From Verrucomicrobiales bacterium (GTDB taxonomy: Bacteria > Verrucomicrobiota > Verrucomicrobiia > Verrucomicrobiales > DEV007): a DNA stretch of 37,068 nt. Under the pieces are notes generated by a model. That model worked only from the letters and a program-made list of their open reading frames with translations, had not been told where the DNA came from and did not search any database. Every line of letters begins with the position of its first letter. The first letter of the stretch is position 1. Of the stretch, positions 1 to 37,068 are shown in pieces. The stretch is taken from NCBI GenBank assembly GCA_014239335.1, contig JAAZZC010000130.1, positions 1-37,068 of the forward strand. The letters are read 5' to 3'. Both the position numbers and the translations under genes were made by a program.

Positions 1-326
<326 letters not shown>

Positions 327-343
327 GAGACTATTATAATTAT

Positions 344-1291
344 CTAAGTTCCAGGAACGGGAATATTACTCCATTGATAAAATAAAATTCCTATGACTAT
401 AAAAAGGCCAACTGCCAAACTCAGAACAAATCTAGGCTTAAACACAGCGCTATACATAAAAACCAATTTTACATCCATCATTGGACCATAGGTCAAAAAT
501 GCAAGCTTTGCTGCTGATGAAAAACTTAGCATCTGCGCAGCAATAAATGCATCTGAAGTACTGCAGAGTGATAAGACAAATGCAAGGATCATCATTGCCG
601 GTATTCCAATTAAGTCTGAAGAAGCAAACTGATCCACTACACCTTGATCGATTTGTGTCCTGTAAAGAGCTGTTATCATTACTCCTATAACAAAATACAT
701 ACCTACATCTAAGAAATCGCGAGCAGCACTTCGTAATGCAATCAATAAGCGGTCCGGCGTTTCTTTCTCCTTGTTAAAAAGAACTGCACTAGATTGAATG
801 TTTTGTGAATCTGTTTGTATTTTATTTAATAGACTGTTGCGAAGGATGTTCTTTATTGAGAATTGATGAACAATAACTCCTACAAGAACTGTAACCAGAT
901 AGGCAATGCCTATGCGTGATAATGTCATGAATAGCGGGTCATTACCCGCAAACGCTGAATAGGTACTTACTGCCACTATAGGATTTACGATTGGCGCAGA
1001 AAGCATGTAAGTAATAGCACAAGATACAGGAAGCCCTTTCTGAACTAGGCGCCTAATAACAGGAACTATAGCACATTCACAAACTGGAAATATTGCCCCT
1101 AACAATCCGGCAAGAGCTATGGCTGCATATCTATTCTTTGGTAAGAACCTATCCATCATATTGGACGGAAGATAAGCATCAATAAAACCTGAGATAATCG
1201 TTCCCAAAAGAATGTATGGCGCTCCTTCGAAAAGAATACCAAGGAAGGCAAAATATAAATCGCCAATTTGACTAGGTTCGGTAAAAGGCAT
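344..1291 (-). CDS. DUF318/ArsP-type membrane permease (UPF0718 family)
   Basis: This 315-residue polytopic membrane protein has about eight hydrophobic segments. It carries the family's conserved features: PVCECAIVPV at residues 69-78 with Cys71 and Cys73, SAPIVNPI at 98-105 in the next helix, and a second Cys motif, SLCSTSDAF, around 241-249 in the C-terminal half. A hydrophilic stretch at about 145-185 separates the two halves and is probably a loop. Family members include Bacillus YcgR and the ArsP-related permeases, some of which export organoarsenicals; others are tied to metal homeostasis by gene context. The downstream His-Asp protein favours a metal-related role here, but the substrate cannot be read from the sequence. 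Start ATG at 1291 has no evident Shine-Dalgarno sequence. It is probably co-transcribed with the gene at 326. Confidence 0.85.
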   Translation of the reverse strand: MPFTEPSQIGDLYFAFLGILFEGAPYILLGTIISGFIDAYLPSNMMDRFLPKNRYAAIALAGLLGAIFPVCECAIVPVIRRLVQKGLPVSCAITYMLSAPIVNPIVAVSTYSAFAGNDPLFMTLSRIGIAYLVTVLVGVIVHQFSIKNILRNSLLNKIQTDSQNIQSSAVLFNKEKETPDRLLIALRSAARDFLDVGMYFVIGVMITALYRTQIDQGVVDQFASSDLIGIPAMMILAFVLSLCSTSDAFIAAQMLSFSSAAKLAFLTYGPMMDVKLVFMYSAVFKPRFVLSLAVGLFIVIGILFYQWSNIPVPGT

Positions 1292-1600
1292 TATTTTAAA
1301 AATGCAAGTGTGTGCTCATTCCTAAATAGCGCAAGATACGCTCTTACAAAAGCAAAGAAATAAAGAAAAAGGCCGCCAGAAAACTCCACGCTTCTGTCGG
1401 CCTTTATATTTTGGAAATACTCAATAAATAGAATTTCCGAATCTTACTTTCTTCAATAGAAAAAAGTCTCAGCACAACCTAAAAACTTCATTCCTATGAA
1501 AGTATTCATTCCATAAATTGCCGAAATCTCTTATTTCTCACACAAATTTGTAAAGAAACTGTTGGAAGAACCATTCCTCCACTCGATCCAGAAACTGAAA
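1292..1600. other. Intergenic region between sucB and the permease gene
   Basis: There is no credible coding region here. It holds the terminator at 1366-1405 and a small hairpin (GGAAAT 1413-1418 with ATTTCC 1433-1438). The 70 bases before the permease start must contain its promoter, but I see no convincing -35/-10 pair and no Fur/Zur-like palindrome. Confidence 0.6.
1366..1405 (-). terminator. Rho-independent terminator (minus strand)
   Basis: AAAGGCCG at 1368-1375 pairs with CGGCCTTT at 1398-1405, and the loop can add further pairs (AGAA with TTCT). On the minus strand the stem is followed by a run of five T (complement of 1366-1370). It lies about 195 bases after the sucB stop and before the permease, so it probably ends sucAB transcription, or a separate RNA from the 3' region. 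Confidence 0.75.
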
Positions 1601-3028
1601 TCAAGCTCCAACGAGTAATCTTGCTGGGTTTTCCACACAATCTTTAACTCTCCTTAGAAAAGTAACCGCTTCTTTACCATCAACTATGCGGTGATCATAG
1701 CTAAGCGCCAAATACATCATTGGTCTAATAACCACTTTCCCTTCAACTGCCACAGGCCGCTCAATAATATTATGCATCCCAAGAATAGCTGATTGAGGAG
1801 GATTTATAATCGGAGTGGACAACATTGAACCATATATACCACCATTAGAAATCGTAAAGACGCCACCCTGTAAATCAGCAATTGCTAACTTTCCTTGATT
1901 TGCTCGAGATGCGTATTCTGCAATATCCTTCTCAATTTGCGCAAAACTCTTATTATCACAATCACGAATGACTGGTACTACGAGCCCCTTTTTACTCCCA
2001 ACAGCTACTCCTATATCAAAAAAATGATTACGAATAAGGTCCGTACCATCGATACGCGCGTTAATTTGCTCAACCTCCTTTAGCGCATCGACCACTGCTT
2101 TTATAAAAATTGACATAAAACCAATTTTTACTTCGTATTTCGCAATGAAATCTTCCTGCAATTCTTTGCGTAATTGCATAACAGAAGACATATCACATTC
2201 ATTAAAGGTGGTCAAAAGTGCTGCGTTCTGCTGTGCAGACACGAGATGATCAGCTATCTTTCGTCTGATAGGAGAAAGTGGCTGTCTAGTTATACGCCCC
2301 CCTTCTTCTATTTTAGATTCAGAAGAATCATGATGTGATACAGACTTAATATTTAAATCAGGCAAATCAGTTGTTCCTGAATCCTTAGAAACAATTGACT
2401 GCGCATTTAGATTCTCAACTACTTTTGAAGAGCGCAACTCGCCTCCACTGTCGATAAAAGCTTGAACATCTTTTTTCAATATGGCGCCTTTCTTCCCACT
2501 TCCAATAATCTGTGACAAATCAACACCATTTTCCTTTGCAAGCCTTTTAACTACAGGGGAAACAGGAGCCTTGCGGTCCAACCTAAGATCTCGCTTCGTG
2601 TTTTGTGTAGGCACTTGATGTGAGACGATGTCTTCAACTTCAACGGGAACATCCTGCTTTTGATTTTCTTGCGGTACTTGTTTCTGGTTAGAAGAAATGG
2701 AATTCATTTCTGTGCGATTTTCATTATCAATATCACTCTGCAATTGGGGAGAAGTAGCTTTTTCCTCTGCACCTGATTGGAGATGCGATAAATTTTCGCT
2801 CGTGATTCGACCGACTACTGACCCTATAGAAACTTCTTCCCCTTCAGTTACTAATATTTGCAAATTTCCTGCAGAATCAGCAGCGATTTCAGTTGAGATT
2901 TTATCAGTATCTAAAGTAAGCAACAGCTCTCCAATATTAACAGAATCACCGTTATTCTTATGCCATTGAGCGATCAATCCGCTTGATACAGACTCACCTA
3001 CAGATGGAATCCTAATATCACCGCTCAT
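1601..3028 (-). CDS. sucB: 2-oxoglutarate dehydrogenase E2, dihydrolipoyllysine succinyltransferase
   Basis: This E2 core subunit transfers the succinyl group from lipoate to CoA in the TCA cycle. Its 475 residues show the normal domain order. The lipoyl domain occupies about 3-77 with the lipoyl lysine in DTDKIST (Lys43). A polar linker follows, then the peripheral subunit-binding domain at about 155-193 ([16 protein letters not shown]). The acyltransferase domain runs from about 250 to the end, with the catalytic motif SYDHRIVDG (His446, Asp450). The linker is long and Gln/Ser-rich. It follows sucA on the same strand after 160 bases, so the two are probably co-expressed. Neither the E3 gene (lpd) nor sucCD is in the window. 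The combination of an SucA-type E1 with this E2 makes succinyl transfer more likely than a pyruvate or branched-chain substrate. Confidence 0.95.
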
Positions 3029-3188
3029 TAATTATAAAAATAGATATATCAAGTTGTCGTAAAATTCTTTTTGATAATTAGACCATTTTAAATCAAATAC
3101 CACTTTTTTGAAATACTTTAGCATTTGAACAAGCCCATTTCAGAATGAATTTTGAAATAACCTAGATAATTAGCCTTCATCAATCATT

Positions 3189-5981
3189 TTAAACACTAAA
3201 AGCCTTTTGAACCAACCTTCGCTGCTCCGCGTTGTGAATTGCTTTGGAACCAGTCGCGGTACTTGCACTTCGTTCACGACCAGCATAACGAACATTGCCT
3301 CTACCCGCTTCATCTAAGCGTGGACTAATGTAACTCCAAGCTCCCATATTGAGAGGTTCTTCCTGACACCAAACCCATTTTTTATATGCTCTTGGATAAC
3401 GTTCTATAATTTCATCGAGCATTTTCCAATGAAAAGGGTATAGCTGCTCTATACGTATAATTGCAGTGTTTCTGATTTTATTTTCATTTCTAAATTTTAA
3501 TAAATCATAATAAACTTTGCCTGAACAAAAAATAATACGAGTAACTCGCTCTGGACGGTCAATTAATTGATAGTCATCAAGCATTTCGCAAAAATGCGAT
3601 CCACCAGAAAAATCATTTTCATTTGAAATACATTCCGGATGCCTTAATAGGCTCTTGGGCGACATCAATATTAGAGGTTTACGTAACTTTCTAATAATCT
3701 GTCTTCTTAAAACATGAAAGTATTGTGAAGGAGTAGTAATGTTGCAAACTTGCAAATTACCTCCAGCACATAATTGCAAAAATCTCTCAAGCCTAGCACT
3801 TGAATGCTCAGGACCCTGACCTTCATAACCATGAGGAAGAAGCATTACTAAATTAGAAGGTTTGCCCCACTTTGATTCAGCTGAACTAATGAATTGATCT
3901 ATTATAACCTGAGCGCCATTAACAAAATCACCAAACTGAGCCTCCCAACAAATCAGCATTTGAGGAACCATTAAATTATAGCCATAATCAAAACCCAAAA
4001 CGCCAGATTCAGATAACAAACTGTTATATGCACAAAAGCTGGCCTGGTTCGGGCTAAGGTTTTTCAACGGTACATATCGCTCTCTATTTTCAGAATCATA
4101 CAATACACAATGCCGCTGACTAAATGTACCGCGACGAACATCTTGACCTGAAAGCCTAACAGGATAGCCTGAATCAAGCAATGAGGCGAAAGCAAGAGCC
4201 TCTGCATGAGCCCAATCATAGGGGCCACCTTCTTCAGTGGCTCTAGAACGCCTAGCTAAAAATAGCTTCTCTATTTTAGCATTAATTGCGAAATCATCAG
4301 GGATGTCGACTAACTTTCTTCCTAATTCACGTATCTCATCAATAGAAATCCCGGTAGGGATTACTTCATAGGAATATGCATCTTCTTGCACTTCTACTGC
4401 TGCTCCTTTGAAAGATATATGGGCATCATTATCTTTGCCTTCAACCAATTGAAACTCAGAGTCCAACCGTGCATGGTACGCATTAGTAATTTCAGAGATT
4501 TCACATTCTGAAATTTGCCCTTCGTTCAATAAATAATCTTTATAGATTTCAGTAGTAGATTTTTTACTGCGAATAGTGCGGTAAATATTCGGCTGAGTAA
4601 AAGCTGGCTCATCCGCCTCATTATGTCCATGACGCCGATAACAAACAATATCGATTACTACATCTCGGCCAAACTTCTGACGAAATTCAAGAGCAAGCCC
4701 TGTCACATACGCAACTTCTAATGGACTATCTCCATTAACATGAAAAATAGGAGCCTCGATCATTTTAGCAATGTCAGTACAGTAAACTGATGAACGAGCA
4801 TCAGAAGGCATTGTAGTAAACCCAATCTGATTATTAATGACTATATGAATCGTGCCACCTGTCCTGTATCCTGGCAATTGCGAGAAATTCAGCACTTCGG
4901 CCACTGAACCTTGTCCCGCAAAAGCCGCATCACCATGCAAAAGTATCGGTAAAACACGATCACGTTTGTCAGTATTACCAATTAATCTTTGCCGTGCTCG
5001 CGCCATACCCTCTACCACAGAATTTACAGCCTCTAAATGACTAGGATTTGGAGCCAGAAAAATATTAACTGAAGCCCCCTCAATTTCACGTCGAGTTTCA
5101 TAGCCAAGATGATATTTTACATCGCCATCCCCACAGACTAAATCAGGAACATAATTTTCTGAGAATTCATTAAATAAAACAGATAATGGCTTTTGAAGAA
5201 AATTTGCTAACACATTTAATCGACCACGATGAGCCATTCCCATCACAATTTCTTCTACCCCATTACCGATTCCTTGATAGAGCAAAGTATTTAAAGCCAC
5301 TAAGGTCGATTCTCCTCCTTCAAGACCAAATCTTTTTTGCGCAACAAATTTTTGATGGAGATAATTTTCAAATTCTTCTGCCTCTATAAGCCAATTCAAA
5401 ATCGTTTTCGTATTGGAATATTTAAGATTTTCTAATGGAGGCCTATTTTCAATACGGTCTCTTATCCAATGTCTGATCTCAGAATTATGAATCCCCATAT
5501 ATTCAAATCCTATTTTCCCACAATAGATTTGCTGTAACTTTCCAATCATTGCCGAAAGAGGCATTGGTTTACCTTCTGCAAAAAATTGGCTCGCTACTTG
5601 TTCCTTCAGATCTACTTCATTAAATCCAAACTGCTCGTAACTGAGTCTAGAGTTAGTAGGTGGAGAAAGACTCAATGGATCAACCCATGCCTCAGTATGC
5701 CCAAGGGCTCTATAATTATAAAGCAAGCTAACAACTCTGGCTCGGAAAATAGGGTCAGTCAGCGTAACTCGCAGCGAAGCGTTCTGTGGATGAATTACTT
5801 CTTTTGCAGATTTAGTAGAATCTGAAAACTTTATATCTCTCTCAATTTGCGCCATACCAAGAGAAAAACCTTCAAAAAATGCAGCCCAATCTGGATCTAC
5901 TGATCTTGGATCATCACGCCAAAGAGCAAAATTTTCATCCAATAGATTGGCATTAAATCGTGAAGCAATGCTGCTGTTCAT
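3189..5981 (-). CDS. sucA: 2-oxoglutarate dehydrogenase E1 component (thiamine diphosphate-dependent)
   Basis: This enzyme decarboxylates 2-oxoglutarate and passes the succinyl group to E2 lipoate. Its 930 residues are close to the E. coli length (933). The N-terminal segment (DENFALWRDDPRSVDPDW, 15-32) is the E2-contacting region typical of SucA. GMAHRGRLNVLANF lies at about 248-261. The thiamine diphosphate/Mg motif begins GDAAFAGQGSVAE (350-362) and ends NNQIGFTT (383-390). RRHGHNEADEPAFTQP follows further on. The C-terminus, with SASTATGSKAIHNAEQ, is also family-typical. It is the first gene of a sucAB unit. ATG 5981 has no visible Shine-Dalgarno sequence, and the 166-base gap to the divergent ABC operon must hold promoters for both directions. 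Confidence 0.97.
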   Translation of the reverse strand: MNSSIASRFNANLLDENFALWRDDPRSVDPDWAAFFEGFSLGMAQIERDIKFSDSTKSAKEVIHPQNASLRVTLTDPIFRARVVSLLYNYRALGHTEAWVDPLSLSPPTNSRLSYEQFGFNEVDLKEQVASQFFAEGKPMPLSAMIGKLQQIYCGKIGFEYMGIHNSEIRHWIRDRIENRPPLENLKYSNTKTILNWLIEAEEFENYLHQKFVAQKRFGLEGGESTLVALNTLLYQGIGNGVEEIVMGMAHRGRLNVLANFLQKPLSVLFNEFSENYVPDLVCGDGDVKYHLGYETRREIEGASVNIFLAPNPSHLEAVNSVVEGMARARQRLIGNTDKRDRVLPILLHGDAAFAGQGSVAEVLNFSQLPGYRTGGTIHIVINNQIGFTTMPSDARSSVYCTDIAKMIEAPIFHVNGDSPLEVAYVTGLALEFRQKFGRDVVIDIVCYRRHGHNEADEPAFTQPNIYRTIRSKKSTTEIYKDYLLNEGQISECEISEITNAYHARLDSEFQLVEGKDNDAHISFKGAAVEVQEDAYSYEVIPTGISIDEIRELGRKLVDIPDDFAINAKIEKLFLARRSRATEEGGPYDWAHAEALAFASLLDSGYPVRLSGQDVRRGTFSQRHCVLYDSENRERYVPLKNLSPNQASFCAYNSLLSESGVLGFDYGYNLMVPQMLICWEAQFGDFVNGAQVIIDQFISSAESKWGKPSNLVMLLPHGYEGQGPEHSSARLERFLQLCAGGNLQVCNITTPSQYFHVLRRQIIRKLRKPLILMSPKSLLRHPECISNENDFSGGSHFCEMLDDYQLIDRPERVTRIIFCSGKVYYDLLKFRNENKIRNTAIIRIEQLYPFHWKMLDEIIERYPRAYKKWVWCQEEPLNMGAWSYISPRLDEAGRGNVRYAGRERSASTATGSKAIHNAEQRRLVQKAFSV

Positions 5982-6111
5982 TATATTTGTTTAGTACTAA
6001 AAATGCAGAAATTCGACTGGTAAAGAAATTTCACCATAGAAAGCAAAACTCTAATAAAAAATTTAAGGAAATAATGACGTTTTCGGTTAAACTAACAAGC
6101 CTTTCGAAACC

Positions 6112-6123
6112 GTCTTTAAAGAC
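6112..6123. promoter_or_regulatory. 12-bp perfect palindrome GTCTTTAAAGAC upstream of the ABC operon
   Basis: This perfect inverted repeat is centred 30 bases upstream of the ATG at 6148, in the sucA/ABC divergent region. It could be an operator or part of the ABC operon's 5' leader. No matching regulator gene is visible, so the role is open. Confidence 0.3.
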
Positions 6124-6147
6124 AGTAACTTAGGAAATTGATTTCTA

Positions 6148-7092
6148 ATGATAAAAGTATCAAACCTGTCCAAGCAATATGTCGAAAGGACTGCAGTTAA
6201 TAACATTTCGTTTGAGGTGGAACCCGGTGAAATTGTTGGTTTCCTTGGACCAAATGGAGCAGGCAAAACCACAACTATCAGAATGTTAACTGGTTATATA
6301 CCACCAACTTCTGGCACAGCAAGCATCGGAGGTCATGATGTTTTTTCCGAATCCATAAAAGCTAGACAAAAAATCGGTTATATGCCCGAAAATGTCCCCT
6401 TATACGACGACATGCGCGTTAGGGAATATCTCCGATTTAGAGCAGAATTAAAGGGGCTTCGAGGTAAAGAGGTAAGGCAAGGAGTTAATGAGGCAATCGA
6501 GCTTTGTGGTTTAAAACAAATAAGACGGCAAATGATAAGCTCCCTTTCAAAAGGATATAGACAGCGAGTAGGCCTTGCAGATGCATTAGTCAACAATCCG
6601 GAACTCCTCATTCTAGACGAACCAACTAATGGCCTTGATCCAAATCAAATTCGACGCTTCCGCGAATTAATTAAGCAACTTGGTATAAGACATACAATTT
6701 TAATATCTACTAATATTTTGAGTGAAGTCGAGATGACATGTAATCGTGTCATCATTCTTAATGAAGGCGAAATTATTGCTAACGGCGAACCTAATGATCT
6801 CTATCGCAAATTACGTTCAGCCAACACAATATCAATCGAATTAAAAACATCTGTAGAAACAGTAAAAGACCTGATCACTGCTATTCCTGGAATAAAAAAA
6901 GTCAGCAAAGAGCATCAATCAGGAGAATGGTGGCATTTTACTATACGCGCTGAACCAGGTACTGACGTGCGTGAATCTATAGTTAATCTTGCTAATGCTC
7001 AAAAATGGCCACTCCGAGAAATTAGAACTCAACATGCAACTCTTGAGGATGCATTTGTTGAAATAACTCAAGCTAATACATCCGACTCATAA
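6148..7092 (+). CDS. ABC transporter ATPase, ABC-2/GldA-like
   Basis: This 314-residue cytoplasmic ATPase energises the ABC-2 permease encoded next to it. Visible motifs are Walker A GPNGAGKTT (34-42), the signature region LSKGYRQR (133-140) and Walker B LLILDEPT (153-160). A C-terminal extension of about 80 residues after the ATPase core is usual for the CcmA/GldA-type subfamily. In gliding Bacteroidota the GldA-GldF-GldG set takes part in motility, but the same set is widespread in non-gliding bacteria, so the family does not show gliding here. It is the first gene of a four-gene operon with gaps of 2-25 bases. The substrate is unknown. Confidence 0.9.
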   Translation: MIKVSNLSKQYVERTAVNNISFEVEPGEIVGFLGPNGAGKTTTIRMLTGYIPPTSGTASIGGHDVFSESIKARQKIGYMPENVPLYDDMRVREYLRFRAELKGLRGKEVRQGVNEAIELCGLKQIRRQMISSLSKGYRQRVGLADALVNNPELLILDEPTNGLDPNQIRRFRELIKQLGIRHTILISTNILSEVEMTCNRVIILNEGEIIANGEPNDLYRKLRSANTISIELKTSVETVKDLITAIPGIKKVSKEHQSGEWWHFTIRAEPGTDVRESIVNLANAQKWPLREIRTQHATLEDAFVEITQANTSDS

Positions 7093-7102
7093 ATACACAA
7101 GC

Positions 7103-7927
7103 ATGAACACCGCAACGGTTATAGTAACGACTATCCTGTTCGTTATTATTATTATCTCAATGCAAAAGTTCCTCTCAGGAGGAACTGGAATTGTTATATT
7201 AAAGAAAGAATTAAAATCAATATTCTATTCACCCATAGCCTGGATAGTAATAGCTTTGGTCATGTTGCTAAATGGATTTTCATTTACTGCTGCTTTGGAA
7301 ATTTTACGCAAAGCCGATGTAGATGAAACATTAATCGGCTATACATTTAGCTCCACATCATTTTGGTTAACCTACTTTTTTATTTTCCCTGTCATTACCA
7401 TGAGGCTGTTTTCTGAAGAAAATAAATTAGGCACTATTGAAACCCTTCTAACTGCCCCCGTACAAACCATACACTTACTTCTAGCAAAATACCTAGCAGC
7501 TCTAGTGTTTTACTTTGTTATATGGCTTCCTAGCGCAGTTAATTTTTTCCTATTTCGCATTAGCTCGGCAGATAATGCTAATGCTATTGGTTCATTTCTA
7601 GGTGCTTATGCAATAATCTTGCTCGTTGGTATTTTTAATATTTCAATTGGATGCCTAGCCTCAGCCCTAACCAAAAATCAACTAGTGGCAGCAATGGCTT
7701 GCTTCACTTTTTGTATGTTACATTTCCTAGTTGGTTTTATTCTACAAGATCTTCCCGTGCCTGAATCCTGGCAAGATTCCTTGTTTTATTTTTCAACAGT
7801 AAAACATGTTCAAATTTTTATAAGTGGTTTAATCGATAGTCGTCAATTTATTTACTACCTTAGTTTTACTATTCTCGTACTATCATTTACATACAATGTA
7901 CTTGAGTACAGAAAGTGGAAGGCCTAA
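7103..7927 (+). CDS. ABC-2 type permease, GldF-like
   Basis: This 274-residue inner-membrane protein has about seven hydrophobic segments. The segment KELKSIFYSPIAWIVIAL (about 35-52) and the loop FSEENKLGTIETLLTAPV (about 108-125) are the signatures of GldF/NosY-like permeases. It pairs with the ATPase encoded 10 bases upstream. The annotated start adds a hydrophobic leader (TATVIVTTILFVIIIIS). Most relatives begin close to the KELK segment, so Met20 (ATG at 7160) is an alternative start; neither start has a good ribosome binding site. Its stop is 2 bases before the preferred ATG of the GldG-like gene, implying translational coupling. Confidence 0.85.
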   Translation: MNTATVIVTTILFVIIIISMQKFLSGGTGIVILKKELKSIFYSPIAWIVIALVMLLNGFSFTAALEILRKADVDETLIGYTFSSTSFWLTYFFIFPVITMRLFSEENKLGTIETLLTAPVQTIHLLLAKYLAALVFYFVIWLPSAVNFFLFRISSADNANAIGSFLGAYAIILLVGIFNISIGCLASALTKNQLVAAMACFTFCMLHFLVGFILQDLPVPESWQDSLFYFSTVKHVQIFISGLIDSRQFIYYLSFTILVLSFTYNVLEYRKWKA

Positions 7928-7929
7928 CA

Positions 7930-9444
7930 ATGCCAAAAAGTACTGACAGCATTAAAACCAAATACTCTTCCGACAATCCTATTGGACCTGACCTAGGATC
8001 TAGTCGGTGCAGAATCAAAAGGAAAAAAATTGCATCAAATGTTTTAATGCAAATATTTTTTTCAATCCTACTATTTATTCTCATCAATTATATTTCACAT
8101 GGGAACTACCACCGATGGGATCTGAGCTCCACAAAGAAATACAGCGTATCAGAAGACACTGAGGCTTACTTGAAAAACCAGCTCGATGAAAAAGTAACAC
8201 TAACTATGGCTTTCTTAAAAAGCTCAAAAATTCGCAATCAACTTAAAGTTCTCCTAGAAGAATATGAAAATATATCGAGAGGAAAAATTATTTTTGAGGA
8301 ATTTGATCCGGTAATTAATAAAAATAAAGCATTAGAAATATCAGATCGCTATAAATCAACGATTGATCAGAGCTGTCTATTTATCGAAGTAGGAGGGCGT
8401 ATTAAAAAGCTTATTGAAAACGATTTATTGGACGATAAGGGACGTACATTCACTGGAGAGGACTCAATAACTTCAGCAATGTTGGCAGCAACGGAAAGTA
8501 ACCCTAAAACCGTCTATTTAATTGCAGGAAAGGGTAAACTCAAAGAAGTAAATGGAAGGTCTGCTGACAAAGAAATACTTAGTATTAGCACTAGGCAATT
8601 CTTTGACCTAAAAGAGCTGACTCTAGGAAACATAACTCAAATACCTGAAGATGCTGATTCTCTTATAATTATAAACCCCGAGACAGACTTTTCACTTTCA
8701 GAAGTTACTATTCTCACAAAATATTGGGAACAAAAGCGAGGATCTATGGTGCTCCTTTTAAACCCAACAACCAAGATGCCTAATTTCTATCCTTTCCTTC
8801 GCTCTCTTGGCGTAAGGGTTGATAACAATTATCGCGTTTTATTTTCTGAAACAACTGGTATTGGAGGAACTCAAAAAGTTTATTCAGTGCAAAGCAAATT
8901 ACTTGGAGGTAACCCTATCACCTCATCAGATGAAGGCTCTATAACGACTTTTGCAGGACAAACCTGCCCCATAAGTGTCGCAGAAAATAATGAAGGATTA
9001 GCTTCTAAAGGAATAATAGCAGTTCCTCTCTTAGCCGCAGATCCCAAATTTTGGGGTGATCTCGAGCATACTGAACCCTATCCAAAGAGAAGTGAGACCG
9101 ATATTATTCCTGATCCAAACCCAATATATATTGCAGCAATGGTTGAGAAAGGGGGATCAGAAGATTCTGCAGTTAAAATAGAAAGTTCGAGAATGGTAGT
9201 TATAGGTAATTCAACCCTACTAGATCCAATACCCACTCGCTTGAACGTTGAACTAGTAATGAATTCTATCAATTGGACACTCGACCGGGGGGAGCGTTTA
9301 GGGATAACTCCTACGAACGTGATCAGTTTTCGTGTCGATATGTCACCAGAAAAATATAAAACTCTTTTCTACTTAATTGTCTGCATCTTTCCCTCTATCG
9401 TTTTTTGCTTTGGCATTGCAATGTGGAGTGCCCGCCGAAGTTGA
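7930..9444 (+). CDS. GldG-like ABC transporter auxiliary protein (ABC_transp_aux family)
   Basis: This protein of about 504 residues is anchored at both ends. One TM segment lies near residues 35-55 (LMQIFFSILLFILINYIS). A large extracytoplasmic domain follows, with the YSVSEDTEAYLKN and LTMAFLKSSKIRNQL motifs of GldG/DUF7088-type proteins. A C-terminal TM segment includes LIVCIFPSIVFCFGIAMW and ends in Arg residues. I prefer ATG 7930 over the in-frame GTG at 7915 because a GGAAGG sequence lies 7 bases upstream of it and it sits just after the permease stop. This is one of the few clear Shine-Dalgarno sites in the window. The protein is thought to work with the ABC-2 permease; the biochemical role of the family is not established. 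Confidence 0.85.
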   Translation: MPKSTDSIKTKYSSDNPIGPDLGSSRCRIKRKKIASNVLMQIFFSILLFILINYISHGNYHRWDLSSTKKYSVSEDTEAYLKNQLDEKVTLTMAFLKSSKIRNQLKVLLEEYENISRGKIIFEEFDPVINKNKALEISDRYKSTIDQSCLFIEVGGRIKKLIENDLLDDKGRTFTGEDSITSAMLAATESNPKTVYLIAGKGKLKEVNGRSADKEILSISTRQFFDLKELTLGNITQIPEDADSLIIINPETDFSLSEVTILTKYWEQKRGSMVLLLNPTTKMPNFYPFLRSLGVRVDNNYRVLFSETTGIGGTQKVYSVQSKLLGGNPITSSDEGSITTFAGQTCPISVAENNEGLASKGIIAVPLLAADPKFWGDLEHTEPYPKRSETDIIPDPNPIYIAAMVEKGGSEDSAVKIESSRMVVIGNSTLLDPIPTRLNVELVMNSINWTLDRGERLGITPTNVISFRVDMSPEKYKTLFYLIVCIFPSIVFCFGIAMWSARRS

Positions 9445-9469
9445 AGATATCTGACTCATAACTAGAAAA

Positions 9470-11347
9470 ATGCCTAACAAAAGCACGTTATATCTTAGTT
9501 TACTAACAATCCTGTTAGCGGCTTATACAATTTGGGATTACAGCAATAAAAATAAAACAGGAACAATCCAGCAAAATTTCAAAGCTATCCCAGTCAAGGA
9601 AATCAATGAAATTGATGGAATCGAAATATCATCTGTTAGCGGCAAAGTATCTTTGTCCCGCACTTCTGAAAAAGGATGGGATATCACCCACCCTGTTACT
9701 GATAGAGCCGACTCAAAAAAGATAGAAAATATTTTAGAAACGCTCACAGAACTCAAAAAGTTTGATGCCATCACAAGCAAAAATGCCCCTTCCTCAAGTG
9801 AAATGGGACTAACTGAAAGTGCTCTTTCGGTAAAACTATTAAATAATAAAGGATTAATAGGAACAATCATTCTGGGCAATACTACAGGAGTCATAGACAC
9901 CATTTACGCACAATGGAACGACAGAAATAAAGAAGGCATCCCCTTCTTCTGCTGGTCAGATATCAAAGAAGTCATTGATGTTCCCTATGACAAGATCAGA
10001 GACAAAAGATTAGTAAACATTCCCATTGAAGAAATAAGTGAAATAGAAATATCCAATCAATCAGGATCATCCCTGCATGTTAATAAAACAATAGGAGAAA
10101 AATCTTGGGCTATAACTAAGCCTCTAAAAACGAATACAGATAATGAAAATTTCAATGATTGGTTGTCCACAATTATCAACCTCACATCACAATCATTTAT
10201 AGATAAAGCAAACAGTGAAATTGCTGCTGCTTTTACTACAATAGCAAAGACCATATCAATTCAAACAAAGGGCGAACAAATTTCTTCCGTTATAGAACTT
10301 GCAAAATCAGATAATGATACCGCTATCTTTGCAAGAGTTTCTGATAGGCCAGGGGTTTTTTTCCAGATAGAAAAAAAGGCATTAGACTCTATTACTCTTA
10401 ACCCAAATACGATAAGAGACCGACGATTAATTCCGTTTAATCCTAAATCTGTAATTGCCGTTGATTTGGTCGCCATGCCAAACAACAAAGTGAATCTTTT
10501 ACAGAATAATAATGGATGGCAGATAATAGATAAAACTCAGAAAATTAAAGCTGATGATCAAAGAATATACAAAATCCTTAATGCTCTTTCATCAGAACAA
10601 GTTGTGAGATTTGTCGCGGATGCGGCCGGCGACTTAAAGCCTTGGGGCTTAAATCAGCCCACCCTAAGTATTACAATTAAGTCTGTTGCATTAGACCCAC
10701 AAAATCCAACTAAGGAAAACGGCTCTCCCAATCTCATTGATGTTAATAGAAAACTACTTGTAAAAGGTCAACTAGCTAAAGATCAAGATGTCATCGAATA
10801 CTATGCGACAGTGGATGGAAGTGGAACCGTCGCACAGCTCAGTCCTGCCTTCCCTTCAATATTACCTATTCGGCCACTTGATTATAAAGAACTTTATCTA
10901 TGGCCCTCCTTTGAATTGGCCAATCTTCAATCCATAAAAACCTCGAAGCCTCCACAAACACCTTTAGAGCTTCAATATAAGTACCAATCAAACGAATGGT
11001 CAGCAACCCTTGCTAATGAAAATATATCAAAGCAGATTGATACCGTACAAGCTTTAAAAATCGCACAGCATTTAAGCCTTCCTATCCGTGCTACAAGATG
11101 GCTAAGTCAAAATACTAGCGAAGCAGAAATTGCACTTTCAAATCCATGTAGAAAAATAGAATTCACCTTAGTTGATACAAATAAGAATGTTTATCCCTTC
11201 AAAATTGAATTAGCACCGATCAGCGAACAATCATCTAATCTACTTTATTATGCTCGCATTAATAATAGCCCAGAAATCTGCCTGATTGATCGTGAGAATT
11301 TTGAAATTCTGGATATGCCAATCATTGGAGAATCTTCCGGAAAATAA
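9470..11347 (+). CDS. DUF4340 domain-containing protein, membrane-anchored
   Basis: This 625-residue protein has one N-terminal hydrophobic segment (about 5-22, LYLSLLTILLAAYTIWDY). The rest is soluble and probably outside the cytoplasm. Repeated sections have the form of DUF4340: an I.GIEIS...G.V.L.R...GW.I..P pattern near residues 45-78 recurs near 188-222 and 330-365. It is the last gene of the ATPase/GldF/GldG operon, 25 bases after the GldG-like stop, and the GldG plus DUF4340 pairing is common in Verrucomicrobiota and related phyla. I can assign no enzymatic function. No terminator is visible in the 17-base gap to the convergent ubiE. Confidence 0.85.
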   Translation: MPNKSTLYLSLLTILLAAYTIWDYSNKNKTGTIQQNFKAIPVKEINEIDGIEISSVSGKVSLSRTSEKGWDITHPVTDRADSKKIENILETLTELKKFDAITSKNAPSSSEMGLTESALSVKLLNNKGLIGTIILGNTTGVIDTIYAQWNDRNKEGIPFFCWSDIKEVIDVPYDKIRDKRLVNIPIEEISEIEISNQSGSSLHVNKTIGEKSWAITKPLKTNTDNENFNDWLSTIINLTSQSFIDKANSEIAAAFTTIAKTISIQTKGEQISSVIELAKSDNDTAIFARVSDRPGVFFQIEKKALDSITLNPNTIRDRRLIPFNPKSVIAVDLVAMPNNKVNLLQNNNGWQIIDKTQKIKADDQRIYKILNALSSEQVVRFVADAAGDLKPWGLNQPTLSITIKSVALDPQNPTKENGSPNLIDVNRKLLVKGQLAKDQDVIEYYATVDGSGTVAQLSPAFPSILPIRPLDYKELYLWPSFELANLQSIKTSKPPQTPLELQYKYQSNEWSATLANENISKQIDTVQALKIAQHLSLPIRATRWLSQNTSEAEIALSNPCRKIEFTLVDTNKNVYPFKIELAPISEQSSNLLYYARINNSPEICLIDRENFEILDMPIIGESSGK

Positions 11348-11364
11348 TCCGAGTTTTAACTAAC

Positions 11365-12042
11365 CTATTTTTTCTCTGCAGAATATATAGTCGCTATTCC
11401 TCCGCTAAGAGGATGCAATTTAGTACGGTTAAAACCATTAGATCCAATCAAAGTACACATATCTTCCCCCGAAGGAAAAGATTCAATTGTCCCTCCAAGG
11501 TACTGATAAGCTGCCCGCTTTCCAGTAATCAAACCAGCAACTGCTGGGAGGATTTTATGTAAATAAAACCGATATAATTTGCGACTTATGAAGCCTCTAG
11601 GCAAAGAAAAATCTAAAATTATCAAATATCCTCCAGAAGACAACACCCTAAACATTTCAGTTAAAGCCCCGGACCAATCTGCCATGTTTCGTAAACCAAA
11701 ACCAACAGTCACTACATCAAACTGATCTTCAGAAAATGGAAGGTGCAATGCATCCGCTAACACTGTTCTTTCTAATCCTCTCTTATTTGCTTGTTGGAGC
11801 ATAGGCTCACAAAAATCGCTACCTATCACCTCAGCTTCAGGACATTTTTTTTGTATTTCTAAAGCCAAATCACCACTGCCAGTAGCTATATCAAGTACAT
11901 TAATGGGGTTTCGAGAACTAATCATTTTTGCCACTTTACGTCGCCAGAGAATATCGACACCAAAACTTAGTACATGATTAGTAAATACGTATTTATCTGC
12001 TATATCAGCAAAAGCATCTTTCACGTATTTAGGATCTTGCAT
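11365..12042 (-). CDS. ubiE: Menaquinone/ubiquinone biosynthesis C-methyltransferase
   Basis: This SAM-dependent methyltransferase of 225 residues adds the ring methyl group in quinone biosynthesis. The SAM motif I is VLDIATGSGDLAL (49-61). The second motif, DALHLPFSEDQFDVVTVGFGLRNMADW, near 90-117, is strongly UbiE-like, as is VLSSGGYLIILDFS further on. The protein is about 25 residues shorter than E. coli UbiE, mainly at the N-terminus, which is usual for the MenG form. Whether it methylates demethylmenaquinone or a ubiquinone precursor cannot be told here, because no other quinone gene is in the window. It is transcribed alone and divergently from rmuC. Confidence 0.92.
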   Translation of the reverse strand: MQDPKYVKDAFADIADKYVFTNHVLSFGVDILWRRKVAKMISSRNPINVLDIATGSGDLALEIQKKCPEAEVIGSDFCEPMLQQANKRGLERTVLADALHLPFSEDQFDVVTVGFGLRNMADWSGALTEMFRVLSSGGYLIILDFSLPRGFISRKLYRFYLHKILPAVAGLITGKRAAYQYLGGTIESFPSGEDMCTLIGSNGFNRTKLHPLSGGIATIYSAEKK

Positions 12043-12137
12043 TTTATGGGATATTCGCTCCGTTTGTTCTTAGTGCAAAAAAATTCAAACTCTATTAATC
12101 TAGTCATCTAAAGAAAGCCAATGCTAAAATTAATAAT

Positions 12138-13232
12138 ATGACAGCATATACCATCATAATTCCATTACTCGCAGGATTATTAGGGATAGTAATTGGGCTG
12201 CTAATCCGCAAATTAGCGTACCAGAATTCAAACAATATTGAAAAACAAATTACAGAAATTGGACAGCAACATGCGGAATTAACTGGTCGCCTTAAAAGTT
12301 TTACCCAAGCCCAAGAAGATGCTCGCGGTCAACTTAATCGTAATTTAGCTGCACGGCTAGACAACGTGTCCAAGACTGTCACAGACAATCTAAAAGAGTC
12401 AGGAGAAAAAACTACTAAAACGCTTGGCAATATTGGAGAGCGACTTTCCACGATTGATAAAGCACAAGAACAAATTGCAGCACTATCAGGACAAGTAGTT
12501 GAACTACAACAAATACTAGATAATAAACAAGCGCGTGGCGCATTCGGCGAAACACAACTAGCCGATATTGTGAAAGACGGCCTACCTGAGAGCGCATATG
12601 ACTTTCAATTCACTTTATCTAATGGTAAAAGAGCAGATTGCATTATTCGTCTTCCTAAACCACCTGGACCAATAGTAATAGACAGTAAATTTCCTCTCGA
12701 AGCTTATCAAAGTTTTCGAAAATCCAAAAATGAAAAAGAAGCTCAAGTGGCACTTAAGCAAATGCAAAATGACACTTTGAAACATGCTCAGGACATAGCT
12801 TCAAGATATATTTTGCAAGACGAAACAGCCGAAGCTGCCCTTATGTTTCTGCCTTCAGAAAGTATTTTTTCTGAAATTCATTTACGTCTACCACAAGTGA
12901 TTGAGAAATGCCGGTCTTTGCGAGTCTACCCTGTCTCTCCAAATACAATGTCACTGACTCTTAATACTGTAAGAGCAATCATGCGTGACGTTCAGATGAG
13001 AGAACAAGCCAGTTTAATTCAAAAAGAGGTAGAAACTCTCCTCGTTGATATCAATCGTTTAATGAATCGTGTAGGAAAACTCAGATCGCATTTCGATCAG
13101 GCCTCCAAAGACATAGATTTAATTGAAAAATCTAGCAATAAAATAGGAAATAGAAGTGAAAGAATTTCAGATCTAGAATTAGGCAATCAAGAAAAAGTTA
13201 AAGATCCAAATGTTTTACCCAATGGTAATTAA
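12138..13232 (+). CDS. rmuC: RmuC family DNA recombination protein
   Basis: This 364-residue protein has an N-terminal membrane anchor (IIIPLLAGLLGIVIGLLI, 6-23). A long heptad-rich coiled coil occupies about 30-130. The RmuC core follows, with RGAFGETQLADIVKDGLP (133-150), the nuclease-like stretch ADCIIRLPKPPGPIVIDSKFPLEAY (162-186), and FLPSESIFSEI (233-243). Family members limit recombination-associated rearrangements in E. coli and resemble restriction-type nucleases; the exact activity is not settled. It is shorter than E. coli RmuC (475 residues), as is common outside Proteobacteria. It may share a transcript with the hydrolase gene 71 bases downstream. Confidence 0.92.
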   Translation: MTAYTIIIPLLAGLLGIVIGLLIRKLAYQNSNNIEKQITEIGQQHAELTGRLKSFTQAQEDARGQLNRNLAARLDNVSKTVTDNLKESGEKTTKTLGNIGERLSTIDKAQEQIAALSGQVVELQQILDNKQARGAFGETQLADIVKDGLPESAYDFQFTLSNGKRADCIIRLPKPPGPIVIDSKFPLEAYQSFRKSKNEKEAQVALKQMQNDTLKHAQDIASRYILQDETAEAALMFLPSESIFSEIHLRLPQVIEKCRSLRVYPVSPNTMSLTLNTVRAIMRDVQMREQASLIQKEVETLLVDINRLMNRVGKLRSHFDQASKDIDLIEKSSNKIGNRSERISDLELGNQEKVKDPNVLPNGN

Positions 13233-13303
13233 TTAAATTAATTTCTTTGTGACTTGGGCTTAATTCATTGCAGCCAATCAAAAAAAATAACATACTATAG
13301 TTC

Positions 13304-14326
13304 ATGGAATTATCTAGACGCGGCTTTCTCGCAACAGGTGCCGCAATTTTTAGTGGCGCCATTTGCAATAGACCTGAAGCATTTTCTAATCCAAATATTC
13401 GTAAAACTGTGTCTCGTCCGTTAATTATATCGACTTGGCCATTCGGAGAGGTAGCAAACAAAAAAGCTATGGAGGTCATTAGCTCTGGAGGCTCTTCTCT
13501 AGATGCCGTTGAAAAAGGAATCAACGTAACAGAAAATGACGAAGAAAACACATCCGTCGGCATCGGTGGCTTACCCAATTCAGAAGGCGCAGTACAATTG
13601 GATGCATGTATAATGCATGGACCAGGACACAAAGCTGGAAGCGTCATGGGACTTGAAAGAATCCGTAATCCTATTTCTGTAGCAAGAAAGATAATGGAAC
13701 ACACTCGACATGTCCAATTAGTAGGTAAAGGAGCGCAAGAATTTGCCCTTTCACAAGGTTTTACAAAAGAGAATCTTTTAACAGCAAAAAGTAAAAGAAA
13801 GTGGCTCGAATGGAAGAAAGACAATCAAAAGAAAAGGCCAGAAGGTTCAATCGACAACCACGATACTATTGCATTACTCATGCTTGATAAAGATGGCAAC
13901 CTAACTGGCGGATGCTCTACTAGTGGATTAGCGTTCAAACTCCCTGGGCGTGTAGGAGATTCCCCAATCATTGGGAGTGGTTTATACGTCGACAACGAAG
14001 TGGGCGCAGCTGGAGCCACAGGGATAGGCGAAAATGTTTTACGCCATTGCTGCTCTTTTATGATCGTAGAATTTATGCGACAAGGATTATCGCCAGAAGA
14101 TGCTTGCATAAAGGCTATCAAAAGAGCCGCGAAAGTTGATCCCCTGGGAATAGATCTGAATATCTTTTTTATTGCTTTAGATAAAAAAGGTAGATATGGG
14201 GCAGCTGGAACTGGAAAAGGGTTCCAATATTCGGTCACCACTCCCAAACAAAGCCGAATTTTAGATAGTACGGCTCTCAGTGGCATAGATGCTGCTCCAG
14301 TAGGAGGAAATGAATTCCATGACTAA
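13304..14326 (+). CDS. Exported N4-(beta-N-acetylglucosaminyl)-L-asparaginase (Ntn hydrolase)
   Basis: This 340-residue glycosylasparaginase-family hydrolase should cleave the bond between Asn and GlcNAc, or related asparagine derivatives. A Tat signal (SRRGFLATG, 4-12) precedes a hydrophobic stretch, so it is exported folded. The autocatalytic cleavage site is NHDTIA (185-190), with Thr188 becoming the N-terminal nucleophile of the beta chain. TSGLAFKLPGRVGDSPIIG and GAAGATGIGE follow and match the family substrate site. The alpha chain includes VEKGINVTEND and the glycine-rich GIGGLPN. Close relatives in other bacteria are lysosomal aspartylglucosaminidase homologues. In an exported form it suggests breakdown of glycoprotein-derived material. 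ATG 13304 has no visible Shine-Dalgarno sequence. Confidence 0.9.
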   Translation: MELSRRGFLATGAAIFSGAICNRPEAFSNPNIRKTVSRPLIISTWPFGEVANKKAMEVISSGGSSLDAVEKGINVTENDEENTSVGIGGLPNSEGAVQLDACIMHGPGHKAGSVMGLERIRNPISVARKIMEHTRHVQLVGKGAQEFALSQGFTKENLLTAKSKRKWLEWKKDNQKKRPEGSIDNHDTIALLMLDKDGNLTGGCSTSGLAFKLPGRVGDSPIIGSGLYVDNEVGAAGATGIGENVLRHCCSFMIVEFMRQGLSPEDACIKAIKRAAKVDPLGIDLNIFFIALDKKGRYGAAGTGKGFQYSVTTPKQSRILDSTALSGIDAAPVGGNEFHD

Positions 14327-14464
14327 TGTGTCACTTCACATCTAGCTATAGAATATTTCATTTAAATATGAGTTTGTAATTATGTGCTATATCTATTTTT
14401 TGTAGCCTTTTTTAGGAAATGCGGTTCGTGGGCAAAATGAAAGAAAACATTGCGAGTTATCCCA

Positions 14465-14493
14465 TTGCTTCTTAACACATACTAACCAATATT
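14465..14493 (+). promoter_or_regulatory. Candidate sigma70-type promoter for the small RNA
   Basis: TTGCTT (14465-14470) is spaced 17 bases from AATATT (14488-14493). A start about 7 bases later would be at the first G of the small-RNA hairpin. The -10 match is weak. Confidence 0.35.
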
Positions 14494-14499
14494 GAAAAT

Positions 14500-14597
14500 G
14501 GCAGGGGCCTGACCTGCAGTTCACGCTGTAGGTTCCCTGCTAAATGGTGAAAGTCATTATGGGTCGTTTGTTCATGGTCGGATAAACGACCCTTTTT
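14500..14597 (+). ncRNA. Candidate small structured RNA, about 98 nt, family unknown
   Basis: No reading frame explains this block between the asparaginase gene and tRNA-Leu. The first element is a two-part hairpin: GCAGGGG (14501-14507) pairs with TTCCCTGC (14533-14540), and ACCTGCAG (14512-14519) pairs with CTGTAGGT (14526-14533), the inner stem having one G-U pair and a TTCACG loop. The second is a weak AATG/CATT hairpin. The third is a strong terminator hairpin at 14561-14592 followed by five T. Together with the promoter-like sequence just upstream, this gives a self-contained transcription unit. I checked for the SRP RNA core (GGAAGG..AGCA) and for tRNA-like T-arms and found neither, and it is too short for 6S RNA, tmRNA or RNase P RNA. 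Confidence 0.5.
14561..14597 (+). terminator. Rho-independent terminator of the small RNA
   Basis: GGGTCGTTT (14561-14569) and AAACGACCC (14584-14592) form a perfect 9-bp stem with a 14-nt loop, followed by TTTTT. On the minus strand no T run follows, so it acts on plus-strand transcription. Confidence 0.88.
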
Positions 14598-14675
14598 GCA
14601 TCTAGTGAAGCGCCAGTTAAACTAAAGGCAGAAGAACCCCTTGTTTAAAGTGCTTTAAAACACCTATAGAAACTA

Positions 14676-14759
14676 TGCTCACGAGATGACTCGAACATCC
14701 ACGGGGTTGCCCCCACTAGAACCTGAATCTAGCGCGTCTACCAATTCCGCCACGTGAGC
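14676..14759 (-). tRNA. tRNA-Leu (anticodon CAG)
   Basis: The acceptor stem GCTCACG/CGTGAGC is complete and the discriminator is A. The anticodon stem CTAGA/TCTAG encloses the loop TTCAGGT, giving anticodon CAG. A long variable arm (TGGGGGCAACCCCGT region) is as expected for a type II leucine tRNA. The T arm contains GTTCGAGTC. CCA is not encoded: TAG follows the discriminator base. It lies downstream of the ptsI cluster on the same strand. Confidence 0.97.
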
Positions 14760-14830
14760 TTTTAAAAATGGATACTTATTAAAAGGCATCTGAAGGATAA
14801 TACAAGTCACTCGACTAGAAATATCTCATC

Positions 14831-15952
14831 TTAATTTCCCACAGTACCGGATGCCAATGCCTTAAGTTTATATATGTGAAATGGAGATTTAGTTAAATTC
14901 TTACCCTCATTGTAAGGGGCTGTAAGATGAAGTTGACTGGCATAAAAATATAATTTTCCATCATTGCCAAAACATAAGCCGTCTGGCCAAAGAAACCTGT
15001 CATCACTCTTATACACTTCATATTTTTTGGTGGAGGATTTAATGATGCCAATAGCTTTTTTAGTAACATCTGAAATGTAGATATTATCTTTAGAATCTAT
15101 TGAAATCCCATCACATGGAGGTCTGGGAGCATATGCTTGAAACCGAGAGTTTAATTCATTCTCAGTCAAGGTAAGGTCACGTAAATAATCAGTGTGAATT
15201 CTATACAAAGTTTTACCTGCAGATGGCCCATAATATAGCCATTGCCCTTTCCTATCAATCGCTATAGGACCAACTCCATATTGCGGCTTTATAAAACTAC
15301 CGTCTGGCCTCTTAACAACTAATGACGTCTCATCGACCGTAACATCTAATTTTTCAGGAATAACAGTAAAATGACCTTCAAGGACCCGCCGAGACAAACC
15401 TGTCTCTATATTCACAATGATAAGAGCCGCATCCTTCCCAGAAGCTGGGTCAGTAATATAAATATACGGTTCTTCAGGGTCTACTGCTAAATCATTTAAA
15501 AAAGAAGAATCGATTGTCGCTGGAGACGGGATATAAATAATTTTGGCTAACTGATTATCTTCTGTATCCCAACCAACAATCTTGGGAATGCTCTCACCTC
15601 GTCGCCCATTATCTAACATCCAAACAACACCTCGCTTATCACATTGCAGGCCAAGAACAGCATCGAGAAAAAACGGCGCCCCCTTTTTTTCCTGACTAAT
15701 GGCTCTATTAGGAAACGATATAACATCGCCGCTGGTAGTAATTTCAACTACGCGATCAAGAGTATTCTGATACTGATGCAAGCTTAATATAATACTTCCT
15801 CTTGGAGTAATAGTCATTCCACCCGGACTATGAGTTAATTTGGCGACCTCAGCTAAACTAACTTCACCGCCCCTACCAAACAACTGAGCATTAACATTCG
15901 ATGAGCCAACAAATGCATATAACACAATAAATAGAATTATATACTTAATCAT
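14831..15952 (-). CDS. Secreted Yellow/major royal jelly protein-like beta-propeller protein
   Basis: The protein has about 373 residues with a signal peptide (IKYIILFIVLYAFVGSSNVNA). The mature part has repeated propeller-blade elements. Segments such as SPGGMTITPRGSIILSLHQ, LNDLAVDPEEPYIYITDPAS, GVGPIAIDRKGQWLYYGP and PCDGISIDSKDNIYISDV resemble Yellow/MRJP and SMP-30-type proteins. Bacterial members are mostly uncharacterised; some are compared to dopachrome tautomerase or lactonases, which I would not assert here. The ATG at 15952 overlaps the ptsI stop as TGATG, so it is translationally coupled to ptsI; an in-frame TTG lies one codon upstream. A functional link between a secreted propeller and enzyme I is not obvious. 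Confidence 0.8.
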   Translation of the reverse strand: MIKYIILFIVLYAFVGSSNVNAQLFGRGGEVSLAEVAKLTHSPGGMTITPRGSIILSLHQYQNTLDRVVEITTSGDVISFPNRAISQEKKGAPFFLDAVLGLQCDKRGVVWMLDNGRRGESIPKIVGWDTEDNQLAKIIYIPSPATIDSSFLNDLAVDPEEPYIYITDPASGKDAALIIVNIETGLSRRVLEGHFTVIPEKLDVTVDETSLVVKRPDGSFIKPQYGVGPIAIDRKGQWLYYGPSAGKTLYRIHTDYLRDLTLTENELNSRFQAYAPRPPCDGISIDSKDNIYISDVTKKAIGIIKSSTKKYEVYKSDDRFLWPDGLCFGNDGKLYFYASQLHLTAPYNEGKNLTKSPFHIYKLKALASGTVGN

Positions 15953-17727
15953 CAACCAATCAGTTCAGGATAACTATCAAGGGCAATCTTTTTACATCTC
16001 TCAAGAATTTGATCTGGGCTTATATCAGATAAAGCATCTTCAGCCATAGATTTACACACATCATAATCAAGACTTCGAATAGCATACTTAATTGCAGGGA
16101 CTCGTGGAGCACCCACACTTAACTCATCAAATCCTAATCCAATAAGTAATGGTGTGAAATATAGATCCGAAGCCATCTCACCACACACACCAACCCAAAT
16201 ACCAGCATCATGACCAGCATTGATAGTTTCCCTCAGCAATCTCACAACAGCAGGATTTAACGGTTGATACAAGTCAGAAACTTTTTCATTGATGCGATCA
16301 ACTGCCAAAGTGTATTGAACCAGGTCATTGGTTCCAACACTAAAAAAATCAACTTCCTTGGCAAGCTGATCAGCAATAAGAGCTGCACTAGGAACCTCAA
16401 TCATAGCTCCAATTTCAGCTGGTCTTCGATAAACAACCCCCTCATTAATTAGCTCGTTTTCAGCTTCGTTGAGAAGTTCCTTAGCCCGTTTCAGTTCATC
16501 CAATGTAGAAATCATTGGAAACATTATTCCTATCGTTGTAGAAGATGCAGCTCGTAATATTGCGCGCAATTGAGTTTTAAATATTTCAGGGCGACAAAGA
16601 CTCACCCTGATCCCTCTCCATCCTAAAAAAGGGTTTAATTCAGCTTTAACTGAATTTTCTGGGAGCTTGTCCCCACCAATATCGAGTGTTCTTATTATTA
16701 CGCTATCTGGATCAACTCTATTAGCTACCTCTGAATAAGTTTGAAACTGCTCTTCCTCATTCGGAGCACCAGAAGCATTCATATAAAAGAATTCTGTGCG
16801 AAATAATCCAATTCCTTTAGCCCCATTATTCTTAGCCAGATCAGACTCGTAAGCAAATTCAATATTTGCAGATAATGTAATTGCCCGGCCATCCTTTGTC
16901 TCTGCATCTTTGTCGATAAACTTCTCCAATCCTTTACTAAGATTATCCTTTTCCTTCTTGAGTAATTCGTATTCAGAAATTGTGCTGCTAGAAGGGTTAA
17001 TGACAACAACACCATTATAACCATCAATTAATATTTGGTCCCCAGTATGCACTTGCTCGCAAAATCTGTTAATCCCAACAACAGCAGGCAATCCAAGAGA
17101 TCGAGCGATAATAGCTGCATGTGATGTGTAACTACCAACCTCAGTCGCAAAACCTTGAACTAAAGAATGATTCATTTGCGCAGTATCTGAAGGAGTCAAT
17201 TCTGGAACAACTAAAACATGAGCATGCCTAGCACTATGCTCAGCCTTCTCGCCTGATGAAAGATTACGGATAACCCGCCTCATTACATCCTCTATATCAA
17301 CTACCCTTTCACGCAAATAACGATCATCAATTTTTCTAAGAGTCTCAATATAGTTACTCATAGTTCTATAAAAGGCGTATTCAATATTCAAGTTTTCCTC
17401 TCGCACATTTCTGCGAACCTCATCGAGAACAACCTTATCTTCCAGTATAAGTAAATGGGCATCAAAAATATTTTCTTCACCCTTACTGGTAGAGGCTTCG
17501 CGAACTTGATTTTTAAGTGACTCTATTTGCTCCCTTGTTACTTCAATTGAATTTTCTAATCGAGCAATCTCATCATCTTTTACAGAATTATTGATTGTGT
17601 ATTTGTCAGGTTCTATAAAGAAATTATTTCTTACAAAAGCATGCGCCAGGGCAATTCCATAAGAAACCCCAATACCTGAAAATCTTTTTTCAGTACTCCC
17701 TACGTTATGATTATCTTTCGGAATCAT
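15952..17727 (-). CDS. ptsI: Phosphoenolpyruvate-protein phosphotransferase (PTS enzyme I)
   Basis: This cytoplasmic enzyme moves phosphate from phosphoenolpyruvate to HPr. In its 591 residues the phosphorylated histidine lies in GSYTSHAAIIARSLGLPAVVG (198-218, His203). The PEP-binding barrel shows GIGLFRTEFFYM (305-316), LGWRGIRVSL (368-377), FFSVGTNDLVQYTLAVDR (461-478) and the catalytic GVCGEMASD (513-521, Cys515). It is 55-60 bases downstream of ptsH. I chose ATG 17727 over the in-frame TTG one codon earlier. No EII permease or EIIA gene accompanies it, so with HprK the pathway may be regulatory rather than sugar-transporting; EII genes could lie elsewhere in the genome. Confidence 0.95.
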   Translation of the reverse strand: MIPKDNHNVGSTEKRFSGIGVSYGIALAHAFVRNNFFIEPDKYTINNSVKDDEIARLENSIEVTREQIESLKNQVREASTSKGEENIFDAHLLILEDKVVLDEVRRNVREENLNIEYAFYRTMSNYIETLRKIDDRYLRERVVDIEDVMRRVIRNLSSGEKAEHSARHAHVLVVPELTPSDTAQMNHSLVQGFATEVGSYTSHAAIIARSLGLPAVVGINRFCEQVHTGDQILIDGYNGVVVINPSSSTISEYELLKKEKDNLSKGLEKFIDKDAETKDGRAITLSANIEFAYESDLAKNNGAKGIGLFRTEFFYMNASGAPNEEEQFQTYSEVANRVDPDSVIIRTLDIGGDKLPENSVKAELNPFLGWRGIRVSLCRPEIFKTQLRAILRAASSTTIGIMFPMISTLDELKRAKELLNEAENELINEGVVYRRPAEIGAMIEVPSAALIADQLAKEVDFFSVGTNDLVQYTLAVDRINEKVSDLYQPLNPAVVRLLRETINAGHDAGIWVGVCGEMASDLYFTPLLIGLGFDELSVGAPRVPAIKYAIRSLDYDVCKSMAEDALSDISPDQILERCKKIALDSYPELIG

Positions 17728-17786
17728 CAATTATATGAAAATTGATCCAATTTCACAAATTAATGGATCACATATCGCTATGATAT

Positions 17787-18071
17787 TTAATTCTCTTCAA
17801 ACCCCCCCTCAACAAGATCGCCAAGTGCTAATAATGCAGTTTCAGCATCCTTCCCTTTTGCAGTTAAAAAAATCTCACTTCCTGATGGAGCCGCCAACAT
17901 CATTAATCCCATAATACTTTTCCCATTCACTTCATCGTCTTCAAATTCCACCCATACCTCAGATTGAAAAGTATTCGCCAATTTCACAAACATTGCAGCC
18001 GGACGCGCATGCAATCCAAGTTTGTTCCTTATAATAAACTTTTGTTTTATAGAATTTTTATTACCAGCCAT
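17787..18071 (-). CDS. ptsH: Phosphocarrier protein HPr
   Basis: This 94-residue HPr carries both regulatory sites. The catalytic histidine is in KLGLHARPAAMF (17-28, His21), which enzyme I phosphorylates. The kinase site is in VNGKSIMGLMML (48-59, Ser52, equivalent to Ser46 of Bacillus HPr), the target of HPr kinase. The C-terminal DLVEGGFEEN is typical. ATG 18071 is preferred to the in-frame GTG one codon upstream. The gene sits between hprK and ptsI with short gaps, consistent with one transcript. Confidence 0.95.
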   Translation of the reverse strand: MAGNKNSIKQKFIIRNKLGLHARPAAMFVKLANTFQSEVWVEFEDDEVNGKSIMGLMMLAAPSGSEIFLTAKGKDAETALLALGDLVEGGFEEN

Positions 18072-18124
18072 CACAAAAATTGGGATTCAATATTGTTGTC
18101 TACAAATTCCCATTAAATACTAAT

Positions 18125-19096
18125 TTAACCTATCCTCTTTTCCGCAATTGTTTTCAACAATTTCTTATCAAACTCGATAGCACTATCATACCCGAATGTT
18201 TTAAGTTTCTGATCAAGAGCCGCCACTTCCACGAGACTCGCCATATCACGACCCGCCGCAACTGGCAATTCGATATGGGGAACTTTGATTTTCAAAATTT
18301 CATAATTCTTTTTACGAATGCCTACCCTCTCTATATCTTGTGTTTTTTCAACAGATCTAAGAGTTACCACTAAATCCAATCGCTTCTCTACTCTCATAGA
18401 TGCTACACCAAAAATTCTTGGGACATTAATTATACCTAAACCTCGCACTTCCATATGAAACCTCCCCATACTTGGAGATGTACCTATAAGTTCTCTTCCT
18501 TCAATCGAACGATAACGAACAACATCATCTGCAACTAAACTCGCACCCCTCTCAATTAATCCAAGGACGCATTCGCCTTTACCGGTACCGCTATCCCCTC
18601 TAACCATCACTCCTATACCCTGAACATCGACCATACAGCCATGCTCACTCGTAATAGGCGCAAAGTCCCATTCCAAGCGAATGGTTGCTGCATTAATAAA
18701 TTTCATCGATATCATTTTTGTTTTTAATATGGAGATGCCCTTGCTCTCGGCTATCTTCAACAATTCTTGAGGAATTTCATATCCCCTTGAAATAACAATG
18801 CATGGAATTTTTCGACTACAAAGATCAGTAAATTGCTTTGTTCTTTGGCTGGCCGTCAGATTTTTTAAATATGAATTTTCAGAATTACCTATGACTTGAA
18901 TTCTTTTAAAAGCGAAATAGGTATAAAACCCAGCCAGAACCAAACCCGGTCGATTAATAGTGGGTTCCTTAATGAAACGATCAAATCCCACATCAGAACC
19001 CTGTAGCGATAACCCTAACTCGTCCCTGTAACGCTTATAAAACTCTCCAACAGAAAGTTCATGACGTCTCTTATTTGAATTTTTTTTCTCAGCCAT
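18125..19096 (-). CDS. hprK: HPr kinase/phosphorylase
   Basis: This bifunctional enzyme phosphorylates Ser52 of HPr and removes the phosphate. Its 323 residues have an N-terminal regulatory domain (1-145) and the kinase domain with the HprK P-loop RGDSGTGKGECVLGLIERG (167-185), the catalytic acidic pair VADDVV (188-193), the HprK signature EVRGLGIINVPRIFG (216-230) and PVAAGRDMASLVEVAA (278-293) near the C-terminus. The residue after the P-loop lysine is Gly174, where well-known HprK proteins have Ser (GKSE). This may weaken metal binding or be compensated. The gene lies directly between lptB and ptsH, so its product and its substrate are encoded together. Confidence 0.95.
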   Translation of the reverse strand: MAEKKNSNKRRHELSVGEFYKRYRDELGLSLQGSDVGFDRFIKEPTINRPGLVLAGFYTYFAFKRIQVIGNSENSYLKNLTASQRTKQFTDLCSRKIPCIVISRGYEIPQELLKIAESKGISILKTKMISMKFINAATIRLEWDFAPITSEHGCMVDVQGIGVMVRGDSGTGKGECVLGLIERGASLVADDVVRYRSIEGRELIGTSPSMGRFHMEVRGLGIINVPRIFGVASMRVEKRLDLVVTLRSVEKTQDIERVGIRKKNYEILKIKVPHIELPVAAGRDMASLVEVAALDQKLKTFGYDSAIEFDKKLLKTIAEKRIG

Positions 19097-19163
19097 AGTA
19101 GATCAATGCACTATAAGCCCAATGATTAAATGTTCTTATTAATATGAAAAGAATAATAAATTC

Positions 19164-20045
19164 TTACATTTTGAAACGTTCACCTAAATATAATTTTCTT
19201 GCCTCGGGATCATTGACCAAATCTTCACGAGAGCCTTCCATTAAAACTCTGCCTTCATAAATCATATAAGCTCGATCAACAATTCCTAGCGTTTCACGCA
19301 CATTGTGATCAGTAACAAGAATAGACAACCCCTCCTCTTTCAACTGACAAACTATCTCCTGTATTTCACCTACAGCAATTGGATCAACCCCAGAAAACGG
19401 CTCATCAAGCATTAAAAGCTTTGGATCTGTAATAAGAGAACGAGCTATTGTTAATCTCCTTTTTTCACCGCCTGACAAAGTGATCGCTAGATTATTAGCC
19501 AATTTATCAATACCAAAACGCTTCATCAGAGAATAACAATGTTCCTTTCTTTCAGCAAAGCTCAGCGGCCTAGTTTCAAGAATAGCCATCAAATTCTCAT
19601 AAACTGTAAGCTTACGAAAAATTGATTCCTCTTGTGGTAAATATCCCATGCCTAACCTCGCTCGTTGATGCATCGGAAGGTTGGTTGCATCAATGCCACT
19701 AAATAGAACCTGACCATGATCAGGTCGCACAAGACCAACTATCATATAAAACGAAGTCGTCTTACCAGCGCCATTAGGACCAAGTAGGCCTACGATCTCG
19801 CTTTCTTTCACATGAATATCAATGCCATCAACAACTCGACGATCATCATAAATCTTAACCAACCCATCAGTCTCCATAAGACAATCAACCAATTTAGTTT
19901 TACTATTGTTGCTGTCGAATTTAGAACTTGAGCTCCCAATTTCTTCCACAAGCAAATCATCTACACTAGGATAACTAGAACGGCGGATAGTCTCTCGGGC
20001 AGCAACTGGTTTTCCCTTAGGAATACTATCTGCATCGGCAGACAT
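19164..20045 (-). CDS. lptB: LPS export ABC transporter ATPase LptB
   Basis: The protein has 293 residues from ATG 20045, or 300 from an in-frame TTG at 20066. It powers extraction of LPS from the inner membrane through LptFG (not in this window). Walker A is GPNGAGKTT (89-97). GMGYLPQEESIFRKLTVYEN is the LptB-specific Q-loop region. The signature is LSGGEKRRLTIAR, Walker B is LLMLDEPFSGVDPIAVGEI, and the switch histidine is in VTDHNVRETL. The end, with GERFKM, matches LptB. The first 55 or so residues are a polar, Ser-rich extension not found in E. coli LptB (241 residues). Met57 (METDGLVKIYDD) could be the functional start, though no ribosome site favours it. It follows lptA. Confidence 0.95.
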   Translation of the reverse strand: MSADADSIPKGKPVAARETIRRSSYPSVDDLLVEEIGSSSSKFDSNNSKTKLVDCLMETDGLVKIYDDRRVVDGIDIHVKESEIVGLLGPNGAGKTTSFYMIVGLVRPDHGQVLFSGIDATNLPMHQRARLGMGYLPQEESIFRKLTVYENLMAILETRPLSFAERKEHCYSLMKRFGIDKLANNLAITLSGGEKRRLTIARSLITDPKLLMLDEPFSGVDPIAVGEIQEIVCQLKEEGLSILVTDHNVRETLGIVDRAYMIYEGRVLMEGSREDLVNDPEARKLYLGERFKM

Positions 20046-20120
20046 TCTATTTTTTTTACCACCCAAAATAAATTAATTAATTTTCAATTGCATTAATACT
20101 TATATTCAAAAGAAACAGCT

Positions 20121-21668
20121 CTAGCGCTCTTCTTTGTCTCTAATTATTTTCGTGCCAACTCCCCTTGAAACCACACTGCCATCCTTTTTCAGAATAATCT
20201 GGGCATCTCGGCGCGTTGCTACACTAGAATGTTCATTCAGTCTAATTTCTGGCCAATCGTCTAAAACCATATCCTCAGTATCTCCAAGAAATGTAACCTT
20301 CCCGGCTTTACCTAACTGAACTTCACCATCTAAAGATCGCCGCTGCACTTGAACTTTTTCGTTCTCAGTCCCCAATGCAACTGCTTTATTAATCACTCCC
20401 TTATTAGTAAAAGGACTTACATACGCAGTTAATTTTTCAGAAAAAAGATCAAATCCTGGATCTACAACTGAAACATTACCTTCAAAAAAAAGTTCACGGT
20501 TTTTTGTTCCTGGCTTCATTCGATTAAACACAGCCCCCTTTTCAGCATCAATAATTGTCTGCCTATATGCCCCTTTAGAATTAGATTCTGATTGACCTTC
20601 CGTCTCGTCCTTTGAATCAGAAAATCCACTCCCTACTATTTGTGTTCTCACTGGCCCTTCAACAATCATCTCGTCTCCTTTTAAAATAATCCGAGTACCG
20701 ATTGATTTTGCTATTACACGGTTCCGACCCCGTTGAACGCTAGGATAAATTTCTAATACAACCTCATCAAAACTTTTCTCATCATTAATATCTTTTGCTT
20801 TATATGTCACTTTGCCTGCCTTTGCTACTTGCAGTTCATTATCAGACAAAATTCTTGTCACCACCACTTCTCTACCAGTTGCTTCAGCTAACTCCAAACG
20901 ACCTCCTCCTGTATCACGTCTAGAATTCGCTTGTATCCCGCTTTTATTGTTCTTATAAAATCGCTGAAAACGAGCCTCCAATCGATCACTTTTCATCATG
21001 AAATCAGGATTTCTCATAACAACATTATCTTCGAATATAACAACCTGAACCTCCTCACCAAGGCTACTACTACCATCAAAGATAAGGCGCCCATCTGCCT
21101 CAATCACTGTCTCCGAATTATTTCCTTTATCTGCTCTAACTCTTTCAGGCAATAATGTTGATGAAGGATTTTTTATAGGATTGATTTTATCTGAATTATC
21201 ACTGTTAAGATCTGGAGGAATAGGTAATTTCCCTAATTCTTGATTAATTGGATTAATCTTTTGGGGCTTATCCTCAGTTCGAATTTTGGTCTCGCCAACT
21301 TCCGGGTCACCCCTCTTGCCTTTATTAATTAAATCTTCCGCAAAGGACTCTGCTGAAGAAACCTTTGATTTAATTTTTTCTATGGCTTTATCACTAAGCC
21401 GATCCGACGCATTGCGAACAGAATTACGTAAATCCTCATGCAGTCTATCTACAGATACTTTTTTATTAATTCGTAAAATTTCTTTTGCTACATCTCTCTT
21501 CCTAACCTCCTCAATTTCTTTCATCGCTTCGGCAAAAGAGCCACCTTTTATTTCAGATGATCGATCCTTCTTAACCTTTGATTTGGATGAATTATCTTTT
21601 CCCTGCCCCTCAAGATTCGGAGCGAGCAATACAATAAGGATCAAAATAAGAAAATATTTATTTTTCAC
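20121..21668 (-). CDS. lptA: LptA/OstA-like LPS transport protein with two tandem OstA modules
   Basis: This 515-residue protein starts with a signal peptide (YFLILILIVLLAPNLEGQG). A charged, coiled-coil-prone region follows at about 40-120. Two OstA-like sections are visible: residues 185-345 (VIEADGRLIFDG, VVIFEDNVVMRNPDF, AGKVTYKAKD, VEGPVRTQIV) and 370-510 (TIIDAEKGAVFN, ELFFEGNVSVVDPGFD, AGKVTFLGDT, VVSRGVGTKII). The shared elements show an internal duplication. E. coli LptA, with one such domain, has 185 residues. The likely role is the periplasmic bridge carrying LPS between LptC and LptDE. The start overlaps the end of lptC by 11 bases, and lptB follows after 75 bases. The family call rests on the module pattern and context. 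Confidence 0.8.
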   Translation of the reverse strand: MKNKYFLILILIVLLAPNLEGQGKDNSSKSKVKKDRSSEIKGGSFAEAMKEIEEVRKRDVAKEILRINKKVSVDRLHEDLRNSVRNASDRLSDKAIEKIKSKVSSAESFAEDLINKGKRGDPEVGETKIRTEDKPQKINPINQELGKLPIPPDLNSDNSDKINPIKNPSSTLLPERVRADKGNNSETVIEADGRLIFDGSSSLGEEVQVVIFEDNVVMRNPDFMMKSDRLEARFQRFYKNNKSGIQANSRRDTGGGRLELAEATGREVVVTRILSDNELQVAKAGKVTYKAKDINDEKSFDEVVLEIYPSVQRGRNRVIAKSIGTRIILKGDEMIVEGPVRTQIVGSGFSDSKDETEGQSESNSKGAYRQTIIDAEKGAVFNRMKPGTKNRELFFEGNVSVVDPGFDLFSEKLTAYVSPFTNKGVINKAVALGTENEKVQVQRRSLDGEVQLGKAGKVTFLGDTEDMVLDDWPEIRLNEHSSVATRRDAQIILKKDGSVVSRGVGTKIIRDKEER

Positions 21669-22272
21669 TGTTTTTCTTCCCCTTTTTTATTACTTCAGAC
21701 ATTAACCGAACAGCACTTAAGACAGGAAATTGATAACTCTTACTTACACCAATATACACATCTTCTCTATCAGACGACCGAACTAATTTGTCAGAATCAT
21801 GCAAAACCATCCTCACTTTTCCAATCATCCGTCCCTGTCGCTCATCAACATCAAACTCTATAGATTCTCCTGTTAGAGTAAAATAATTAGGCCGACTAAC
21901 TTGAGTCACCTCCTTACTTTTAAGCTTATTTCTCATAAGACTATAGGTAGCGCTCTTAAAATAAACTCTCATCTCTTTATTAGAGTCATCATAAAAATCA
22001 ATATTCATTCCTTTTAGATCTATGTCATCTTCTGTGATGCGCGTCATTTTTTCGGCCCGTATTACACAATCTAATTTGCCATCCTTAAACTGAGGAATTT
22101 TAATCCGAATGTTGGACTTATTGATAGGCATGAACTGAGCAGCCCTTAATCCACGATTGGTTTGCTTATGATCCTCATTAAAATTATCTGCGATACAGAC
22201 AATTGGGGAAATATAACAAAAACATAAAACCCAAAATTTAGATAAATTATATCTGAACTTACGAATGATCAT
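21658..22272 (-). CDS. lptC: LptC-like LPS export protein
   Basis: This 204-residue protein has an N-terminal hydrophobic anchor or signal (FWVLCFCYISPIVCIAD, 13-29). A beta-rich extracytoplasmic domain follows, with the alternating pattern of LptC/OstA folds (GKLDCVIRAEKMTRI, MRVYFKSATYSLMRNKLKSKE, FTLTGESIEFDVDERQGRMIG). The sequence is not a clear match by motif alone; the LptC call comes mainly from its position between kdsA and lptA-lptB, its size and the domain pattern. Its ATG overlaps the kdsA stop as ATGA, so it is coupled to kdsA. The lysine-rich C-terminus is unremarkable. Confidence 0.7.
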   Translation of the reverse strand: MIIRKFRYNLSKFWVLCFCYISPIVCIADNFNEDHKQTNRGLRAAQFMPINKSNIRIKIPQFKDGKLDCVIRAEKMTRITEDDIDLKGMNIDFYDDSNKEMRVYFKSATYSLMRNKLKSKEVTQVSRPNYFTLTGESIEFDVDERQGRMIGKVRMVLHDSDKLVRSSDREDVYIGVSKSYQFPVLSAVRLMSEVIKKGKKNSEK

Positions 22273-23150
22273 GACGCGCTATTTTTTTCGTCAGAACCAT
22301 CTGAAGTGATTTCATGAATTGCTAAAAGTGTTTTTAATACAGATGGCAAATCACTAAGAGGTATTTGGTTTGGTCCGTCTGACTTAGCTTTATCAGGATT
22401 TGGATGTGTCTCAATGAAAACTCCATCACATCCTGTCGCCATAGCTGCCCTTGCAAGAACAGGAGCCAAAAAACCATCACCCGATGATTTATCACCCAAT
22501 CCCCCAGGCTTTTGTACTGAATGAGTTGCATCAAACACTACTCGACACCCCTCCTTTTTCATCCAGAACAATGAACGCATATCCGCAACAAGATTATTAT
22601 AGCCAAACGTAGTACCTCTTTCAGTAAATAAAAATTCATCACAGCCAACAGAACGGAGCTTGTTTGCAATAGGCATAATATCCCAAGGAGCAAGGAATTG
22701 CCCTTTTTTTACATTCACAGCCCTACCACTACGGCCTGCCGCATAAATTAAATCAGTTTGCCGACACAAAAATGCAGGAATCTGAATGAGGTCAATTTTT
22801 TCTGATGCAATTTCAACTTCTTCAACTGTATGAACATCCGTCGTGACTGGAACTTTCAATTCCTTGCTAATTTCATAAAGCATACGGCAACCTTCTTTGA
22901 TGCCAGGTCCTCGGAAAGAATCAGATGATGTTCGATTCGCCTTATCGTATGAAGCCTTAAAAATAAAAGGGACTCCAATTTCAAGAGATATACTTTTAAG
23001 ATTTTTTGCCAATTCCCATATGAACTCTTCTCCTTCTATAACGCATGGCCCTAAAATAAATACCGGTAAATTTCCACCTAAAGACACAGAACTAGTTCCC
23101 TCATTTCCAATGGGGAATGAAGGTGCTTGCTGAGATTGTTTAGCTGTCAC
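22269..23150 (-). CDS. kdsA: 3-deoxy-8-phosphooctulonate synthase (KDO-8-phosphate synthase)
   Basis: This 293-residue enzyme condenses phosphoenolpyruvate with arabinose 5-phosphate, the first step to the KDO sugar of LPS. Visible motifs are FILGPCVIEG (31-40), FIFKASYDKANRTS (62-75), PVTTDVHTVEEVE (101-113 region), QIPAFLCRQTDLI, FTERGTTFGYNNLV and FDATHSVQKPGG. Cys36 replaces the Asn of E. coli-type KdsA, marking the metal-dependent class exemplified by Aquifex. About 28 extra residues precede the usual start, and the start codon is GTG. It leads the LPS-transport/PTS cluster and is divergent from the Gfo/Idh gene across 153 bases. Confidence 0.95.
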   Translation of the reverse strand: MTAKQSQQAPSFPIGNEGTSSVSLGGNLPVFILGPCVIEGEEFIWELAKNLKSISLEIGVPFIFKASYDKANRTSSDSFRGPGIKEGCRMLYEISKELKVPVTTDVHTVEEVEIASEKIDLIQIPAFLCRQTDLIYAAGRSGRAVNVKKGQFLAPWDIMPIANKLRSVGCDEFLFTERGTTFGYNNLVADMRSLFWMKKEGCRVVFDATHSVQKPGGLGDKSSGDGFLAPVLARAAMATGCDGVFIETHPNPDKAKSDGPNQIPLSDLPSVLKTLLAIHEITSDGSDEKNSAS

Positions 23151-23303
23151 CGCTTGTAAGTTAGAGAAACGAACACTTACAGCAAGTCGTGAGACATTAA
23201 TATTAAATAATTAGCTGATTTTATTCTTGGAAGCTTTACGATGCCTTTTTTCCAGTCAAAGAAGGTATATATTAACGGTAAATAATAAATAAGCTAAAAT
23301 CAC

Positions 23304-24644
23304 ATGAACCCGCAACCACATCCAAAGTTCCAGTCATCTCGTCGAAAATTTCTTAAGTCATCAGCAGTTGCATCTGCTCCATTTATACTACCATCACACA
23401 TTTGGGCTGCTAAAACAAAACCCAACGATAAACTCGTTATGGGTTTCATTGGAATGGGAAAACAAAATGGAGGTCTTTTACGAAACTTTATGGGGCAGGG
23501 CATTCAAGCTGTTGCCGTTTGTGATGTTGATAGTAGTCGCCGTGAAAATGCACAGAAAATTGTTAATAATCACAATAAGAACTCGGATTGCAGAGCTGTA
23601 ATTGATTTTAGAGAAATCACCGAAGATGAAGGAATAGATGCAATATGTATTGCTACACCAGACCATTGGCATTCCGTAATCACTATTTCCGCCATCAATA
23701 ATAAAAAAGACGTTTACTGCGAAAAACCGTTAACTCATAACATTCACGAATCCATTGAAGTTATTAAAGCCGTAAAGGAAAATGATAGAGTCTTACAAAC
23801 AGGATCAATGCAAAGATCATCTAGCGAGTTCCGAATTGCTTGCGAGCTAGTAAGAAATGGTATCATCGGTAAAATCAATAACGTCGACATTTCAGTAGGC
23901 GATCCAGGAAGACCTTGTGATTTAAAAGAAGAAGAAATGGAACCCGGGCTAGACTGGGATTTATGGTGTGGACCTGGTCCATTACGAGGATACAGCTCAG
24001 TACTTAGTCCGCGTGGAATACATAATCACTTTCCTGCATGGCGCAATTATATGGAATATGGAGGAGGAATGATCACTGACTGGGGAGCTCATCACATTGA
24101 TATCGCACAGTGGGGACTAGGCACTGATAATTCAGGTCCGATAGAGGCTCGACCGCCTCAAGACTGGAAAAAATCGAAAAGCAAACGAGGCGCACAATTA
24201 GTTTACTCAAATGGATCAACTGTTACTCATAAGAATGGATTCGGAGTTCATTTCCAGGGTGCTAATGGCGAAGTTAAAGTTAATCGCGGGCGCTTTGCTT
24301 TCACATACAAAGGGAAAGAAATTTCCAAATTCGAAAAACGAGGTGATGGATCATTAGGAAGCGCATTACAAAAAGCTGAAAAAAGTTTCCTTTCTGATTC
24401 CAAGATTAAACTATATAAAAGCAACCACCACATAAGAGATTTCCTCTCTTGCGTGGAAAGCCGTGAAAAACCCATAACAAATGAGATCGTAGGTGCAAGA
24501 TCTGCAATTTGCTGCCATTTAATGAATCAAGCTTATTACAATGGGAAACTTATTAAATGGAACCCCAAGCATAATACCTTTGCAGACAAATCAGGAAATC
24601 CTAAATGGCTGACTAGAGATTACAGAGGCCAGTGGAAAGTTTAA
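23304..24644 (+). CDS. Tat-exported Gfo/Idh/MocA family oxidoreductase
   Basis: This 446-residue NAD(P)-dependent oxidoreductase has a Tat-type leader (SSRRKFLKSSAVASAPFILP, 11-30). The Rossmann motif is VMGFIGMGKQNGG (45-57). The family signature VYCEKPLTHNIHES (137-150) contains the catalytic-region Lys141. GAHHIDIAQWGLG is present in the C-terminal alpha/beta domain, where His residues commonly contact the sugar. This exported form is abundant in Planctomycetota and Verrucomicrobiota and is usually assigned to sugar or cyclitol oxidation; the substrate is unknown. It stands alone on the plus strand and ends at a strong terminator. ATG 23304 lacks a visible Shine-Dalgarno sequence. Confidence 0.92.
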   Translation: MNPQPHPKFQSSRRKFLKSSAVASAPFILPSHIWAAKTKPNDKLVMGFIGMGKQNGGLLRNFMGQGIQAVAVCDVDSSRRENAQKIVNNHNKNSDCRAVIDFREITEDEGIDAICIATPDHWHSVITISAINNKKDVYCEKPLTHNIHESIEVIKAVKENDRVLQTGSMQRSSSEFRIACELVRNGIIGKINNVDISVGDPGRPCDLKEEEMEPGLDWDLWCGPGPLRGYSSVLSPRGIHNHFPAWRNYMEYGGGMITDWGAHHIDIAQWGLGTDNSGPIEARPPQDWKKSKSKRGAQLVYSNGSTVTHKNGFGVHFQGANGEVKVNRGRFAFTYKGKEISKFEKRGDGSLGSALQKAEKSFLSDSKIKLYKSNHHIRDFLSCVESREKPITNEIVGARSAICCHLMNQAYYNGKLIKWNPKHNTFADKSGNPKWLTRDYRGQWKV

Positions 24645-24670
24645 TTAGGATCTCTTTATTACAAATAAAC

Positions 24671-24704
24671 AAAAAAGGCGCTTTGATTTCAAAGCGCCTT
24701 TTTT
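24671..24704. terminator. Perfect bidirectional terminator between the Gfo/Idh gene and rpsA
   Basis: AAAAAAGGCGCTTT (24671-24684) and its exact complement (24691-24704) form a 14-bp stem around a 6-nt loop. T runs appear at the 3' side on both strands, so it serves both convergent genes. Confidence 0.95.
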
Positions 24705-24726
24705 GTTTAAATTAAAATGCCATTCT

Positions 24727-26415
24727 TTATTCCTTTTCCTGCTCTCCCTCCTCACCAGGACTCCACTCTTCAGCAACTTGGAATGCTTGCTCCAAGCCCA
24801 CAAGATCCGAACTCGGTCTAAGAGCATCGAAAGCAGCTGTTTCCTTCTTAAGCTGTTCCTCAGTATAGGAAGCAGCTTTAATTGAGAGTCCAATCCGACG
24901 CTCTGCCTTATCAACTTTAATTACACGCGCCTCCACTTCATCTCCAATGTTCACGACTTCTTTTACTTTACCGACGTGCTCTTCACTGAGTTGGGAAATA
25001 TGCACCAACCCGTCCACATCATCTTCTAATTGAACGAACGCGCCAAAAGCCGCAATCTTCGCAACAGTCCCTTTAACCAAATCACCCACAGTGAAGCGAT
25101 TACCAATTTCATCCCAAGGATCCGTTTCTAGCTGCTTAACACCTAGACTAATACGCTGACTATCTTTATCTATTTCTAGTACAACCGCCTGTAATTCATC
25201 TCCTTTCTTGAGTGTTTCACTTGGGTGATTAATCTTTCTAGTCCAACTGAGGTCAGAAACGTGAACCATGCCATCGATGCCATCCTCAAGCTCAATGAAT
25301 GCACCATAAGGCGTGAGGTTTCTAACTTCTCCATTAATGGTAGTTCCTATCGGATAACGACCCTCGACATTGTCCCACGGATTAGGCTCTAATTGGCGAA
25401 CTCCCAAGGAGATTTTCTGCTCTTCTATATTAATACCTAAAACAACAGATTCAATTTCTTGTCCCAACTCTAAAACATCAGAAGGTCTAGTTATTCGTTT
25501 AGTCCATGATAATTCAGACACATGTATTAATCCTTCAACACCCTCTGCTACCTCAACGAAAGCACCATAGGGAACAAGTTTTGTGATTTTACCCTTAACT
25601 TGATCTCCAACAGGAAATCGATTCTCAATATCTTCCCATGGATTTGGAGTTAATTGTTTAAGGCCTAAAGACACCCTCTCCTTTTCCTTATCTACTTCTA
25701 ATATCTGAACTTTTATAGGCTGAGCAATGGTAAGCATCTCACTAGGATGATTCACTCTACCCCAACTCATGTCTGTTATATGGAGAAGGCCATCCATTCC
25801 TTTAAGATCAATGAACGCCCCAAAATCAGTAATATTTTTAACAAAACCTTCAACCTCATCTCCCGCATTAACCTCTTCAAGAAACGCCTGACGCTGCTCA
25901 GCACGCTCAGCCTCAATTACTTCTCTACGACTAAGAACAACATTTTTACGTTCATCATTTATTTTAACGATCTTAAATTCATATATGTTTCCTACGTACT
26001 CAGTAAGATCCTTAGGCGGTATAATATCAATCTGTGAACCAGGCAAGAACGCCTCAACCCCAACATTCACCATCAAACCACCTTTAACGACAGACTTCAC
26101 TTTACCTTTAACCAAACCTCCATCGTGGAACACTTTAGCAATCTTATCCCAATTCTGCTTGTGCGCTGCTTTCTCTTTAGAAAGCACTATCATTCCTTCG
26201 TCGTTCTCTAAACGCTCCAAAAGAACTTCTATTTCTTTACCTACTTCTATTTCCTCATCTTCAAATTCTGAGACAGGGATAGCCCCTTCTGACTTGTAGC
26301 CAATATCCACCAGAACGATTTGGGGTTGAATTTCGATAATGCGGCCGATTACAATAGAACCTTCTCGGATCTCGCGGAAGGACTTATCGATGAGAGCAAG
26401 TAACTCAGTGCTCAT
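24727..26415 (-). CDS. rpsA: 30S ribosomal protein S1
   Basis: This 562-residue protein (E. coli 557) has six S1 RNA-binding domains. They start near GSIVIGRIIEIQ (about 19), GLVKGKVKSVVKGG (about 105), GDEVEGFVKNITDFGAFIDL (about 190), GDQVKGKITKLVPYGAF (about 275), GTTINGEVRNLTPYGAF (about 362) and GDLVKGTVAKIAAFGAF (about 449). Domains 3-6 are most alike, as usual. The acidic tail (GEEGEQEKE) is expected. S1 binds mRNA leaders on the 30S subunit and often controls its own synthesis. ATG 26415 has no Shine-Dalgarno sequence, and the mRNA leader can form the pseudoknot at 26453-26537. A terminator follows the gene. Confidence 0.97.
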   Translation of the reverse strand: MSTELLALIDKSFREIREGSIVIGRIIEIQPQIVLVDIGYKSEGAIPVSEFEDEEIEVGKEIEVLLERLENDEGMIVLSKEKAAHKQNWDKIAKVFHDGGLVKGKVKSVVKGGLMVNVGVEAFLPGSQIDIIPPKDLTEYVGNIYEFKIVKINDERKNVVLSRREVIEAERAEQRQAFLEEVNAGDEVEGFVKNITDFGAFIDLKGMDGLLHITDMSWGRVNHPSEMLTIAQPIKVQILEVDKEKERVSLGLKQLTPNPWEDIENRFPVGDQVKGKITKLVPYGAFVEVAEGVEGLIHVSELSWTKRITRPSDVLELGQEIESVVLGINIEEQKISLGVRQLEPNPWDNVEGRYPIGTTINGEVRNLTPYGAFIELEDGIDGMVHVSDLSWTRKINHPSETLKKGDELQAVVLEIDKDSQRISLGVKQLETDPWDEIGNRFTVGDLVKGTVAKIAAFGAFVQLEDDVDGLVHISQLSEEHVGKVKEVVNIGDEVEARVIKVDKAERRIGLSIKAASYTEEQLKKETAAFDALRPSSDLVGLEQAFQVAEEWSPGEEGEQEKE

Positions 26416-26452
26416 AGGATTGGGTTTGTAAAGTTAAGTTGATAGTTAATTT

Positions 26453-26537
26453 ATGACTTAAATGTCCCGGATTTCTTTCCTCTAAAGCAACGGGACACCA
26501 ACAAATTAAGAGGAATTGGGGTGCGACTTTAAGTCAT
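26453..26537 (-). promoter_or_regulatory. Candidate structured rpsA mRNA leader with pseudoknot
   Basis: Three helices with perfect complementarity can form on the minus-strand RNA. P1 pairs 26528-26537 with 26453-26462 (10 bp, ATGACTTAAA). P2 pairs 26491-26497 with 26463-26469 (7 bp, TGTCCCG). The 3' strands of P1 and P2 are contiguous, so they can stack. The 30-nt bulge contains TTCCTCT (complement of 26509-26515), which is complementary to AGAGGAA in the P2 loop (complement of 26477-26483), a possible 7-bp pseudoknot. The element ends 37 bases before the rpsA ATG and no T run follows, so control of translation is more likely than termination. The purine-rich AGAGGAA may mimic an S1 or ribosome site. 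Confidence 0.6.
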
Positions 26538-26582
26538 TTGAAGAATTGCGCAAGTTCTTATGCACATCTTTCAAATTGAATC

Positions 26583-26588
26583 ATTATA
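26583..26588 (-). promoter_or_regulatory. Consensus -10 box for rpsA
   Basis: The minus strand reads TATAAT here, between tRNA-Gln and rpsA, about 168 bases before the rpsA ATG. No good -35 sits 17 bases upstream. If used, transcription would begin near 26576 and include the whole leader structure. Confidence 0.45.
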
Positions 26589-26615
26589 TAAGCCTTCCTT
26601 TTCAAAAAAGGCCTT

Positions 26616-26689
26616 TGGCAACCCCGCAAGGATTCGAACCTTGAATAACGGTACCAAAAACCGTTGTGTTACCATTACACCACGGGGTT
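26616..26689 (-). tRNA. tRNA-Gln (anticodon TTG)
   Basis: Acceptor strands AACCCCG and CGGGGTT pair over 7 bp, the discriminator is G, and CCA is encoded. The anticodon stem ACGGT/ACCGT holds the loop TTTTGGT, giving anticodon TTG. The T arm is CAAGG-TTCGAAT-CCTTG. The first pair is A-T where E. coli tRNA-Gln has the reverse, T-A. It lies between gpmI and rpsA on the same strand. Confidence 0.97.
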
Positions 26690-26761
26690 GTTTAATTAAT
26701 GAAGTAAACTAGCCACATCTTTAAGAAGATCAAGGGCCGGGAAGCAATACTGAAATATTTC

Positions 26762-28300
26762 TTAATTTTTCCTCGAAATAAGAGAAGAACCAGACATCGA
26801 ATTAGGAACTTCAAGCCCAAGCATATCCAAGATGGTTGGTGAAATATCAGCTAGGATCCCATCTCGCAATTCAATATCCGCCGCATCTTGCGCAACATAA
26901 ACCAATTGCACTAAATTAGTAGTGTGGGCAGTATGCGGTGAACCGTCACCTTTTATCATTTGTTCGCAGTTTCCATGATCAGAAGTCACGAGAGCCTTAC
27001 CTTCTATTCTTATCACTTCATCAATCACTTGCTCCAAGCAACTATCAATAGTATTAACCGCTCTCTTAGCTGCTTCAACTACTCCAGTATGACCAACCAT
27101 ATCTGGATTAGCAAAATTAAGAATTACTAGATCATAATCCTTCAATCTTGATATAACCTCTTTAGTTACTTTTGGTGCGCTCATCTCTGGCTGCAAATCG
27201 TATGTCGCTACTTTGGGGGAAGGCACAATGACGCGATCTTCTCCATTAAATGGAGTCTCTTCACCACCATTAAAAAAATAAGTAACATGAGGGTATTTTT
27301 CAGTTTCTGCTATGCGGAGCTGTTTTTTCCCTGAGGATCCCACAACAGCACCTAAAACGTCATCCAGTTTTTCAGAGGGAAATATACTCTCACAATCATA
27401 TTTTGCATCATATTCGGTCAATGTATAATAATGAACATCAGGTAACGCTTCACGGTCAAATCCCTCAAAATCATTAAATAGAAATGCTTCAGATATCTGA
27501 CGGGCTCGATCAGCTCGGAAGTTAAACCATAAAATAACATCACCATCATTAACTCGCTGTTCCTGATGCCCATCAAATATCATAGGAGGTAAAAACTCAT
27601 CCGTTTTATCTGTAGCATACTTAATTTTTACTGCCTCAGAAGGTAAAACCTCAACACCTTCACCTCGACCATGAACGATCGCATCCCAAGCTAACTTACT
27701 TCGATCCCATCGGCGGTCTCGATCCATGGCATAATACCTACCAATAACAGTAGCAATCCGAACTCCAATCTTACCAAGTTCATCTTCACAATAAGATAAA
27801 TATCCCTGAGCTCCTGTAGGTGATGCATCCCGCCCATCTGTAATTGCGTGAACTTTAATATTATTAACACCTGCTTCTTTTGCCTCACCAGCAAGAGCAA
27901 TGAGATGATCTTGATGACTATGAACCCCTCCGTCTGAAACTAATCCTATCAGATGTAACTTTGAATCCTTGGCCCTAGCAAACGCCTCTTTGAGAACCTC
28001 ATTTTCTCTCAGATCTCCATTCTTAATAGCATTATTAATGCGTGAAAGATCCTGAAACACAATTCTTCCAGCACCTAAATTAAGGTGACCCACCTCCGAA
28101 TTACCCATTTGACCTTCAGGAAGGCCCACATCCTCACCGCTCGCACTGACACTAGAAACAGGATACTTGTCAAAAAGGTAATCATGAAAAGGAGTCTCAG
28201 CCAAGAGAGTAGCATCTCCATTCTCGGCCGCTCCAGCAGATCCATCAGGATTAATTCCCCAACCATCACGAATCACAAGTAGACAAGGTTTTTTAGACAT
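26762..28300 (-). CDS. gpmI: 2,3-bisphosphoglycerate-independent phosphoglycerate mutase
   Basis: This 512-residue glycolytic enzyme interconverts 3- and 2-phosphoglycerate using two manganese ions. The N-terminal metal site is LLVIRDGWG (7-15, Asp12). The phosphorylated serine lies in GQMGNSEVGHLNLGAGR (63-79, Ser68). HSHQDHLIAL and AITDGRDASP belong to the phosphotransferase domain. The C-terminal metal ligands appear in LNFANPDMVGHTG and VTSDHGNCEQM. The length is normal for the family. A tRNA-Gln gene follows it, and it has its own upstream gap of 157 bases with no clear promoter. Confidence 0.97.
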   Translation of the reverse strand: MSKKPCLLVIRDGWGINPDGSAGAAENGDATLLAETPFHDYLFDKYPVSSVSASGEDVGLPEGQMGNSEVGHLNLGAGRIVFQDLSRINNAIKNGDLRENEVLKEAFARAKDSKLHLIGLVSDGGVHSHQDHLIALAGEAKEAGVNNIKVHAITDGRDASPTGAQGYLSYCEDELGKIGVRIATVIGRYYAMDRDRRWDRSKLAWDAIVHGRGEGVEVLPSEAVKIKYATDKTDEFLPPMIFDGHQEQRVNDGDVILWFNFRADRARQISEAFLFNDFEGFDREALPDVHYYTLTEYDAKYDCESIFPSEKLDDVLGAVVGSSGKKQLRIAETEKYPHVTYFFNGGEETPFNGEDRVIVPSPKVATYDLQPEMSAPKVTKEVISRLKDYDLVILNFANPDMVGHTGVVEAAKRAVNTIDSCLEQVIDEVIRIEGKALVTSDHGNCEQMIKGDGSPHTAHTTNLVQLVYVAQDAADIELRDGILADISPTILDMLGLEVPNSMSGSSLISRKN

Positions 28301-28457
28301 ATTGAGAATAAAGTATTAAGAAAATCTCAAATACACACCCTTAAGATGCGAATTCAATTATTATTATTTCTAAAAAACTATTCTTAACCCCTGCAATCCA
28401 AGGAACGCAATCTCTTTTAATATAATGGTCTTCGTTATGAACTATAACTACAAGACA

Positions 28458-29129
28458 CTAATCCAAATCTCTCCAACCCGGAACCTCCTCATCTATAAAC
28501 CGCTCCTCCCTCCACGGATCCGCAGCATTTGAATACCCTCTCTTCTCCCAATACCCGAGTTGCATTTTGTTAGTAAATTGCATCCGCTTGACAAATTTAG
28601 CACTCTTCCAAGCATAAAGGTGAGGAATTATAACCCTCACGGGCCCACCATAATTTCTTGATAAAGGTTCACCATTTAGGCTAGTCGCTAGGAGCGTATG
28701 CTCGCTGTAAACCGCCTCGACAGGAACATTAGTAGTATACCCATCATAAGAAACAAAAAGAACATGCTCGGCACCGGAATGAGGCCTCACTTGGTCTAAA
28801 ATCTCTAACATCCTGACACCTCCCCATTTGCAATCATATTTGGACCAGGTTGTTACACAATGAAAGTCACTCATTTCTTCCACGTGATCCCACTTCGTTA
28901 AGGACTCCCAATCAATTTTTAGCTCATTCTCAACTTCTCCTCCAATCTCTAGGACCCAATCTTTTTCTTCAATCTTTGGCTGAATTCCCAAATCAAGAAT
29001 CGGTAATTTTTCCACCGTGTGCTGACCTGGCGGCAACCTATCTTCGGACCGTTCCTTTCTTGATAAATCTGAAGATCCGGCCATTTTTTTTGCCCAAGCT
29101 TCTTTTCGATCTAAGTAAGATTTTGACAT
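28458..29129 (-). CDS. Cytoplasmic sulfite-oxidase-fold molybdopterin oxidoreductase
   Basis: This 223-residue protein is of the small 'sulfite oxidase-like' group (compare Bacillus YuiH). LPPGQHTVEKLPILDLG (32-48) and WVLEIGGEVE precede the cofactor region. FHCVTTWSKYD (89-99) supplies the presumed molybdenum-ligating Cys91. VRVIIPHLYAWKSAKFVKRMQF is the conserved Arg/Lys-rich cofactor-binding strand. There is no Tat signal and no heme domain, unlike MsrP (YedY) and true sulfite oxidases, so it should act in the cytoplasm. The electron partner and substrate are unknown. It is divergent from the LamG gene across about 120 AT-rich bases. Confidence 0.88.
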   Translation of the reverse strand: MSKSYLDRKEAWAKKMAGSSDLSRKERSEDRLPPGQHTVEKLPILDLGIQPKIEEKDWVLEIGGEVENELKIDWESLTKWDHVEEMSDFHCVTTWSKYDCKWGGVRMLEILDQVRPHSGAEHVLFVSYDGYTTNVPVEAVYSEHTLLATSLNGEPLSRNYGGPVRVIIPHLYAWKSAKFVKRMQFTNKMQLGYWEKRGYSNAADPWREERFIDEEVPGWRDLD

Positions 29130-29266
29130 TTAGTATTAAATAATTCTATCAGAACAACATTATTAATTCTCAGTATTTCATTACCAAAATATAAGTATTT
29201 TAACTCAAATAAAATAAAGTCATTAGAATTGCATTTAAAAAACAAAATGTGCATAATATAATATCT

Positions 29267-30373
29267 ATGATATTCAAAGACTTAAATCATTTAATGTCAT
29301 TTCCTTTATTGGCACTGTTCTACTATTCATGTTGCCCCTTCACTTCAAACGGATCCGTCATTGATTTTCAAAACCTCGTTCAAACTGACCCGGATCTGAG
29401 CCATCAGTTCACTTTCGATGGTCAAAATGACCAGAATCGTCTCGAAGACAAAGTTGGTGATGCCGATTTAATCCCTAGACCATTTGGAAGTGGAACAGCA
29501 AGTGACATTGAATATGCAAAAGAAGGTTATGATGAAACATCGGATTCTATTTCAACTTCAAGGGGTCCTGGTAACGATTTTGCACAAGGGGCAGGACTTC
29601 ATAATGCATCAGTTAACTTAATTGATCAGATGTCTTTTGAGATTATATTTCAGCCTGATTCTGACGAAATCAGCGGAGGCAATTTTAATCTTGGCTACAT
29701 TCTTAATACGCGGGTAAATAACGATAGGGGTTACTTTCTTGTCCAAGGGAACGCACCACTGCCAAGCACAGGACAACAACTTTCAAGTACGATTGGGGAT
29801 GGATACGCAGAAAGGAACCAAAATCTTATCTTAAGTCAGATCGAAGCAGGTCACTGGTACTTCGTAGCAGGATCCTATATTATTAATCGAGAAACTAACA
29901 CAACGACCTTCACCAACTACATCGCAGACTTGACGAATGGAGATACCATTCTAAAAAAAGTTGGGCCATTCTCTAATAGTGGAGGACCCTATCCGACAGG
30001 AGGTTCACCACTCGGAATCGGTGGTCGCTGGGACGCAGGAGAATCGTTCCCTGGACAAATTGATGAGATTAATTTGTATGATGCTGAAAAAGATAGCTCC
30101 AGCTTTCAACAGCACCTTGATTCAATCACCGGAGGAAAAAATCCATTTGAGATAATCAAAATCGCCCATGACATAAGTTCTAACACAACAACTATTGAGT
30201 GGAATTCGATCTCAGGAAAGGCTTATGCCGTGGACGCCTCATTCGATATGATAGAGTGGAACGAACTAGATGACGGCGTGATCGGAGAAAAAGATTTAAC
30301 CTCTTTCACAGACACTGAAACCTCAGAAGGTGAAACAAAAAAGTTTTACAGAGTCAGGGAAATTGAGGAATAA
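29267..30373 (+). CDS. Secreted LamG/concanavalin A-like domain protein
   Basis: The protein has about 368 residues. ATG 29267 is preferred over the GTG at 29249; Met10 of this form (MSFPLLALFYYSCC) is a further candidate and gives a compact signal peptide. The LamG-like fold spans about 50-280, with MSFEIIFQPDSDEI, HWYFVAGSYIINRETN, LGIGGRWDAGESFPGQIDEINLYD as markers. The end (TTIEWNSISGKAYAVDAS, IEWNELDDGV, TSFTDTETSEG, KKFYRVREI) is a small C-terminal module frequent in secreted Verrucomicrobiota and Planctomycetota proteins. The ligand is unknown. It stands alone and converges on the peptide transporter operon with only 6 bases between the ends. Confidence 0.82.
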   Translation: MIFKDLNHLMSFPLLALFYYSCCPFTSNGSVIDFQNLVQTDPDLSHQFTFDGQNDQNRLEDKVGDADLIPRPFGSGTASDIEYAKEGYDETSDSISTSRGPGNDFAQGAGLHNASVNLIDQMSFEIIFQPDSDEISGGNFNLGYILNTRVNNDRGYFLVQGNAPLPSTGQQLSSTIGDGYAERNQNLILSQIEAGHWYFVAGSYIINRETNTTTFTNYIADLTNGDTILKKVGPFSNSGGPYPTGGSPLGIGGRWDAGESFPGQIDEINLYDAEKDSSSFQQHLDSITGGKNPFEIIKIAHDISSNTTTIEWNSISGKAYAVDASFDMIEWNELDDGVIGEKDLTSFTDTETSEGETKKFYRVREIEE

Positions 30374-30379
30374 TTAGCA

Positions 30380-32491
30380 TTATCGATCAACACAGCAAGG
30401 ACAATTAGATACCCAGTGACCAGACTCGATTTCTTCTAATTTAATATCCTTCCCCTTGCTCTGCTCATAGTTAGGCGCATTGATCCGATGCCCAAAAGCA
30501 CAACCTTCGGGCGGATTCATGGGTGAGGGAACTTCACCCTCAAGTGGTTCATGCTCTCGCATTCTGGAAGGGTCCGTGACCGGAATCGCTTCGATCAGAG
30601 CCTTCGTGTAAGCATGCCTTGGGCCTCTATAAATCTTTTCAGCGTCGGTCATTTCCACAATCTTCCCCAGATACATGACAGCGATTCGATCACTGACATG
30701 TTTCACTACTGCCAGATCATGCGCTATAAAAAGATATGAGAGTCCAAGATCACGCTGCAACTCCATTAACAGATTTAATACTTGGCTCTGCACTGAGACA
30801 TCCAGTGCAGAAACGGGTTCATCTAGAACTAATAAATCAGGATTAACGGCAAGGGACCTCGCTATTCCTATCCTCTGCCTTTGCCCACCGGAAAACTCAA
30901 AAGGAAACTTATCAGCTGCGGCCCTTGGCAAACCAACACGGTCCAGGAGCTCAAAAACTCTCTCGTTCCGTTCATTACGGTTTCCCATTTTCTGGATAAT
31001 CATTGGCTCTGAAACTAATTGGCCTACCGACATCCTAGCATCGAGAGACTCTGCCGGATCCTGAAAAACCATCTGAAAGTCCTGACGCCTTTTCCGCAAA
31101 GACCACTGTGCCATAGAAGTAATGTCTTCACCTTTAAAAGTAATCTTACCCGAGTTCGGCCTCAGTAACCGAACAATGGACTTGCCGAGCGTTGACTTGC
31201 CACAGCCCGACTCACCTACAAGTCCTAGGGTCTCTCCTGCATTAATTGAAATACTGACCCCGTCAACTGCTTTGACTGCTCCGGTCTGCCGGGAAAATAT
31301 CCCGCCACGCACAGGAAAATGCATCTTCAGTTCCTCAACCCGAAGAAGGGGTACCTTTATCCGTTTCAATTTTTTCTGCCTATCGGCGAGCAGAGTCACG
31401 ATTTGTTTGTGAGATGCTTTTGCCTTAATCTCCCTGACCCAAACCGTAAAAGGTTCCGAACGTCTAAGTTTTATGATCTGGTCCACGCTTTTAGAGGGTC
31501 CTTTCCATATATTAGAATCTTCCTTAGTGCACTCTGTGCATTGTTCGACAAAATGGCCCGGATTTATTTCCAGGTAAGGAGGTCTCTCTTGAACCAATTC
31601 TCCGGACCTCTGCATCCTCTGACAAAAACGGCAACCTTCCACAAATTCATGAATCGAAGCGACTTGCCCAGGGATCGTTGGCAGCACAGTCTTACGCTCA
31701 CTCTCAAGCCGCGGTATCGAAGCCAAAAGGCCCTTAGTGTATGCATGAAGAGGATTAGAGAAAAGCTCACGTACCGGGGCCCTCTCCACTATCCTCCCCG
31801 CGTACATCACGATGACCTCATCGCACTGCTCCGCAATGACCCCAAGATCATGAGTAATTAGCATGACCGCCATACCAATATTATCCTGCATCTTTGAAAT
31901 TAGATTTAGGATCTGCGCTTGGACCGTGACGTCAAGGGCCGTCGTCGGTTCGTCCGCTATCAGAAGATCAGGCTCACAGCAAAGAGCGATAGCAATCATG
32001 ACCCTCTGGCGCATTCCACCCGAGAGCTGATGAGGGTACTCAATGACCCTCCTCTCAGGGGACGGTATACCGACCGCCTCCAGTAATTGAACGGCCTCCC
32101 TTAAGGCGGTGCCCTTATCGATATTCTTGTGCAGGACGAGAGCCTCAGTGATTTGCTTTCCAATGCGTTGCACAGGATTCAGAGCAGCCATAGGCTCCTG
32201 GAAAATAACACCAATCTCATTACCTCGGACACGCTGCATCACCTTTTGGTCGACTCCTGTAAGTTCCTTCCCATTCAAACTAATACTGCCCCCGAGTACT
32301 TTACCAGAGGGCTTAGGAAGAAGATCAACGATCGACATTGCTGTGACTGTCTTACCGCAACCCGACTCACCGACAACGCCTAAAGTCTTCCCCTTCTGCA
32401 GTTCAAAAGAAATCCCATCAACTGCACGAATGGGTCCCCTTTCCGTGTCGAATCCGGTTTCAAGACCATCTATTTTAAGTAAATTACTCAT
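30380..32491 (-). CDS. yejF: Fused double ATPase of a YejABEF-like peptide ABC importer
   Basis: The 703 residues hold two oligopeptide-type ATPase halves. The first has Walker A GESGCGKTVT (41-50), LSGGMRQRVMIAI (157-169) and LLIADEPTTALD (176-187). The second has GESGCGKST (426-434), FSGGQRQRIGIARSL and LLVLDEPVSALD. Each half ends in a Cys-containing segment. The first has Cys287-x2-Cys290 and Cys318-x2-Cys321. The second has Cys664 and Cys697/699/700 near the end. E. coli YejF has 529 residues, and the excess is mostly the linker at 325-380. The start has a good Shine-Dalgarno sequence (GGGAAAGG), rare in this window, and overlaps the binding-protein stop by 8 bases. Confidence 0.93.
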   Translation of the reverse strand: MSNLLKIDGLETGFDTERGPIRAVDGISFELQKGKTLGVVGESGCGKTVTAMSIVDLLPKPSGKVLGGSISLNGKELTGVDQKVMQRVRGNEIGVIFQEPMAALNPVQRIGKQITEALVLHKNIDKGTALREAVQLLEAVGIPSPERRVIEYPHQLSGGMRQRVMIAIALCCEPDLLIADEPTTALDVTVQAQILNLISKMQDNIGMAVMLITHDLGVIAEQCDEVIVMYAGRIVERAPVRELFSNPLHAYTKGLLASIPRLESERKTVLPTIPGQVASIHEFVEGCRFCQRMQRSGELVQERPPYLEINPGHFVEQCTECTKEDSNIWKGPSKSVDQIIKLRRSEPFTVWVREIKAKASHKQIVTLLADRQKKLKRIKVPLLRVEELKMHFPVRGGIFSRQTGAVKAVDGVSISINAGETLGLVGESGCGKSTLGKSIVRLLRPNSGKITFKGEDITSMAQWSLRKRRQDFQMVFQDPAESLDARMSVGQLVSEPMIIQKMGNRNERNERVFELLDRVGLPRAAADKFPFEFSGGQRQRIGIARSLAVNPDLLVLDEPVSALDVSVQSQVLNLLMELQRDLGLSYLFIAHDLAVVKHVSDRIAVMYLGKIVEMTDAEKIYRGPRHAYTKALIEAIPVTDPSRMREHEPLEGEVPSPMNPPEGCAFGHRINAPNYEQSKGKDIKLEEIESGHWVSNCPCCVDR

Positions 32492-34598
32492 CCTTTCCCT
32501 TCCTGACCTCCGCTTTGATTTGATATCGGCTCTTCACTTCCTGCACTTCCGGAAACGATCCACCTGAACGTTTCGCCTCGAGCGTTTCACGTTTCATACC
32601 ACCATCTACCCAATAAACATAACTCTCCATCGGAACATAGACCTTCGGAGGAGAGAACTCTGTAAAATCAGAATCAGGCCATCGCAACCACCTCCAGCAC
32701 GCTACGCGCGAGAATTCAGTCATGTATCCAGGAATGTAAACGCCCGAATCATGGATGATCTGCTGCATTTCATGGGCAGTGCGCTCCAACTCATCCTCAC
32801 TCGTTGCGTTCCGATACGCTACGGCAAGCTGATCCATCTTATCGTCTTTGAAAGAAAAAACATTGTTCGTATCTGTTTTTAAATTCCCCTTATCATCATA
32901 AGCATTATTGGAATGAAAATACTCATAGTACCTAGGATAAGGAGGCCTGAACCCCCAAGCGGAAAAGACCATCTGGTGCTCCTTGGCCATTTCTTTTTTA
33001 TAGACAACTGTATGATCGAGCCCATCGAGAACAAAATCCACACCCGCTTTGCGGGCCTCTTCTTTTAGAAGGGCCATCATTTTTTCCCTCACAGGAATCT
33101 TTGAATAGGAAAGGATCACCTCAAGACGGTTCCCCGCCGCGTCCCTCAAAATCCCGTCATCCCCTTCCTTCGAATAACCAGCCTTGGTAAAATATTCCTT
33201 GGCCTTGGTAATTGAGAATGGCCTAGCTGCAATTTCAGTATTATCCAACCGTCCGAAACCTTTAGTCCAACCCGGTAACCGTGCCGCGTCTCCTCTGAAA
33301 ACAACATCAATCACTTTCTGCCAGTTCGTTGCATGATTGATACCTAGCCTCACATCAAGGTTATCTAAAGGAGGCTTTGCAGAATTAAGATACAAAGACC
33401 ATGGAATTCTAGGATATTGATTGTACCAAGTATAACGCTCAACGTACCCATCAAAGACAGGCTGCATTTCAGACTTCTGATACCAGTACTCTGGTAATGA
33501 TATTGGAAAATAGTCAATCTCTCCTGCCCTAAACAATTCCCAGGCCTTCGAAATATCCCTGACCACAGTGTAACGGATCTTGTCCGTGTTGAATCGATAC
33601 TTATAAAACTTCTTGTCCTTAGCCCACCAGTCCTTGTCCCTGCTCAGAGTAATAGACACCCCCTTAACAATGTCCTCATCTTTCACCGTATATGCGGCCG
33701 TGGTTGGTGGAACGCGCCACTGATAGCGCTCCTTATAATCGGGTCCGTATTCTTTGTAAAAGTGAGAAGCGGCAGGAGGAATACTAGCAAAGTAAGGGAG
33801 CTTGGGCTTGGGCTCTGGCAAAGTCACTGCCACAATCTTCTCTCCCTCTTCCTTCTCTCCATAAACTGCTATCCTTGCGAATTGCTCTCTTAGGTACTGC
33901 TTAAACCAAGGCGTTACTACGTTATCCGAAGCCCTGATATAAACGAACCATAAAAAGTCCGCTGCCTTGACCGAGACCCCATCATTGTACTTGGCATCCG
34001 AGTCCAGTTTAAAATAGACTGTCTTCTTGTCGGCTCCTATGGCCCATTCCTTGGCAACTCCAGGAATAATAGCCCCGGTCTGAGGATGTAAATCAATGAG
34101 GCCAATTTCAATATTATCATAGAGTTCACCACGAAACGAATTGTTCGAGTTAGGGCCAAAGGGTCGAATAGTTGGGGGAGAAGAAGTAATAAAATAGCGA
34201 AAGGCTCCACCCTTCTTGGAATCAGGATCACCTATCTCAGGCTCTGCCTGCCCATCTTCCCAGGAAAGGTCCTCAGGTAAATTTTTCAGATCAAAAAAGG
34301 CGATATAATCACCAAGGTCCTGCCTCGCAGTGAACCGTTCAAGCTCCTTTGTCTTTTCAACGATCTGGTCCTTTAACTTCTTTTGCGTCTCTGAATCAGT
34401 CTCTTCATTGGATCTAGTCTCTAATTCTTTGATGGATTCAGTCGCTGCTTTGACCTGCTCACCGAGCCAATCATTGATATATTTATTGTAACGCGGGTAC
34501 CAGCCTTCAAAGTTCGCACCATCATTCTTCACTAGCTCCTCTTTACCGCACGAGGTAAAGAACAAAATGATAAGAAGTATAGGTCCTAAGAGTCGCAT
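32484..34598 (-). CDS. YejA-like peptide-binding lipoprotein (SBP_bac_5 family)
   Basis: This 704-residue solute-binding protein has a lipoprotein signal: MRLLGPILLIILFFTSC with the lipid-attached Cys17. A charged coiled-coil-like stretch at about 50-95 (ESIKELETRSNEE, KLKDQIVEKTKELERF) is unusual and precedes the binding fold. The SBP_bac_5 domain begins near residue 125 (KGGAFRYFITSSPP) and includes AKYNDGVSVKAADFLW and VYIPGYM. It captures peptides outside the inner membrane and delivers them to the adjacent permeases. YejA systems also import microcin C-type compounds in E. coli. It is 4 bases after yejE. E. coli YejA has about 604 residues. Confidence 0.88.
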   Translation of the reverse strand: MRLLGPILLIILFFTSCGKEELVKNDGANFEGWYPRYNKYINDWLGEQVKAATESIKELETRSNEETDSETQKKLKDQIVEKTKELERFTARQDLGDYIAFFDLKNLPEDLSWEDGQAEPEIGDPDSKKGGAFRYFITSSPPTIRPFGPNSNNSFRGELYDNIEIGLIDLHPQTGAIIPGVAKEWAIGADKKTVYFKLDSDAKYNDGVSVKAADFLWFVYIRASDNVVTPWFKQYLREQFARIAVYGEKEEGEKIVAVTLPEPKPKLPYFASIPPAASHFYKEYGPDYKERYQWRVPPTTAAYTVKDEDIVKGVSITLSRDKDWWAKDKKFYKYRFNTDKIRYTVVRDISKAWELFRAGEIDYFPISLPEYWYQKSEMQPVFDGYVERYTWYNQYPRIPWSLYLNSAKPPLDNLDVRLGINHATNWQKVIDVVFRGDAARLPGWTKGFGRLDNTEIAARPFSITKAKEYFTKAGYSKEGDDGILRDAAGNRLEVILSYSKIPVREKMMALLKEEARKAGVDFVLDGLDHTVVYKKEMAKEHQMVFSAWGFRPPYPRYYEYFHSNNAYDDKGNLKTDTNNVFSFKDDKMDQLAVAYRNATSEDELERTAHEMQQIIHDSGVYIPGYMTEFSRVACWRWLRWPDSDFTEFSPPKVYVPMESYVYWVDGGMKRETLEAKRSGGSFPEVQEVKSRYQIKAEVRKGKDE

Positions 34599-34602
34599 TA
34601 AA

Positions 34603-36174
34603 TTAACGGTAATAACTAAATTTCTTTGGGTCGAACGCTTCCCTGACCGCTTCCCCTATGAAAGTGATCAAAATTAAAAGCCCGACAAGGACCACGAACG
34701 CAGAAGTGACAAGCCACGGAGCGGCCAGATTGTCCAAGCCATCTCTGAGTAATTGTCCCCACGTTGCATATTTGGCAGGAAGCCCAAATCCCAAATAATC
34801 AAGAGACGTCAAAGAAAGCACCAAACTCGAAATTGAAAAAGGAACTAGGGTAATGATAATGGCCACTGAATTAGGCAGTAAGTGTCTGAATAAAATTCTA
34901 GGAGTCGAAGCGCCAATGACACGGCTCGCGGCAATATAATCTCTTTGCTTTTCTTTGAGCGCAGAGGTCCTCATCAGATAAGTCATTCCCATCCATCCGA
35001 AGAGCAGAAGAATGAAAAGGATCATCCATAGACCAGCCGATTCCCTCATCTTTCCCGGTATTGCAGTACTCGCAATCATCACAACAAACAGAAAAGGCAC
35101 ATTAGAAAGGATCTCAATGGCACGCTGCACTATAATATCAAACCAACCGCCAAAAAATCCCATCAATAATCCAATACTAACACCGAGAGCATACACTAAC
35201 GGAATATAGACGAGGGCCGCTTTAAAATTAACCTGAAGACCGCCAAAGAGATAAGCAACCACGTCGTAGCCTCTTGAATTTGTTCCCAATAAATGGGTCT
35301 GCCCCTCACCTGAAGTTGGAGGCGAGGGCGGGTAGTGCACTTGCCGGACAGGGCTCGATCCCTGTCCTAGGAAACTATTTAATTGACTCTGTCCGTTCCA
35401 TGACTCGGATCCATCCACTAACTGACCAGACACATACTTGGCACCATAGACCCTGTTTCCTTGACGATCCCAACCATCAGCAGGACCGTCCTTAAAACCT
35501 TTCCGGTAACGGAACCTGAGGTGCATTCTTTCTGGAACTTTAGTGTCATATAATTTGGCTCCTAGTCCTGAGAAAAGCTTCGAACCTTTCATGACTTTAC
35601 CATCAACCTCATCGAGCCCAGTAGAAACGGCAGGCACAGTGTCTCCGGTCGGAGCAAATGGGATGAGCGGCATAAGTATCCAAACACTTTCTGAATCCTC
35701 TAACTGCTCTTTAAGTTTCCGGTAATCTGCCGGGGCCTGACCCGCGTCTCCTTCCAAGCCAAAGTCCTTTCCCTTTTCCACTGCTCGGGTAAGGGCAGGA
35801 AACACCCAATCTTCACCCTTTTTCACTATCAGGGCCTCATTCCCGACAACCAGATGATCGAGTGAAGCCAGAGCAAAAAGCAATCCAATAATGATCAACG
35901 AGAAATATCCTCGCCTAATTGATTTGAAACGCTCGATCCTCCTCTGGGTCATGGGTGTAAATCTGAACCCTGAGCGCAATTTTACAGTAATCCAACATCC
36001 AACCATAAAAAGTAAAGCCATGGTGATCCAGGCAAACTCAATTCGGAGGAGTGGGATTTCCCGGCACAAAGTGAAAGGGAAACGGACCGTCGGAAACTCG
36101 AGTTTATAATACTCACCGACACCACCAACAACGGCAGTAAAAATGAGCAATGGGCCAATGAGTCTTGCAATCAT
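34603..36174 (-). CDS. yejE: YejE-like ABC importer permease with enlarged N-terminal region
   Basis: This 523-residue permease has its C-terminal transport core (about 310-515) in the normal DppC/OppC form, with LLGTNSRGYDVVAYLFGG (295-312) and the ATPase-contacting loop AASRVIGASTPRILFRHLLPN. RRGYFSLIIIGLLFALAS (87-104) and VVGNEALIVKKGEDWVFPAL (109-128) correspond to the YejE N-terminus. Two features make it long: two extra hydrophobic segments at 5-20 and 45-65, and a soluble section of about 170 residues (125-295). E. coli YejE has 341 residues. It is 2 bases after yejB and 4 bases before the binding protein, so the operon is tightly coupled. Confidence 0.92.
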   Translation of the reverse strand: MIARLIGPLLIFTAVVGGVGEYYKLEFPTVRFPFTLCREIPLLRIEFAWITMALLFMVGCWITVKLRSGFRFTPMTQRRIERFKSIRRGYFSLIIIGLLFALASLDHLVVGNEALIVKKGEDWVFPALTRAVEKGKDFGLEGDAGQAPADYRKLKEQLEDSESVWILMPLIPFAPTGDTVPAVSTGLDEVDGKVMKGSKLFSGLGAKLYDTKVPERMHLRFRYRKGFKDGPADGWDRQGNRVYGAKYVSGQLVDGSESWNGQSQLNSFLGQGSSPVRQVHYPPSPPTSGEGQTHLLGTNSRGYDVVAYLFGGLQVNFKAALVYIPLVYALGVSIGLLMGFFGGWFDIIVQRAIEILSNVPFLFVVMIASTAIPGKMRESAGLWMILFILLLFGWMGMTYLMRTSALKEKQRDYIAASRVIGASTPRILFRHLLPNSVAIIITLVPFSISSLVLSLTSLDYLGFGLPAKYATWGQLLRDGLDNLAAPWLVTSAFVVLVGLLILITFIGEAVREAFDPKKFSYYR

Positions 36175-36176
36175 CC

Positions 36177-37068
36177 TTAGTTAAATTTAACCCTTGGATC
36201 AATGAGCGCCACGATGATATCAGAGAGCACGTTACCTATAAGTAATAATGCAGCAGCAATGGTCAAAGTTCCCATGATAACTGTCTGGTCACGACCCAGA
36301 AGGGCTTGGTACTGAAGGAGTCCAAAACCCTGAATATCAAATACAGACTCAATCAAGATACTGCCTCCAACGATCATTGTGATAAGTTGGCCCATCGTTG
36401 AGGCGATCGGTATAATTGAATTGCGAAAGGCATGCTTGAAAACCGCTGAACGGAAACTGACCCCTTTGGCAACGGCAGTCCGCACATAATCGGTTGCAAG
36501 GTTTTCCATGAGGTTATTCTTCATCATCATGGTCAACCAGGCAAATCCACCAATCACATAACAGGTCAAGGGGAGGACCGTGTGATGAGCAAGATCCTTC
36601 ACTTGGTCAAAGAAATTCATCTGTGAAAAATCAGTGCTCGTGAGTCCAAAGAGAGGGAACCAACCTCCACGGGCCCCAAGATAAATCAACATCACTGCAC
36701 CCAATGCAAAGCCCGGAATTGCATAACCGATGAAGATTAATACTGATGTCAGGTTATCAACTGCACTACGATGTTTAATTGCTTTAAGAATCCCGAGAGG
36801 CAAGGAAATTCCATACGTGATTAGGGCAGTCAGGATACCGAAGTAAAGTGCTATTGGAATCCGGTCCTTGATCAATGACCAGACAGGGTCTCCGAACTCA
36901 GTCGAGACACCGAGCCTGCCCTGCAGGATCCCAGCATACGTTTTTTTGTACCCGACTACCCGGTCATCATAATTTTTTGGAGCCTTATCAACCGGTTCTT
37001 TGTTACGCTCTGCCCAACGTACCTGTCGATCTTTCTTAGTTTCAATACGAAACTGCCATCCTCCCAAA
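36177..37068 (-). CDS. yejB: YejB-like ABC importer permease, 5' end beyond window
   Basis: The frame is open to the right edge, and the usual first TM helix is missing, so the gene starts outside the window; 296 residues are visible. GRLGVSTEFGDPVWSLIKDRIPIALYFG, SLPLGILKAIKHRS, GYAIPGFALGAVMLIYLG and the ATPase-contacting loop TAVAKGVSFRSAVFKHAFRN are present, ending IDPRVKFN as in YejB. A basic, polar stretch before them (ETKKDRQVRWAERNKEP) is the periplasmic loop. It is the first visible gene of the peptide import operon. Confidence 0.93.
   Translation of the reverse strand, partial: LGGWQFRIETKKDRQVRWAERNKEPVDKAPKNYDDRVVGYKKTYAGILQGRLGVSTEFGDPVWSLIKDRIPIALYFGILTALITYGISLPLGILKAIKHRSAVDNLTSVLIFIGYAIPGFALGAVMLIYLGARGGWFPLFGLTSTDFSQMNFFDQVKDLAHHTVLPLTCYVIGGFAWLTMMMKNNLMENLATDYVRTAVAKGVSFRSAVFKHAFRNSIIPIASTMGQLITMIVGGSILIESVFDIQGFGLLQYQALLGRDQTVIMGTLTIAAALLLIGNVLSDIIVALIDPRVKFN

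Follow-up and report, generated by a model that had tools for sequence, protein, structure and literature searches.

In gamma-proteobacteria, protein S1 represses its own mRNA; the leader has no Shine-Dalgarno (SD) sequence, and free protein S1 competes with 30S-bound S1 (PMC10931766). Loading of the 30S subunit on this initiation region is thought to need protein S1 (PMC10931766). Preferential binding is explained there by AU-rich single strands, set in an initiation region with a specific fold. Pseudoknots are high-affinity targets of protein S1, and the E. coli protein binds those of the H-type (PMC10931766). H-type pseudoknots are found in an S1 SELEX ligand, in the 5' standby site of tisB, and in tmRNA (PMC7708055); that of tisB is close to the 5' end and acts together with a single-stranded stretch. 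Regulatory pseudoknots also occur in the rpsO leaders bound by S15 in E. coli and mycobacteria, the mycobacterial one being located upstream of the initiation site (PMC10931766). SAM-II/SAM-V and preQ1 riboswitches are compact H-type pseudoknots in 5' leaders as well. Candidate r-leaders were described by Eckert and Weinberg (2020) from covarying structure associated with one ribosomal-protein gene in one lineage (PMC7247131), and neither rpsA nor bS1 appears in the main text of that paper. In the literature that was covered (supplements and most subscription papers were outside its scope), no rpsA leader structure was found outside gamma-proteobacteria, and control of S1 synthesis was described only for that group.

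The rpsA leader of a marine Verrucomicrobiales genome was compared with these systems. Like the E. coli initiation region, it belongs to the same gene, has no SD, and is conserved within its clade. However, a predicted 5' H-type pseudoknot and an A/C-rich strand are found here instead of AU-rich single strands in a folded initiation region, and no structural relation between the two leaders is evident when they are compared by description. The SELEX, tisB, and tmRNA pseudoknots share the H-type topology but are not rpsA leaders, and homology with them is unlikely. The rpsO leaders differ in gene, protein, sequence, and helices. Unlike the SAM-II/SAM-V and preQ1 riboswitches, the element has no Rfam match, and its gene context is only rpsA. 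The type of evidence is the same as for the r-leader candidates. The relevant features are given below in coordinates of the window (the whole stretch of DNA that was analyzed, 37,068 nucleotides).

24666-24709, minus strand: strong terminator-like hairpin downstream of rpsA
24727-26415, minus strand: rpsA, ribosomal protein S1, 562 aa (NCBIfam equivalog, 30S ribosomal protein S1)
26416-26462, minus strand: A/C-rich, G-poor rpsA leader from pseudoknot to start codon, no SD, ca. 45 nt
26463-26469, minus strand: stem S2, 3' arm, CGGGACA in RNA (covariation)
26477-26483, minus strand: stem S1, 3' arm, AGAGGAA in RNA (covariation of the homologous stem)
26491-26497, minus strand: stem S2, 5' arm, UGUCCCG in RNA, preceded by the conserved loop GUUGG (covariation)
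26509-26515, minus strand: stem S1, 5' arm, UUCCUCU in RNA (covariation of the homologous stem)
26518-26520, near 26519, minus strand: predicted transcription start, ca. 4 nt before stem S1 (from the spacing to the -10)
26526-26531, minus strand: predicted -10, TAAAGT (conserved promoter; overlaps the P1 5' arm, 26528-26537)
26548-26553, minus strand: predicted -35, TTGCGC (conserved 16-nt spacer; overlaps the hairpin at 26541-26559)
26616-26689, minus strand: tRNA-Gln, upstream of rpsA on the same strand

An earlier note on this DNA had proposed three helices upstream of rpsA, namely P1 (26453-26462/26528-26537, ATGACTTAAA/TTTAAGTCAT), P2 (26463-26469/26491-26497, TGTCCCG/CGGGACA), and PK (26477-26483/26509-26515, TTCCTCT/AGAGGAA), together with an extra hairpin (26541-26545/26555-26559, AAGAA/TTCTT). 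All of these pairings are perfect. PK corresponds to stem S1 and P2 to stem S2. In the RNA, the order is S1 5' arm, loop, S2 5' arm, S1 3' arm, loop, S2 3' arm; the two stems thus cross (a, b, a', b') with compatible loops, as in an H-type pseudoknot. Free-energy folding chose P1 and the PK stem and missed S2, because pseudoknots cannot be drawn by that method. The same note had held the arrangement unlikely to arise by chance. Shuffles of the window alone are only suggestive on this point: an equally good H-type pseudoknot was found in 1 of 200 dinucleotide shuffles, five perfect helices of at least 7 bp were observed vs. a shuffle mean of 1.4, a 10-bp perfect helix like P1 was present in 11 of 400 shuffles, and the ordinary fold of the leader had z = -2.0. 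For PK and P2, the question was settled by the relatives.

The gene rpsA was located in 67 of 75 genomes of the window's family, in 150 of the 151 sampled from the order, and in 108 of 112 from the class; the leaders that were read are a sample of the genomes with a located rpsA. By inspection or search, the pseudoknot was found ahead of rpsA in every sampled Akkermansiaceae leader and in nearly all of those sampled from the window's family, and the same layout was present in representatives of two further Verrucomicrobiales families (G028 and G092). In the window's family and Akkermansiaceae, the recurring order is S1 5' arm, a short loop ending in GG, S2 5' arm, 1-5 nt, S1 3' arm, loop, S2 3' arm. 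The automatic pseudoknot search was anchored on the conserved GGNGY before S2; an unanchored version misplaced some helices. The arm sequences diverge widely while pairing is retained: TTCCTCT/AGAGGAA in the window is matched by CTCTCAATTT/AAGTTGAGAG in L012, CCCGACCGCT/AGCGGTCGGG in L050, ATCCAAACT/GGTTTGGAT in L048, and GTCTAGCGAGC/GCTCGCTAGAC in L118. In the AT-rich leader L141, which the script missed, GCCGATGAG/CTCATTGGC was found by inspection to cross GCCTCG/CGAGGT.

Both stems are confirmed by double changes among these relatives, and PK and P2 therefore represent a conserved, covarying RNA in the rpsA leader. For S2, a sequence-only alignment of 44 sequences from the window's family had 90% of its cells paired and contained 53 double changes; slid-register controls were 32-53% paired. 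For stem S1, a sequence-only alignment of 29 Akkermansiaceae sequences had double changes at 10 of 10 pairs (72 double-change cells), and the covariation value was 0.73 vs. 0.27 for shuffled and at most 0.20 for slid alignments. Within the window's family, stem S1 arms scored 22.3 with their own partner vs. 17.1 with a partner swapped in from another species (n = 47). Some loop nucleotides are strongly conserved as well, with GUUGG before S2 and GCAAUG after it. As a separate observation, GUCGGAAGG directly follows S2 in many members (e.g. L046, L050, L024, and L110). It forms the 3' arm of an outer helix in Akkermansiaceae, has no clear partner in the window's family, and is absent from the window's genus. 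The leaders of Verrucomicrobiaceae (L149-L158 and L161) contain a possible diverged pseudoknot with S2 as GAGTG/CACTC and the second arm much nearer the start codon; they may have diverged from the Verrucomicrobiales pseudoknot and are treated as candidate members only.

Two models were used for searches. R1 comprised the S2 stem and was built from the window's family; R2 was built from Akkermansiaceae and comprised stem S1 and the Akkermansiaceae P1. Applied to 60 leader loci of the order, R1 gave 28 matches at E<=1 and 14 at E<0.002, nearly all in the second family, and R2 recovered 54 of 63 loci of the window's family. Thus, models from different families find each other's members out of sample. 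The only R2 match in the window's genome was the rpsA leader element (E = 0.0023). In genome scans with R1 and R2, every matching genome had a single match, and where the position of rpsA was known, the match lay just upstream of it. The covariance-type check that the earlier note had suggested for related rpsA leaders bore it out for PK and P2, and the element is specific to the rpsA leader across Verrucomicrobiales families. Plain DNA similarity reaches only the same genus. Outside the order, 40 leaders representing other orders of the class were read; the element was not recognizable in them, and R1 and R2 gave one marginal match each.

The earlier note's author had not recognized a known family, and comparison with Rfam 15 (4227 families) agreed: there was no relevant match in the window by gathering score or at E<=10, and none in 16 relatives at E<=1. 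The Verrucomicrobiales rpsA pseudoknot is apparently a conserved RNA that has been undescribed so far. Its covarying structure in the leader and lineage-wide association with rpsA are those of ribosomal-protein leaders, and on comparative sequence evidence it would be one with its own fold, outside the described families.

A sigma-70-like promoter is predicted just upstream of the pseudoknot, with a 16-nt spacer in 85 of 99 leaders. The distance from the end of the -10 to stem S1 is ca. 5-10 nt in most of the window's family and ca. 18-25 nt in Akkermansiaceae, and the R2 alignment places the window's -10 on the CUAG -10 region of the latter. Given this promoter position, the P1 5' arm overlaps the -10, and the small hairpin overlaps the -35. 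The proposal that P1 forms part of the pseudoknot element was therefore abandoned: besides overlapping the -10, P1 is present in three near-identical species and has lost both arms in the sister genome G007 (L009), where the promoter is kept, and no outer helix was detectable in the window's family, with true partners scoring 13.5 vs. 13.3 for swapped ones. The hairpin at 26541-26559, which had been added to the structure as a further small helix, was likewise rejected as an RNA element, as it coincides with the -35 of the conserved promoter. The outer helix of Akkermansiaceae is located in a different place, downstream of the -10 and adjoining stem S1 (CGTTTTTCTTTC/GGAAGGAAAACG; in small-genome members, CGATTTTTC/GAAAAATCG and CACTCATCC/GGATGGGTG). 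There was no excess of covariation for it within its alignment; it is supported by the fact that the paired sequences differ from genus to genus.

The gene downstream of rpsA is convergent, and with the terminator-like hairpin this makes the rpsA transcript look monocistronic. Read-through transcripts into rpsA are possible, given the same-strand tRNA-Gln immediately upstream. The distance from stem S2 to the ATG is 36-88 nt (median 48) among the rpsA leaders, and the last 40 nt before rpsA average 45% A, 31% C, and 8% G in 93 leaders. In one leader (L054 of genome G019), the pseudoknot is separated from the start codon of rpsA by a strong terminator-like hairpin that has a T-run. An SD-like tetramer was found in 0 of the 93 leaders, so the statement that rpsA has no SD was correct. 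As an argument for an S1 switch it is weak, because genes of this organism generally lack an SD: among 25 genes checked in the window, only 4 have an SD-like tetramer upstream, and initiation without an SD appears, judging from these 25 genes, to be the rule.

The comparison of leader sequences establishes the two stems, their placement between the promoter and the gene, the specific association with rpsA, and the conservation across Verrucomicrobiales; from these we infer protein S1 as the ligand, the sign of regulation, and the exact point at which transcription starts. The rpsA mRNA would begin with the H-type pseudoknot formed by stems S1 and S2; an unpaired, A/C-rich, SD-less stretch would come next. 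Protein S1 may bind the pseudoknot and the adjoining single strand. When bound to the 30S subunit, it would load ribosomes on the leader, and free protein S1 in excess would take the same site and shut off its own translation. A 5' pseudoknot, a long unpaired G-poor stretch, no SD, and a single-gene transcript fit S1-dependent loading that is shut off by excess S1. The pseudoknot alone is no proof of specificity, because protein S1 binds many RNAs. We place slightly better than even confidence in autogenous control by protein S1 through this 5' pseudoknot and leader; in the Verrucomicrobiales (the Akkermansia group), S1 probably controls its own production through the pseudoknot at the start of the message.

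Other readings of the same observations were weighed. Chance complementarity or DNA-level promoter palindromes, with no RNA element at all, would account for P1 and the extra hairpin, given their overlap with the -10 and -35; for stems S1 and S2 this is excluded by the covariation and the reciprocal model searches, and as an explanation of the element it is highly improbable. The pseudoknot might instead be a 5'-terminal stabilizer or a ribosome standby element that maintains a high level of rpsA mRNA and its efficient translation, with no feedback from free S1. Its predicted position at the very 5' end, ahead of a long unpaired A/C-rich stretch, suits such a role, and the 5' pseudoknot and single strand of tisB constitute an S1-dependent standby site (PMC7708055). 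However, one would expect to see a generic stabilizer on other strongly expressed genes too, and both models find one site per genome; we regard this reading as rather unlikely.

It is also conceivable that the leader is a translational switch that sets the level of S1 in response to another ligand, either a small molecule or a different ribosomal protein, such as S2 or S15. The rpsO mRNA has a pseudoknot to which S15 binds (PMC10931766). The strong conservation of the loop nucleotides GUUGG and GCAAUG is as in ligand-binding RNAs. Against this, a ribosomal-protein leader is usually bound by a protein that its own transcript encodes, and here only rpsA, which looks monocistronic, is controlled; a different ligand is improbable.

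With a conserved, covarying pseudoknot in front of rpsA, S1 autoregulation becomes testable in a distant phylum. Most genes are SD-less, judging by this window, and S1-like recruitment may matter more there. The pseudoknot also provides a ready probe for S1 recognition of such structures, and annotation gains a new RNA family.

Different rpsA leaders were observed in two sister orders, with no Rfam match for either. Taking these with the Verrucomicrobiales element, we tentatively suggest, as a doubtful extension, that H-type pseudoknots serving as built-in S1 aptamers were gained repeatedly by rpsA leaders of the class Verrucomicrobiia, or persist in them in diverged form. If true, pseudoknot-mediated S1 feedback would be a general, unrecognized alternative to the E. 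coli scheme. In the order of G309 (L294-L323, L264, L267, L271, L274, and L275), the leader is extremely conserved, with the motif GGCTGAGAAA ... AACCTAACC ... CCTCCGTTGCC ... GCAACG ... GTTAGGCAATGGAG being near-invariant in ca. 20 families; a possible H-type pseudoknot (CCTAAC/GTTAGG and CTCCGTTGCC/GGCAATGGAG) competes with a hairpin, CGTTGC/GCAACG. A third leader type is found in the order of G319 (L324-L328, L330, L332-L335, L337, L339, L340, and L342), where a compact possible pseudoknot, AACCT/AGGTT with CCGCC/GGCGG, is located ca. 100-130 nt upstream of rpsA.
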